Below are positions 1 through 64,000 of a stretch of 64,000 nucleotides of DNA, piece by piece. A program made the position numbers and the translations under genes. Source of the stretch: Candidatus Poribacteria bacterium (GTDB lineage: Bacteria; Poribacteria; WGA-4E; WGA-3G); assembly GCA_022821495.1 (NCBI GenBank), contig JAJEDN010000056.1:41628-105627 (forward strand), in the 5' to 3' direction. Under the pieces are notes generated by a model. The model saw only the letters and a list, made by a program, of their open reading frames with translations, was not told the origin of the DNA and made no database searches. Within the stretch, counting starts at the first letter, position 1, and the number at the start of each line of letters is the position of its first letter.

Positions 1-1
1 T

Positions 2-1042
2 GTTATACGATCAATGACTTCACCGCTGGGTGAACACAGTCTCGGTACCCAGTACCTTATGACAGGCTACAAACCCACGCCTGCGTTAGCGTATCCGACT
101 TTTGGGGCAACGGTTGCCCACATCAGGTCTCAAAATAGTAAAAACGCTTCAGAAAATGCGCTAACCGCTTTACCGCCAAACATCGCAGTCCCGAACTTCA
201 CGGGTGAAGTATCAGGTAACGGATATCTACCGAGTGCGACCCGTCCATTTGCTGTTGGCGGTGATCCGAAAAGACCTGACTTTAAGGTGCGCGACCTTGA
301 TTTCTATGAGGGAATTGATTTACAACGCGTTTCTCGGCGGAGGCAGTTCGTCAATGCGCTCAACGCATTCAGCCGCGCCAAAGACGCTGACACAACGACG
401 GTATCGGATCCTGAGTTAGAACGGGCCTACAACCTGATTACATCCACCGAAGCCAAAGCGGCGTTCACGCTTTCCGAGGAGCCGCAAGAGGTGCGCCAGC
501 GATATGGTACAGATGGCGTAAACGGGATTGGACAGAGCTGTTTATTGGCACGACGGCTTGTTGAGAGAGGTGTGCCATTTGTGACGGTCAACCATACGGG
601 TTGGGATACGCATAACGATATATTCCAGTTGAAAGAGCGATACCCTACGGACCGAAACGCGCATTTGCCGTCCCTTGATCGGGCATTGCACGCGCTGATT
701 CAGGACCTTTCCGAACGGAATATCTTGGATGAAACACTCCTGGTGGTCATGGGTGAGTTTGGACGTACACCCAAAATTAACTCGCAAGGCGGACGTGATC
801 ACTGGCCCAACGTGTTCAGCGTGATGTTGGCGGGGGGTGGTGTCCAAGGCGGACAGATCGTCGGCAGCAGCGATGCGCTCGGCGAATTTCCAAAGGAACG
901 TCCTGTAACGCCATCGGATCTATCAGCCACAATCTATACGCTCCTCGGCATTGACCCCAGCTTGGAACTACACACCAGCGACGGCCGCCCAGTCCGCGTT
1001 GCACCTGACGGTGCTAATGTCGTTTCAGAGTTGATCGCCTAA
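2..1042 (+). CDS. DUF1501 domain-containing protein, 5' truncated by window edge
   Basis: Reading frame is open to the window start (VIRSMTSPLGEHSLGTQYLMTGY); sulfatase-like C-terminus MGEFGRTPKINSQGGRDHWPNVFSVMLAGGGVQGG is typical of DUF1501. Confidence 0.85.
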   Translation, partial: VIRSMTSPLGEHSLGTQYLMTGYKPTPALAYPTFGATVAHIRSQNSKNASENALTALPPNIAVPNFTGEVSGNGYLPSATRPFAVGGDPKRPDFKVRDLDFYEGIDLQRVSRRRQFVNALNAFSRAKDADTTTVSDPELERAYNLITSTEAKAAFTLSEEPQEVRQRYGTDGVNGIGQSCLLARRLVERGVPFVTVNHTGWDTHNDIFQLKERYPTDRNAHLPSLDRALHALIQDLSERNILDETLLVVMGEFGRTPKINSQGGRDHWPNVFSVMLAGGGVQGGQIVGSSDALGEFPKERPVTPSDLSATIYTLLGIDPSLELHTSDGRPVRVAPDGANVVSELIA

Positions 1043-1060
1043 TCCAATTGTCTTATAAGC

Positions 1061-1357
1061 AGGACTTACGCATTTTGACTTAAAGTCCCCGTGATAAGGG
1101 GCGGTGAATGCCCATACGGGGAATGCCATACGGAGAACCTTCATACCGTTGATTCTGATTCTTTAGGGGGTTTAAAGGGAGAAATTCCCACTTGACTTAA
1201 AGTCCCCCTGATAAGGGGGATTTAGGGGGTTTAAAGGGTAGAAATTCCCACTTGACTTAAAGTCCCCCTGATAAGGGGGATTTAGTGGGTTTAAAGGGTA
1301 TAAATTCCCACTTTTGGCATCGAAATATCCAATATTTCCTTAATTTGCGTAAGTCCT
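1061..1357. repeat. MITE-like unit bounded by AGGACTTACGCA / TGCGTAAGTCCT and filled with three copies of the CCCCCTGATAAGGGGG repeat
   Basis: Perfect 12-bp terminal inverted repeats at 1061-1072 and 1346-1357; internal AAAGTCCCCCTGATAAGGGGGATTTAGGGGGTTT units. Confidence 0.75.
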
Positions 1358-1373
1358 AATAAGGAAGTTATCT

Positions 1374-2435
1374 GTGAAAAAATTAATCTGCGTCTTGTTA
1401 ATTGGGATTGTTTTGGTGGGTTGTGGTGAAGATGAGATGATTGAAGAACAACCTGAGATAACCCAAACCGAAGTCGTTGATGATACACCGCTTCGCGTCA
1501 TTACTTGGGAGAAAGATGGCGCATCGATGGTGTTGGTCGCTGCAGGTTCTTTTGAAATGGGTGACCCTTTCGATGAAGGAAAGCCGGATGAACTTCCTGT
1601 CCATCGAGTAGCGTTGGACGCTTTTTACATGGATCGGCACGAGGTGACAATCGGACAATATAAACAGTTTTTGAGAGAAACCGCCCACGGAACCTTACCC
1701 GACCAAACACCTAATTGGATAGCAGAAAAGGCGATTGTACTTGCACAAAAAGGTGTCCCGCAGGTGGTTGGTTTCACTACACCGACCGACAATCACCCAG
1801 TAGCAGGTGTCACTTTTAACGATGCCCAAGCCTATGCCGAGTGGGCAGGCAAACGGTTACCTACCGAAGCCGAATGGGAATACGCAGCACGAGGCGGGGT
1901 AATCGGGAAACGCTACGTCTGGGGAAACAAACCGCCCCAAAAAACAGACTGTAATTTTACCGGTTCCTTTGGCGGAGAACAGGCGGATGACGGTTATTTA
2001 TACACAGCACCTGTAGGAAGTTATGCCGCTAACGGCTATGGATTATATGATATGGCAGGGAACGTCTGGGAATGGTGTGCAGATTGGTATGGTGAAAACT
2101 ATTACGCAAGTTCTGCTCCGAAGAACCCAAAAGGATCAGAAACGGGAACGGAACGGGTGATAAGAGGCAGCGGGTGGTCGAGTTATCTTCAACACCTACG
2201 CCTGTCACGTCGTTTAAAACTTTCTCCGACAGCGACCGGATTTCCACAGGCGACTGAATATTCAGGTTTGAAGAAACCAGTCTTGGATAAGAACATCCCT
2301 ATAGACAAGCAAAAACCGAATCAGGAACAGAAACCACAAGCAGATCCAGCCGTGAAAAAACAGGTGCCCGACAATACCGTTTGGATCGGCTTTCGATGCG
2401 TGGCAGATCTGACAAGGGATAAAAAGTCCCCCTGA
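1374..2435 (+). CDS. Formylglycine-generating enzyme (SUMF1/FGE-sulfatase) family lipoprotein
   Basis: Lipobox-like signal MKKLICVLLIGIVLVGCG; motifs GSFEMGDPFDEGKPDELPVHRV, AYAEWAGKRLPTEAEWEYAARGG, GNVWEWCADWYG, RVIRGSGW. C-terminal KKSP* is encoded by the repeat. Confidence 0.88.
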   Translation: MKKLICVLLIGIVLVGCGEDEMIEEQPEITQTEVVDDTPLRVITWEKDGASMVLVAAGSFEMGDPFDEGKPDELPVHRVALDAFYMDRHEVTIGQYKQFLRETAHGTLPDQTPNWIAEKAIVLAQKGVPQVVGFTTPTDNHPVAGVTFNDAQAYAEWAGKRLPTEAEWEYAARGGVIGKRYVWGNKPPQKTDCNFTGSFGGEQADDGYLYTAPVGSYAANGYGLYDMAGNVWEWCADWYGENYYASSAPKNPKGSETGTERVIRGSGWSSYLQHLRLSRRLKLSPTATGFPQATEYSGLKKPVLDKNIPIDKQKPNQEQKPQADPAVKKQVPDNTVWIGFRCVADLTRDKKSP

Positions 2436-2718
2436 TAAGGGGTGTTTCTTCTGGGGTTTAGAAATCGAAATAACGAATGTTATTCAAAGTTCCTGATAAG
2501 GGGATTTAGGGGGTTTAGAAATCGAAATAACGCGTGTGATTCAAAGTCCACCTGATAAGGGGGATTTAGGGGGTTAAATAACCGGCTCTTGAAGTCCCCT
2601 GATAAGGGGGATTTAGGGGGTTAAATAACCGGCTCTTGAAGTCCCCTGATAAGGGGGATTTAGGGGGTTAAATAACCGGCTCTTGAAGTCCCCCTGATAA
2701 GGGGGATTTAGGGGGTTT
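2423..2718. repeat. Array of CCCCCTGATAAGGGGGATTTAGGGGG repeats, partly tandem (about 47-bp unit)
   Basis: Repeated unit CTGATAAGGGGGATTTAGGGGGTTAAATAACCGGCTCTTGAAGTCCC visible by eye. Confidence 0.9.
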
Positions 2719-2786
2719 CTTCTAACATGAAAGTCCTCATTTGGGCAACACCCTCTACAAATGAAATATCAGTAAAAATATAAATT

Positions 2787-4139
2787 ATGGAGAAATTAAT
2801 GAAACGCGTATCCATTGTAATTCTAACCTTCATTTTTCCATTTGTTTTCGTGTTGTCCTACGTGCATTCTGCACAAGATAAGATAGCCGAGCATTATTGG
2901 AATCAGTTCCGCGGTCCAAACGGAGACGGCAAAGCAACTGCGACTAACCTCCCAATCGAATTTAGCGAAACCGAAAACGTCCGTTGGAAAGTACCTATCC
3001 ACGATAAAGGCTATTCATCGCCAGTGGTTTGGGGCAATCAGATTTGGCTGACAACTGCCCGTGAAGATGGGAGAGAACTCTTCGCGATCTGTGTAGACTT
3101 AGAGAACGGCGACATTTTACAGGATATAAAAGTTTTCGATGTCGCTGAGCCACAACTCGAACACGGGGACCTCAACAGCCACGCTTCACCGACACCAATT
3201 GTAGAGGAAGGGCGCATCTATGTTCATTACGGCACTTACGGCACCGCCTGTCTGGACACGCAAACGGGTGATAAACTTTGGGAACGCCGAGACCTCAATT
3301 GTGATCATCGGGTGCGTCCCGCCTCTTCGCCGATTATTGATGAAGATACACTATTTCTCACCTTCGATGGCGTTGATGTGCAGTTTATCGCCGCGCTTGA
3401 TAAAAATACTGGCGATACCCTGTGGCTGCAGCACCGAAAAGTTGACTCCAATTTTGGAGATGTTCTCAAAGCCAAAGGCGTTACCGATATAGAAGGAACA
3501 AAAAAAGAAAAACCAAATGACAACAGGAAATCCTATGCGACGCCTACGATCATTACGTTCCAAGGAAAGAAACAGTTGGTGAGTCCGGCGGCGGAAGTCA
3601 CAATTTCCTACGACCCAAAAACAGGAGAGGAACTCTGGCGCGTCCGGCACGAGGGTTGGGGATGGAATGTTGCATGCCGTCCGATTTTCGCGCACAATCT
3701 CGTCTATTTTACAACGGGTGTGGAAAAATTGTTGTTGGCAGTTGATCCCTCTGGCACAGGTGATGTTACCAATTCGCACGTTGTTTGGCGCAATCGCAAG
3801 GGGGCCCCCGAAATACCGTCACCTCTGATTGTAGACGATCTGATGTTCATGGTAAACGAAGGCGGTGTCGTCGCTTGTTTAGAGGCGAAAAGCGGGAATC
3901 AGGTATGGAGAGGTCGGGTCGGCGGAAATCACTGGGCATCACCGCTATACGCAGGTGGGAACATCTATTTTTTCAGTATGGACGGGCGAGTGTCGGTTAT
4001 CTCTGCCGGACGAGAGTTCAAATTGCTCGCACGCAACGAGTTCGACACGGAATTCATTGCATCTGGCGCAGCTGCCGGAAATACCCTAATCCTCCGTTCA
4101 CGCACGCATCTCTACTGTATTGAGGATACTTCCTCTTGA
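2787..4139 (+). CDS. PQQ-binding-like beta-propeller repeat protein
   Basis: Signal peptide, WNQFRGPNGDGKATATNLPIEFSETENVRWKVPI, repeated PQQ-like blades (CLDTQTGDKLWERR, SYDPKTGEELWRVRHEG, CLEAKSGNQVWRGRVGG). Confidence 0.85.
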   Translation: MEKLMKRVSIVILTFIFPFVFVLSYVHSAQDKIAEHYWNQFRGPNGDGKATATNLPIEFSETENVRWKVPIHDKGYSSPVVWGNQIWLTTAREDGRELFAICVDLENGDILQDIKVFDVAEPQLEHGDLNSHASPTPIVEEGRIYVHYGTYGTACLDTQTGDKLWERRDLNCDHRVRPASSPIIDEDTLFLTFDGVDVQFIAALDKNTGDTLWLQHRKVDSNFGDVLKAKGVTDIEGTKKEKPNDNRKSYATPTIITFQGKKQLVSPAAEVTISYDPKTGEELWRVRHEGWGWNVACRPIFAHNLVYFTTGVEKLLLAVDPSGTGDVTNSHVVWRNRKGAPEIPSPLIVDDLMFMVNEGGVVACLEAKSGNQVWRGRVGGNHWASPLYAGGNIYFFSMDGRVSVISAGREFKLLARNEFDTEFIASGAAAGNTLILRSRTHLYCIEDTSS

Positions 4140-4364
4140 AGTCCCCTGATAAGGGGATTTAGGGGGTTAAATAACTTTCTCTTGAAGTCCCCCTGATAAG
4201 GGGGATTTAGGGGGTTAAATAACTTTCTCTTGAAGTCCCCCTGATAAGGGGGATTTAGGGGGTTAAATAACTTCCTCTTGAAGTCCCCTGATAAGGGGGG
4301 TTTAGGGGGTTAAATAACTTTCTCTTGAAGTCCCCCTGATAAGGGGGATTTAGGGGGTTAAATA
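4135..4364. repeat. Tandem array of five about 47-bp CCCCCTGATAAGGGGG units
   Basis: Unit CTTGAAGTCCCCCTGATAAGGGGGATTTAGGGGGTTAAATAACTTTCT repeated with few changes. Confidence 0.92.
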
Positions 4365-4392
4365 AAAAAATAAGTTAGACAAGGACGAAAAA

Positions 4393-6600
4393 ATGAAAGC
4401 GATCCAGTTAACGCTCATAATATCAACAATATTAGCCGTGTCAATTTTGTGTGGTCCGATCCATCAAAACACTTCCGTAGCAAATGACGAGCCATCTGGT
4501 TTAGCAACATCCGATCCCATTGATTTTGAGAATGATTTGATACCGATATTCACAAAGTTTGGATGTAATGCCGGAGCATGTCATGGCGCAGCCGCTGGTA
4601 GAGGTGAGTTTAATCTGTCGCTCTTCGGTGGGAATCCACAAGCGGACTATAAAGCGATTGTCCGGCAGTTCGCAGGTCGGCGCGTCAACTTGATACGTCC
4701 CGAAGAAAGCCTAATTATTCTAAAACCGACAGCACAAACCAAACATGGTGGCGGACAAGTCTTGGACGAAGATGGAGAAGGCGCGAAATTACTCCACAAC
4801 TGGATCCGGCAAGGGGCAACTTACGAAACGCTACGCCACTTGGCGCGTGTTGAAATATCCCCGCAAAAACATGTGATCTCGAACCTTGAGAACCTCATTC
4901 AGCTGCACGCAACTGCCCACTTTTCGGACGGAACCACAGAAGATGTAACGCGATGGACTGTCTTTACACCGGAGGACGTTTCAGCGATTGAAATCGACGC
5001 AGCCACTGCCATCGCCAACGTACGTCGCCGCGGTCGGCATATTATCCTTGCCCGTTATCTCACAGAGGTTGTCCCGATTGAGTTTATTACGCCTTTGAAC
5101 GAGGTTCCAATAAGTGATCAAACACATACATCTTTAGAATCGGCGGGGACAAGCATTGACGGCGAAATTCTCAAATTGCTCTCAACGCTGCGGTTACCTG
5201 TATCCCCAGCTGCCAATGATGCCCCCTTCTTGCGTAGGGTGACGCTTGATCTCACTGGACGGCTTCCTGCGCCAGATGCAGTAACCGCATTTCTCACAGA
5301 TTCGGATGCCCATAAACGGGAAACATTGGTAGACGCACTGCTTGACTCCGATGAATTTAACGAATACTGGACACTCCAGCTGGCGAAGCTGCTCCGAATT
5401 CATCCAAAAGGCGGGAACATGCAAGGCGCGTTCGCCTATCACCAGTGGCTCGCACAGCAGATTCGAGAGGGGGTCGGATATGATCAGATTGCACGCTCGG
5501 TTATCCTTGCAATAGGTGACTCCCATGAAGTGGGTCCGGCAAATTTTTACCGCACTGTTAATAGCACGGGTGAACAAGCCGAATTCATGAGTGAACTCTT
5601 TATGGGGACTCGGCTCCGATGCGCGAATTGCCATAACCATCCGCTTGACAAATGGACGCAAGACGACTACCACGGATTGGCGGCGATCTTCGCCAAAATA
5701 GAAGCAAATGGGCAAGTTATCAAGGTAAAACCATCTGGTGAGGTTATCCATCCTGTAACCCGAGAAAAAGCAGTCCCACGAATTCCCGGCGATCGGTTTC
5801 TGCCTACCGATGTTACGGATGGTCGTCTCGAATTAGTGGATTGGCTAACAGGAATGGACAACCCGTATTTCGCTAAGGCTATCGTCAATCGGTTGTGGAA
5901 GGCGATGATGGGACGCGGCTTAGTCGAACCTGTTGACGATTTCCGATCTACAAATCCAGCCACGCATCCTGAATTGCTAACAGCATTGGCTGACGATTTT
6001 GTGGCACACGACTACGACCTACGACGAACGCTCAAGCGTATCGCGCTGAGTGAGGCTTACGCGCGCAGTACAAATACGCTTCCGCAAAACGCGACGGATG
6101 ATCGTTTCTATTCGCATGCGCTACAAAAGCCGCTTGAACCAGAGGTATTGGCGGATGCAATCTCAGATGTCCTCGATGTGCCTGACACCTACGGTAGTGA
6201 ACCCGAAGGCACCCGTGCTGTCTCTCTGTTTGATCCCAACACCGAATCCGACACACTTGATGTTTTAGGACGGTGTGGACGCGAGTCGTCATGCGAGACC
6301 CCTGCCGGAGCGACAGATGGGCTTCAGCGTAAACTCCACCTCTTCAACGGTGATCTTCTCAATGCCCGCATCGGTGTTCCTGGTAGTCGGCTTGATAGGT
6401 TAGTCTCCATGGGAAAATCACCCATGGAGATTGTTAAGGAATTCTACCTTGCAGCCCTAAGCCGACATCCAACGGATACGGAGCAACAGTTTTGGGCACA
6501 ACACATTGACGTTAATGCCCCTGCTAACTCCCAACGCGCGATCCTTGAGGACATAGTGTGGAGTCTGCTAACTTGCAATGAATTTGTAACGAACCATTAG
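4393..6600 (+). CDS. DUF1549/DUF1553 domain-containing protein with N-terminal cytochrome c-like CxxCH
   Basis: FTKFGCNAGACHGAAAGRGEFNLSLFGG; RRVTLDLTGRLPAPDAVTAFL; RCANCHNHPLDKWTQDDYHGLAAIFA; AIVNRLWKAMMGRGLVEPVDDFRSTNPATHPELL. Confidence 0.88.
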   Translation: MKAIQLTLIISTILAVSILCGPIHQNTSVANDEPSGLATSDPIDFENDLIPIFTKFGCNAGACHGAAAGRGEFNLSLFGGNPQADYKAIVRQFAGRRVNLIRPEESLIILKPTAQTKHGGGQVLDEDGEGAKLLHNWIRQGATYETLRHLARVEISPQKHVISNLENLIQLHATAHFSDGTTEDVTRWTVFTPEDVSAIEIDAATAIANVRRRGRHIILARYLTEVVPIEFITPLNEVPISDQTHTSLESAGTSIDGEILKLLSTLRLPVSPAANDAPFLRRVTLDLTGRLPAPDAVTAFLTDSDAHKRETLVDALLDSDEFNEYWTLQLAKLLRIHPKGGNMQGAFAYHQWLAQQIREGVGYDQIARSVILAIGDSHEVGPANFYRTVNSTGEQAEFMSELFMGTRLRCANCHNHPLDKWTQDDYHGLAAIFAKIEANGQVIKVKPSGEVIHPVTREKAVPRIPGDRFLPTDVTDGRLELVDWLTGMDNPYFAKAIVNRLWKAMMGRGLVEPVDDFRSTNPATHPELLTALADDFVAHDYDLRRTLKRIALSEAYARSTNTLPQNATDDRFYSHALQKPLEPEVLADAISDVLDVPDTYGSEPEGTRAVSLFDPNTESDTLDVLGRCGRESSCETPAGATDGLQRKLHLFNGDLLNARIGVPGSRLDRLVSMGKSPMEIVKEFYLAALSRHPTDTEQQFWAQHIDVNAPANSQRAILEDIVWSLLTCNEFVTNH

Positions 6601-6613
6601 CTCATAATATTAT

Positions 6614-6825
6614 TCAAAGTCCCCCTGATAAGCGGGATTTAGGGGGTTCCTCAAAATAAAGTCCGCTGATAAAGAGGATTCAGGCAGTTTCTTCCAAGTA
6701 AAGCCCCCCTGATAAGGGGCGGTGAATGCCCATACGGGGAATGCCATACGGAAACCTTCATACCCGGTGAATGCCCATAAGGCATTCATACCGTTGATTC
6801 TGATTCTGATTCTTTAGGGGCTTTC
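6614..6825. repeat. Degenerate and expanded copies of the CCCCCTGATAAGGGGG repeat, including the GGTGAATGCCCATAAGGCATTCATACCG module
   Basis: Direct reading of the intergenic region. Confidence 0.8.
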
Positions 6826-6868
6826 TTCCGAGATAGAAATCCTTTCGGAACGCACACGGAGTTAATCG

Positions 6869-8221
6869 ATGCGACATGAACGGCACCGAAATGTAACATC
6901 ATTTACCTTTACTTTCATATTTATCCTGATGTTTGCCGCGTCTGCTATCTCGGCAGATACCCAAACTGAAATCAATTTCGAGACACAGGTTTTACCAATC
7001 CTCCAAAATCGTTGTTTCAGTTGTCATAGCACACCAAAGGCAGACCCCAGCGGTGCCATCGCGAAACCGAAGGGCGGTGTCCAACTCGACAGCGTGAAAA
7101 GCATTGCGGAAAGCCTGTACGGCGAAGTTATTATCGCTGGCGAACCCGAAGATTCGCTGCTCTATCAGCGTATCACCTTACCCGAAGGCGAAACCGGCAT
7201 CATGCCACCGCCGGAAGCTGGGGATCCATTGACAAAACAGGAAACCGATCTTATCCGAAAGTGGATTGAGCAGGGGACAGACTATGGAGAATGGGCAGGA
7301 AATCAATCGAGATCCAAGCCATTGATGACCGACACGCATCCGCACCAACCTACCGTGATGCCACCAATTACCGCGCTCGCGTTTTCTCACGATGGAAAAT
7401 CAGTTGTAGCGTGTTCGCAAGCGGGCTTGCACATTTACGACTGGCCAACGCTCAATTTACAAAGGACTATTGCCGTCCAAGCCCGAAACATTCATGATCT
7501 TGCGTTTTCACCTGATGGGGATCGGTTGGCTGTTGGGGGCGGGAATCCTGCAACCACAGGCATTATAGAGATTTTTTCGTGGCCCGAGGGAAAATCACTC
7601 CGCGTTCTTAGCGAGCATCGCGATTCAGTCATGGCTGTCGCGTGGCGGGATGCATCTTCGCTCGCATCGGCAAGTTTAGACCGGGACGTTATTCTTTGGG
7701 ACCTACGCACTGGAACGCCAACGCAACGTTTTAAAGGTCATTCACGCGGGGTGTCATCGCTCTGTTTTCTGAATGATAAAGAGACACTCGTCAGTACAGG
7801 GGTAGATCAGAGTGTCCGCGTCTGGAACTTGGTAACGGGTGAACTCATCCGAAGTTTGAACAACCACACGCTGCCCGCACACGACCTCGCACTGCGTCCT
7901 AATGAGACGGGGCTTCCCATGGTTGCTTCTGTGAGCGATGACCGTACCGTTCGACTCTGGCAGCCAACTATTGGACGAATGGTTAAGTTCGCACGACTCA
8001 AGGAAGCACCGCTAAATGTGGCATGGCTAAACGGCGGCTCAAGAATTGTCACCGCGTGTACCGATGGTGCTGTCCGTTTGGTGGATCCAGATTCAGTGGA
8101 AGTTACGGGTGAGATTCAAGTGCTAAACGGTTGGGCTTATTCGCTGGCTGTGCATCCAACGGATGGAAGTGTTGTTGTTGGCGGACCAAATGCACAAGTC
8201 CGAAGGATTGTACCCGAGTAA
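6869..8221 (+). CDS. Planctomycete-type cytochrome c domain plus WD40 repeat protein
   Basis: FETQVLPILQNRCFSCHSTPKADPSGAIAKPKGGVQLDS followed by WD40 blades (HRDSVMAVAWRDASSLASASLDRDVILWDLRTG etc.). Confidence 0.85.
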   Translation: MRHERHRNVTSFTFTFIFILMFAASAISADTQTEINFETQVLPILQNRCFSCHSTPKADPSGAIAKPKGGVQLDSVKSIAESLYGEVIIAGEPEDSLLYQRITLPEGETGIMPPPEAGDPLTKQETDLIRKWIEQGTDYGEWAGNQSRSKPLMTDTHPHQPTVMPPITALAFSHDGKSVVACSQAGLHIYDWPTLNLQRTIAVQARNIHDLAFSPDGDRLAVGGGNPATTGIIEIFSWPEGKSLRVLSEHRDSVMAVAWRDASSLASASLDRDVILWDLRTGTPTQRFKGHSRGVSSLCFLNDKETLVSTGVDQSVRVWNLVTGELIRSLNNHTLPAHDLALRPNETGLPMVASVSDDRTVRLWQPTIGRMVKFARLKEAPLNVAWLNGGSRIVTACTDGAVRLVDPDSVEVTGEIQVLNGWAYSLAVHPTDGSVVVGGPNAQVRRIVPE

Positions 8222-8232
8222 CCGAAACCTCT

Positions 8233-8266
8233 TAAAGTCCCCCTGATAAGGGGGATTTAGGGGGTT
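8233..8266. repeat. Single CCCCCTGATAAGGGGGATTTAGGGGG repeat
   Basis: AAAGTCCCCCTGATAAGGGGGATTTAGGGGGTTT. Confidence 0.85.
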
Positions 8267-8457
8267 TATAGTAGATTTTAGGATTACTTATACACGTGTT
8301 CCTGACCAGAGACCCGTTCGTAGTAGGGCAATTCATTGCCCGTCTCTTCAAAATATGTGCAAATAATTACCGGAATTACTATAAAATACAGGAATCACCG
8401 CTTTTGAGACTGATTCATCAATGTTTGCTCAATTTGCGTAAGTCCTAACCAACCTGT

Positions 8458-9492
8458 TTACGCCATTTCAACAAGGGTGCCTAACCCTTTCACTTCCGCT
8501 GCTGCGAGTACCGCTGCACCGGCAACCGCATCTTGCACCGCCACGCCTACCGACTTAAAAAACGTGATTTCGTCATCTGATTGCCGTCCCTGTTTTTCAC
8601 CATTGACGATTTCACCGATTTCAGCATCAATCTCAGCGTTCGGAATAATCAGATCCCCTGCCTCTTCTAAGCACGCTTCCCGCGAATCCACTACGATTCG
8701 GTGTGAACGTCTGATTGTCGTCGTATCGACTTCCCGTTTTTCGGGTACAAACGTGCCAACGGCTGTAATGTGCGTGCCGGGTTGGAAGGCGTTTCCGTCA
8801 AAAAGAGGCGTTGCCGATGTGGTTGCACATAGCACAATATCAGCGTCCGCCACCACCGCTTGTGGTGTAGATACAAGATTGACCGCCGGGGCATTCCTCC
8901 ACTCCGAAATCTCAGCAGCGAGTTGTTCTGCCGAGGCTTGCGTCCGACTGATGAGATTGACTCGCGTTATTTCCCTAACCGCCATCACCGCCTGCAACTG
9001 TGCCCTCGCTTGTACACCTGCGCCGAAGAGTCCAACGGTTTTTGCGTCCTTGCGGGCAAGAAGATCTGCTGCTAAACCCCCACCAGCACCGGTTCGGATG
9101 GCAGTAAGACTCGCACCATCCATAAACGCTTTTGGAGCTCCTGTCGCTGGATCGAGGACTAAGACTGTGGCAGTAATACGAGGTAAATTGAGGTTCGGAT
9201 TATCGTCATAGACAGAGACAACTTTGATGCCAAATTGTGCCTGTGTAGGCACAATTTGTCTTTGCTTTACATTTTCACTTCGTTCAGGGAGATAGGCAGG
9301 CATCACGAGTGTAACACCTTTGTCAGTGGAGATGTGTTGTCGTGGTGGCGCGACCGCTATACCTGCTGAGAGTTGACCGTAGGCGTGACGCATCGCATCA
9401 ATCGCTGTGGGCATCGGTAAGGCTGCTCGGACATCTGCCGCCGAGAGAATTCTGATGGACATGTAATCACTCCACGTGAACCACGACTTCAC
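8458..9492 (-). CDS. Ornithine cyclodeaminase / mu-crystallin family protein (candidate delta1-pyrroline-2-carboxylate reductase)
   Basis: [79 protein letters not shown]. Confidence 0.85.
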
Positions 9493-10570
9493 CTAACACG
9501 TCCATATCTGGGACGATTCCCAAGCCCGGTTGCGTTGCGGCTGTCATTCTACCATTAATTCGTTGCGGGGCACCTTCCGCCGTGCTGACGGTGACATAAC
9601 TGTTAAAATCTGTTGCGGTGAAAAGGAATTCTGTCGGTGTACTGTGGGCAAGATGCGCAATCGCAGCAGTTGTGATGTCGCCACCCCAACTGTCTTCAAT
9701 CGTCATCGCAACGCCGAGTTCAACGCATAGGTCTCTGGCGAGCTTGGCTTTCGTCAATCCACCGAATTTGCTGATCTTAATGTTGACGACATCCATCGCC
9801 TGATCGGCATGACCGCGTAACAAGGCATGAATGCTGTCCACCGTTTCGTCGAGAACAAACGGATGATCCGTCCGCTGACGAATAGCGAGACATTCTTCAT
9901 AAGAGAGGCAGGGTTGCTCAATGTAGACATCCACATCGCGCACACCACGGACAACACGGACGGCTTGGTGCATCAACCAACCCGTATTCGCATCCGCGAT
10001 CAGCACATCATCGGGTTCCATTAATTCGGCAACCGCATGGATACGTTCAATATCGGTGTTCGGATCACCACCGACTTTCAACTGGAATTTGCGGTATCCT
10101 TCTGCCCGATAGGTAGCAACCTTCGCTGCCATTTCGTCAGGAGATTGTTGGGAGATCGCACGGTAGAGCATGAAATCCTCTCCATACCTACCACCGAGCA
10201 GTGTGCAGACGGATTGATTTGAAACTTTGCCGAGAATATCCCAACACGCGATGTCGATTGCCGATTTCACATACGGATGTCCTTTGAGCGCGACATCCAT
10301 GCGTTGGTTGAGCGGAAGCAGTTGCGTCGGATCTTCGCCAATGAGATGCAGCGCGAGTTCAGCAATGCCGGTACGGGTACCCGTCGCATAAGCAGGGAGA
10401 TAGAACGGTCCCAGCGGGCAGACCTCACCGTAACCTGTAATACCTTCATCCGTTTCAACGGAGACGATGGTGCTGTCAAAGACGGATACAGATTTTCCAC
10501 CCGACCAGTTGTAGCTGCCTTCGTGGAGCGGAAGATCGACTTGATAAGCTTTAATACATTGAATTTTCAC
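9467..10570 (-). CDS. Mandelate racemase/muconate lactonizing enzyme family (enolase superfamily), candidate cis-3-hydroxy-L-proline dehydratase
   Basis: [116 protein letters not shown]. Confidence 0.82.
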
Positions 10571-10708
10571 GAGACTCCAAAAGCATATGACAAAATTATC
10601 AAGAGCATCCCATAGCTATGGGTGTGTAAAGTTTTTGTCAAAACCTGCTGACCACTATGCTAATAACGCGTAAATTATACTGGCTATCCTTATACTCTAT
10701 CCATCCGA

Positions 10709-11419
10709 CTATTGTAGAATAAAATTTCTGTTTTCATCAAATGCAGGAATTGCTCGGGCATCTAATCCAAAAGCGGCATACACGTCTTTCACTAAATCGT
10801 AAGCTACATGGTCAGGGATAAAATTGTTGCAAGTCCACCCTTCAGAATGAATGGGAGTCGACCTTTCGTACACACCTCTCTCATCCAAGAATGCACCGAA
10901 CGTAGGATAGGTAGGCGGTCCCTCTGGCAACGCATACCCTGTGATATTATGGTAGTTCTGTTGTATGAATACGTCGGATTCAATACCAGACTCGTCGTAT
11001 ATTGACTTCACTAATCGCATGAATGAGACAGGAAATTCAATCACTACATACGGATACAACCATTTTACAGAATTAGGAATTGCGAATTGTGGGGAACCCC
11101 ATCCCCTTTGGAACTGGACATTAATAGGACACCGGACTTCAAAATATCCATCCTTTAGCAAGGTAATTTGACCCCCTGTTATATTGCGTCCGTTTATGCC
11201 CTCTTCCAATTGATACACTTCTTTTTCCCATAGTCCTGTAACACCAAAACCAGCCCAACGTTTATTTGGTGGATTATACAAAATATCGCGTATACGTTGA
11301 TCTTCAGTAGATACAACATTCTGATTGGATTCATTCGGTGCCGCGAAGATACGATAATACGGTTGGTTGGATATAGCCTTAAGAAAAGAAGAATTATATT
11401 TTGACAAAAGTGAATTCAT
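10709..11419 (-). CDS. Protein of unknown function paired with an AlbA_2 ATP-binding protein
   Basis: 236-aa ORF whose start overlaps the stop of the next ORF; no family recognised. Confidence 0.5.
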   Translation of the reverse strand: MNSLLSKYNSSFLKAISNQPYYRIFAAPNESNQNVVSTEDQRIRDILYNPPNKRWAGFGVTGLWEKEVYQLEEGINGRNITGGQITLLKDGYFEVRCPINVQFQRGWGSPQFAIPNSVKWLYPYVVIEFPVSFMRLVKSIYDESGIESDVFIQQNYHNITGYALPEGPPTYPTFGAFLDERGVYERSTPIHSEGWTCNNFIPDHVAYDLVKDVYAAFGLDARAIPAFDENRNFILQ

Positions 11420-12018
11420 TTGTTCCCTCCAATTTCCTTTAAAATATTTGTTGTTTGACTTTCAATTCTGTCCAATTGTCCCCTAATATCATCCATAGAT
11501 GGCAGCTGATGTCGTGCCAAAAGATCGGGAATGAACTCCTCTATCTGAAATTCTTTTGTAGTATCTCCATACCGCTTCACAAAGTTGAGCGTCCCTCTCG
11601 AATTAAAACCATGGGGACGATTTTCACTAAAAGGAATATGTATGATTATAAGGTTGACATCCTCGTCCGACAATCTCAATTTATGTGGTTTTACCTCTAA
11701 TTTTGCGATTCGTGGAACTATATGTTGGTGGCAAGTGTTATAGATACTCTCAGCTTTTCTTTCTGTATCAGGGATGTCGACAAATCTTTGTGCAATTTTG
11801 TTTTCTTCATGAACACCAATAAGGATATATCCTCCCTCAGCATTAGCCATCGCGGTAACATCTTTGCATATCTCACGTTTATACTTCTCGCCGTCAGTTC
11901 TGTATCCTTCGTAGTGCCTCTCCTTGAAATCAATCCATAAATTTTCTTCTTCGTTACCAATTAGATTTATCAAATCCTGGTCCTTAATATCAGATATCTG
12001 TCTATTATCAAATATCAT
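11416..12018 (-). CDS. AlbA_2 (divergent AAA-4) domain ATP-binding protein
   Basis: ENLWIDFKERHYEGYRTDGEKYKREICKDVTAMANAEGGYILIGVHEENKI is a typical AlbA_2 motif. Confidence 0.75.
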   Translation of the reverse strand: MIFDNRQISDIKDQDLINLIGNEEENLWIDFKERHYEGYRTDGEKYKREICKDVTAMANAEGGYILIGVHEENKIAQRFVDIPDTERKAESIYNTCHQHIVPRIAKLEVKPHKLRLSDEDVNLIIIHIPFSENRPHGFNSRGTLNFVKRYGDTTKEFQIEEFIPDLLARHQLPSMDDIRGQLDRIESQTTNILKEIGGNK

Positions 12019-12296
12019 TTGCTAATACCTACTCAACTGTGAAAACAAAACCTTGATTCAGTCCTTGTGTGATTCTACGTTGATGTCCTCATTCTGCTTC
12101 GGTACGTATTACATTTTCTTACCAATAATGAGCGAATTAAAGCATCATCTCAATTTTCCTTATTTACCCAACCATGTAGTATACTATGGTATATTCGTAG
12201 CGCGACACTTCTGTCCCTCGCGAACTTAACTTTTAGGACAAAACTTAAAATCAAGTTAATAGGTATTAGCCTTTTTCAGTGGACATAGCACTCATA

Positions 12297-13028
12297 TCAG
12301 TTACCGCTACTTGGTACTTGTTCGATGATACGGTCTGCGAGCCGCGAGAAAGGTAGACTCTGAAGATAAACAGTGCCAGTCCCTTGCAGCGTTGCGAGGA
12401 AAAGTCCCTCACCGCCAAAGAACATTGATTTTAAACCTTTTACCATTTCAATGTTGTAGTCAACACTGGACGAGAAAGCAACAAGACAACCGGTGTCAAC
12501 ACGGAGTGTCTCGTTGTTGAGTTCCTTTTTGATCACTGACCCACCAGCATGCACAAAAGCCATGCCATCGCCACGTAGGTGCTGCAGGATAAAGCCCTCA
12601 CCACCAAAAAAACCGGTCCCCAATCTACGTGAGAAGGCAATATCAAGTTCGGTACCCAAGGCAGCGCAGAGGAAGGCATCTTTCTGACAGAGCAACTCTC
12701 CGCCCATTTGTGCCAGATTAATGGGGAGAATATGTCCAGGATAGGGCGCGGCGAAAGCCACGCGTCTCTTACTGTTGCTTGTGTTGGTGAAGTGCGTCAA
12801 AAACAACGACTCACCGCTAAGCGCGCGTTTACCGGCACTCAGCAGTTTGCCCATCAAACCTGCGTCTTGATTTGAACCGTCACCCATCTTTGCCTCATAG
12901 ACAATGTCATCCTCCATCCAGTTCATAGCACCCGCTTCTGCAATGATGGTCTCGCCTCTGTCGAGTTCAACTTCGACAACTTGCATATCGTTACCGAAGA
13001 TTTCATAATCTACTTCATGACTCTGCAT
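12297..13028 (-). CDS. TIGR00266 / AIM24 family protein
   Basis: [84 protein letters not shown]. Confidence 0.85.
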
Positions 13029-13333
13029 TATTGTCTTCTTCCTTTTTAACTTTTATTAAATGATGTTATAGCAGGCGAAAACCCTATAATCGCACTGCGT
13101 TTTTATGTAAAAATGATAACACATTTAACGGAAACCTTCAAGAAAAATCAATCTCTCAACAGGGTTATTTAGTTCTCAGTTTTTTCGTCCAATTTTCGAC
13201 CCCCAGGCCCCGCAGGTGCGGTTTGGAACCAGGGCTCCCACCCGTTACTGGGAAGGGACACCGGACTTAAAAAAGAAGATTCAAAAATTTAGAAAATCCG
13301 ATAATTTATCTAAAACTAAATCGTCCAGATCTC

Positions 13334-14323
13334 TCAATCGTTCCCATTTTCGGCTTGATTTAAGACATTTACCTCAGCTCCATTCTGTTGGGTACGCAAG
13401 GCTTCGAGTTCGGTGCGAAAAGTCGGCATGTCCCTGATTCTCATCGCCCCAATAGAACTAATGGCAGGACTGTAAGCACTTGCTCCCGATCCTCCAACAA
13501 ACAGGGCAACATGTTTCTGAATGCCGCGCCGAAGTTTTCGTAATTCATTCGCCAAGTGTGGATCATCTGTTGGGTAAATGATACTCAATCCAATCGCCTT
13601 TGCCCCATTTTGCACCGCACACCCTACAATTTCTTCAGCCGGCAGGTTGGGTCCGAGATAGGTAACTTGCCACCCTTGTGCAGCTGCGGTTGTTCCCGCA
13701 ATTAATGCACCGATTTCGTGGTGCTGACCGCGTGGTGTCGCAATCACTAAGTTTGGCATTGAGGAGGACACATCAAATCCTTGGCAGATGTTGCCCAATA
13801 ACGTCCGGACAACCGCCGTGGCAAGATGTTCGTGGGCAATCCGCAAACTTCCGGATTTCCACTGGTCACCAATTTCCTGCATCAGCGGTACGATCAACTT
13901 TTCGAGGAAAATAGGCTGACTAAAGGCGACTGACGCAGCGAAGAGTGTCGATTCGAGCGCTTGCGCCTGAAACTGCTTAACCGCTGTGATGCAAGAAGCG
14001 ATATAAAAACGGAGGGAGGTTTCTTGTGAGACAACTTCTGTCTCGATTTCGGAAGGCTGCACAATCGTCCCCGCTGTTCCAATGAGTTCCAAAAGTGCTT
14101 CGGTCGGTAGGTGTGCTATGCGTCCAATGCTATGTCCCGCCTCGGTTGCCAGACGAAGCAACGTGAGTCGCGATATATCAGCATCGGAATAGAGACGACG
14201 ATTCGTTTCGGTGCGCAGCGGTGTAACCACAGCGTATCGTTTTTCCCATGCCCGAATGGTGAATTGTGTTAAGCCTGTCTGGGTAGCAACGGTTTTAATA
14301 CCGTGTTTGTGTTCGTCCGTCAT
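13334..14323 (-). CDS. carH: MerR-family regulator with cobalamin-binding domain (CarH/LitR-like)
   Basis: MerR HTH (IKTVATQTGLTQFTIRAWEKRYAVVTPLRTETNRRLYSDADISRL), B12-binding helper and Rossmann parts (WKSGSLRIAHEHLATAVVRTLLG, ATPRGQHHEIGALIAGTTAAAQGWQVTYLGPNLPAEEI). Start set at MTDEHKHG because the annotated 14392 start overlaps the predicted -35 box. Confidence 0.82.
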   Translation of the reverse strand: MTDEHKHGIKTVATQTGLTQFTIRAWEKRYAVVTPLRTETNRRLYSDADISRLTLLRLATEAGHSIGRIAHLPTEALLELIGTAGTIVQPSEIETEVVSQETSLRFYIASCITAVKQFQAQALESTLFAASVAFSQPIFLEKLIVPLMQEIGDQWKSGSLRIAHEHLATAVVRTLLGNICQGFDVSSSMPNLVIATPRGQHHEIGALIAGTTAAAQGWQVTYLGPNLPAEEIVGCAVQNGAKAIGLSIIYPTDDPHLANELRKLRRGIQKHVALFVGGSGASAYSPAISSIGAMRIRDMPTFRTELEALRTQQNGAEVNVLNQAENGND

Positions 14324-14363
14324 GAACGTTCCTCTTATTTTTTTCCGTGTTATCTTCCAATTT

Positions 14364-14392
14364 AATATAACATTACGTATATCGTTTGTCAA
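14364..14392 (-). promoter_or_regulatory. Predicted sigma70-type promoter of carH
   Basis: Minus strand TTGACA - 17 nt - TATATT; flanked by TnnACA direct repeats (TAGACA, TTGACA) 12 bp apart. Confidence 0.6.
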
Positions 14393-14548
14393 TAATTTTG
14401 TCTAAATATCAAAATTAAGCGGAGATTAAACCTTAATTTTTTCTGAAATATATGTTTTTAGTGGATTCTGATAGCGTGTATTTATCTTATCGCACGACAT
14501 AATTTCTATACAAAATATGAATTAATGTAAAATTGTATAAAATATTTG

Positions 14549-14577
14549 TTGACAAATTATAGACAATATGTAATAAT
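14549..14577 (+). promoter_or_regulatory. Predicted promoter/operator upstream of idi and the carotenoid cluster
   Basis: TTGACA (14549-14554) - 17 nt - AATAAT; second TnnACA repeat (TAGACA, 14560-14565) exactly 11 bp from the first. Confidence 0.55.
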
Positions 14578-14685
14578 ATTATACATAATGATTCTCGCAC
14601 CAATTTAACCTGAAAAATCATACCCATCGCGGTTAGACAACAGATGGGTTGATAAAACACAACCGATATGAAGGAATAAATATAA

Positions 14686-15234
14686 ATGATACAAGAGCAT
14701 GTAATACTTGTTGACCACAACGGGAAAGAGATCGGTACAGAAGAAAAGATACAAGCGCATCGAGAGGGTAAACTGCACCGCGCCTTTTCAATCTTCGTCT
14801 TCAATACTTTAGATGAAGTCTTACTTCAGAAAAGGGCATCGACAAAATATCATTCCGGTGGACTGTGGACAAATACCTGCTGTAGTCATCCACGACCGGG
14901 GGAAAATCATCATTATGCGGCGAGGCGGCGGCTCCATGAGGAGATGGGTCTCAAGTGTGAGTTAGAGGAACTTTTCAGTTTTATTTATCACGTTAAACTC
15001 AACGATGATTTATTTGAGCATGAATTAGATTGCGTCTTTGTTGGTTGTTATGACGGGCAGCCTGTACCTAATCCAGACGAAGTTGACGATTGGAAATGGA
15101 TGAATATAGGGACGCTGAAACAGGACGTCCGAAAAAATCCCCAAAATTATACATACTGGTTCAAATTAGTACTGGATCGCGTTATTAAACAGTATCCAGG
15201 ATTTACGCAAACTCCCGCAGGCGAGGTTTCTTGA
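14686..15234 (+). CDS. idi: Isopentenyl-diphosphate delta-isomerase, type I (Nudix)
   Basis: EHVILVDHNGKEIGTEEKIQAH; LWTNTCCSHPRPGE; RRLHEEMGL. The last residues (PGFTQTPAGEVS*) overlap a repeat element. Confidence 0.92.
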   Translation: MIQEHVILVDHNGKEIGTEEKIQAHREGKLHRAFSIFVFNTLDEVLLQKRASTKYHSGGLWTNTCCSHPRPGENHHYAARRRLHEEMGLKCELEELFSFIYHVKLNDDLFEHELDCVFVGCYDGQPVPNPDEVDDWKWMNIGTLKQDVRKNPQNYTYWFKLVLDRVIKQYPGFTQTPAGEVS

Positions 15235-15294
15235 GGAAACACCGAAGCAAAACACCTCGCCTGCAGCACATAATGGGAAAATTGCGTAAGTCCT
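15198..15294. repeat. Small inverted-repeat element (AGGATTTACGCA / TGCGTAAGTCCT) overlapping the idi 3' end
   Basis: TIRs at 15198-15209 and 15283-15294; internal hairpin GCAGGCGAGGT...ACCTCGCCTGC. Confidence 0.7.
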
Positions 15295-15321
15295 AACAGT
15301 ATTAAAAAGTCGGATCGCACG

Positions 15322-15900
15322 ATGAAACTTAGTCAATTTATCTATACAAATCTTATAGTGGCAACTCTTTTTTTCTTCTGTGCCAATAGTGCTGCGGTTG
15401 ACCAGCCGGTAGAAGAAATGTTGAAAAATGCGCGCAAGCAATTTTATGCTGCGATTGAAGACAAAAATCAGATTGAACCGACAATCAAGCTATTTAATCA
15501 AATTACACAAGTGGAGCCAGAATACGCTGGTCGGACGCAGGTTTACATAGGCGCACTTGTTGCGCTCAACGGGAAGCACGCATTTTTTCCACACACCAAA
15601 CTCAAGTGGGCAAGGCGCGGTTTAGCAATCATGGATAGCGGTTTGAAGAAAAGTCCAACCGACATTGAAGCATTGTTCATTCACGGGACAACCTGCTATC
15701 ACCTCCCCTTCTTCTTCAGACGGGGGGATGATGCACAGCGCAACTTCAGAAAAATTATCAAATTGATGCCACAGCTGATGGATGCTTACGACCCGAAGTT
15801 AATCACAAATGTCGTTCAATTCTTGATCGAAAACGCGAAACTAACAGATGAAGAGAAAACATATTTAAAAGTCGTCAGGCATCAGTACGGTTTTCTATGA
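15322..15900 (+). CDS. Secreted/periplasmic TPR-like hypothetical protein
   Basis: N-terminal signal-like segment; helical repeat character; sits inside the carotenoid cluster. Confidence 0.5.
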   Translation: MKLSQFIYTNLIVATLFFFCANSAAVDQPVEEMLKNARKQFYAAIEDKNQIEPTIKLFNQITQVEPEYAGRTQVYIGALVALNGKHAFFPHTKLKWARRGLAIMDSGLKKSPTDIEALFIHGTTCYHLPFFFRRGDDAQRNFRKIIKLMPQLMDAYDPKLITNVVQFLIENAKLTDEEKTYLKVVRHQYGFL

Positions 15901-16022
15901 AAACCTGTCAGCACTCAGTCAAGAGGTGTTGTGGTTAATCATAAACCTCTTTAACTGACAACTGACAACTAATAACTGAAAGATTTTTTCGCAGAAAAAA
16001 TCGTACTGATAACTATAAAACA

Positions 16023-16742
16023 ATGAAATTTGAATATCTCTTGTTTAATCTCATTGTCATTATTGGACCTGTAGTCCTCCAATTCAACCGCGAAATTAAG
16101 CACATTTCGCAGTGGCGAGTGAAATTGCTGACGAACGGGGTCGTCATGATTCCATACATTATATGGGATGCGTTTGTCACAGGTTCACATTGGCAGTTCA
16201 ACAAAGCATATACACTTGACTTCCGATTGTTGGGTTTGCCGATTGAGGAGTGGCTCTTTTTTATCACAGTTCCGTTTGGGTGCCTGTTGGTGTGGGAAAC
16301 ATTACCGGACGCGAGGCTATCAGCGCAGCTGAGACCGCTTCGGCATGTCAGAACAGTTTTATACGCGACGCTGCCGATCGGTATATGGGTTTTCACCACA
16401 GGTAGACAGTACACTGGATTGGTACTATGTTGCTTTGGACTCGTTGGACTGGCGGATACTTTGTTAAGAACTAACCTGCTCCTACAACCGAAGACATATC
16501 TCTATCTCGCTATTGTCGCGGGTTTGATTTTGGTGTTCAACGGTTACCTCACAGCGCGACCGGTTGTTCTCTATGGTGAAGCGTATCAGAGCGGTTACCG
16601 GATTCTAACGATACCTGTTGAGGATTTCGGATACGGATTCACACTAACGCTCTTCAACGCAATACTCTATGAGAAGCAGGTCGCTTATCGGCGATTACGC
16701 CGCAAAATTGAAGGTGGTTCGACATGGAAAATAAGCGTGTAG
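16023..16742 (+). CDS. Lycopene cyclase domain-containing protein (CrtYcd-like, two fused domains)
   Basis: MKFEYLLFNLIVIIGPVVLQF; YIIWDAFVTGSHWQFNKAYTLDFRLLGLPIEEWLFFITVPFGCLLVWE; second PVEDFGYGFTLTLFNAILYE. Confidence 0.85.
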   Translation: MKFEYLLFNLIVIIGPVVLQFNREIKHISQWRVKLLTNGVVMIPYIIWDAFVTGSHWQFNKAYTLDFRLLGLPIEEWLFFITVPFGCLLVWETLPDARLSAQLRPLRHVRTVLYATLPIGIWVFTTGRQYTGLVLCCFGLVGLADTLLRTNLLLQPKTYLYLAIVAGLILVFNGYLTARPVVLYGEAYQSGYRILTIPVEDFGYGFTLTLFNAILYEKQVAYRRLRRKIEGGSTWKISV

Positions 16743-18319
16743 CAGTCATCGGAGGTGGACTTGGCGCATTAAGTGGAGCAATTCGTCTCGCACAGTTGGG
16801 ATTCTCTGTCCAACTATTTGAGAAGAATCCAAAAATCGGAGGGAAGGTCAACGAAGTCGTTTTGGAGAACTACCGGTTTGATACCGGCGCATCTCTGTTG
16901 ACGATGCCCTTTGTCATTGATGAATTGTTCGATTTTGCTGGCTTCAAGCGGTCAGATTATCTCGATTTTGTGCCACTTGACCCGATATGTCGATATTTCT
17001 TCCCAGACGGTTCAATGATGGACGCAAGCGCAGATAAACGGAAGATGGAAACCGCTATTGCGGAGCTCTCGCCGAATGATGTGAAGGCATACAAACGGTT
17101 CTTGAAATATGCAGAACGTATTCACGATCTAACCGCCGAAATCTTTATGTTTACACCGATCCATGAATTCAGCAAGCTCATGCAACCTCGGTATTTTCGG
17201 ACACTCTTCAGGCTGCATCAAATTGATCCGTTTCGGACGGTTCACCAGAGTGTGTCCCGTTTTTTCTCTGACCCGCGCCTCGTCCAACTTTTTGACCGTT
17301 ACGCCACTTACAACGGTTCGGATCCGTTTCAAGCACCGGCGACCCTAAATATAATTCCGTATATTGAATACGGATTGGGCGGGTATTACATCAAAGGTGG
17401 CATATATCGTTTAGTTGAAGCATTGGAAGCACTCGCCCGTGAGCGAGGTGTCCAGATTTATACCGCCGCTGAGGTTGAACGCATCTGCCGTGTTGGTAAA
17501 CGGGTCAATGGGGTACAAGTTAACGGGGAGACGGTTGATGCCGATTATGTACTGTGTGGTGCGGATGCTGTCGTTGCATATCACGAATTGATTTTGACCA
17601 AGAACGCGGCACCAAAACCGAGAACGCGATTTCAGATATTTAGAAATGTGCGCGCGTTCTCGGTTTTATCAATGCTGAAAGCACGCGTTCTTGGTCAAGG
17701 ACATCAGCACCAACGCGAAAAGGTAAATCAATTGGAACCCTCGCTATCGGGGATGGTATTCCTTTGGGGACTTAAGGGAAAGCACCCAAAGTTAGCACAT
17801 CACAACATTATCTTTTCCAGCGATTACAATACGGAATTTAGACAAATTTTCAAACATCAGCGAGCGCCAGATGACCCAACGATCTACATCGCTATAACAA
17901 GCAAAGCAGATGCAGCACATGCCCCAGTTGATGGCGAAAATTGGTTTGTGTTGTTGAACATGCCGTATTTGGCACCCGGACAGATGTGGAAAAAAGAAAA
18001 AGTTCGGATGCGAACAGTTGTTCTGAATAGATTAAAGCAGCTCGGTTTTGACATCGCGGATCAGATTGAGGTGGAGCAGGTCTACACACCCGAGGATTTC
18101 GCGAAACTTTACGCCAGCAATCGAGGAAGTATCTACGGTGTGTCGTCGAATAGCAAAACCACTGCGTTCAAGCGTCTACCGAACCGAAGTCGTCTCTTGA
18201 AAGGGCTTTACTTTGCAGGGGGTTCAGTACATCCAGGCGGCGGAATTCCATTGGTCATGTTATCTGGAAAAATGGCGGCGACATTAATCGCTGAAAATCA
18301 CAAATCGAAGGACTTGTAA
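16724..18319 (+). CDS. Phytoene desaturase family protein (CrtI-type) with in-frame palindromic insertions
   Basis: VAVIGGGLGALSGAIRLAQLGFSVQLFEKNPKIGGKVNEV; LEPSLSGMVFLWGLKGKHPKLAHHNIIFSSDY; GLYFAGGSVHPGGGIPLVMLSGKMAA. Confidence 0.9.
   Translation: MENKRVAVIGGGLGALSGAIRLAQLGFSVQLFEKNPKIGGKVNEVVLENYRFDTGASLLTMPFVIDELFDFAGFKRSDYLDFVPLDPICRYFFPDGSMMDASADKRKMETAIAELSPNDVKAYKRFLKYAERIHDLTAEIFMFTPIHEFSKLMQPRYFRTLFRLHQIDPFRTVHQSVSRFFSDPRLVQLFDRYATYNGSDPFQAPATLNIIPYIEYGLGGYYIKGGIYRLVEALEALARERGVQIYTAAEVERICRVGKRVNGVQVNGETVDADYVLCGADAVVAYHELILTKNAAPKPRTRFQIFRNVRAFSVLSMLKARVLGQGHQHQREKVNQLEPSLSGMVFLWGLKGKHPKLAHHNIIFSSDYNTEFRQIFKHQRAPDDPTIYIAITSKADAAHAPVDGENWFVLLNMPYLAPGQMWKKEKVRMRTVVLNRLKQLGFDIADQIEVEQVYTPEDFAKLYASNRGSIYGVSSNSKTTAFKRLPNRSRLLKGLYFAGGSVHPGGGIPLVMLSGKMAATLIAENHKSKDL
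17594..17698. repeat. In-frame nested palindromic element in the first crtI-type gene (105 bp outer, 54 bp inner)
   Basis: Outer 15-bp IR TTGACCAAGAACGCG (17594-17608)/CGCGTTCTTGGTCAA (17684-17698); inner 15-bp IR AAAACCGAGAACGCG (17614-17628)/CGCGTTCTCGGTTTT (17653-17667). Confidence 0.9.
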
Positions 18320-18321
18320 TT

Positions 18322-19866
18322 ATGGAGGCTATAAGACGGAAAATTGTCATCATCGGTTCAGGATTTGGAGGACTCGCAGCAGCGATTCGACTGCAAGCCA
18401 AAGGCATGCAGGTCACGCTTCTGGAGAAGAACGCGAAAGTTGGTGGTCACGCGTCTCAACTCGTTAAGGACGGCTACACTTTCGATATGGGACCCTCAAT
18501 CATCACCGCACCCGATTTGATTCAACGTCTCTTTGAATGTGCCGGTACGCGGATGGAAGATTACCTCGATTTGGTAAAACTCGATCCGTTCTATCGTATC
18601 TATTTCCATGACGGCGCGTCTTTCGACTATACAGATGACAGCGAACAGATGAAACGGCAGATGGCGCAATTCAGCAAGAAGGACGCTAACAACTACGACC
18701 GTTTCATGGCGCACACATGCCACCTCTACGATGCTGTCATCACGGACGGGTTAGGCGCGACCGCATTTGACCTGCCGACGATGCTCGGTTTTCTGCCACG
18801 TGCGTTACGGCTTCAGGCACTGATGCCGGCTTACGATTTCGTTAAAAGATATTTCGACGACCCACGCCACCGTTTTACGTTCTCATTTCATCCGCTGTTT
18901 ATAGGCGGCAATCCATTCCGAGCACCGGCTGTCTACTTAATGATTCCGTATCTCGAAAAAACGGGGGGTGTCTGGTTCTGTAAAGGTGGCATGTATAGTC
19001 TCGTGCGCGCGTTGGAAAATGTGTTCAAGCAACTCGGGGGTACCGTCGAAACTGAGGCAGAAGTTGAACGGATCGTTGTCGAAAATCGGCGCGCAAAGGG
19101 TGTGCTGGCGAAAGTTAACCAAGAACGCGACTCCGATATAAATGTTAAAGGCACGCGTTCTTGGTTAAAATTTTACGAAGCAGATGGCGTTATCTCCAAC
19201 GCAGACCTGGCACACACCTATGGTGAACTTATCAAGCCTGAACATCGGAGGAAATGGTCTGACAAGAAACTCAGAAAAACGCAGTATTCGATGAGTGCTT
19301 TCCTACTCTACCTCGGTGTTCGGAAAAAATATCCCCAACTGAAGCATCACACCCTTATTCTTTCTGAGAGATACAAAGGATTAATAGATGATATTTTTGA
19401 CAATAAGGTGCTTCCAGACGATTTTTCGATGTATCTCCACATTCCGTCGCAGACCGATCCGACAATGGCACCGGAAGGTTGTGAGAGCATGTACGTCCTG
19501 ATTCCAGTGCCGAATTTGGAGAGCGGCGTCAACTGGGAAAAGACAAAGAAAATATACACAGACAAGGTGTTAACTTTCTTGGAAAACGACTTCGGACTGA
19601 CGGACTTAAGGCGTTCAATCGAAGTACTTGAAATGTTCACACCTTCAGATTTCAAAAAACAACGCAACAACCATCTCGGCAGCGCATGGGGCGTTGAGCC
19701 AAAACTGACACAAACAGCATATTTTCGACCAAGTAATCGAAGTGAAGATATAAAAAATCTCTACTTTGTCGGGGCGAGCACACACCCTGGAGCAGGCGTG
19801 CCGGGTGTGCTGCTAACAGCGGAAACGACGATAAAACTCATCGTCAAAGATTTGAACAAGGAGTAA
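18322..19866 (+). CDS. Phytoene desaturase family protein (CrtI-type), second paralog
   Basis: IVIIGSGFGGLAAAIRLQAKGMQVTLLEKNAKVGGHASQL; GGVWFCKGGMYSLVRALE; NLYFVGASTHPGAGVPGVLLTAETT. Confidence 0.9.
   Translation: MEAIRRKIVIIGSGFGGLAAAIRLQAKGMQVTLLEKNAKVGGHASQLVKDGYTFDMGPSIITAPDLIQRLFECAGTRMEDYLDLVKLDPFYRIYFHDGASFDYTDDSEQMKRQMAQFSKKDANNYDRFMAHTCHLYDAVITDGLGATAFDLPTMLGFLPRALRLQALMPAYDFVKRYFDDPRHRFTFSFHPLFIGGNPFRAPAVYLMIPYLEKTGGVWFCKGGMYSLVRALENVFKQLGGTVETEAEVERIVVENRRAKGVLAKVNQERDSDINVKGTRSWLKFYEADGVISNADLAHTYGELIKPEHRRKWSDKKLRKTQYSMSAFLLYLGVRKKYPQLKHHTLILSERYKGLIDDIFDNKVLPDDFSMYLHIPSQTDPTMAPEGCESMYVLIPVPNLESGVNWEKTKKIYTDKVLTFLENDFGLTDLRRSIEVLEMFTPSDFKKQRNNHLGSAWGVEPKLTQTAYFRPSNRSEDIKNLYFVGASTHPGAGVPGVLLTAETTIKLIVKDLNKE
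19115..19168. repeat. 54-bp in-frame palindromic element in the second crtI-type gene
   Basis: 15-bp perfect IR TTAACCAAGAACGCG (19115-19129)/CGCGTTCTTGGTTAA (19154-19168), 24-bp centre; 54 bp = 18 codons. Confidence 0.9.
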
Positions 19867-19875
19867 TTTCCAGGC

Positions 19876-19939
19876 CCCGGTAGGTTCGATTTTGCGGCGT
19901 ACTCGCCCAAATGCGACGTGCATTCCTAACCGAACCGGG
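19876..19939. repeat. GGTAGGTTCG...CTAACCGAACCGGG hairpin family, copy interrupted by about 37 bp
   Basis: Arms match the intact copies at 56364-56393 and 59309-59338. Confidence 0.6.
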
Positions 19940-19970
19940 TTCTAAGCAAAATTTTAGCGGAGGATATATC

Positions 19971-20897
19971 ATGAAACTGTGGAAAGCAGAAGAGAATCGG
20001 GCTGCCTTTGAGTATGCTCGCAAGATAACCGCCCACTATTCAAAAAGCTTTTATTTCTCAGCACAAATGCTGCCCAGAGAACAACGGTGGGCGACATTTG
20101 CACTGTACGGTTTCTGCCGACACTGCGATAATCTGATTGACACTCCGCGTCAGCGAACCGAAACAGAAATCCTTGGAGAGATTCAACGCTTGACAGAAGA
20201 ATTACAGATTGCTTACAATACAGGTGAGTCTCAAGACCCAATTATTCGGGTGTTCATTCTCGTTGCTAAAGCGTATGGTATCCCTATTGCATACCCGCTT
20301 GATCTGCTCAACGGGGTGGCTATGGATGTCCAGCAGACACGCTATAAAACATTCGATGAACTCTCTCTGTTCTGTTATCGGGTGGCTGCTGTTGTTGGAC
20401 TGATGATGACGCATGTCCTCGGTTATAAGGATGAACGTGCCTTTGATTATGCCAGGCAACTTGGTATCGCTATGCAACTGACCAATATCCTGCGGGATAT
20501 AAAAGAAGATAAAGAGATGGGACGGCTCTATATACCCGAAGCGGATTTGGTGCAGTTCGGTGTAACCGAGCAAGACATCTTCAACGAGAAAATGACACCC
20601 CAATTACGAGCACTTATGAAATTCCAAGTTGAACGCGCGCATCAATACTATACTGAAGCGATACCGGGCATCTCCTTACTTAAAACGGAATCGCAATACG
20701 CCATATATTCGGCTGCAAGAATTTACCGCGGCATCTTAAGAAAAATCGAAGATCGCGATTACAACCCGTTCTTAAACCGAGTATTCGTCTCTTCAACACA
20801 GAAAGTCGGGATTCTATTACATGAACAGATTCGGACTAAATTCTTATCGGCACAGGAAAAACTTTTTCCTGTCCATTCCGGAACAATACATAAATGA
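19971..20897 (+). CDS. crtB: Phytoene/squalene synthase family protein
   Basis: HYSKSFYFSAQMLPREQRWATFALYGFCRHCDNLID; YCYRVAAVVGLM-type motif; AMQLTNILRDIKEDKEMGRLYIPEADL. Start moved to ATG 19971. Confidence 0.92.
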   Translation: MKLWKAEENRAAFEYARKITAHYSKSFYFSAQMLPREQRWATFALYGFCRHCDNLIDTPRQRTETEILGEIQRLTEELQIAYNTGESQDPIIRVFILVAKAYGIPIAYPLDLLNGVAMDVQQTRYKTFDELSLFCYRVAAVVGLMMTHVLGYKDERAFDYARQLGIAMQLTNILRDIKEDKEMGRLYIPEADLVQFGVTEQDIFNEKMTPQLRALMKFQVERAHQYYTEAIPGISLLKTESQYAIYSAARIYRGILRKIEDRDYNPFLNRVFVSSTQKVGILLHEQIRTKFLSAQEKLFPVHSGTIHK

Positions 20898-21553
20898 TTC
20901 CTGCACAACACCGCCTCTGGGCGGACATCATCTTCCAACCGTATCTTGCTCGGTTGTTTAAAAAACATTTTCATGAAATTCAGTTGTTCGGGGAATCGCC
21001 GGAAATACCGGATCAGCTGCCGGTGTTGCTATTGCCGAACCACAGCACATGGTGGGACGGATTCTTCGTTTACCTACTCAACAAACGGATCTTTCACCGC
21101 ACTGCCTATCTGATGATGTTAGAAACGCAGCTAACGAAATACAAGTTCTTCAGGAAAATAGGGGCTTATTCAATTGAACCGAAGAATCGACGCGGTGTCA
21201 TTGAATCCCTCGAATACACCGTGGAATTACTGAACCGAGAGATGTCGCTCGTCTCCGTTTTTCCGCAGGGACAACTGTTGCCGTGGCATACGCGCCCGCT
21301 CGGTTACAAGCGCGGCGTTGAGTGGATTTTACGAAAATATGGCAAACCGGTAACGCTGCTGCCATTGGCGATTCGCACTGAGTTCCTCGGTGAGAAACGT
21401 CCAAGCGTGTTTTTTCTATTTGGGGATGTCACTCCATTTAACGCAGAAACATTTCAAGGCATGGATTGGCTCGAAAAAACTGAAACTGGATTGTTAGAGG
21501 ATCTTGCTTCAAAAATTATGCGTCAAGAAGTGGGACAAAACCTGTTGTGCTGA
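20894..21553 (+). CDS. 1-acyl-glycerol-3-phosphate acyltransferase-like (PlsC family), probable carotenoid acyltransferase
   Basis: LLPNHSTWWDGFFVYLLNKRIFHRTAYLMM; FPQGQLLPWHTRPLGYKRGVEWIL; overlaps crtB stop. Confidence 0.82.
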   Translation: MIPAQHRLWADIIFQPYLARLFKKHFHEIQLFGESPEIPDQLPVLLLPNHSTWWDGFFVYLLNKRIFHRTAYLMMLETQLTKYKFFRKIGAYSIEPKNRRGVIESLEYTVELLNREMSLVSVFPQGQLLPWHTRPLGYKRGVEWILRKYGKPVTLLPLAIRTEFLGEKRPSVFFLFGDVTPFNAETFQGMDWLEKTETGLLEDLASKIMRQEVGQNLLC

Positions 21554-21568
21554 AAGGGCGGTGCTGCC

Positions 21569-23362
21569 TTGTTTATTACATTGATGCTTCTCTCGATAGT
21601 TCTATTGGCGGTTGTTTTGGCAGTCGCGTTATTTAATGCTGCGACTGCGCCGATGCTAAAAAAATCTGTCAGTCTCCAGAAACGTCCCCGCGTCTCAGTG
21701 TTGATTCCCGCGCGTAACGAAGAAGCCAACATCGGTGCTTGTGTTGAAGGGTTTTTGTCTCAAAACTACGATAACTTTGAGATTCTTGTGCTTGATGATC
21801 AGTCCGCTGATCGGACGGCATTGATTATCGAAAAATTCGGCGAACAACATTCTGAGGTTCAGGCGATTCGCGGGAAACCATTGCCCATTGGATGGTTGGG
21901 GAAAAATTGGGCATGCCATCAACTCAGCCAATATGCGAATGGAGAGATACTGATTTTCACCGATGCCGATAACTGCCCGGCACCGAACGCGATTACGAAT
22001 ACCGTTGCCTATATGCAGAAGTTGGAACTTGGCTTGCTCTCGGCGTTTCCTGAGAAGTTAACCATAACCTTGGCAGAAAAACTCGTTGTGCCAGTCGTTG
22101 ACATGTTCGTTTATGCAGGACTTCCGCTATGGCTAACATATTTCAGTCGTTTTCCGTCGCTTGCTGCTGCGAGCGGTCTCTGGATCGCTTTTACTCGCGA
22201 TGCATATCAACAGATTGGTGGACATCAAGCGGTGTCAAATCAGATTGTTGAGGACGTTGAATTAAGCCGATTGGCTAAGAAGAATGGTATCAGAATCTTA
22301 ACGTTAGCGGGCACTCGCGTGGTGTCTTGCAGGATGTATCATTCGTTCAGTGAGGTATGGAGTGGGTTTTCCAAAAACCTTTTTGGATTGGTACGCTACA
22401 AAACAGTCCCGTTTTTTATCCTAATGTTGGCACTGTTTACAATGTGTGTGCTGCCCTATGTGACTGTCTGGTTTGCTTCACTTAGAGAATTATCAATTGC
22501 CGCGATCGTTATGAATGTCGCCATGCGGTTGGTACTATCACTCAAATATAGGCACCCGTTCTTTACAAGTGTGGGTCTGCATCCGTTTGGTGTGCTGTTC
22601 ACCTTACTGATTGGTATTAATTCATTTTTTCAAGTCAGACGGGGTCGCTTGCAGTGGAAAGGGCGGCAGATCGACATTCAGGTGAATGGTAGGGGTTGGG
22701 TTACCCAACCCCTATTAAAGATAAGCGTGCTTTATTTACTTTTAGGTGCAGGCGGGTTATGGCATATACTTGATGTATTCCAAGCCACCATGCGAGTCCT
22801 CGCTTCACCCATAATGTTTGGCTTAAGTATTTGGCTGTTTTGGGAGTGTTGGCGGATATATCCAGCGTCTGAAAGGTCAAAATTCGCCTTAATGGGTACA
22901 TACGTTATTGTCGGAAGTTTCGGGATTGAGTGGATCGGTGTTCGGACAGGCGCGATTTTCGGTGCCTACAGGTATGGAGAGACGTTGCATCCGGCGATCG
23001 GTGGTGTCCCCATCAGTATTGGGTGTGCTTGGTTTGTGATGCTTATCGCCTCAACCGCTGTTGCTCAGAAAATCGCGCCGAAAGCCTTAGCGGAAAGTCG
23101 TTTCAAACTGGCGTTTTTAGTGGCGTTGTTAATGGTCTGTTTCGATCTGCTCATGGAACCGGCAGCAGTGAAGCTCGATTATTGGATGTGGATGGATAAC
23201 CATATCCCTTTACGAAACTATCTGGTATGGTTTGGATTGAGTTTTATCTTTGCGATAACCGGTTTACAAACAGGCATATTCCGCCAACAGTTGCCTCGGA
23301 TTGCGGTTCACTTCTATTTTGCACAAGTAGCTTATTTCGGACTCGTGGTCTTGAAAAGTTAA
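21569..23362 (+). CDS. Fusion: family 2 glycosyltransferase (CruC/CrtQ-like) + CruF-like carotenoid hydratase (DUF422)
   Basis: N-terminal RVSVLIPARNEEANIGACVEGFLSQNYDNFEILVLDDQSADRT; C-terminal GIEWIGVRTGAIFGAYRYGETLHPAIGGVPISIGCAWFVM and MEPAAVKLDYWMW. Confidence 0.85.
   Translation: MFITLMLLSIVLLAVVLAVALFNAATAPMLKKSVSLQKRPRVSVLIPARNEEANIGACVEGFLSQNYDNFEILVLDDQSADRTALIIEKFGEQHSEVQAIRGKPLPIGWLGKNWACHQLSQYANGEILIFTDADNCPAPNAITNTVAYMQKLELGLLSAFPEKLTITLAEKLVVPVVDMFVYAGLPLWLTYFSRFPSLAAASGLWIAFTRDAYQQIGGHQAVSNQIVEDVELSRLAKKNGIRILTLAGTRVVSCRMYHSFSEVWSGFSKNLFGLVRYKTVPFFILMLALFTMCVLPYVTVWFASLRELSIAAIVMNVAMRLVLSLKYRHPFFTSVGLHPFGVLFTLLIGINSFFQVRRGRLQWKGRQIDIQVNGRGWVTQPLLKISVLYLLLGAGGLWHILDVFQATMRVLASPIMFGLSIWLFWECWRIYPASERSKFALMGTYVIVGSFGIEWIGVRTGAIFGAYRYGETLHPAIGGVPISIGCAWFVMLIASTAVAQKIAPKALAESRFKLAFLVALLMVCFDLLMEPAAVKLDYWMWMDNHIPLRNYLVWFGLSFIFAITGLQTGIFRQQLPRIAVHFYFAQVAYFGLVVLKS
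22690..22714. repeat. Palindrome at the GT2/CruF junction
   Basis: TAGGGGTTGGG TTA CCCAACCCCTA, 11-bp perfect arms. Confidence 0.85.
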
Positions 23363-23366
23363 AAAT

Positions 23367-24083
23367 ATGAAAACAATAAACAAAGGTCTATTCATTGCAA
23401 TAACCATTATTAGCGCGTGGGGCTTGGGCCTCTCCGTTTTGCTCACCCTTGATGTTGCGCGTCCCAATAGTGTGTTGCTATTTATGGGTGTCCTTTGTCA
23501 GACGTTTCTTTACACCGGTCTCTTCATCACAGCACACGACGCGATGCACGGGACAGTTTGTCCGGCATATCCACGCATCAATAATACAATTGGCGCAATT
23601 GCTGTTAGGTTATACGCGTTGTTTTCATATCGCAAATTGTTAGTGAAGCACTCGGCGCACCATCGGACACCTGCAAGTGCTGCAGACCCTGATTTTCATG
23701 ATGGCGAACACAGCCGTTTCTTGGTGTGGTATCTCCGCTTCATGAAAGAATACCTCAGCTGGGGGCAGATCGTCGGCATGGCGATTGTGTTTCAGATTAT
23801 GGAATATGTCTTGCTGGTTCCCACTATCAACCTCATCCTATTCTGGGTTTTTCCAGCATTGCTGAGTACGCTGCAACTGTTTTATTTTGGGACATACCTG
23901 CCACATCGACTGCCAGAGGGAGGATATGATAACCCACACCGGGCGCGAAGCAATGCGTACTCGACACTCTGGTCGTTTATCACCTGCTATCATTTCGGTT
24001 ACCATTGGGAGCACCACGAGTATCCCTACCTTCCTTGGTGGCGGTTACCAACGATACGCAAAGCAGGGAATCTTCCGAAATGA
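23367..24083 (+). CDS. crtW: Beta-carotene ketolase CrtW (fatty acid desaturase family)
   Basis: ITAHDAMHGTV; KHSAHHRTP; FGTYLPHR; NPHRARSNAYSTLWSFITCYHFGYHWEHHEYPYLPWWRLP. Confidence 0.88.
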   Translation: MKTINKGLFIAITIISAWGLGLSVLLTLDVARPNSVLLFMGVLCQTFLYTGLFITAHDAMHGTVCPAYPRINNTIGAIAVRLYALFSYRKLLVKHSAHHRTPASAADPDFHDGEHSRFLVWYLRFMKEYLSWGQIVGMAIVFQIMEYVLLVPTINLILFWVFPALLSTLQLFYFGTYLPHRLPEGGYDNPHRARSNAYSTLWSFITCYHFGYHWEHHEYPYLPWWRLPTIRKAGNLPK

Positions 24084-24778
24084 GTCCAATCATTACTGTT
24101 GTCATAGGATTTGCATTAGCGGTACTACTATGGTTTTTCTTTCGACCCCCTTTTGGAAAGAATAGGGTTCGCCTGAACACAGGCCAACGGATCGTCGCAC
24201 TCACCTACGACGATGGACCGAATCCGCCTTATACCGATCAGTTGCTCGACGTACTTGCGAAGCACAACGTCAAAGCCACCTTCTTCATGATTGGAAATCG
24301 GATTGAAAGGCATCCGGAAACGGTCCGTCGGGTTATCACTGAAGGACACGAGGTTGGCAACCACACTTATAGCCATCCTGTGTTGGGTTTCTTACCTCCG
24401 TCCCATGTCCAGCGGCAAATTGAACGCACGGACGCTATCCTTCAGCAATACGGCGTTGCAAAGGATAGCGTATTTCGGGCACCGCTGCTAACGCGGTTTT
24501 TACCTGTCGCTTATGTGCTTGCGAAACTGAATCGAACACACATCAGCTGCAATGTCTGGAGTTGGGATTGGACGACACAGAACCCCGACAAGATCGCTGA
24601 AACAGTATTAAAGAAAACACTTTCATCTACAGGCGCGGGTTCAATTATCGTCCTACACGACGGGAAAGCGGAAAATAAGAAGGCAAACCGTTCCGGGACA
24701 ATCGAAGCGACGGATCGAATCATTACGGCACTTAAACAGGACGGATACCAGTTTGTGCGGTTGTCGGATGTCAGTTAA
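24080..24778 (+). CDS. Polysaccharide deacetylase (NodB homology) family protein
   Basis: IVALTYDDGPNPPYTDQLLDVLAKHNVKATFFMIGNRIERHPETVRRVITEGHEVGNHTYSHP; ATGA overlap with crtW stop. Confidence 0.9.
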   Translation: MSPIITVVIGFALAVLLWFFFRPPFGKNRVRLNTGQRIVALTYDDGPNPPYTDQLLDVLAKHNVKATFFMIGNRIERHPETVRRVITEGHEVGNHTYSHPVLGFLPPSHVQRQIERTDAILQQYGVAKDSVFRAPLLTRFLPVAYVLAKLNRTHISCNVWSWDWTTQNPDKIAETVLKKTLSSTGAGSIIVLHDGKAENKKANRSGTIEATDRIITALKQDGYQFVRLSDVS

Positions 24779-24857
24779 AGAGGAATCTTTCCCAACCAAA
24801 CCGTCTCTTAACTGTTCTCACTGCGAAGCATGTTAACAGTTAACTGGCTACTATTCT

Positions 24858-26897
24858 TCAGTCTGCTGCTTCTACAGAAATGTTTGCGACAAAAACGTTT
24901 ATGCTCCCTTTTTTACTGAACCAGTCGCCGGTGGCACCGAGTTTAAAGACAGTTCCCTGCTCAAAACGATGACTGATTGTCCCTGATTTACCGGGTTTAA
25001 TGCCCCACGCCGAGACGAGTGCTGCGTCAGGTATCCCTTCTGTCGGAAGTTCAGTATCGCGATCAAATAGGTCAAACGAACCGGATGCGTCTGCGTTCCC
25101 AACTCGGATATCAACAGTTAGCACGCCACCACTTTCAAACGCCGTGGTATCAATATTGACGACAGTGTAATCTTGGTAGTCTCTTCCAGGTGCGCGGAAA
25201 TTGAGCAAAACCTCTTGCTCAGACTTTTCGGCATTAAGTACAAGGCTGATCTCGTTTAATGGCGTTTGTGAGGTTTCAATAGGTCTCTCTTCTAAGGATT
25301 CCACCCGAATTTTTGCGTGAAAAGCGTTTATGTCGCCTATTCCACCCCATTGGTCGCCAGTCCCACACAATTTAAAGCGTTGACCGCGATCAAACAGATA
25401 CATAATATGCCCAGTTTCACCGGGGAATATCCCCCTGACTTTCGTCAGTGCGTCGAGTGCCTTCTCATATTCATCACTGTCTTGGTCGTTCCATACTTCG
25501 GGATCAATACCATCAGGTGCTTCTGCTGTCGGAAGCTTTTTGTCTCCATCAAGGAGATGGAAAATCCCTATTCCGTCATCTCTACCGACGTGGATGTCGG
25601 CAGTGAGTGTGCCACCCTCTTGAAACGCCGTGGCATCAATATAGACAACAGTATAGTCCTGATGCGCTGCTACCGGACTGCGAAAGGTGTCTACGACCTC
25701 CTGTGAAGGGTGTTCTGGCGTGAGGACGAGCGTCCCCAATCCGGGACGTTTTCCTTCCATGGATGCTTTGAGAAAAAACAGGTAAGCCTCTCCACGGCTC
25801 TCAAACTCGCCCAAACATTCGGGGAAAAAATTGTAGTCTATGCCGCCCATCACTTCAAACTCTGGCGAAATAACCAAACAATCTACGGGTGACCCTTTTT
25901 TCCAGCCTTTCATAATCGCTTGTGCCAAGGCGTGACTTGTGTCGAACGTCTTCCCTTCGCGTTCACGTCGTCTCGTAATCGGTTCTCGCAAACTCGGTGT
26001 TCTCCCTAATTCAGAGTTAGGGACCCAGGCGTTAATGAAGTTTTCGTTCAAAAATTCGATAATTTGATCTTTGGAGAGCTCAACTGCCCTCAGGATTTTA
26101 CCAGTCCCTCAGCACGCCTCATCAAAGAGCGGTCCGTCTACGGAGATGACATGGATCGGTTTCTGTTCGGCGGGTGCCAGCTCCAACGCTTCCTCCAGCG
26201 ATACCCAGTTGATTTTTTGAAACTTGTAGAAACGTGAGGACAGTGCGCGTTCGGCTGCTTCTTGCGTAATTGACGCGGTGAATTTAAACGACAGCGCTTC
26301 GCTTTCGGCATCATGCGGTGGTGTGCCAGTAGCAAGCTCCATCTTCGGACAAAAGCCGATCTCCGCAGCGGTTCCCGCGTCTCGTGTCCAACCCGCATCG
26401 AAGTTAATTGTCGTTGGCGGCACGGACATCTTGAAGGAGACGACCTGCTCTCGGCATCGATCAATAAATAGATGCCCGGCAAATTGGGACGGCGTAAACT
26501 TACCGCGCTTCATGATGAATTCCGCATGGATACGGAACACAATTTCAGCGACTCCATCATTGTAAGCGCGCAGACACGCCCACAAGCCATACGAATCCCC
26601 TGAGTCAATGGTTAGCTGCAGGCGCGGGTTGGGAAGCAGTTGTTTCAGTAGCGTTAGCGCGCCCGCTTCTTGAATCTCCCAGCACTCACCCACCCCAACC
26701 GGTGCCGATGGCAGGAACGCTTGAAAAGCGGATGTAGGATACTGCTTCTCCGGTTCAGCAACCCGAAAGTTCGCCAACTCATCCCATTCCACATGAAAGT
26801 TATATTGTGTGTATTCAATCGGCGCGATGAAACCGTTGACGGACACCTCTGTGTCCCCGGCAAGATTAAGTGTGATTTTATTCAGTGGTGTTTTCAC
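24858..26897 (-). CDS. SelN-like selenoprotein 1; Sec TGA at 26109-26111; two C-terminal beta-sandwich-like repeats (679 aa)
   Basis: Track ORFs 26109..26897 and 24858..26051 are in the same frame and open apart from one TGA: ISVDGPLFDEAC-U-GTGKILRAVELSKDQIIEFLNENFIN. GTG start. Confidence 0.88.
26074..26091 (-). promoter_or_regulatory. Putative bacterial SECIS hairpin, gene 1
   Basis: GAGGGC-AGUUGA-GCUCUC, 17 nt after UGA. Confidence 0.65.
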
Positions 26898-28467
26898 GTT
26901 GATCTACCTCTACAGAAATTTTTGCGAGAAAAGCGTTGACACATGCTTCCTCTTCGTCGGAATACCCCGTAACACCCAACTTAAAAAGTTGGCCTTGGTC
27001 AAAACGATGCGTAATTTGTCCAGTTTCACCGGAGGCACTCCATGCCCACGCAAGGATATCGTCTTTAAATATTCCTTCTTTTATCGAGAGTTTCTTATCA
27101 CCGTTCAAGAGATAAAACGTGCCATCACCCTCTCCTCTGCCGACTTCAATATCAACGGTTAGCGTACCCCCGTTTTCAAAGGCTTTCGCATCAATCACGA
27201 CGACGGTGTAATCCTGATGATCGCCTGTTGGTGTCGAAAAAGTGTCCAATACTTGCTGTGAAGGCTGCGCCTTAGTAAAAATAAGGTTGCCCAATCCGGG
27301 TTGTTTTCCTGTTAAGGCTTCCTTGAGAAATGTGAGGTAATACGCATCGCTTTGGAGCCCCCTGTTTCTACTATCCTTGCCGAGGTCATTGACGAGTTGT
27401 CTACCCATTAATTCAAACGCTGGCGATATGACGAGGCAGTCTACCGGTGAGCCTTTTTTTGCCCCAGTTTTCCAAGCCTTGATAATCGCTTGTGCCAAAG
27501 GGTGCGTTGTGTCATAAGTCTTACCTTCACGTTCGCGTCTTTTGGCGATCGGTTCCCGTAGGCTGCGAATACGTCCTAACTCAGAGTTAGGGACCCATGT
27601 ATTAATGAAGTTTTCGTTTAAGAACTCAATGATTTGTTCATTAGAGAGGACACCTGCCCTCAGTCCCTTGCCGCTCCCTCAGCACGACTCGTCGGCGAGC
27701 GGTCCATCTATGGAAATAGCATGGATCGGTTTCTGTTCTGCGGGTGCCATCTCTAATGCTTCTTCAAGCGATACCCAATTAATCTGCTGCGATTTGTAGA
27801 AACAGCGTATCAGTTTGTGCGCTGCTGCTGCGTGTGTAATGGATTCTGTGAATTCAGTGTTTTGCAAAACGTCTTCTGTTCCAGCTCGAAGTTCAATTCG
27901 CGGGCAGAAGCCGATGTCTGTAGACCATTGAGAATCGTCAGAACCTCCCGTTTTATTCCACCAAGTGTCGAAATTCAGGGTGCCTTTAGGAACGTGCATC
28001 TGGAAAAATACGACGCTCTCGTTGGTTCGATCAATAACAAGATGTCCGGCAAACTGTGACGGTGTAAACCAACCGTTCTCTAACTTGAACTCCGCATGAA
28101 TGCGAAATACAATGTCAGCGAATTCATCGTTATATGCGCGCAAACATGCCCATAGCCCACAAGAGTCCCCTGAATTAACGTGCATATCAAGGTGAGATTC
28201 AGGATGAAGTTGCTTGAGCAATGCCAGAACACCAGCATGTTCAATTTCCCAGGATGTACCAACAGGAACAGCCTCCTTAGGAAGGAAATCGCAGAAGATT
28301 GAGGTGGAATACTGTTTTTCGGGTTCAGCAACGCGCAGATTTATCAACGCGTCCCACTTTTCATGAAAATTGTATTGTGTGTATTCAATCGGAGCGATGA
28401 AGCCTTTGACGTTGACTTCTGTTTCTCTATCAAGTTTGAGTGTGATTTTGTTTCCTAAAGTGTCCAT
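26878..28467 (-). CDS. SelN-like selenoprotein 2; Sec TGA at 27679-27681; one C-terminal repeat (529 aa)
   Basis: ISIDGPLADESC-U-GSGKGLRAGVLSNEQIIEFLNENFINTWVPNSELG; ORFs 27679..28467 and 26878..27498 are in frame and the gap is fully open. Confidence 0.9.
27646..27661 (-). promoter_or_regulatory. Putative bacterial SECIS hairpin, gene 2
   Basis: GAGGGC-AGGU-GUCCUC, 17 nt after UGA. Confidence 0.7.
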
Positions 28468-28468
28468 T

Positions 28469-30442
28469 TCAATCTTCCTCTACAGAAATCTTTAGGTAAA
28501 AGGCATTGGTGTTCCCCTTTTCGGCGAACCAATCCCCGGTGGCACCGAGTTTAAAAACTTCGCCTCGCGCAAAACGATGCCTGATTGTTGTCGCTGTATT
28601 CGGGCTAATACCCCATGCTGAGACGAGTGCCTCCGGTATCCCTTCGGTCGGGAGCTCCGCGTCGCTGTCAAACAGGTCAAATGAACCGGCAGTATCCGCA
28701 CTCCCGACCTGGATATAGATACTAAGTGTGCCACCGGCTTCAAACGCCGTGGTATCGATATTAACGACAGTGTAATCTTGATAACCGTTTCCGGGTGCCC
28801 GAAAAATATCCAATATTTCCGGCGATGATTGTGCACTGTCGAGTACAACACGCAAGCCAGTTGAAGGTGTGCCTGAAGTGCCTTCATTTAAATTTTTCTG
28901 TACGGAAACTGTTGCGCGAAAAGCGTTGACACACGGTTCCGCTTTATCCCAATGTCCGGTAGCACCCAACTTAAAAAGTTGACCGCGATCGAAACGATGT
29001 CTGATCTGCCTTGTGGCACCGGCTTCGATCCATGTCCGAGCAAGCATGTCTTTAGGCGTTTTTTCTTCTGTGGAAAGTTCGCTATCACCGTCAAACAGAT
29101 AGAACACACCTTCACCTTCGTCTCTGCCAACTTCAATGTCAATAGTGAGTGTGCCACCGTTTTCAAAGTCCGTGGTATCAATCACAACAACGGTCCAATC
29201 TTGATAACCGACTGTCGGTGTCCGAAAAACGTCCAATACCTCTTCTGAAGCAGATTCTCTGGTAAGAATGAGGTTCCCCAATCCGGGTTGTTTCCCACCC
29301 AGAGATTGCTTGAGGAATGTCAGATAATATTCATACGATGCGAGTCCGCTACGATTACTGTCTTCATGGAGTTCATTGACGAGTTGTCTGCCCATCAATT
29401 CAGAATCTGGCGAGATAATCAAACAGTCTACCGGCGAATGTTCTTTCCACCCCTTCATGACGGCTTCTGCCAAAGGATGTGCCCTATTAAACAGTGCCCT
29501 GGATCCGGCTTCAAATCTCTCTGCCGCATAGTCACGCATTACCGATGTTCGCTCTAATACAACATTCGACACCCAGACATTAATGAAGTTCTCATTCAAG
29601 AATTCAATAGTTTCATCATAAGAGAGGACACCTGCCCTCAGACTTTTGCCGCTCCCTCAGCACGCCTCATCAGCGAGCGGTCCATCTATTGAAATCACAT
29701 GAAGCGGTTTCTGTTGTGCTTGTGCTATTTCTAACGCTTGCTCCGGCGGTACCCAGTTAATTTGCTCTGATTTATAGAAACGCTGTATCAGGATGCGTTC
29801 CGCTTCTTCATCGGTAATGGAATCGCCTGTGAATTTAAACGACAGCGCTTTGCTTTCGGCATCTCGAACGGGGTTCTGTGTTCCGACCCGGAGTTCCATC
29901 TGCGGACAAAGACCGGAATCGATAATAGAATTCCAGCTAACATCAAAGTTTATTGGCCCCTCAGGGACATACATCTGAAAAAAAGCAACCTTCTCTCCGA
30001 TTCGGTCAACGACAAGATGTCCCGTAAACTGCGACGGCGTAAACCTGCCATCTTCAAACTTGAACTCCGCATGAATCCGAAACACAATGTCGGCGAATTG
30101 ATCGTTATACGCCCGCAGGCATGCCCATAACCCGCAGGAATCACTGGCATTGATGCTTATATCTAAATTTGGATTCGGATGCAGTTGCTGGAGCAATTCC
30201 GTTACACCCTCTTCCTGAATCCGCCAGCATTCACCGACTGAAACCGATTGCGTTGGGAGAAAAGACTGAAAAACCGATGTAGCATGGTCCTTTTCGGGTT
30301 CAGCGACACGAAGATTCGCCAATGCGTCCCACTCAACGTGGAAGTTGTTTATTGTATGTTCAATCGGTGCGATGAAGCCTTTAACGTTGACTTCTGCTTT
30401 TCTATCAAGCTTGAGTGTGATTGGGTTTGATAATGTTTCCAT
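28469..30442 (-). CDS. SelN-like selenoprotein 3; Sec TGA at 29657-29659; two C-terminal repeats (657 aa)
   Basis: ISIDGPLADEAC-U-GSGKSLRAGVLSYDETIEFLNENFINVWV; in-frame junction. Confidence 0.9.
29624..29639 (-). promoter_or_regulatory. Putative bacterial SECIS hairpin, gene 3
   Basis: GAGGGC-AGGU-GUCCUC, 17 nt after UGA. Confidence 0.7.
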
Positions 30443-30443
30443 T

Positions 30444-32450
30444 TTAATTCTCCTCTACAGAAATTTTTGCGTAAAAGGCATTTGTCCGTCCTTTCTCGCT
30501 GTACCAATCCCCTGTTGCTCCAAACTTAAACACTTTGCCTCGTACGAATCGGGTTTTGATTTTTCCTGCTTCACCCGGTCTAATTCCCGACACAGAGCGG
30601 ATCGCTTCAGTCGGATGACCTTCTGTTGGGAGTTCAGTATCGTCCCTAAAGAGAGCAAACGAACCGGAAGGGGCACCATTACCGACCTGGATATCAATAA
30701 CTAATGTCCCACCATTTTCAAACGCCATCGCATCAATATTGACGACAGTATAATTCTGATAACCGGTGCCGGGTGCCCGAAAAACGTCTAATATCTCCTG
30801 CGACGGTCGCGCTTTGTCCAGTACAACATCTGGTGTGTCCTCATCCGATTCAAGATATTCCCCGCCTAAGGATTCCGCTTGTTGATCCGCCACTACAGAA
30901 ATTTTTGCCCGAAACGCGTTGATACACGCTTCGTCTCGCCTCCAATGTCCGGTAGCACCTAACTTAAAAAATTGACCGCGCTCAAAACGATGTATGATTT
31001 GACGGGTATCACCGGGTTCACCCCATGTCCAAGTAAGCATGTCTTTCGGGGTCTCTTCTGTTGTGGGGAGTTCGGTATCGCTATCAAACAGATAGAACCC
31101 GACTTCACCCTCTTCCCGACCGATTTCAAAGTCAATAATGAGTGCGCCGCCGTTTTCAAACGCAGTGGCATCAATCGTAACAACGGTCCAATCCTGAAAC
31201 CCAACCGTTGGTGTCCGAAAAAGATCCAACACCGACTGTGAAGACTGTTCAGGGGTGAGAACAATATTCCCCAATCCGGGCTGTTTTCCTTCTAAGGCTT
31301 CCTTGAGAAATTCCAAGTAATACTCATGCCGCCAGAGGCCCCGGCGCTCACTGTCTTCGTGAAGGTTATGGACCATTTGCTTACCCAGCAGTTCAAACGC
31401 TGGCGATATAATCAAACAATCTACCGGTGAACCTTTTTTGGATCCGGTTTTCCAACCTTTAATAATCGCTTGTGCTAATGGGTGCGATGTGTCAAAGTGC
31501 TTACCCTCGCGTTCGCGTCTTTTGGCAATCGGTTCCTGTAAACCATAGATACGTCCTAATTCACAGTTCGGTACCCATGTATTGATAAAATTTTCGTTCA
31601 AAAATCCGATAACTTCGTCTTTGGAGAGCACACGTGCCCTCAGGCCCTTGCCACTCCCTCAGCAGGATTCGTCTAAGAGCGGTCCATCTATCGAAATAGC
31701 ATGGATCGGTTTCTGTTCTGCAGGAGCCATCTCCAACGCTTCTTCAAGCGATACCCAGTTAATTTGCTGCGATTTATAGAAACAGAGTGCCAATTGGTGT
31801 TCCACTTCTGCTTGCGTTATGGATGCTGTGAATTCGATATTTTGCGCAACATCTTCTATTCCAGCGCGGAGTTCTATTTGTGGACAAAAGCCGCTATCCG
31901 TAATATGACCCTCCTCATCTGGATCGATTTTCCACCAAGTACCAAAATTTATGGTGGTATTCGGAACGGACATCTGAAAAAACGCAACTGATCTTTTAAT
32001 TCTATCAATAACAAGGTGCCCCATAAATTGGGAAGGCGTGAACCAACCGTCCTTTAGGAGAAACTGTGCATGGATGCGGAACACAATGTCAGCGAATTCA
32101 TCATTGTAGGCGCGGAGACATGCCCACAGCCCTTGAGATTCGCTTTTATACGGCAGATCCCAACGCATATTCAGATATGGATTGGGGTGAAGTTGTTTCA
32201 GCAACTCCAAAGCACCTGCGCGCTTAATCTTCCAAGCCGTACCGACAGGGACAGCTTCCTTCGGAAGAAAGGCGCGGAAAATTGAGGCGGGATACTGTTT
32301 TTCTGGCGCAGCGGCGCGCAGATTTGCCAATGTATCCCAGTCTACATGAAAATTACTTCCAGTATACTCAATCGGCGCAATGAAGCCTTTGACGTTGACT
32401 TCTGCGTTGCTGTCAAGATTAAGTGCAATTTTGTTATCGAAAGTTTTCAT
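30444..32450 (-). CDS. SelN-like selenoprotein 4; Sec TGA at 31659-31661; two C-terminal repeats (668 aa)
   Basis: ISIDGPLLDESC-U-GSGKGLRARVLSKDEVIGFLNENFINTWV; start set at MKTFDNKIALNL to match paralogs. Confidence 0.9.
31624..31641 (-). promoter_or_regulatory. Putative bacterial SECIS hairpin, gene 4
   Basis: GAGGGC-ACGUGU-GCUCUC, 17 nt after UGA. Confidence 0.65.
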
Positions 32451-32577
32451 TTTTCTTTCTAAACTTCCTTTTCGGTATAGGATACCATTGCCATTAGAAG
32501 GCAGCAATGATTCGCTTATACATGTTTTTGGATGCACTTATAGCGGCCTTGAATGCTGAGACCGAGCTCACGTAATT

Positions 32578-33729
32578 TTAGGTCGCATCGACAAATCCGG
32601 GCAATCTTCCTTTTAGGGAATCTATGAGAAATGTAAGATAACTCTCCGCTTCTGGAATGCCCCTATCCCATGTTTCATCAAGGAAATCGTTAAGGGGTTG
32701 TTGACCCATCAACGCAAAATCGTGAGAGATGACCAAACAATCCACCGGGGAACCTTCTGTCCATCCTTTCATGATGGCTTGTGCCAAGGCGTGCGTTGTA
32801 TCAAAGGTCTTGGATTCGCGTTCACGTCTTTTGGCGATCGGGTCTCGTAGACTTGACGCGCGCCCTAATTCGGCATTGGGTACCCACGTATTAATAAAGT
32901 TTTCGTTCAGGAACTTTATGATCTGTTCATCAGAGAGGACACCTGCCCTCAAGATTTTTCCACTCCCTCAGCAGGATTCATCCGCAAGGGGGCCATCTAT
33001 TGAGATGGCGTGAATCGGTTTCTGTTGTGCGGGTGCTATTTCCAAGGCTTCGACCAGCGATACCCAATTAATTTGTTCTGATTTGTAGAAATGCAATATT
33101 AAGGCGCGTTCTGCCGCTTCCTGAGTGATGGATGCTATAAACTGCTTATCTTGCAAAACCTCTTGCGTTCCAGCACAGAGTTCTATTTGTGGGCAGAAGC
33201 CAATGTCCGTACAACCGATGGTATCCCAACCGACATCGAAGTTCAGTGTGCTTTTAGGCACGTGCATCTGAAAGAATACGATCTGTTCTTTCGTTCGGTC
33301 AATGACGAGGTGTCCAGCAAATTGGGAAGGCGTGAACCAACCACCCTTTAAAGCAAATTCCGCATGAATCCGAAACACAACCTCAGCCAACTCATCGTTA
33401 TAAGCGCGGAGGCATGCCCACAAACCTTGTGAGTCTTCAGCATCCATTTCCAGATGTGGATCCGTGTGAAGTTGCTTCAGCAGTGTGAGTACACCTTCTT
33501 CTTCAATACACCAAGATTCACCTACTAAGACGGCTTCGCTCGGAAGGAAAGCATGAAAGATAGAGGCATCATATCGCTTTTCTGGTTCAGCAACACGCAG
33601 ATTCGCCAACGCATCCCACTCTTCATGGAAGTTGTATTGTGTGTATTCAATCGGCGCGATGAAACCCGTGACGTTAACTTCCGCATTACTGTTAAGATTG
33701 AGTGTGATTTTGTTTGGGTTCGTTTTCAT
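32578..33729 (-). CDS. SelN-like selenoprotein 5; Sec TGA at 32968-32970; short form without C-terminal repeats (383 aa)
   Basis: ISIDGPLADESC-U-GSGKILRAGVLSDEQIIKFLNENFINTWV; terminates at LPGFVDAT*; start set at MKTNPNKITLNL. Confidence 0.88.
32935..32950 (-). promoter_or_regulatory. Putative bacterial SECIS hairpin, gene 5
   Basis: GAGGGC-AGGU-GUCCUC, 17 nt after UGA. Confidence 0.7.
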
Positions 33730-33730
33730 T

Positions 33731-35404
33731 TTAGTTTTCTGCCACAGAAATTCTCGCCTGAAAGGCATTGACGTGCTCTTTCTTATCCATCAGTTCAGCG
33801 GCTGCGATTACAAGTTTAAAAACTTGACCTCGGTAGAAAGGATATGTAATTCGTGCGGTTTCACCGGTCGGAACGTCCGTAGCATTGGCAATAGATTGGT
33901 CGTAACGCTGCCAGCGTTCTACCGGGAACTCAATGTCGCTATCGTACAAATAGAAGGAACTTGGGAGTTTCGCACTACCGACACGTATATCAATAGTTAG
34001 TATTCCACCCTTTTCAAAGGCGGTGGCATCAATTCTTACGATAGTGGACTCCTGATAACCGACCTCCAGCGTCCGAATAACATCCAATACTTCCAACGTA
34101 GGGTGCGTAGGGTTGAGCACAACCTCCAAACCCGTTAAGAAAGGTTTGAAAGGACTCTCCTGCTCAGGGGTATCCTCTTCCTCACCTAATAGATAAGCGA
34201 AAGAATTATCAGCACTAAATCCCGGATATTTTCCTTCTAAGGCTTCCGTGAGAAAGAGTCGGTAATTTTCTGCCCTTGTCCTACCGCCATCCCAGTCGTG
34301 ACCGCCGTAGAGAAATTCATTCAAAGCAAGTTTACCTTTCAATTCAAAGTCAGGTGATATGACAAAGCAGTCTACAGGTGAGCGTTCGTGCCAACCGCTC
34401 TTGATCGCTTGTGCTAACGAATGGTTAGCGTCAAACGATTTAGATGCGTGTCCATATCTTTTGACAAGGTATTCTCGTGAACTCGGTTTACGCGCTAATT
34501 CAAAATTGGAAACCCAAGTGTTGATAAAGTTATCGTTCAGGAATTTAATGACGCGTTCATTGCCGAGGACAACTGCCCTCAAATCTTTACCGCTCCCTCA
34601 GCATGCTTCATCGGCGAGCGGACCATCCAGAGAAATGACGTGAACAGGTGTCTGCTGTACCTGTGTCATTTTCAACGCTTTCTCCAACGATACCCAGTTA
34701 ATGCGTTGTGATTTATAGAATTGCAGTATTAGCGAACGCTCGGCTTCTGCTTGTGTGATTGCTGCTATGAATTCGGTGTTCTTTAGAACATCTTCTGAAC
34801 CGGCACGGAGTTCCATTTGCGAGCAGTAACCGCAATCTGTAATCCATCTCGGAGCGTCCCAACCCTCTAATGTCGTTTCCCAATGAACATCAAAGTTTAG
34901 TGTGCCTGGAGGGACGTACATCTGAAAAAATACGACAGCCTTTTGGTTCCGATCCATAACGAGATGTCCAGCAAACTGCGAGGGTGTGAACCAACCGTCG
35001 GTTAAGGCAAATTCCGCATGAATCCGAAACACAATGTGGGCAAATTGATCGTTGTAAGCGCGCAAACACGCCCGGAGACCTTTCGCCTCTTCTAAGCCGT
35101 ACATCTCCACACGCATTTCCAGAGAGGTGTTCGGATGCAGCTGTTCCAGCAATTCTTGGACACCGGTTTCTTTAATTTCCCAGCATTCACCCACAGAAAC
35201 GGCTTCAGTTGGGAGAAAATCACGAAAAATGGTGGCAGCATACAGCTTTTCTGGTTCCGCAGCTCGCAGGTTCGCCAAAGCCTCCCATTTCTTATGGAAG
35301 TTGCCTACAGTATGCGCAATCGGGGCGATGAACCCTTGGACAGCGATTTCAGCGTCTTTGTCAAGATTAAGTGTGATTTTGTTTTTGATCGTTTTCATTT
35401 CCAT
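33731..35404 (-). CDS. SelN-like selenoprotein 6; Sec TGA at 34598-34600; one C-terminal repeat (557 aa)
   Basis: ISLDGPLADEAC-U-GSGKDLRAVVLGNERVIKFLNDNFINTWV; in-frame junction. Confidence 0.9.
34565..34580 (-). promoter_or_regulatory. Putative bacterial SECIS hairpin, gene 6
   Basis: GAGGGC-AGUU-GUCCUC, 17 nt after UGA. Confidence 0.65.
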
Positions 35405-37025
35405 GTTCCTCTACAGAAATTTTTGCGATAAAAGCGTTGATGCTCCCTTTTTCACTCCAACGGCTTCCAGTAGCACACAATTTAAAGCGTTGCCCTTGCG
35501 CAAAACGGAGGGTGATTTGTTCCGTATCGCCGGGATCTATGTACCATACTGTGGCAAGTGCATCAAGTGCTTTCACATACTCAGCACCTTGCTGACTATT
35601 CCATACTTCGGCATCAATGCCGTCAGGTGCTTTTTCTGTCGGGAGTTCTCTGTCGCCATCAAACAGATGGAACTTCCCCTTTGCATCGTCCCCACCCACT
35701 TGGATATTGATAGTGAGCGTACCACCGTCTTCAAAGGCTGTGGTATCAATCACGAAAACAGTGTAATTTTGATGCGCCACCATTGGGGTGCGAAACGTGT
35801 TCAATATCTCCAGAGAGGGCTGCTCTCTTCTCAGGATAAGATTCCCCAATCCCGGCTGTTTTCCCGCCAAGGAATCCTTGAGAAATGTAAAGTAATACGC
35901 ATACGCTCGGAGGCCTCTACGCCTACTGTCGACACCGAGATCATTGACAGGTTGCCTGCCCATTAATTCGAGAGTTGGTGAGAGAACGAAACAATCTCCT
36001 GGGGAAGCTTTCTTTGAGCCGGTTTTCCACCCCTTTTTGATGGCTTCTGCCAACGGATGTGTTGTATCAAATATCTTAGATTTGTGTTCGCACCTTTTAG
36101 CAATCGATGCCTGTAAACTCGACTTTTTTCCTAATGCGGCAGTTGTTACCCAAGTATTAATGAAGTTTTCGTTCAAAAATTCAATATTTTTTTCGTCAGA
36201 GAGGACACCTGCCCTCAGACCTTTACCGCTCCCTCAGCACGCCTCGTCTGCAAGCGGTCCGTTTACGGCGATCGCATGAATGGGTTTCTGCTGTGCCTGT
36301 GCAATCTCCAACGCATTTTCGAGCGGGACCCAGTTAATCTGCTGCGATTTGTAGAAACAGCATGCTAATTTGTGTTCTGCTTCTTCTTCGGTGATAGCTT
36401 CCGTGAATTTTAAGGCTTGCACGCCTGTTTGTGTTCCAGAACGGAGTTCCATTTGTGGGCAATAGCCAGCAGCGGTAATTACAATGCCTGGGTCCCATCC
36501 ATCTTCTGTCGTTTCCCAGTTGACATCAAAGTTCAGTATGCCTTCAGGAACGCGTAGCTGGAAAAAGGCTACGGTTTCTTGGCTCCGGTCAATAGTGAGG
36601 TGCCCTGCCAACTGTGCGGGTGTGAACCAACCGTCTTGTATGGCAAATTCTGCATGGACACGAAACATAATGTCGGCGAATTGATCGTTGTAAGCGCGCA
36701 GGCATGCCCATTTACCACAGGAATCGCCTCCATCGTTCCGCATGTCCAAAGATGGATTGTGGGAAAGTTGCTGGAGCAACGCGAGGACACCCTGTTTTTC
36801 TACCTCCCAACACTCACCAACAGAGATGGATCCATTAGGAAGAAAGGCACGGAAAACGGAGGTAGGATACCGCTTTTCTGGTTCAGCGACTTGCAGATTC
36901 GCCAGAGCATCCCACCTCTCATGGAAGTTGCTTGAAGTATACGCAATCGGCGCAATAAAACCTTTGACGGACACCTTCATCTCACTGTCAAGATTGAGTG
37001 TGATTTGGTCTGGTAAAGTTTTCAT
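35367..37025 (-). CDS. SelN-like selenoprotein 7; Sec TGA at 36234-36236; one C-terminal repeat (552 aa)
   Basis: IAVNGPLADEAC-U-GSGKGLRAGVLSDEKNIEFLNENFINTWV; in-frame junction. Confidence 0.9.
36201..36216 (-). promoter_or_regulatory. Putative bacterial SECIS hairpin, gene 7
   Basis: GAGGGC-AGGU-GUCCUC, 17 nt after UGA. Confidence 0.7.
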
Positions 37026-37028
37026 TTT

Positions 37029-38528
37029 TTACCCATCCTGCGTCGTTCTTGGAATAATATCGTGAACACCGCCTTCACGGATACTTGCCGAAGAGACTAA
37101 CACGAATCTCGCTTTTTGACGAAATTCCGGCAGCGATATCGCCCCACAATTACACATGAGCGATCGGATTTTTGCGAGGGTCGTTTTCAAATTATCGTTC
37201 ATCTTTCCGGCATAAGGCACGTAGGCATCAGCACCCTCCTCGAACAATAATTCTGAGCCGCCGCCTTCGTGGTAGCGTTGCCAATTAGCAGCTCGCTTTG
37301 TGCCTTCGCCCCAATATTCTTTCACGGTATTCATACCCAATTTTCTCAACTTACTCGGACTCTCATCAAACCTTGCAAAGTATCTGCCCATCATCACGAA
37401 ATCAGCACCCATGGCAAGTGCTAAACCGATATGATAATCTTGGAAGATACCGCCATCTGAACAAATAGGCACGTAAACACCGGTATCCTTCAAATACTGA
37501 TCCCTTTGCCGAGTAACTTCAATGACAGCAGTCGCTTGTCCACAACCGATACCTTTCTGTTCCCTCGTTATACAGATAGCGCCGCCACCGATACCTACTT
37601 TTACAAAATCAGCACCGGCTTCCACCAAGTACATAAAAGCGTCCCCATGAACGACGTTCCCGCCCCCTACTTTTACTGTCCCATCGTACGTATCTTTAAT
37701 AAATCGAATCGTGTCTGATTGCCATTCGGTATACCCTTCGGAAGAATCAACGCAAAGAACATCGACACCTGCTGCGACTAAGGCAGGTACTCTTTCCTTG
37801 TAATCTCTTGTATTAATTCCAGCACCGACGACAAGTCTTTTCTGCGAGTCTACGGATTCAAGCGGATTTTTCTTATGGTCATCGTAATCTTTTCGGAAGA
37901 CCAAATGTATGAGTTTACGATTTTCGTCGACAACTGGTAGACAATTTATCTTGTGCTCCCAAATAAGGTCGTTGGCAGCTTCAATCGCAATTCCTTTTTC
38001 CCCTACAATCAACTGCGAAAATGGGGTCATCAATTCGCCGACTTTAGTGTTTAAATCTACTCGACTCAATCTATAATCTTTATCTGTTATGAGTCCGAGC
38101 AGCTCACCTGAAGGCGAACCATCTTCGGTTATCGGAATCGTCGAGTGTCCTGTCTCTTCGGTGAGCTTCACGACATCTGCTATCGTGCTATCACACTTTA
38201 AATTTGAGTCGCTGACGACAAACCCTGCTTTATGGCTTTTAACTGTCCGTACCATTGCTGCCTGTTCTTCAATACTTTGAGACCCATAAACAAAGGAAAT
38301 CCCGCCCTGCCTCGCCAGTGCGATTGCCAGATTATGATCCGAAACAGCCTGCATGATTGCTGAAGCAAACGGGATATTCACTTCCAGAGAGGCTTGCTGC
38401 CCTACTTTAAACTTCACAAGAGGTGTTCTCAGGATAACGTTTTCAGGGATACAACCCTTCGTCGTTAAGTTCGGTAAAAGCAAATATTCACTGAAAGTCC
38501 GGCTTGCTTCAGGAAAAAAATGAGCCAT
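37029..38528 (-). CDS. guaB: IMP dehydrogenase with CBS domains
   Basis: [103 protein letters not shown]. Confidence 0.88.
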
Positions 38529-38677
38529 TGTTCAATCCTCCTGCCAAAACAAAATAGCAATCCTATAAAGTATCTTTTCCGGCATACTAAAGTTTGGATG
38601 ATTTTAAGATAAAAGCAGGCACTGTTATGGTTAACTCAAAAGTGCCTGCTTTGTTCAGATTTTTGTTTTCGATATGT

Positions 38678-39712
38678 TCAGACCTGAATTTCGTCAAGGC
38701 TCTGGGCGGTCATCGCTTGCTCTAAGAGCGTATCAAGGTGCGAGAGACTGTCAATAGCGGTGATCCGATCGGTGAGTGTTTCAGGGACGTTCTGAAATCG
38801 GATTCGTAGAAGTTGTAAGATTGATGCTTGTTTGCCTTCCACGATGCCTTCCACTTTGCCTTGTTCTATCAGGAGCTCAGCCGCTGTTTGTGCCATGATT
38901 GCCACCTCACTTTCGTCACTACTATGCCGTTTGACCAACTCTATTAACTCTTCACGCTCGCCAGCTGATCGACGATGCAGAATCAACTGGATAAAATACA
39001 GAAGTGCTTGACGAACTTGCGATACCTGCGCTTCATCAAGACGACCTAATTCCGATACCGCTGCTACTAACGCCTCACTTATCACAGATTTCTCTGCGCT
39101 CTCCTTTTGAAGAACACTTAGCAACCATCCTAATGGATGCCCTTGCTTCGTCAACATCTCTTGATCTATCGCCTTTACCCCTAAAAATAGGGTGTCAAAT
39201 GTCGGCACGAACCGCGCAAGGACTTCGGGGACCTCCATTATTGCCGTCAGTGATAACGGAGAAGTCCACTGTCGATCCCCCGTGTAAAATACTATCGGTA
39301 AGATTGGATCCAAACGCCGCTTCGACGCAGTCTCCGATTGCCACGCCCGCCACTGCTCTTGCCATATCTCCATCATATAAGACAATAACCGAAATCCCAT
39401 CGTCGGATCTACCGTCGATTGATGCTCAATGAGAATATAGATCAGGAGTTCCTCGTTATCAGGTGTCTCTTGAAACGGCACCCGCAGTAGCACATCCGAC
39501 TCCCGCTCCCGCAACGTATCGGAGATAAAACTTCGGTTCTGCTGTGCCCCTCTGCTGAAATCAAGCAAGGCTACCAGTTCAGGTGCGATGATTTCCACTA
39601 ATCCACGCACATACTCTGGGTCTTGGAGCAACCGTCTGATACTTCGGTCAGAGAAATGTTCTATCACAATATCAGAAGGTTCAAGAGGTTTCGGGGCTTT
39701 TGACATAGGCAC
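38678..39712 (-). CDS. Rpn family recombination-promoting nuclease / putative transposase
   Basis: SDVLLRVPFQETPDNEELLIYILIEHQSTVDPTMGFRLLSYMMEIWQEQW; PILPIVFYTGDRQW. Confidence 0.8.
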   Translation of the reverse strand: MPMSKAPKPLEPSDIVIEHFSDRSIRRLLQDPEYVRGLVEIIAPELVALLDFSRGAQQNRSFISDTLRERESDVLLRVPFQETPDNEELLIYILIEHQSTVDPTMGFRLLSYMMEIWQEQWRAWQSETASKRRLDPILPIVFYTGDRQWTSPLSLTAIMEVPEVLARFVPTFDTLFLGVKAIDQEMLTKQGHPLGWLLSVLQKESAEKSVISEALVAAVSELGRLDEAQVSQVRQALLYFIQLILHRRSAGEREELIELVKRHSSDESEVAIMAQTAAELLIEQGKVEGIVEGKQASILQLLRIRFQNVPETLTDRITAIDSLSHLDTLLEQAMTAQSLDEIQV

Positions 39713-39846
39713 CTAAATTCTCAATCCATTCAGACTGAGGATGAGATTTGAAGGATAGTATAGCATCAATGCTCCGAGAAATCAAGTTGTTTTCACGGGA
39801 GCAGCACCATTCAATTTTCGGTTTTACGATGGACAGAGCACTAAAA

Positions 39847-40428
39847 CTATCGATTTTCATAAGCAGCGATATCCGCTTCATATTGCAAGGTCCAACCGAT
39901 TTCATCGAGTCCGTTCAATAAGCAGTACTTCTCAAAATCGCCGATGTCAAAAGTGTACGCGGTGCCGTCAGAACAGATGACCGATTGCGCCTCTAAGTCT
40001 ATCATCAACTGGTAGCCCTCGGTATTCTGCGCGGCTTGGCTGAGCGAGGTGATAACGTCTGCAGGCAGGGCAATCGGGAGAATCCCGTTCTTATAGCAAT
40101 TGTTACGGAAGATGTCTGCAAACGAGGGCGCGAGGATTGCTTTGAAGCCGTACTGCTGAAGTGCCCACGGCGCATGCTCACGCGAACTACCACAGCCAAA
40201 ATTCACGCCAGCGATAAGAATACTCGCGCCTGCATAGCGTGGATGATTCAGCACGAATTCTGGGTTCGGATCGCCGTTCTCAAGGTAACGCCAGTCGTTA
40301 AAGAGAAATTCACCGAAGCCTGTCCGTTCAATCCGTTTCAAGAATTGCTTCGGGATAATCTGGTCGGTGTCAACATTAATCCGGTCGAGCGGGACAACAA
40401 ATCCAACGTGTTCTTTAAATGCTTCCAT
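39847..40428 (-). CDS. leuD: 3-isopropylmalate dehydratase small subunit
   Basis: [83 protein letters not shown]. Confidence 0.95.
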
Positions 40429-40550
40429 ATTTTTCTATTTCCTTCTTATGTTGGAGATGGAAGGACTTGGTTAGAAGGGAGGAAGGATGGATACCCAATC
40501 TTCCAGCCTTCCGTTCTTCCATTCCAATATCTTCCAGTCTTCCACGCTTC

Positions 40551-41954
40551 CTACTGAAAGTTTCTAATGTCTACAAAGTGCCCCGTAACCGCCGTTGCAG
40601 CCGCCATCTGTGGACTGACAAGGTGCGTACGTCCACCTTTGCCTTGTCGACCTTCAAAATTCCGGTTCGATGTGCTGGCACAACGTTGACCCGGCATCAA
40701 AGTATCAGGGTTCATACCGAGGCACATACTACACCCGGCTTCGCGCCACTCAAAACCTGCGGCACGGAAAATCTCATCAAGCCCTTCCGCCTCCGCTTGA
40801 CGTTTAACCGCCTGCGAACCCGGAACGACCATTGCACTAACGCTCTCGGCGACTTTCCTACCCTTCGCAACTTCCGCAGCAGCCCGTAAATCGCTGATGC
40901 GGGAGTTGGTGCAGCTACCAATGAAAACCCTATCTACAGGAATATCTGTTATCGGCGTGCCGGGTTGGAGGTCCATATATTCCAAGGCGTGTTCAGTGGC
41001 TGTCTTCTCGTCAGCCGTCGCCATATCTGTGGGATCAGGGATGCGTCCTGTGACATCGGTCACCATACCCGGGTTTGTGCCCCATGTTACCTGCGGTGCG
41101 ATGTCTGCCGCGTTGAGTTGTAGGGTTCGGTCGTAAGTCGCGCCTTCGTCAGTCGGAAGTTGTTTCCAACGTTCGACCGCTGCATCAAAATCTTCACCTT
41201 TCGGTGCGAAACGTTTGCCAGCGATGTATTGGTATGTAGCGTCGTCAGGCGCAATCATACCGGCACGCGCACCCGCTTCAATCGACATATTACAGACAGT
41301 CATCCGTTCCTCAATACTGAGGGCGCGGATGGCAGAACCTGTATATTCGACCACGGCACCGTTGCCGCCGTCAATACCGATATGCCCGATAATAGCAAGG
41401 ATAATATCTTTCGCAGTTACGCCGTAAGGGAGCGTGCCATCAATCCGAATCTCAAAGGTTTCCGATTTCTGTTGCAAGAGGCATTGCGTAGCGAGGACAT
41501 GCTCAATCTCGCTCGTGCCGATGCCGAAAGCGAGTGCACCCAACGCTCCGTGCGTTGAGGTATGGCTATCACCACAGACAATGGTTGTACCGGGCTGCGT
41601 GATACCGAGTTCGGGTCCGATCACATGCACGATGCCTTGTTCGGGACTATCGATGTCGTAGAGCGGGATGTCAAACTCAGCACAGTTTTGTGACAGCGTC
41701 TCCATCTGTTTCGCGGCAATCAGGTCAGTAATTGGTAGCGATCTATCCGTCGTCGGGACGTTGTGATCCATCGTCGCGAACGTCAGATCTGGACGGCGTA
41801 CCTTTCGGTTATTGAGTCTTAATCCCTCAAACGCTTGTGGGGATGTGACTTCATGAACGAGGTGCGTGTCAATATAGAGAATCGGCACCTCATCCGCGGA
41901 AGCGCGCACCAAATGCGCCTCCCATATCTTTTCGTACATTGTTTGTGTTTTCAT
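40551..41954 (-). CDS. leuC: 3-isopropylmalate dehydratase large subunit
   Basis: [93 protein letters not shown]. Confidence 0.95.
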
Positions 41955-42032
41955 GTTTTTATACGCTTCCAATAAAATTAGACTTGTAGATTTCCAAAAC
42001 TTATAACGCCAAGGCTGCTGACGAGTTATCCG

Positions 42033-43178
42033 CTACTCAAACGGTTGCAACATGCCGTCTTTTACGATCAATGCCTTCTGTTCATAAATAGCGTCCCCAT
42101 CCGCATTAAAAGAGAACTTGCCAAAAACTGTGTCAAGGTTGCTAATATTCGCCAGAGCATCTCGGATTGAAATCGCATCGGTTGCTTGAGCATTCTTAAT
42201 CGCCTCTGCTAAAATGTAGACAGAGGTATACGATGCTGTAGCAAAGACATTTGGTGTCATGCCATAGGTCATATTGTAATTCTGAACAAATGCTTGATTT
42301 CCGGGTGTGTCATCCGTGCTAAGCCAACCGATAAAGGTTATCGCGCCTTCGGCGGCAGCACCTGCGGCTTCGACCTCAACATCGGTGAGTGAACTCACAA
42401 TAAACGGAACGGATATGCCCAGTTGGCGGGCTTGAATCAAGATTCCCGGTTTTTCAGGTGGCAACGCCGAGACAAAGATAGCATCGGGCTCCAACGCCTT
42501 AATCCGAGTTAATTGCGCGGAGAAGTCGGTATCGCCACTTCGGAAGGATTCTGTAGCGAGTACTTCAATGCCCCTCGCAGTGAATGCTTCTTGCAATGCC
42601 GCGTCTCGATCTGTAGAAAAGCCATCAATTTCATCATACATCGTAGCCACCCGTTGGTAGCCCAGTTTAGCGTACGTTACCTCTATACCTTTAGGAACCA
42701 CAACGTCTGTCGTGAGCGGGATCCGAAAGACGAAATCACCGATTGCACTAAGGCCACGTTCCCCCGATGTAGGGCTAATCGCTACAACCCGGTTTTCTTG
42801 TGCGACTGGAAAAGCCACTTTGGTTGCACTTGAGGATGCAGGACCGAGAATAACGGATACGCCATCGGTGTGAATTAGTTTGTTGAAGGCATCCACCGCT
42901 CCCTGTTCGGTGCTGGTGTCATCCTCAATGATGAATTTGAACTTGGTAGCGGTAGGTTGTGCATTAATTTCATTGAGAGCGAGCTCAAGCCCGTGTTTCA
43001 TGAGTCCGCCCGCAGTAGCCAGGTGCCCTGTCAGGGGTAAAACAACGCCGATAGAAATTTCGCCACTCTTATCTTCTGTTTCAGGTGTGGTAGGTTGCGT
43101 AATATGAGATATCCGCTCACAGGCAGAGAACCCTACGATCAAGGTGGCAATCGCCACGATAAACATAAATAATTTCAC
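42033..43178 (-). CDS. Branched-chain amino acid-type ABC transporter substrate-binding lipoprotein
   Basis: Lipobox-like signal; IGVVLPLTGHLATAGGLMKHGLELALNEIN; VILGPASSSATKVAFPVAQENRVVAISPTS. Confidence 0.88.
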   Translation of the reverse strand: MKLFMFIVAIATLIVGFSACERISHITQPTTPETEDKSGEISIGVVLPLTGHLATAGGLMKHGLELALNEINAQPTATKFKFIIEDDTSTEQGAVDAFNKLIHTDGVSVILGPASSSATKVAFPVAQENRVVAISPTSGERGLSAIGDFVFRIPLTTDVVVPKGIEVTYAKLGYQRVATMYDEIDGFSTDRDAALQEAFTARGIEVLATESFRSGDTDFSAQLTRIKALEPDAIFVSALPPEKPGILIQARQLGISVPFIVSSLTDVEVEAAGAAAEGAITFIGWLSTDDTPGNQAFVQNYNMTYGMTPNVFATASYTSVYILAEAIKNAQATDAISIRDALANISNLDTVFGKFSFNADGDAIYEQKALIVKDGMLQPFE

Positions 43179-43345
43179 TTCAATTTGTTCCTTTCTTTTT
43201 CGAGTTTTCAGTCCTCAGTTATCAGTTTTCGGTTAAGAAATACTTTTGTAACAATCTTCCTAAACTCGGAGTACTCCAGGAAATGGTGAATTGTTACAGA
43301 GTCCTCTTTAACTAATAACTGATAACTAACAACTAATAACTATTA

Positions 43346-45175
43346 TCAAACCCGCATGACAACGGGGAAAATAAGCGGGGTTCGCTGCATCTGTTTCGAG
43401 AAAAATCGGCGGAGCGCGCTTCGGACTTCATCTTGGACAGTCTCCGTTTCCTGTTTCTGTTCATCGCTCAGGTTTTCAATAACGCGCCGCGTAATCTCTT
43501 TCGCTGCTTCTATGAGCTCTTCCGACTTGTCCATATAGACAAACCCACGCGAAATAATCTCTATCTCTCCAGCGTTCAATCCTGTTTGGGAATGGCTATC
43601 GGTTTCCGTCGGCTGTTGGCTTTCAGGCAAAAGGTCTTCTGTTGAAAGTACACCGTCTTGCTGATAGAGACCGACCGCTGATGGCTGCTCGCTATCTTGT
43701 TGACTACCATCACCTGTATCGCTATGCAGGACGATAATCGGGATGACGATGCCGTCTTCTGAAAGTTGGATGCGGTCCCGGAGAACAATATCCTCAAGTT
43801 CAATTTCGGGTTTGCCGTCAACAAGCACACGTCCAGAACGTCCCTCGCGTCCAAAAACTTCGCACGTATCAGGCGTCAGATGAATCAGTTCGCCATCTTC
43901 AGCGACTGTGATGTTTTCATTGGGGATGCCGACGGATTCGGCGAGTTCCGCGTGTCGCACAAGGTTCTGATATTCACCGTGCATCGGCATAAAAAACTTC
44001 GGTTGTAAGAGATTCATCATTAATTTCAGGTCTTCACTTGACCCGTGTCCTGAAACGTGGACATCAGCATTGCGTTCATGGTATATCTTCGCGCCACGTC
44101 TGAGGAGATGGTTCACCACATTCCCGATAGCTTTTTCGTTACCCGGAATAATTCGTGCAGAAATGACAACAGTGTCGCCCGGTTCCACCTTTAAGAACGG
44201 GTGGTTATCGAGTGCCATCAATGACAGAGCCGAACGCGGTTCGCCTTGGCTGCCGGTGCTTAAAATCATAACTTCATGTGATTTGAACAGAGCCGCGTCC
44301 CGGGCATCAATAAGATAGTCCGGGTTCACATGAAGGTAACCGAGTTCCGAAGCGGTACGCACATTGTTCAGGAGTGAGCGTCCACTGACTGCAATAAGTC
44401 GCCGATGTATATTCGCCAGATCAATGAATTGTTGGATACGGTGTAGACTCGAAGAAAAAGTGCAGAGAAATAGTTTTTGTTCAGTACTCTGAAAGATGTG
44501 GTCTATCGCCCCATAGATACTCCGTTCGGAAGGTGTTTGCCCCGGACGTTCTGCGTTTGTGCTATCGGAGACGAGCATTAGCACGCCTTCCGAACCTAAA
44601 CGCGCCAGCGTCTGAAGGTCGCTCAGTTTGCCATCAACAGGGGTCATGTCAAACTTGAAATCGCCGGTATGGACAATAATGCCGACTGGTGTGCGGAGCG
44701 CAATTGCTACGGAATCTGGAATGCTGTGCGTAACATGGATGAACTCGGCGGAGAAAGCCCCCAATTCAACCGTGTCACCCGGAGCGATTGTGTTAAGTCG
44801 CGCCTTACCGAGTACACCGTATTCACGCAATCGCCCACTCGCAATCGCAAGCGTCAGCTGCGTACCGTAGACGGGTACATCCAATTGTCGCAGGATATAA
44901 GCCAAAGCACCGATATGGTCTTCGTGTCCATGCGTTAGGAGGATCCCGCGAATCTTCTCTTTTCGTTCAATTAAATAGTGGATATCTGGGAAGATCAGAT
45001 CAACGCCGGGCATATCCGCATTCGGCAGCATGAAACCGGTATCAATGACGATCAGGTCATTCTCGGTTTCGTAGACCATTATGTTAAGCCCGAATTCGCC
45101 TAAGCCGCCCAAAGGTATGATCGAAACGCTTCCGTTCGTTGTCTCTTCATTATTAGCAAGTGTAAAATCTGTCAT
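43346..45175 (-). CDS. rnj: Ribonuclease J
   Basis: IIPLGGLGEFGLNIMVYE; GILLTHGHEDHIGALAYIL; HTGDFKFDMTPVDG; SDSTNAERPGQTPSE; PMHGEYQNLVRHAELAESVG. Confidence 0.93.
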   Translation of the reverse strand: MTDFTLANNEETTNGSVSIIPLGGLGEFGLNIMVYETENDLIVIDTGFMLPNADMPGVDLIFPDIHYLIERKEKIRGILLTHGHEDHIGALAYILRQLDVPVYGTQLTLAIASGRLREYGVLGKARLNTIAPGDTVELGAFSAEFIHVTHSIPDSVAIALRTPVGIIVHTGDFKFDMTPVDGKLSDLQTLARLGSEGVLMLVSDSTNAERPGQTPSERSIYGAIDHIFQSTEQKLFLCTFSSSLHRIQQFIDLANIHRRLIAVSGRSLLNNVRTASELGYLHVNPDYLIDARDAALFKSHEVMILSTGSQGEPRSALSLMALDNHPFLKVEPGDTVVISARIIPGNEKAIGNVVNHLLRRGAKIYHERNADVHVSGHGSSEDLKLMMNLLQPKFFMPMHGEYQNLVRHAELAESVGIPNENITVAEDGELIHLTPDTCEVFGREGRSGRVLVDGKPEIELEDIVLRDRIQLSEDGIVIPIIVLHSDTGDGSQQDSEQPSAVGLYQQDGVLSTEDLLPESQQPTETDSHSQTGLNAGEIEIISRGFVYMDKSEELIEAAKEITRRVIENLSDEQKQETETVQDEVRSALRRFFSKQMQRTPLIFPVVMRV

Positions 45176-45186
45176 AAAATATTTAT

Positions 45187-46212
45187 CTATTGCCAATGCA
45201 AATCATAGTAGTCGTGAGTTGTTGAGGTCATCTGCCGCATTTTGCCGGTGTCAATATCTAAGGTGAAGATTTCGTTGGTGCGTCGTCCGTCCAAATTGGC
45301 GCCGATAAATGCGACCTGGCTTCCGTCCGGACTCCATGTCGCGTTTCGTCCTGGGTAAAGGCTGATGTTTTGATAGCTTTTAAAACGTCCTTGTTCTACA
45401 GTGGCAACGCAGATATCGCCGGACACATAAAATAGCAGCTGCTTACCGTCTGGTGACCACGCTTCAATCTTTCCACAGGGTGGCTCGTTGCGTTGCAGAA
45501 ACCATTTCCTGCTCATATTGATAACATCGGGTTCGGCAAGCGCGAGGAGCCCCTCAGTCTGAAACGCAATCCATTTGCGGTCTGGCGACCATTCGGGCCA
45601 TTCTGTTCCTTTGGGCAACACTTCAAGCACTCTTCTTTTCGGTTCTTTAACTTTTTCGCCTTTCGCATCCCAATGTAGCCATCCTTTTGCCCACTGCTCG
45701 CTCCGCCACCGCTTTATTTTTCCATCAACCGTTACCTCCCAATTTTCCAACCGATCTTTTGGACGGTCAATCTCAACGACGACCAGAAGGGCGTGACTTC
45801 GCGGAGACCACCAGAAATCATGGATATCATACTGTCTCTTAATCAGTCGCTTGTTCTCGGTACCATCTGCCCACATTATATAGAGCGATTTCGCACCGTC
45901 CAGCCCCGATATGTAAGCAATTCGCTCCCCATCTGGTGACCATCGCGGCGTACGCGAGATACCATCATTCGTGAGGCGTCGTAAATCTGTACCATCTGGA
46001 TTCATCGTACAGATGTTATACTGGTAGAATTCCCACCACTTTTCTGTATCTCTACCTCGCTCCAGCGTCCGTGTTGTAATTCGGAAACCGTCTTCATTGA
46101 GAAACGGTTCACGGATGACAAAGACCCATTTACCCGGATCCCCCTCTGCAAGCACAACCCCACCAACGACGGCAACTAATATGAACACACTTATCACGCG
46201 TATGATTCGCAT
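45187..46212 (-). CDS. TolB-like/WD40-like beta-propeller protein
   Basis: Repeated WSPDG blades (TPRWSPDGERIAYISGLDG, EAWSPDGKQLLFYVSGD, ATWSPDGSQVAFIGAN). Confidence 0.82.
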   Translation of the reverse strand: MRIIRVISVFILVAVVGGVVLAEGDPGKWVFVIREPFLNEDGFRITTRTLERGRDTEKWWEFYQYNICTMNPDGTDLRRLTNDGISRTPRWSPDGERIAYISGLDGAKSLYIMWADGTENKRLIKRQYDIHDFWWSPRSHALLVVVEIDRPKDRLENWEVTVDGKIKRWRSEQWAKGWLHWDAKGEKVKEPKRRVLEVLPKGTEWPEWSPDRKWIAFQTEGLLALAEPDVINMSRKWFLQRNEPPCGKIEAWSPDGKQLLFYVSGDICVATVEQGRFKSYQNISLYPGRNATWSPDGSQVAFIGANLDGRRTNEIFTLDIDTGKMRQMTSTTHDYYDLHWQ

Positions 46213-46345
46213 ACGTCCATCTTTCCTCTTTCTTACAGTCCCTCTGATAAGGGGCGGTGAATGGTGGTTGGTTAATGGTGGTTAGTTAAGAAAGAGACCT
46301 CTTACCAACAACTAATAACCAATAACTAATAACCACTGATAACCA

Positions 46346-48899
46346 TTAAACAACGATATTAATGAGTCGGTTCGGGACGACAATAACCTTCCGAATCGTT
46401 TTCCCATCAATAAATCGCTGAACTCGCTCATCGGCAAGGGCGGCTGCCTCAATTTCTTTATCAGTCGCCTCAGCAGGCAATTCGAGTCTGTTACGGAGCT
46501 TCCCGTTGACTTGCGCAATGATAGTTATAGTCGCACTCGTCAGGACGGATTCATCGTGTGTGGGCCACTGCTGATGCGCGATGAACCCAGTTTCATCGAG
46601 ACGGTGCCACAACTCCTGCGCGACGTGCGGCGCGTAAGGCGAAAGCAGATGCAAGAAAATCTTCAACGCCTCTTTCGGTAGCGTTTTTGTCTGTGTCGCG
46701 GTATTAACAAAAATCATCATCTGACTAATCGCAGTGTTCATCTTGTCAATTGATTCCGTGTCTTCTGTCACTTGCTTGATGGTTTTGTGAAGTTCGCGCC
46801 AGAGTTCAGGCTCTGATGTGCCCTCGGTATCCGTCACTTTCTTACTGAGTTCACCACTCTCTTCATCTATAACAAGCCGCCAGACACGTTGAAGGAACCG
46901 ATAGACACCCTCTACGCCAGCGTCTTGCCACGGTGTACTCGCTGTGACCGGGCCGATAAACAGGAGATAGAGGCGGAGTGCGTCCGCGCCGTAATTGTCA
47001 ATAACATCGTTCGGATTGATGACGTTAAAGCGCGATTTTGACATCTTCTCCATTTGTGTGTGGAGCGAGACACCAGAGACTTTGGCAACGCTTTTTCCGT
47101 CGTTCTCTTCAACTTCATGCGGATAGTAGTATTTACCCGCATCGTCTTGATAAGATTCAGCGAGGATCGTGCCTTGATTGAGCAATCCTTGAAACGGTTC
47201 TTGCGTGGAAACCAATCCCGAATCGTAAAGCACTTTATGCCAGAAACGGGCATAAAGTAAGTGCAAGACAGCGTGCTCGGCACCGCCCATGTAGAGGTCT
47301 ACCGGCATCCAATAGCGTTCAAGATCAGGGTCAAAAGGTGCTTCGGTATTGTGTGCATCGAGGAAACGGAGATAATACCAACACGAACCCGCCCATTGTG
47401 GCATGATGTTCGTTTCTCGTGTCGCAACGGTGCCGTCAGGTAGTGTTACCTTCAACCACGCCGCATCGGCGCGGGCAAGTGGCGGTTTACCGTCTTCTGT
47501 CGGCTTATAGGCATCAATCGGTGGCAGTTCAACCGGCAGTGCCTCGTCGGGGAGTTGAACAATAGTCCCATCCTCAAGGTGTGCTAACGGGAAGGGTTCA
47601 CCCCAATACCGTTGCCGCGAGAAGAGCCAGTCGCGCAGCCGATATTGCACCTGACGCGAGCCTTTTTCCTCACTTTCGAGCCAATCAATCATCTTCTCTT
47701 TCGCATCAGCGACCTGTAAACCGTTGAGGAAACCGGAATTAACACAGACCCCATCGCCTTCAAAAGGTGCCGTTTCGATGGGTGCTTCACCCCCGCTAAC
47801 AACCTCCACGATCGGGATGTCGAAAGTTGATGCGAATTCGTGGTCGCGTTCGTCGTGTCCCGGTACAGCCATGATTGCACCCGTGCCGTAAGTCATGAGG
47901 ACATAATCCGCAACCCAGATCGGGATAGCGGCATTATTGCACGGATTAATAGCATAAGCACCCGTGAAGACACCTGTCTTCTCTGTGGCAAGGTCTGTCC
48001 GTTGGAGATCAGATTTGTTGACGGCTGCTTTAACGTAGGTATCAACTGCAGACGCAGCATCAGGATGCGTTATCTCAGAGACGAGGGGGTGCTCAGGTGC
48101 TAATACGCAATAGGTCGCACCAAAAAGCGTATCTGGGCGCGTCGTGAAAACGGTAAAACTGTTATCGCTATCCTTGATGTTAAAAGTAATATCCGCGCCT
48201 TCTGACTTACCGATCCAGTGGCGTTGCATCTCTTTGAGACCGTCGGGCCAATCCAACAAATCCAAATCTGCTAACAGACGCTCAGCGTAGACAGTAATTT
48301 TGAGCATCCACTGGTGCATCAGACGGCGTTCAACCGGATCTTCGGTTTCAACGTATTTACCGTCTTTTACCTCTTCGTTTGAGAGGACGGTACCTAACGC
48401 AGGACACCAGTTGACCGGGACATTCGCGAGATATGCTAAACCTTTTTCGTAGAGTCGGAGGAAAATCCATTGTGTCCATCTGTAGTATTCAGGGAGCGAA
48501 GTGTCAATTTTGCGGGACCAATCGTAAGAGAGACCGATGCGCTGAATCTGCTGCTGAAAGGTTTCTGTGTTCCGTTTTGTAACATCCGCTGGATGTTCAT
48601 TTTCACGTACTGCGTATCGTTCCGTCGGCAGTCCGAAGGCATCCCATCCCATCGGGTGCATCACGTGATAGCCTTGCATGCGTCGAAAATTAGCGAGTAC
48701 ATCGGTGGGTACGTAATTCTTGGCGTGCCCCATGTGGAGTCCAGCACCAGAGGTATACGGAAACATGCCAAGCACATAGAACTTCGGTTTAGTTTTCAAG
48801 GTCTCAATATCGTTTGGAATTTTAAATGCTTCTTTTTTTTTGCCACTCGGCTTGCCAATAGGGTTCTATCGCCGCCGGGGCGTATGGATGGTTCTCCAT
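46346..48899 (-). CDS. leuS: Leucyl-tRNA synthetase with apparent 1-nt frameshift at an A9 run near the 5' end
   Basis: Main ORF from 48799: YVLGMFPYTSGAGLHMGHAKNYVPTDVLANFRRMQGYHVMHPMGWDAFGLP, MSKSRFNVINPNDVI. Upstream MENHPYAPAAIEPYWQAEWQKK is in another frame, separated by T9 at 48833-48841. Confidence 0.9.
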
Positions 48900-49264
48900 G
48901 ACGCGTTCGTCTCCTTTTGCATCTTTTTATATTTTCTTTATTATCTATAAATTCTAACACAAACCTGTGCTATTGTCAAGATTACCTTCCTTTGCGGCGG
49001 GATGCCTCTTGGCAGGCGGGGTTTGAAACCCTGAAGAAACACCCAAGTCCCTTTGCAGGCGGGGTTTCAAACCCCGCCTGCAGTGCGCAGGGCATCCGTT
49101 ATCATGAAAAAATGCGTAAATCCTGTTTGTAATAAACTTTTGAAATAATCCCAAAAGTATTGTAAAATATTAAAGCTATACTTTATACGTAAAAAATGCG
49201 TCACATTATACAAGACAGAATCCTGATAACCTCTTTATTTAACGTTGGCTTGATGAGGGATTTT

Positions 49265-50785
49265 ATGAAAAACAAATTATCACGACGGCAGTTTCTACGT
49301 TCTGGCGCGCTCGCGACTGCATCTGCAGCTGTCAGTCTCGGGTTTTTCGGGTGTAGCCAGACCCTGATTCAAAAAGTCCCCGGTTTTAGACCTGAACCGC
49401 CCTTCGAGTTTGAACCGAGTGCAAACCGCCTCCTTGACCTCCCTGACGGGTTCACCGCGCATGCCTTTTCACGGACAGGTGAGCAGATGGACGATGGGCT
49501 TTGGGTACCGGGCGGACACGACGGCATGGCAGCTTTCCCCGGCCCCAACGGCAAAACCATCCTCGTCCGAAATCACGAATTGACCGCCACCTCCAAAAAC
49601 GTTGGACCCTTCGGCTGGAATAACGAAAAGTTTGAACGCGCGGCTACCCATAAATTCTATGATGCTGGGTCAGGTGAACTGCCGTGCATCGGTGGGACAA
49701 CAACGCTCGTCTATGACACGCGCACAAAAACACTGGAGAAACATTTTTTGAGCCTGACCGGAACGATCCGGAATTGTGCCGGTGGTCTCACGCCTTGGAA
49801 TACGTGGATTACCTGTGAGGAGACGATGCAAAAAACGGAGAACACCTATCAAGTAGACCACGGATATAATTTTGAGGTGCCCGCGTCTACAGAAATAGGA
49901 TTAGCCGACCCAATCCCATTGAAAGCGATGGGGCGTTTTAATCATGAAGCGGTCGCCGTTGACCCCAGAACTGGCATCGTCTATGAAACCGAAGACAGGG
50001 GTGATGGTTTAATCTATCGGTTTATCCCTGATCGTTTCAATGGCGGAGCGGCTGAACTCGCGGCTGGTGGTCAGCTGCAAGCCCTGAAAATCCGGGATCT
50101 CGAGGGTGCTGATACCCGAAACTGGCGAGACCGGAGCCAAAAGATTTTCTGGTGGACGTACAATCCGGTACCCGTCGGAGAACCGCTTGCTGTTGAATGG
50201 GTGGATATTGAGAACGTCGAATCGCCGGATGATGACCTCCGTAAGCAAGGATATGAAGGTAAAGGGACAGCAAGGTTCGCACGCGGTGAAGGGATATGGT
50301 ATGGCGATAATCAAGGGACAGGTGAATTCTATATCGCCTGCACGAATGGCGGTATTGAATACAAAGGACAAATCTGGAGATATATACCCAGTCCTTACGA
50401 AGGCACAAGCCGCGAGGAACAGGAACCCGGTACGATTGAGCTCTTCATTGAACCGAACGATAGCAATCTCATGGAGAACGCCGATAACTTAACAATCACA
50501 CCTTGGGGCGACCTGATCATCTGCGAAGACGGTCCGAACGAGGAGTTCCTCATTGGCGTAACACCTGAAGGAACACTCTACCGATTTGCTCGAAATGCCG
50601 GTAATCTATCTGAACTCGCGGGTGCAACGTTCTCACCCGACGGCACAACGCTCTTTGTGAACATCCAGAGTCCTGGGATTACGCTGGCGATCACCGGTCC
50701 GTGGCACCAGATTCGGCAGCGTTCTGAAACACTATGGCAGAAACCCAATAATACGGCATCAACGAGCGCGTTTCTTAGCAGCTAA
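49265..50785 (+). CDS. PhoX family (DUF839) phosphatase with Tat-like signal
   Basis: SRRQFLRSGALATASAAVSLGFFGC; LLDLPDGFTAHAFSRTGEQMDDGLWVPGGHDGMAAFPGPNGKTILVRNHEL; GRFNHEAVAVDPRTGIVYETEDRGDGLIYRFIP. Confidence 0.88.
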   Translation: MKNKLSRRQFLRSGALATASAAVSLGFFGCSQTLIQKVPGFRPEPPFEFEPSANRLLDLPDGFTAHAFSRTGEQMDDGLWVPGGHDGMAAFPGPNGKTILVRNHELTATSKNVGPFGWNNEKFERAATHKFYDAGSGELPCIGGTTTLVYDTRTKTLEKHFLSLTGTIRNCAGGLTPWNTWITCEETMQKTENTYQVDHGYNFEVPASTEIGLADPIPLKAMGRFNHEAVAVDPRTGIVYETEDRGDGLIYRFIPDRFNGGAAELAAGGQLQALKIRDLEGADTRNWRDRSQKIFWWTYNPVPVGEPLAVEWVDIENVESPDDDLRKQGYEGKGTARFARGEGIWYGDNQGTGEFYIACTNGGIEYKGQIWRYIPSPYEGTSREEQEPGTIELFIEPNDSNLMENADNLTITPWGDLIICEDGPNEEFLIGVTPEGTLYRFARNAGNLSELAGATFSPDGTTLFVNIQSPGITLAITGPWHQIRQRSETLWQKPNNTASTSAFLSS

Positions 50786-53500
50786 TAGCCGAGTCATCGA
50801 AGTTTCTGATAATTGTGGAGATGCTGTGTCTTCCGCATCGAGTTGCGGGGCAGATGTGGTGCTGATCGGTGAACTGCTGACTTGTGGGTCTAAAGGTTTG
50901 CCACGCAGCCGTCCGAAAAATTCTGCAATGCGCCTATTCGCTATGCTGTAGCGTCGCAAGATCATCTCCAATACAAAGAGGAGCGCAGCAGCGACTAATA
51001 ACGCTTGGGCAAGCGAAATCTGCTTCTCCGTTGGCGTGCCTGCCGATGCTGCGATCTGTGCCGGTGTCGGGGCGTGAATACCACCAGTGCCAGCGGCAAG
51101 CATTTTTAGCAAGTCAGTGTTGACCCTGAAATCCGCATATTCTATCGGATACGGGAGCGACAGAACTGCTGTGCGTTTCTGCCCATTGCCTTCACGCTGT
51201 GCAGTGATGATGTAGGCACCACTACCTTGCATCTGAAATGTACCACTGTAACGTGTTGAAGTCATTTGCTGCATTTCAATGGATTCGCTTATGCCATTCG
51301 GACCGGCGACACGGACGGTATAAGAGGCTTGTGATGGGCTTCGCGTATCAAGATTAGCCACTGCGATCCCGTGTTGAAAGGATGCCCTGAGATCAAAGTC
51401 AGCATTTACATCCGCTGCAGGAAGCGTCCAATTCACAACCCTTCCCCAAAACTTACCAAAACCTTGCCACGGAATCCATTCCTTTGCCCATGCCGGTTTA
51501 ACGTCCGATGTCCACGCAACCGCTTTTCCCAATCCGAAATTCCAACCTGCAAGGAGCGGTTCGTCTTTATGAGAGCGGATAAAAACCTGTGCTGTCTGCT
51601 TTTCCGTCGTCGCAGTGTAGCCGTGAAGGTGTGGTAGTGTCCCGATTCCTGCTATAATGGGTTCATTCGGCGCAGTAATAACAGGTTGGAACGGTTCTTG
51701 AACGATGTAACGCTGTGTGTCTCGCACCGCTTCCATCAGAAGTGTTGGCAATTGTTGAAGGTGTTCTACGATGACAGGGCTGCCACCGCTAATCTCGCTA
51801 AGTTCCCTGAGAAGTGCTCTGTTTGCGTCACCGATCGCAATCGTTGTAATACTGATGTGTGCTGCAGCGGTCTGCCCAGCCAACGCAAGCAGATCCGATG
51901 CTGCTTCATCGGATTTACCGTCCGACAAGAGAATAATATGTTTCCGTTTCGCAGCGTCTGTTTTCAGGCGTTCGTATGCTTCCTCAATCGCCTCTTTCAT
52001 TAACGTTGTGCCACCCGTCGGTTTAAGTTTCCCAACGGCTTGAAGCAGCATATTACGATCAGATGTGAGATCCGAGACAACATCTACTTGCTTACCGGCA
52101 CTGAAGCTAATGACACCAGCCACGTCATCTTCCTCAAGGTTGTCAATACCCGCACTGATCCCAGCAATGGCGAGATCAATTTTACGCCGGTGTCCATCAA
52201 CATAGTTCGCCATGCTTCCAGATGTATCCAATACAAAAAAAACAGCGACAGTGTCCTTCTGTTCGCGGGGTGTCATCTTCACTGGCAGCACGCGCGCCAA
52301 GGCAGTATCGGTGTAGCCTCCGGGTCCGTAGGCGTGTTCGCCACCGATAACGACGAATCCGTGTCCGAGGTCCTGAACATAATTTTCGATGTTTTGCAAC
52401 TGTTCAGGTGAGAGGACATCCGCGGAAACGTTGCTCAGAATCAAAATATCGCTACCTTGGAGTTCCACCAGTTCGGTTGGCATCTCCTCAGGTTCCCTAA
52501 TTTCAACCTCGAAGCCGTTCTCTTCAAGAACAGTTCTGAGGTACGTCGTCTGCGCAAGGTCTGGCTCTACGTACAGGGCGTGTGGCTTCTCCTGAACCTT
52601 TACAACGCCATATCCTTGATTATTTTCTGGGATTTCGTCGGTTATGTTCAACTTCAGTTCATATCTATAGTTTCCCTCTTCTATAATCTGTTGCGTGGGT
52701 AAGGATAGAACGTTTCTTCCGGTTTCTAATTGCCATTCGACCGCATCAATGCGCGCGTTATTGCGATAAAGGGTGGCGTTTAGCTTTGGAATGCTCCCAT
52801 CGGTTTCAATAATCGCGCCTATCTCGAAACGTTGTCCTTTACGGACCTGACTCGGTATTTGCAATTCGGTCACTCGGACGGCATCGTCAACGGCGTTCAA
52901 CGGCATCGTCAATATTTCAACATCGCTTGCCGAGAGCAAAGGCAAGTAATCTTCAACGGATGTACCGCCGGTGTTATGGATACCGTCGCTAAACAGGACG
53001 ATCCGCCGATGGTAGTCGTCGGGCAATAGGGCGGTCGCTCGCTTGATTGCGTTCAGGAGATCGGTGCTGTCTCGGTTTATCGTCTGTTCGGCGAGTGTTT
53101 CCGGTATGTCTGCTAATGTGCGCTCCAAAATTTGATCTTGCTGCTGTCGGATTTCTGTGACGACCGAGGCTTCTTTTGCGAAACTGATGATCCCAAACTT
53201 ATCGGAGGGGTTCAATTTCCCGACAGCCGCATTTATCTGTTTGAAAATTTCTTCGTATTGTGCTTGTGCAATGCTTTCAGATGTATCGATTAAAAATACG
53301 ACCGCGAGCCGCTGTTCCTTGTGTGTCCGGTGGAGGTTGGCTAAGGCGAGGATCGCGCATAGCAGCGCGGCACCTCTGCAGCAGAGGGTTACGCGTTGCC
53401 GCCATTTCGTCGTACCGAGGCGCGTCCGACGTTGCACAAGGATTAGCACAGGAACCGCGATAAGTAAAATTAAGAAGAGTGGTGCTCGAAGATCAAACAT
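50759..53500 (-). CDS. vWA domain-containing membrane protein (BatA-like N-terminus, two vWA regions, GATase1-like insert)
   Basis: VFLIDTSESIAQAQYEEIF; VFFVLDTSGSMANYVDGHRRKIDLA; VVIGGEHAYGPGGYTDTALARVLPV. Confidence 0.85.
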   Translation of the reverse strand: MFDLRAPLFLILLIAVPVLILVQRRTRLGTTKWRQRVTLCCRGAALLCAILALANLHRTHKEQRLAVVFLIDTSESIAQAQYEEIFKQINAAVGKLNPSDKFGIISFAKEASVVTEIRQQQDQILERTLADIPETLAEQTINRDSTDLLNAIKRATALLPDDYHRRIVLFSDGIHNTGGTSVEDYLPLLSASDVEILTMPLNAVDDAVRVTELQIPSQVRKGQRFEIGAIIETDGSIPKLNATLYRNNARIDAVEWQLETGRNVLSLPTQQIIEEGNYRYELKLNITDEIPENNQGYGVVKVQEKPHALYVEPDLAQTTYLRTVLEENGFEVEIREPEEMPTELVELQGSDILILSNVSADVLSPEQLQNIENYVQDLGHGFVVIGGEHAYGPGGYTDTALARVLPVKMTPREQKDTVAVFFVLDTSGSMANYVDGHRRKIDLAIAGISAGIDNLEEDDVAGVISFSAGKQVDVVSDLTSDRNMLLQAVGKLKPTGGTTLMKEAIEEAYERLKTDAAKRKHIILLSDGKSDEAASDLLALAGQTAAAHISITTIAIGDANRALLRELSEISGGSPVIVEHLQQLPTLLMEAVRDTQRYIVQEPFQPVITAPNEPIIAGIGTLPHLHGYTATTEKQTAQVFIRSHKDEPLLAGWNFGLGKAVAWTSDVKPAWAKEWIPWQGFGKFWGRVVNWTLPAADVNADFDLRASFQHGIAVANLDTRSPSQASYTVRVAGPNGISESIEMQQMTSTRYSGTFQMQGSGAYIITAQREGNGQKRTAVLSLPYPIEYADFRVNTDLLKMLAAGTGGIHAPTPAQIAASAGTPTEKQISLAQALLVAAALLFVLEMILRRYSIANRRIAEFFGRLRGKPLDPQVSSSPISTTSAPQLDAEDTASPQLSETSMTRLLAAKKRAR

Positions 53501-53536
53501 AGTGTAAAGTAAATTGTTTGGGACTTACCCCTTTGC

Positions 53537-53767
53537 TCTTACAGTCCCCGTGATAAGGGGCGGTGGATGCCCACACGGGAGACCTCATCCCGTTGATTCT
53601 TTAGCGGGTTAAATATCCTCACGCATATCAAAATCCCCTGATAAGGGGGATTTAGGGGGTTTTGTATTTAGCCGTTCCAAGTCCGCCTGATAAAGGAAAT
53701 AGAGTGTGTGATAGTCAAGTCCACTCAAAGTCCCCCTGATAAGGGGGATTTAGGGGGTTTTGTATTT
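53537..53767. repeat. Repeat cluster downstream of the DUF559 gene
   Basis: CCCCCTGATAAGGGGG units plus about 90-bp unit GTCCGCCTGATAAAGGAAATAGAGTGTGTGATAGTCAAGTCC...TTTAGGGGGTTTTGTATTTAG. Confidence 0.88.
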
Positions 53768-54214
53768 AGCCGATTTTATCACAGATATACGTTGGCATAA
53801 ATTCTGATACACCCCTTCAAGATTATTCAGCACTTCTGCGTTAGTGTATCGAATCACTTCAACACCATATTTGTTAAGATTTTCAGTTCTGCGTTTATCA
53901 TATTGTTCTTGATCTGCGTGCGTATCGCCATCAATCTCAATAGCGATCATAAGTTCAGGACAATAGAAATCAACAATATATTCATCCAAAGGCTTTTGCC
54001 GAGTAAATTTTAGATTGTCCAATCGTTTATTCGCCAACACTTCATACCAGAGTTTCTTTTCTGCCGAGGTTGGATTTTTACGATTTTCGCGCGCCTTTTG
54101 TTTTAGGGCTTTATTGTAAGAAATATAACCCCCCTTGCCCCCCTTATCAGGGGGGTAAGAGTGTCCGCTCACCCGCTGTTGCCTGCCTGCTTTCGCTTTA
54201 TGTTTCATCATCAT
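53750..54214 (-). CDS. DUF559 (VSR-like endonuclease) domain protein with repeat-derived N- and C-terminal segments
   Basis: NPTSAEKKLWYEVLANKRLDNLKFTRQKPLDEYIVDFYCPELMIAIEIDGDTHADQEQYDKRRTENL. SYPPDKGGKGGY comes from repeat 54128-54157; KTP* comes from the repeat at 53750. Confidence 0.88.
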   Translation of the reverse strand: MMMKHKAKAGRQQRVSGHSYPPDKGGKGGYISYNKALKQKARENRKNPTSAEKKLWYEVLANKRLDNLKFTRQKPLDEYIVDFYCPELMIAIEIDGDTHADQEQYDKRRTENLNKYGVEVIRYTNAEVLNNLEGVYQNLCQRISVIKSAKYKTP

Positions 54215-54249
54215 CTTTTAAAACTTAAGGACTCACGCACAACTTCTTA

Positions 54250-54512
54250 CAGTCCCCTGATAAAGGAAATAGAGTGTGTAATAGTCAAGTTCGCTCAAAG
54301 TCCCCCTGATAAGGGGGATTTAGGGGGTTTTGTATTTAGTCTTTCCAAGTTCCCCTGATAAAGGAAATAGAGTGTGTAATAGTCAAGTTCGCTCAAAGTC
54401 CCCCTGATAAGGGGGATTTAGGGGGTTAACTCATTTCCTTTTACAGTCCGCCTGATAAGGGGCGATGAATGCTCTAAGGCATTCATCCCGTTGATTCTTT
54501 AGGGGGTTAAAT
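54250..54512. repeat. Repeat cluster upstream of the DUF559 gene
   Basis: Two tandem about 90-bp units CCTGATAAAGGAAATAGAGTGTGTAATAGTCAAGTTCGCTCAAAGTCCCCCTGATAAGGGGGATTTAGGGGGTT. Confidence 0.9.
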
Positions 54513-54580
54513 CGGTAAAATCGTCCCTTTTTGCCGAATTTGGGTCTGTCCTAACGACTAATACTTTTTTCAAACTGGCG

Positions 54581-56275
54581 TTATTGGTTACGAAGCTCCT
54601 CAAAGTATGCTTCCGCTGCTCGCGTTTCTGCGGCATGCGACATATTATAACGTTCGCACAGCCCGATATATGCGTCAATCAGGGTCTGCCGTTTTTCGGA
54701 TGCCATGTCACCGCCTGCGACGAGCATCGCTTTGTAAGCTGGGATAGATGCTTTTTCGACACGTTCCCGAATCTCAGGTTTTTCAGCGAGTGTTAACGCT
54801 TGCTGGAAATAGTCAAAAACTTTCTGAGCACTCTCCGCATCTAAGCCGACATCTTCGGGGGTCGGGAAACATCGCGGATGGAGACCTTTCGATTCAACAG
54901 TGTCGTGGAGGAAGGTAATATATTCCAAAATTGCCGGTGCCGCGGTTTCGTAGTGAAGATTTACGAATTCGTTTAAAAGTGCTTCAGCGTCAAGGTGAGG
55001 ATCCCAGATAAGGTGTGAGATGAGGTAATTCCGCAGATCGGAAAACTCGCCTGTTAACCCGTTGCCGTTCGCCTGCATAAATACACCTTTGGCGTTGTTA
55101 CTCAGGAAGTAGCGGACATTTGGAGCAATACTCCGTAAGTTCGGGAACGGCAGATCATAAGCACGGAAATTGGTATTGTAATTCCAAATCCAGATGTCGT
55201 CACAGATTTTTCCCCACGCGTTGGTATCTTGGCAAAAGGCTCGGTTCTGCTCGCAATCCGGGTTGTCAATCGCGTGCAGCGTACAACATTCAATGCTACA
55301 GAGTTGAATCTGCACATTGTGCCGAGGCGTTACCGTCTTCGGTGGTTTGCGAGTGTACCAATACGCCAGTGTCCCAACTTTAACGTGCGGATGTGCTTTC
55401 TCAATCCGTTCCGCAACAGCATTGACGAACGTCAGATTCGATCCCATCGGCGAATCTTCCGCCTCGTTAAGGGCTTCGCACGTTTCACACCGACAGTATG
55501 CCGCCGTATCCGCCTGACTTACACTGATATTGGTGGCTTCTGGTCGATCCGTGAGCTGCTGAATCGCGGACGCTGCAGCGATTTCAATCACTTCGGGGTT
55601 TGTTACACATAGCTGCGGCCCACCGCCATGCGTATTCGTATCCCGTTTCCCTTCTACGAGTGCATAGTACTCAGGATGGTTCTCGCCGTATGTACCGTAA
55701 GGCACTAACGCGTGAAATGAGTGGTTGATCAACTGCTGTTGCGTTTTCCCGCCGAGGTTTTCCGCGTCCGTAACGGTGTTGACTTTCCGTTTCGCCGCAA
55801 ATGCCGGATTCTCAGAGTTCTCTCGGTAATAACTCCAACGGAACGAAAAAGGCGGGGAGTAGGTGTAACTGCCACACGGGATTTTCAACGCAGATGCATC
55901 GGGTATATGCGTATGCGCAGCGGTTAAAAATCGGATGCCGACGAGTTCTTCAAGGAACTGATAGACAGCATAGAGCACACCGCGCGGCAGACCGCCTCGG
56001 ATCTGAACATGGTCATTTTCAACGCTGATTTGGATATCCTCATCACCCAATGTCGTCAATGCGCCAATAGTGATCTGCCCGTTAGTGCCTTTCTGTGTCG
56101 TAACGAGGGGTAGTGTTAAACCGGTTGCTGGGTTGAACCCATTTTGGAACTCTTCGGCGGCGTATTTTTCAGAAGCGGAAGCGTCGTCGGAAACAGTGAT
56201 ACACCAATCCTGAATCGCCGAAATCGCTAAATCGCCACCAGTAGAATGAAAGGTGAGTGTTTTCTGAGTTGACAT
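54581..56275 (-). CDS. DUF4838 domain-containing protein (glycosidase-like)
   Basis: ASASEKYAAEEFQNGFNPATGLTLPLV; GVLYAVYQFLEELVGIRFLTAAHTHIP; ISVSQADTAAYCRCETCEALNEAEDSPMGSNLTFVNAVAERI. Confidence 0.8.
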   Translation of the reverse strand: MSTQKTLTFHSTGGDLAISAIQDWCITVSDDASASEKYAAEEFQNGFNPATGLTLPLVTTQKGTNGQITIGALTTLGDEDIQISVENDHVQIRGGLPRGVLYAVYQFLEELVGIRFLTAAHTHIPDASALKIPCGSYTYSPPFSFRWSYYRENSENPAFAAKRKVNTVTDAENLGGKTQQQLINHSFHALVPYGTYGENHPEYYALVEGKRDTNTHGGGPQLCVTNPEVIEIAAASAIQQLTDRPEATNISVSQADTAAYCRCETCEALNEAEDSPMGSNLTFVNAVAERIEKAHPHVKVGTLAYWYTRKPPKTVTPRHNVQIQLCSIECCTLHAIDNPDCEQNRAFCQDTNAWGKICDDIWIWNYNTNFRAYDLPFPNLRSIAPNVRYFLSNNAKGVFMQANGNGLTGEFSDLRNYLISHLIWDPHLDAEALLNEFVNLHYETAAPAILEYITFLHDTVESKGLHPRCFPTPEDVGLDAESAQKVFDYFQQALTLAEKPEIRERVEKASIPAYKAMLVAGGDMASEKRQTLIDAYIGLCERYNMSHAAETRAAEAYFEELRNQ

Positions 56276-56363
56276 GATTCCTCCTTCCGGACTTACTATG
56301 CATGCTGGCGGGGTTTGATGAAGTTTAAGAAAATGTTTCAGTAATTCTATATTTTCCCCAGGC

Positions 56364-56393
56364 CCGGTAGGTTCGGTTTCCTAACCGAACCGG
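56364..56393. repeat. Hairpin CCGGTAGGTTCGGTTTCCTAACCGAACCGG
   Basis: Inverted repeat; second intact copy at 59309-59338. Confidence 0.8.
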
Positions 56394-56463
56394 ACAGCCC
56401 CCAGAAATTACCGAATGAATAAATTAATCTTCATAAACCCCGTCAGCAGTGGGGCTGCTGTCC

Positions 56464-57729
56464 TTATGACGTGTTCACAGTGTCTTGCTCCACTGCCGCC
56501 GCGTCCGCTTGATATTTCTGTTCGTTGAACAACACAATAAAGACGATCGCAGCAATAACCGTTATGACAATCGGCACCATAAATATTTTTGCCCATGCAT
56601 GTCCACCCTCCGGATAAGCGAAGTAATCATGCACGCGACCACTGACAATATGCCCCACCAACATCCCGAACCCGTTCGTGACAAAGAGGAGCAGTGCTTG
56701 CGAACTCGCACGGATGTCCTTGGCACTCAATCGTTCCACAGCAATCATACCACCGACGAAAAAGAACGAGTAACAGATGCCGTGCAGTGTCTGCGCCCCG
56801 ACAACCAACCACACAGGTTGACCAATAGCGAAGATGGCGTAACGAACGGGCCATGCAAGGATGCCCAGAAAGATAGTAAACCGCATACCGAACCGACGCA
56901 GACACGGAAAGAGTAGGATCATGAGCAAAACCTCGGCAACCTGTCCGAGACTCATCGAGAAATTAGCACTACTTCCCGCAAGTCCAACGCCATGCTCCGC
57001 TTCAGTTAGAAAAAGGTAAGTTAAGTTGTAATAGAAAGGGAGTTCAATAGCGACAACGAAGGAGATAATCAGAAGCACAGCGAAATTTCGGTTTGCGACA
57101 AGTGAGAAAGCTTCGAGGAAGGCGTAAGGGTTCTTTGCGGCTTTGCTCGGGGGGGTATTCGGGAGTGTCAAGCAGTAAGCGCCCATAATGAAGGAAAGCA
57201 CAGCACCAAAGAGGAGGCAGTCACCGACATGTGGAAGCGTTGTCTCTTGTCCTTCCCAGAATCGGAGATACAGGCTCAAGATCCAGTTAATCGCAACCCA
57301 TCCGAGCGTTCCGAAGACGCGGATATTTCCGAATTTATCGGATTGTCCCATGTGATGGAAAGCGATCGCGTTGGTGAGTGCGATTGTCGGCATATAGAGA
57401 ACAGCATGTAGAAAAATCGTTGCCCACATCATGGGGAAGGATGTCTGTTTCCAAGCGATCAAAAGGCAGACACCCCCCAGTAGATGAGAGATCGCCGCGA
57501 ACACCTGTGCCGGCATCAAGCGATCCGCGATCCACCCCGCGATGATAGGCGAGATTATCGAACCGATCGCAGTCGTGCCAAAGACGTAGCTAATCTGTTT
57601 ACCGCTGAACCCAAGATTTTGCATGTGACCAGCGATAAGCACTGCCCACGCACCCCATATAGCGAACTGTAGAAACATCATCCCAGACAGCCGTGCGAAG
57701 GTTCCAAACTCTCTGCGTCTATCTTCCAT
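56464..57729 (-). CDS. MFS transporter, nucleoside:H+ symporter (NupG)-like
   Basis: RLSGMMFLQFAIWGAWAVLIAGHMQNLGFSGKQISYVFGTTAIGSIISPIIAGWIADR; start moved to MEDRRREFG because the upstream codons lie in a repeat. Confidence 0.82.
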   Translation of the reverse strand: MEDRRREFGTFARLSGMMFLQFAIWGAWAVLIAGHMQNLGFSGKQISYVFGTTAIGSIISPIIAGWIADRLMPAQVFAAISHLLGGVCLLIAWKQTSFPMMWATIFLHAVLYMPTIALTNAIAFHHMGQSDKFGNIRVFGTLGWVAINWILSLYLRFWEGQETTLPHVGDCLLFGAVLSFIMGAYCLTLPNTPPSKAAKNPYAFLEAFSLVANRNFAVLLIISFVVAIELPFYYNLTYLFLTEAEHGVGLAGSSANFSMSLGQVAEVLLMILLFPCLRRFGMRFTIFLGILAWPVRYAIFAIGQPVWLVVGAQTLHGICYSFFFVGGMIAVERLSAKDIRASSQALLLFVTNGFGMLVGHIVSGRVHDYFAYPEGGHAWAKIFMVPIVITVIAAIVFIVLFNEQKYQADAAAVEQDTVNTS

Positions 57730-57742
57730 AGTAGGTCTCCTC

Positions 57743-58017
57743 TCAAAGTCCCCCTGATAAGGGGCGGTGAATGCCCATAAGGCATTCATACCGTTGATTC
57801 TTTAGGGGGTTGACTTTCTCAAACTCAAAGTCCCCCTGATAAGGGGCGGTGAATGCCCATAAGGCATTCATACCGTTGATTCTTTAGGGGGTTAACTTTT
57901 CCGATCAAAGTCCCCCTGATAAGGGGCGGTGAATGCCCATAAGGCATTCATACCGTTGATTCTTTAGGGGGTTTCTTCCTTTCAAAGTCCCCCTGATAAG
58001 GGGGATTTAGGGGGTTG
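57743..58017. repeat. Four tandem CCCCCTGATAAGGGG repeats, three with the inserted GAATGCCCATAAGGCATTC hairpin
   Basis: AAAGTCCCCCTGATAAGGGGCGGTGAATGCCCATAAGGCATTCATACCGTTGATTCTTTAGGGGGTT x3, followed by one simple copy. Confidence 0.92.
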
Positions 58018-58026
58018 ACTTCGCCT

Positions 58027-59076
58027 TTACACCCAATCCCCAATCGAATCTATTGACCGCACCACGTGCATCCCCGCATCCGAAGCCTTAGCAAACGCAG
58101 CATCCGCAGGTACTGTATAATCTACGATGCCCGGCACAACAACCGGTGAAGTCAGATCATCCACCAAATAGATTTTCTTCGCTAACGCTATATCGGTTTC
58201 CTCAATTTCTGTAAGCAAGTCGTTAACAGTCCACGCAACACAATGGCTCTTCGCCTGCCCCGCGATAATGACTCGGTCGTATCCGAGAAGTATTTGGAGA
58301 AACGCACTATTTTTCGTTGCGATTGGCTGACCGTCCGCGTCGTTAAGCACTTCTGGACGTAAGACAGAATAGTTTTCAGTCAACGGATTTTGCCCTTTAA
58401 TCTCGTAATGGACTTGCGTCTTACGCGCAATCGTATGGAAAAAGCAGGCTTCATCGACAGCCGAAACAACGGCATGCCCGATCCCACCGAGCATTGCGTG
58501 ATAGGGCCAGATCGCAAGCGGATATTTACCATCCGCAGTCAGCGTTTTGACATAGTGTTCACCGTACGCTTTGAGCCACGCGTATTGGTTTGATGCTGGA
58601 ATGTGGTTCGGGAGATTTAAGATGCTAATAACGGCAGGATTGACACGCCATTTCCCTGTCTCAATGTCTTCTGCCGTGATCAGCGTCTGTAACGGCAGTG
58701 GATGCTCACCCGCATCGTTAATCCAAAAGACTTCGTGGAATATCTGCATCGCCGTATGCGTATCCAGTGTACAAGCAATCTTAGTAATATGCGGTAAATT
58801 CCGATAGATAAACTGGCACAACCGGATATTGTCCTCCACCGCGCCAGTTCCCGACCTACCACCGACGAACAGTTCAAAACCCGGAATACAGAATGTATTT
58901 TGGACATCCACAAGGAGCAGACAGGTCCGAAGATCATCATCAGATGCCGGAGGGATTGCGTGTTGCGCTGCCCAAGCGAGTGCCTCTTGCTGCCGTTCTT
59001 GGTAAGGGATCCGCCAGACTTGGTCTACCTGATTGGCATCGAAGTGCTGCGGGAGTGGAAGTTGTGGTGCAGACAT
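58027..59076 (-). CDS. Isochorismatase/nicotinamidase-like cysteine hydrolase family protein
   Basis: TCLLLVDVQNTFCIPGFELFVGG; YDRVIIAGQAKSHCVAWTVNDLL. Confidence 0.82.
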   Translation of the reverse strand: MSAPQLPLPQHFDANQVDQVWRIPYQERQQEALAWAAQHAIPPASDDDLRTCLLLVDVQNTFCIPGFELFVGGRSGTGAVEDNIRLCQFIYRNLPHITKIACTLDTHTAMQIFHEVFWINDAGEHPLPLQTLITAEDIETGKWRVNPAVISILNLPNHIPASNQYAWLKAYGEHYVKTLTADGKYPLAIWPYHAMLGGIGHAVVSAVDEACFFHTIARKTQVHYEIKGQNPLTENYSVLRPEVLNDADGQPIATKNSAFLQILLGYDRVIIAGQAKSHCVAWTVNDLLTEIEETDIALAKKIYLVDDLTSPVVVPGIVDYTVPADAAFAKASDAGMHVVRSIDSIGDWV

Positions 59077-59090
59077 TTTTTTTATCCTTT

Positions 59091-59228
59091 AGGACTTACG
59101 CAGCCGCCCGCGCAGTCGGGGTTTGAAACCCCGCTTGCTTGCTTACGCAGCCGCCCGCGCAGTCGGGGTTTGTAACCCCGCTTGCAGCGCGTCAGACGTT
59201 CGTTATCATAGAAAAATGCGTAAGTCCT
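59091..59228. repeat. MITE-like element with AGGACTTACGCA / TGCGTAAGTCCT ends and internal GGGGTTTGAAACCCC hairpins
   Basis: 12-bp TIRs at 59091-59102 and 59217-59228. Confidence 0.78.
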
Positions 59229-59308
59229 ATCCTTTTTGCCGTTAGTGTATCTATAACTGTAACCATAAGTGTCAATTGTAGAAAAAATTAGCCGTCTTCG
59301 CCCGCGGC

Positions 59309-59338
59309 CCGGTAGGTTCGGTTTCCCAACCGAACCGG
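59309..59338. repeat. Hairpin CCGGTAGGTTCGGTTTCCCAACCGAACCGG
   Basis: Inverted repeat, near-identical to 56364-56393. Confidence 0.8.
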
Positions 59339-59524
59339 CTCCTACACAGAACCCTTGAAGGCTTCAAACGCCTCCTGAATCCCGTAGGGATGGTATCTGT
59401 GTAGAATGATATTGGGAATTTTATAGAATTTTACGGTTTTTAGCAACAAAAATCGGTTGCTATCTGTCATATATATACGATACAATAGAGTAACATTCTC
59501 CAGTTAATATCTTTTAGCATTAGT

Positions 59525-59684
59525 AGAACTTACGCATTTCCGTTTTATAGTCCCCTTGATAAGTGGGATTTAGGATAAGTGGGATTTAGGGGTAAAAGAT
59601 GGTCTCAAAGTCCCCCTGATAAGGGGGATTTAGGGGGTTTGTGGATTTAGGGGGTTACCGAAATTACTATTTTGCGTAAGTCCT
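59525..59684. repeat. MITE-like element with AGAACTTACGCA / TGCGTAAGTCCT ends filled with CCCCCTGATAAGGGGG repeats
   Basis: TIRs at 59525-59536 and 59673-59684. Confidence 0.75.
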
Positions 59685-59711
59685 AATTTAGAAGGTTTTC
59701 AGGGAAAATAG

Positions 59712-60311
59712 ATGAAAAAATTTTTTAAGCCGCTTCCAGACTTAGACGAGCGACTGGATCAGGTCAACGAACGCGTCCGGCGAGCCCGCAGAACTTTAGA
59801 ATGGCGAACACGAGAAGCGCGGATCCCCCTTGATATTCAAGAAGACTTCGGTATCTCTGAATTGCAAGGCGATGTGATGCTCGTTTCACGTGATGACCAT
59901 TTACATGACAAGGTCCGAAACCTTATCCGATCCGAAGGCTATGGATGTGATTTTCCAGAACGAAGTTCCGAAGCCATCGGTCTATTAAAAATACGCAAAT
60001 ATCGGATGGTAATCGCTGACTATACCCGTCGCATGCGAGGACGGCTCTTTGACTACATCAGACGGTATCACCCGCATATCAAAATTGTCGCAATTGTCCG
60101 TGATAATGACCAAGGACAACGCGCAATGAGAGCCGGCAGCTACAGTTATTTGTTAGGACGCGGTTTTGACCCAGAGCAGTTGCGGACATGTCTCACGAGT
60201 GCTATTAAATTAAACCATCAGGCATGCTGGTTATTAACGCACGGTGAACGCTGCAACCGCTCATGTGTTGATGATTTCCAGTCCGATGCAGACTTTGCAG
60301 AAATCGAATAA
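59712..60311 (+). CDS. Response-regulator receiver-like domain protein
   Basis: GDVMLVSRDDHLHDKVRNLIRSEGYGCDFPERSSEAIGLLKIRKYRMVIADYTRRMRGRLFDYIRRYHPHIKIVAIVRD has receiver-fold character. Confidence 0.6.
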   Translation: MKKFFKPLPDLDERLDQVNERVRRARRTLEWRTREARIPLDIQEDFGISELQGDVMLVSRDDHLHDKVRNLIRSEGYGCDFPERSSEAIGLLKIRKYRMVIADYTRRMRGRLFDYIRRYHPHIKIVAIVRDNDQGQRAMRAGSYSYLLGRGFDPEQLRTCLTSAIKLNHQACWLLTHGERCNRSCVDDFQSDADFAEIE

Positions 60312-60330
60312 AGCACAGTACTGGGTCTTC

Positions 60331-60563
60331 AAAGTCCCCTGATAAGGGGCGGTGAATGCCCATAAGGCATTCATACCCGGTGAATGCCCATAAGGCATTC
60401 ATACCGTTGATTCTGATTCTTTAGGGGGTTTCTTCCTCTGAAAATCCCTTTGAGTAAGTGGGATTTGTGGGGTTTCTTCCTCTCAAAGTCGCCCTGACAA
60501 GGGGGATTTAGGCGGTTGACTCTTCCTCTCAAAGTCCCCCTGATAAGGGGGATTTAGGGGGTT
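60331..60563. repeat. Repeat cluster with a doubled GGTGAATGCCCATAAGGCATTCATACC module
   Basis: Direct reading. Confidence 0.88.
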
Positions 60564-60644
60564 GACTTTAGCAGCGCATCCGATTGACCAGAAACCCGTT
60601 TTTGACATCGGAAAAAACGGAGCAAAAACTTAATATCTAAAAAT

Positions 60645-61193
60645 ATGGCAACAAATTTAGAGTTTAAAGCACACTATCAACCGCTTAAGAGTCTCTATCC
60701 AAAGTTAACTGAATTAAAGGCGACCCATCGTGAAACCATAAATCAAATTGATACGTATTTTTATGTGACGCAGGTAAAAGATCCCGCTATATTAGAAGTC
60801 TGCAAACCACGTCTCAAATTACGTGAGATCAGCGAGACAGGTGAAGGTTGGCTCATCTACTATGAGCGCCCGAATCACAACGAGTCGCGTTATAGCCAGT
60901 ACCAACTCAGTGAAGTAACGAATCCGTCAACCCTTAAAACATTGCTAACCGCTGCTCTGGAGATCGAAACAATTGTCCAAAAACAACGAGAGGTCTGGAT
61001 GTTCAAAAACACCCGTATCCATCTGGATAGAGTTGCCGATTTAGGGCAATTTGTCGAATTGGAAACAGTGTTTCAAGGACAAACGGAAACCGAAGCGATA
61101 GACGAACACCAGCACGTTAAAAATACACTACATTTAGGCACTGCCGACCCGGTTGCTGTCTCCTATAGCGACCTCGTTATGCAAAAGTCATGA
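60645..61193 (+). CDS. CYTH domain (class IV adenylate cyclase-like) protein
   Basis: NLEFKAHY; QIDTYFYV; RLKLREI; IHLDRVADLGQFVELETVF. Confidence 0.82.
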   Translation: MATNLEFKAHYQPLKSLYPKLTELKATHRETINQIDTYFYVTQVKDPAILEVCKPRLKLREISETGEGWLIYYERPNHNESRYSQYQLSEVTNPSTLKTLLTAALEIETIVQKQREVWMFKNTRIHLDRVADLGQFVELETVFQGQTETEAIDEHQHVKNTLHLGTADPVAVSYSDLVMQKS

Positions 61194-62158
61194 TCGATTT
61201 TGGGGACACCTGTATCACAAGATTTCGGAGAAATTAAAATGAATTATTCAACATATCAGAAAATTTTAGAAGGATACGAAGGCGTGGATAGTATCAAACG
61301 GAGCAAACTCCTAAGAGTCTATCTACACATTCCATCGCTGCCAAAATTACGGGCGATCCGTGCATCGTTGGCGGAACTAAAAAAAACATTTAGACTCCCA
61401 GATGGTTCTCGGATGTGTCTTTCAAACGGAAAATAGCACAGCATATCTTCCACAATATAGCACCCAATCCAGAATAACCAAAGAAGCGCGCCCCAAGCGC
61501 GCTTCTTCTTTTTTTCCGGTGTACTCGAAGAAATCCGCAGAAATCCCCAAGCAAAACACCAAGATCCGTTATGTGGTAACTTGCGTTATACTATAGTTTG
61601 GACAATTCGTGTCGTGTGTGCGTTAATTTTTCAAGGGGAAACCCTGTATTTTCCTAAGAGTCACAAACTGATGAAGATTAATTTTTTAATTCGGTAATGT
61701 TGGAACGTGCGATAAATCGCACTACTACGAACTCGCCCGTTTGTAGTAGGGCAATTCATTGCCCGTCAATTACCGAAATATTTTATTAAACCTCATGAAG
61801 TCTATGTACGAAAGAGGGTGTTGCTATAGAATCTCTGCGAAATGCTGCGAAATGCTGCGAAAATTTCCGTAGTTTGTTATAAAACATAATATATTTTAAG
61901 TATATTATATAAAGTGTGAGGTCGAGTTATTGGGTAGTGGTAGGTCATTGAATGGCACTGGAACGCAAAACGGAAGGTATTACACGGGCACCGCTTTTGT
62001 GCTATACTTTGCTCATCACCCAAGTTACCACTCTCGTACCACAAGCTTCCAGTTTGTGGCTCTATGACCCTGCTCCACCCTCCGAAAAATCTTGAACGTT
62101 CCTGATACATCGTGTATAATGCACCTAAACCGAATACCTGCAAACGCGGAGGTTTTAA

Positions 62159-62488
62159 ATGAAAAGCACTAAACTTGTTGTCGGACACCTCATAAACGAT
62201 GAACTGCTCGTCAAGTCTATTCCAACCTCAAAACATTTGGATTGGCTCAAGTGGTTGGAAGCTGAAGAACTCGTTGAATTCTTCGCGGAATTGTTAAAAT
62301 TAATAACGCGGATATCAGAAGGGAAAAAAGACGTTGGCACACTCACAATGTTTCTCTCCGGATGGCGTGAAACCGCCTTGATTAATTCAGAACCCGATGT
62401 TTTGGCAGATATTGCTGAGGCGGAACAGGAATTGGATGCTGGTGGCGGAAAGCCGTGGTCACAAATCAAAGAGGAGATTGGGCTGTGA
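62159..62488 (+). CDS. Putative antitoxin of a RelE-type toxin-antitoxin pair
   Basis: 109-aa ORF overlapping the downstream RelE-like ORF (CTGTGAATC). Confidence 0.6.
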   Translation: MKSTKLVVGHLINDELLVKSIPTSKHLDWLKWLEAEELVEFFAELLKLITRISEGKKDVGTLTMFLSGWRETALINSEPDVLADIAEAEQELDAGGGKPWSQIKEEIGL

Positions 62489-62766
62489 ATCGTCAGCCAT
62501 ACACCCTTGAGCCACTGCCGAGAAAAGTCGAAAACTTCATCAAGCGACGGGATCTGGCAACCCAGGGACGAATTAATAGTGCCTTTGAGCACATTATCCA
62601 CTCACCATTTAGGCATGAGAATCCTACAACAATCAAGCCACTCTATGGAAAAAAAAGTGACCGTTATCGTTACCGGATAGGAGATATTCGTTTCATTTAC
62701 CGAGTTGACAGGGATAATCGACTCATCCGCATTGTACAAATTGACAATCGCGGCGACATTTACTAA
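62485..62766 (+). CDS. RelE/ParE family toxin
   Basis: IIHSPFRHENPTTIKPLYGKKSDRYRYRIGDIRFIYRVDRDNRLIRIVQIDNRGDIY; GTG start overlapping antitoxin TGA. Confidence 0.78.
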   Translation: MNRQPYTLEPLPRKVENFIKRRDLATQGRINSAFEHIIHSPFRHENPTTIKPLYGKKSDRYRYRIGDIRFIYRVDRDNRLIRIVQIDNRGDIY

Positions 62767-62999
62767 CCAAGACTGACACAAATAGGATGGACTTTCCTAT
62801 GATAATAGTAGTTGCCACTCACGAGTTTTTGAACATTTGAATAAGATTTTTCAGGTGTTTCTTTACCCCGTATGAAGATTAATTTATTAATTCGGTAATT
62901 CCGTATTCTCCACAAAGCCGTTCATCCGCACCGCAGGCGAGGTTTGTAACCTCGCCGAATTACTTGGATTAAAATAACGCACTTTGCTACTAATTTGCC

Positions 63000-63062
63000 C
63001 TCAAAGTCCCCCTGATAAGGGGCGGTGAATGCCACACGGAGAACCTTCATACCGTTGATTCA
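63000..63062. repeat. CCCCCTGATAAGGGG repeat with inserted module
   Basis: AAAGTCCCCCTGATAAGGGGCGGTGAATGCC...CATACCGTTGATTC. Confidence 0.75.
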
Positions 63063-63204
63063 TGCGAAGTGCTTCATGTGGTCCCAAGCAGATCGGTTCG
63101 TAGTAGTGCGATTCATCGCACGTCGCGTAGCCCAACAAGAAAGCCACCGACTGAAATAGCCAATGGCTTTCTTGCAATTTGATTGATATAGATTTACAAC
63201 AGTT

Positions 63205-63381
63205 TTATGTTGCTTTATAGCCTGAATGCTGATTGCCCTTGCCATACTTTTCAGGCTTGTGTTCTTCCAAAGCTTCTTTGAACGACTTGCCATCTTTCTC
63301 GGCTTTCACTAATTTCCGATAAAGTTGAGCTGCCCCTTCTGCAAGGAATCTGTTTTTTAAGAGTTTCGCATACTCTAACAT
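63205..63381 (-). CDS. Small ORF (58 aa), partial duplicate of the C-terminus of the 63439..63807 protein
   Basis: MLEYAKLLKNRFLAEGAAQLYRKLVKAEKDGKSFKEALEEHKPEKYGKGNQHSGYKAT, preceded by GGGAGG; below the ORF-track length cutoff. Confidence 0.5.
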   Translation of the reverse strand: MLEYAKLLKNRFLAEGAAQLYRKLVKAEKDGKSFKEALEEHKPEKYGKGNQHSGYKAT

Positions 63382-63438
63382 TCTAATATCCTCCCATGTA
63401 TGTGATACTATGAAAAAAAACGCAGACTATTAACGTCA

Positions 63439-63807
63439 TTAGTTTTCAGGCTTGTGTTCTTCCAAAGCTTCTTTGAACGACTTGCCATCTTTCTCGGCTT
63501 TCACTAATTTCTGATAGAGTTGAGCTGCCCCTTCTGCAAGGAATCTGCTTTTTAAGAGTGCATACCCTAATGCTTTAGTACCCTCCCATATATGTGATAG
63601 TATGAAAAACCATCCAACGATTAGCGTCATCAAAACTGCCATTCGTGTAAACAGTGTTTCACCTAAAACATTTTGCCAAGTCCAATCAGTAAAAATATCA
63701 ACTAAAGTGTTAGCAATGATTAAGATTGAAAAAGTCCAAACAAACACATAGAACCATTCGCGAGGAATTCGTACCAGCGATACATATTCATTTTCGTTCT
63801 GATCCAT
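63439..63807 (-). CDS. Small membrane protein of unknown function
   Basis: Two predicted TM segments, charged C-terminus LLKSRFLAEGAAQLYQKLVKAEKDGKSFKEALEEHKPEN. Confidence 0.55.
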   Translation of the reverse strand: MDQNENEYVSLVRIPREWFYVFVWTFSILIIANTLVDIFTDWTWQNVLGETLFTRMAVLMTLIVGWFFILSHIWEGTKALGYALLKSRFLAEGAAQLYQKLVKAEKDGKSFKEALEEHKPEN

Positions 63808-64000
63808 AATAAAGGGTCTTTAACAAATAGACCTTCCTAATAACATATCCACGCCTTTTAACAATACCTTCGCCAATTTATCCGGGTCTGATTTGATTTG
63901 AAGTGTAATGAATAGCACCGAGAGCACCCAGATGTTCAGCGATGTTGTCAATAACAATCGTATCAGGTTTTTGCGGAAGTATTTTTAATGTTTCTTGTAA

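Follow-up and report, generated by a model that had tools for sequence, protein, structure and literature searches.

A 64,000-nt stretch of DNA from a Candidatus Poribacteria bacterium (hereafter the window) carries seven consecutive SelN-like genes on the minus strand (24861-37025), each present as two same-frame open reading frames (ORFs) split by one TGA. These genes very probably encode true selenoproteins homologous to animal selenoprotein N (SELENON, or SEPN1) that form one operon, depend on SelB and bSECIS elements for readthrough of UGA as selenocysteine (Sec), and act as selenol-based thiol/disulfide oxidoreductases. Computation establishes the homology to SELENON, the signals for Sec decoding, the selection, the age of the paralogs and the conservation of the locus, while the operon, the cytosolic location, the redox chemistry and a division of labor among the copies are inferred. 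SELENON is lost in a hereditary muscle disease and has been tied to congenital myopathies in humans, and little of its biochemistry is understood; Poribacteria are known mainly from marine sponges, where they live as symbionts. The literature searched contains no report of SelN from Poribacteria or from other bacteria, where the first-pass annotation had believed such homologs to be already noted, and a 2026 review of prokaryotic selenoproteins does not mention the SelN-like family in its main text. A Planctomycetes paper that mentions selenoprotein N merely cites a review of that protein. Current annotation misses the family altogether: its members are split at the UGA, and neither Pfam nor NCBIfam has a model for it. 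Searches of Pfam, NCBIfam, PDB sequences and Rfam with the family return no meaningful match, and the PDB sequence searches find no related solved structure. Study of the family in bacterial systems is now possible.

Re-reading of the sequence confirms the layout described in the first-pass annotation, namely seven pairs of an upstream ORF (B) and a downstream ORF (A) with a TGA at each of seven positions. From start to terminal stop, the frame of every pair is open but for that single TGA, and the mechanically listed starts of the A ORFs (TTG or GTG) are internal rather than real starts. When the TGA is read through, the array proteins are 383-679 aa in length, with 55-71% identity to one among them over the alignment. 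The terminal stop is TAA in five genes and a genuine TGA in two (28472-30442 and 24861-26897), so UGA has two meanings within one cluster. Neighboring genes of the array overlap or lie 1 nt apart, with a 127-nt gap as the single exception; the seven therefore look like a single operon and are probably transcribed as one. The genes and their flanks are:

35370..37025, minus strand: SelN-like gene 1 (first in transcription order), 552 aa, one C-terminal domain, stop TAA
33734..35398, minus strand: SelN-like gene 2, 555 aa, one C-terminal domain, overlaps the end of gene 1
32581..33729, minus strand: SelN-like gene 3, 383 aa, core only, without a C-terminal domain
30447..32450, minus strand: SelN-like gene 4, 668 aa, two C-terminal domains
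28472..30442, minus strand: SelN-like gene 5, 657 aa, two C-terminal domains, true stop TGA
26881..28467, minus strand: SelN-like gene 6, 529 aa, one C-terminal domain, model mean pLDDT 85.7
24861..26897, minus strand: SelN-like gene 7, 679 aa, GTG start, two C-terminal domains, true stop TGA
37029..38528, minus strand: IMP dehydrogenase/CBS-domain gene, upstream neighbor, conserved flank of the array locus
24005..24778, plus strand: polysaccharide deacetylase gene, downstream and convergent, conserved flank of the array locus

Each of the seven splitting TGAs lies in the motif (D/E)(A/S)C-U-G(S/T)GK. Across 30 diverse family members, C262-U263-G264-x-G266 is invariant or nearly so, and the CU pair is among the few invariant residues. 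The predicted Sec codons are:

36234..36236, minus strand: Sec codon UGA, gene 1
34598..34600, minus strand: Sec codon UGA, gene 2
32968..32970, minus strand: Sec codon UGA, gene 3
31659..31661, minus strand: Sec codon UGA, gene 4
29657..29659, minus strand: Sec codon UGA, gene 5
27679..27681, minus strand: Sec codon UGA, gene 6
26109..26111, minus strand: Sec codon UGA, gene 7

Were these UGAs ordinary stops, B would be complete at about 262 aa and A would be translated separately or be decaying. UGA does terminate 10 of 29 neighboring ORFs in the ordinary way, as well as two genes of the array itself. However, A lacks a conserved start of its own, and TGA is kept at the Sec codon in 193 of the 194 distinct full-length family cores in the fetched loci of relatives (the sole exception has a Ser codon, TCA). 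Purifying selection is equal on either side of the TGA (dN/dS against orthologs of 0.235 before and 0.220 after), synonymous positions are constrained directly past it, and SELENON has Sec at the corresponding residue. The TGA conservation and this pattern of selection exceed chance by far. Ordinary termination is thus highly improbable. No Cys homolog aligns at the UGA among the 194 full-length cores, all from Poribacteria. It is unusual for a tandem expansion to stay almost wholly Sec and to show no Cys form, as Cys homologs exist for nearly all selenoproteins (PMC13188914).

In the proposed mechanism, SelB with Sec-tRNA-Sec would read through the UGA, guided by a bSECIS hairpin starting about 20 nt past each UGA. 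The candidate elements, with their hairpins, are:

36198..36233, minus strand: bSECIS-like element, gene 1, the 36 nt after the UGA, GAGGGC-AGGU-GUCCUC
34562..34597, minus strand: bSECIS-like element, gene 2, UUGAGGGC-AGUU-GUCCUCGG
32932..32967, minus strand: bSECIS-like element, gene 3, GAGGGC-AGGU-GUCCUC
31623..31658, minus strand: bSECIS-like element, gene 4, GAGGGCA-CGUG-UGCUCUC
29621..29656, minus strand: bSECIS-like element, gene 5, GAGGGC-AGGU-GUCCUC
27643..27678, minus strand: bSECIS-like element, gene 6, GAGGGC-AGGU-GUCCUC
26073..26108, minus strand: bSECIS-like element, gene 7, GAGGGC-AGUUGA-GCUCUC

Codon constraint in the family is concentrated at codons +1 to +12 past the UGA (mean KL 1.44 vs 0.39 elsewhere, p = 1e-6). 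A hairpin that fits the published bacterial SECIS model is possible in all 177 distinct downstream sequences, including those of all seven copies, whereas the same model-conforming hairpin occurs in 38% of synonymous recodings. The sequence after the UGA folds more stably than such recodings (mean z -0.97), whereas control windows give -0.36 to +0.39. The apex GC-AGGU is common to family elements and the E. coli fdhF element. Base-pair covariation in the family elements is modest, two alternative folds compete in the seven elements of the array, and the single-sequence folding energies of these seven are mostly no better than those of dinucleotide shuffles. RNAalifold yields a weak consensus over the family, and the case for a SECIS therefore rests on codon constraint and the comparison with synonymous recodings.

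The first-pass annotation had held that absence of selA, selB, selC and selD would speak against Sec. The source genome contains selA (532.7 bits), selB (343.8 bits) and, adjoining selB, the tRNA-Sec gene selC (77.5 bits, above the gathering score). The selD gene is not found in the draft assembly, which is 94.7% complete. This absence is most likely an assembly gap, because one contig ends just where selD begins in a close relative; 34 of 35 genus relatives carry selD, itself with one in-frame TGA. An apparent selD match in the source genome was rejected as an AIR-synthase-like protein whose score does not reach the selD cut-off. Genome-wide reassignment of UGA to Trp or Cys, or its general suppression, would also open the reading frames, and Cys is chemically plausible at a position that adjoins a Cys in a redox motif; yet a third of the neighboring ORFs terminate at UGA, the genome has selA, selB and selC, and a bSECIS-like element follows each UGA, which leaves reassignment or suppression with next to no probability. 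The reading of TGA as Sec withstands the tests of Sec machinery, TGA conservation, SECIS-type constraint and selection.

The relationship to SELENON proposed in the first-pass annotation is likewise upheld. A profile of the bacterial proteins scores 185 bits against a provisional human SELENON sequence, with Sec aligned to Sec, and the best of 200 shuffles reaches 2.7 bits against the same profile. Low sequence identity and the length of the human branch (2.86 changes per column) would fit a similarity that is no more than a short CU motif arisen independently on a thioredoxin fold. Such convergence is nevertheless barely conceivable: two separate regions of the provisional human sequence align colinearly (87 and 94 bits), and one of them is the N-terminal domain, which is not thioredoxin-like and has the motifs FRIHAEF...FTPSQFAGH...GFCPQMEL. 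The array proteins and animal SELENON have the same two-domain core in the same order, with a thioredoxin-like Sec domain in which the Sec residues of the SCUG(S)G motif align. In contrast to animal SELENON, array members lack an EF-hand, transmembrane anchor and signal peptide, add C-terminal beta-sandwich domains, occur as seven tandem copies, and carry the SECIS inside the ORF rather than in the 3'-UTR. The core of the array proteins begins at about residue 5, and no Pfam match to an EF-hand upstream of it, as in the vertebrate form, is found.

Each array product would thus combine a SELENON-type N-terminal domain with a thioredoxin-fold domain that carries the Cys-Sec pair. Gene 6 serves as the example:

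27295..27855, minus strand: thioredoxin-like domain with the C-U motif, about residues 205-391
26893..27291, minus strand: C-terminal beta-sandwich domain, about residues 393-525

The Sec domain is predicted to have a thioredoxin-like fold. Its AF2 model (pLDDT 80.4) matches DsbH, AGR3, DsbD-gamma and UAS in Foldseek (prob 0.9-1.0), with TM-scores to known thioredoxin folds of only about 0.35-0.45 of the query. The array differs from the DsbH, AGR2-3, DsbD-gamma and UAS oxidoreductases in having CU rather than CxxC or CxxS and an extra N-terminal domain. An adjacent Cys-Sec pair, as in the C-terminal GCUG of thioredoxin reductase, is expected to form a selenenylsulfide. The SCUG motif resembles this GCUG (PMC12839072), and the Cys-Sec pair of the array proteins most likely forms a selenenylsulfide as well; unlike in thioredoxin reductase, the pair is internal to the thioredoxin-like domain, and FAD and NADPH domains are lacking. 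The Sec domain most likely works as a selenol-based thiol/disulfide oxidoreductase; none of the genes neighboring the array points to a substrate. The C-termini, initially described as divergent, prove to be zero, one or two copies of one homologous beta-sandwich domain. Its predicted fold resembles that of PPC-type (pre-peptidase C-terminal) domains (5sv5, TM 0.62 of target), yet the array's copies have no Pfam match and sit on a signal-less selenoprotein without a protease. Together with the divergence of old paralogs, these domains probably set partner specificity. No hydrophobic N-terminus indicative of a membrane anchor or extracytoplasmic location occurs in array members, which are probably cytosolic; some other family members have one. 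With soluble, anchor-free, core-only homologs such as the 383-aa product of gene 3, structural and enzymatic work would become practical, and the redox function of the core could be studied apart from calcium sensing and membrane anchoring.

The array belongs to a phylum-wide expansion of the SelN-like family, which is found in 65 of 85 Poribacteria genomes; searches of viral contigs, plasmids and phages turned up no relatives. In one family member of the source genome, a transmembrane segment joins the protein to an ECF sigma factor, and at least one other genome has an ortholog built in the same way; some relatives are fused to a TlpA/AhpC-like redoxin (AhpC/TSA-Redoxin domain). Both kinds of fusion offer directly testable hypotheses on function. 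The sigma-factor fusion, together with the description of animal SELENON as a sensor of calcium with a link to redox activity (PMC7474598), lends some plausibility to a role as sensors or regulators, in which the C-U pair would respond to oxidant or selenium status and relay it via partners, the array serving as a detector set. Array members, however, have neither a regulatory domain nor a membrane anchor, and the redoxin-fused relatives suggest enzymatic electron transfer; a sensory role is possible but unlikely, and the oxidoreductase reading is preferred. A broader scenario, which we consider doubtful, is that the SelN superfamily of Poribacteria is large, old and diversified (with cytosolic arrays, secreted forms, and sigma-factor and redoxin fusions), and that animal SELENON would be an offshoot of it, which an early animal took up from a symbiont of this kind, with a redox-sensing role inherited from bacterial redox sensors. 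The array paralogs are old, and the array locus is conserved between genomes that differ in array size.

Seven consecutive genes occupy positions 24861 to 37025 on the minus strand, each appearing as two ORFs in a mechanical ORF listing. The first-pass annotation had reported seven such TGA-split genes resembling Selenoprotein N (SelN), with the TGA read as selenocysteine (Sec, U); the split genes are confirmed, and the position given for the single internal TGA is correct in each. With TGA read as U, the proteins are 552, 555, 383, 668, 657, 529, and 679 aa long in transcription order, with 55–71% identity over the alignment to one member taken as reference. Terminal stops are TAA (five genes) or TGA (two genes), and TGA also terminates 10 of 29 neighbouring ORFs; UGA is thus an ordinary stop in this genome, recoded in context only. 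Adjacent genes overlap or are separated by 1 nt at five of the six junctions; the remaining junction spans 127 nt. Translation of neighbouring genes may be coupled, since at several junctions the conserved ...ISVEE... codons of the upstream gene contain a ribosome-binding-like AGAGGA. The array is a bacterial, tandemly expanded, and domain-shuffled set of Selenoprotein N genes that occurs almost only in the Sec form.

The Sec codon is TGA in 193 of the 194 distinct full-length cores (SELENON-type N-terminal domain plus thioredoxin-like Sec domain) from the fetched loci, and Cys occurs at this codon in none of them. The sole other member, a copy starting near 3645 (+) in locus L071, has TCA (Ser) in DEAC-S-ESGK and is possibly an inactivated copy. 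Pooled dN/dS between the window genes and their orthologs in a close relative, G032, is 0.235 before the TGA and 0.220 after it, which identifies the downstream part as selected protein.

In the draft genome that holds the window (5.37 Mb; completeness 94.7%), selA (532.7 bits) and tRNA-Sec (77.5 bits; gathering score 47) are present, with selB adjoining the latter. No selD was found in this 94.7% complete draft; a sub-threshold match was rejected as a different AIR-synthase-like protein. An assembly gap most likely explains the absence, because contig C31 matches the selD flank of G032 at 92% and the match stops 138 bases before the contig end, approximately at the expected selD start. Among genus relatives, selD bearing one in-frame TGA is present in 34 of 35, and selA is above cut-off in nearly all. 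An in-frame TGA inside selD itself is found in essentially all Poribacteria searched (relatives G001–G049). All 71 named loci with relatives of the array genes come from Candidatus Poribacteria.

Codon choice is constrained beyond the amino acid mainly in the first 12 codons downstream of the TGA (+1 to +12): their mean divergence from family codon usage is 1.44 bits, against an average of 0.39 for the 264 other positions (p = 1e-6), with isolated high values at a few of the latter. Arg +7 is AGG or AGA in all copies, Leu +11 is CTC in 185 of 194, and constraint is near zero at +13 and +14. Synonymous recodings of the first 48 nt after the TGA are on average less stable than the native sequence, whose mean z is −0.97, compared with −0.36 to +0.39 in control windows. 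The bacterial SECIS model places a stem of 4–16 bp with a loop of 3–9 nt, bearing G within its first two positions, 16–37 nt after the UGA (PMC13188914). When the stem must have 5 bp or more, this model fits 177 of 177 distinct downstream sequences versus 38% of recodings; when it must have 6 bp or more, 176 of 177 versus 15%. The commonest apex, GGGC-AGGU-GUCC, lies 23 nt after the UGA and resembles GUUGC-AGGUCU-GCACC of E. coli fdhF. The hairpin shows genuine covariation, though to a modest extent (18 sequences have A-U in place of G-C at one pair). Two folds compete in the seven array elements, and single-sequence folding of these is mostly no better than that of dinucleotide shuffles.

Pfam, NCBIfam, and PDB sequence searches return no family covering the array proteins. 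A profile built from 19 diverse cores of the bacterial family matches a provisional human SELENON sequence at 185 bits with Sec aligned on Sec, in two colinear segments (87 and 94 bits); no shuffle out of 200 exceeds 2.7 bits. Judged by this homology and the position of Sec, the array proteins belong to the SELENON superfamily. The earlier reading of the TGA as Sec and of the genes as SelN-like is supported by TGA conservation, Sec machinery, codon constraint, and SELENON homology. Vertebrate SELENON has an EF-hand, a membrane anchor, and a luminal location, whereas the array proteins lack all three and are therefore not SELENON in the vertebrate sense. Bacteria go unmentioned in a 2026 SelN review, which places the known orthologs in vertebrates and some invertebrates (PMC12839072), although bacterial homologs may be reported in other papers; nor does SelN feature in the main text of a 2026 review of prokaryotic selenoproteomes (PMC13188914).

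The predicted structure (pLDDT 85.7) consists of an N-terminal beta-rich domain, the thioredoxin-like Sec domain, and a C-terminal beta sandwich. Modelled alone (pLDDT 80.4), the Sec domain matches DsbH, AGR3, DsbD-gamma, and the UAS domain; the C-terminal domain, present in 0, 1, or 2 copies per array member, resembles PliG and pre-peptidase C-terminal folds in its predicted structure. No array member has a hydrophobic N-terminus, and a signal-peptide-like N-terminus occurs in 25 of 194 relatives. An adjacent Cys-Sec pair in the thioredoxin-like domain is invariant in the family, and some relatives are fused to further domains.

Fusion genes of the SelN family
C84 (contig of the window's own genome) 22719-23831; locus L119 1483-3582, minus strand: ECF sigma factor–transmembrane segment–SelN fusion, read directly in L119
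Locus L166 1463-3352: SelN–AhpC/TSA-Redoxin fusion
Locus L168 1612-3504: SelN–AhpC/TSA-Redoxin fusion

The first of these represents a second subfamily in the window's own genome, in which a 699-aa protein joins an ECF sigma factor, a transmembrane segment, and a Sec-bearing SelN domain. The G023 ortholog shares this architecture, also read directly (L149); two further genomes (L147, L148) are assigned to this group by the identity of their SelN parts (87–88%), with ORFs of similar length. The fusion appears to be a sigma factor that is bound to the membrane, depends on selenium, and is linked to redox state. In another group, conserved in two genomes, SelN carries a C-terminal AhpC/TSA-Redoxin (TlpA-like) domain, and a gene for another redoxin-like protein adjoins each fusion.

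Together, the invariant Cys-Sec pair and the redoxin fusions point to selenol-based thiol-disulfide chemistry. An enzyme-type function is somewhat favoured for the array proteins, which may be oxidoreductases with differing partners. Redox sensing is suggested for at least one related branch by the ECF sigma fusion; for the array proteins themselves, a sensor role is rather unlikely.

A tree built from 66 cores joins most window copies in pairs with copies from G032 (support 100% or 99%); gene 2 is grouped with copies of G032 and G005 in an open trio, and the partner of gene 5 comes from G017. The duplications therefore predate these species. The array's flanks, a leuD/IMPDH-like side and a polysaccharide deacetylase/carotenoid-cluster side, are common to the window's own genome, G032, G017, and L046 (with the IMPDH-like gene unmatched in L046), and array copy number differs among the four. 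Copies have thus been gained and lost at a locus that itself stayed in place. Across the 85-genome Poribacteria phylum set, 65 genomes have family matches, including all members of the taxonomic family and none outside the order.

Directly downstream of the array, 20894-24778 (+) encodes an acyltransferase, a glycosyltransferase/carotenoid-biosynthesis fusion, a fatty-acid-desaturase-type protein, and a polysaccharide deacetylase, and is probably part of a carotenoid cluster. Near the array, the IMPDH-like and leuD-like genes flank a YhgA-like putative transposase gene (PF04754; 38678-39712, minus strand). Inserted in the SelN arrays of two genomes is a gene for a PIN-like small protein (L136 6507-7031; L137 8819-9343) with the motif MLNTTNKIT(D/E)A..KLI(A/V)VADASFV.
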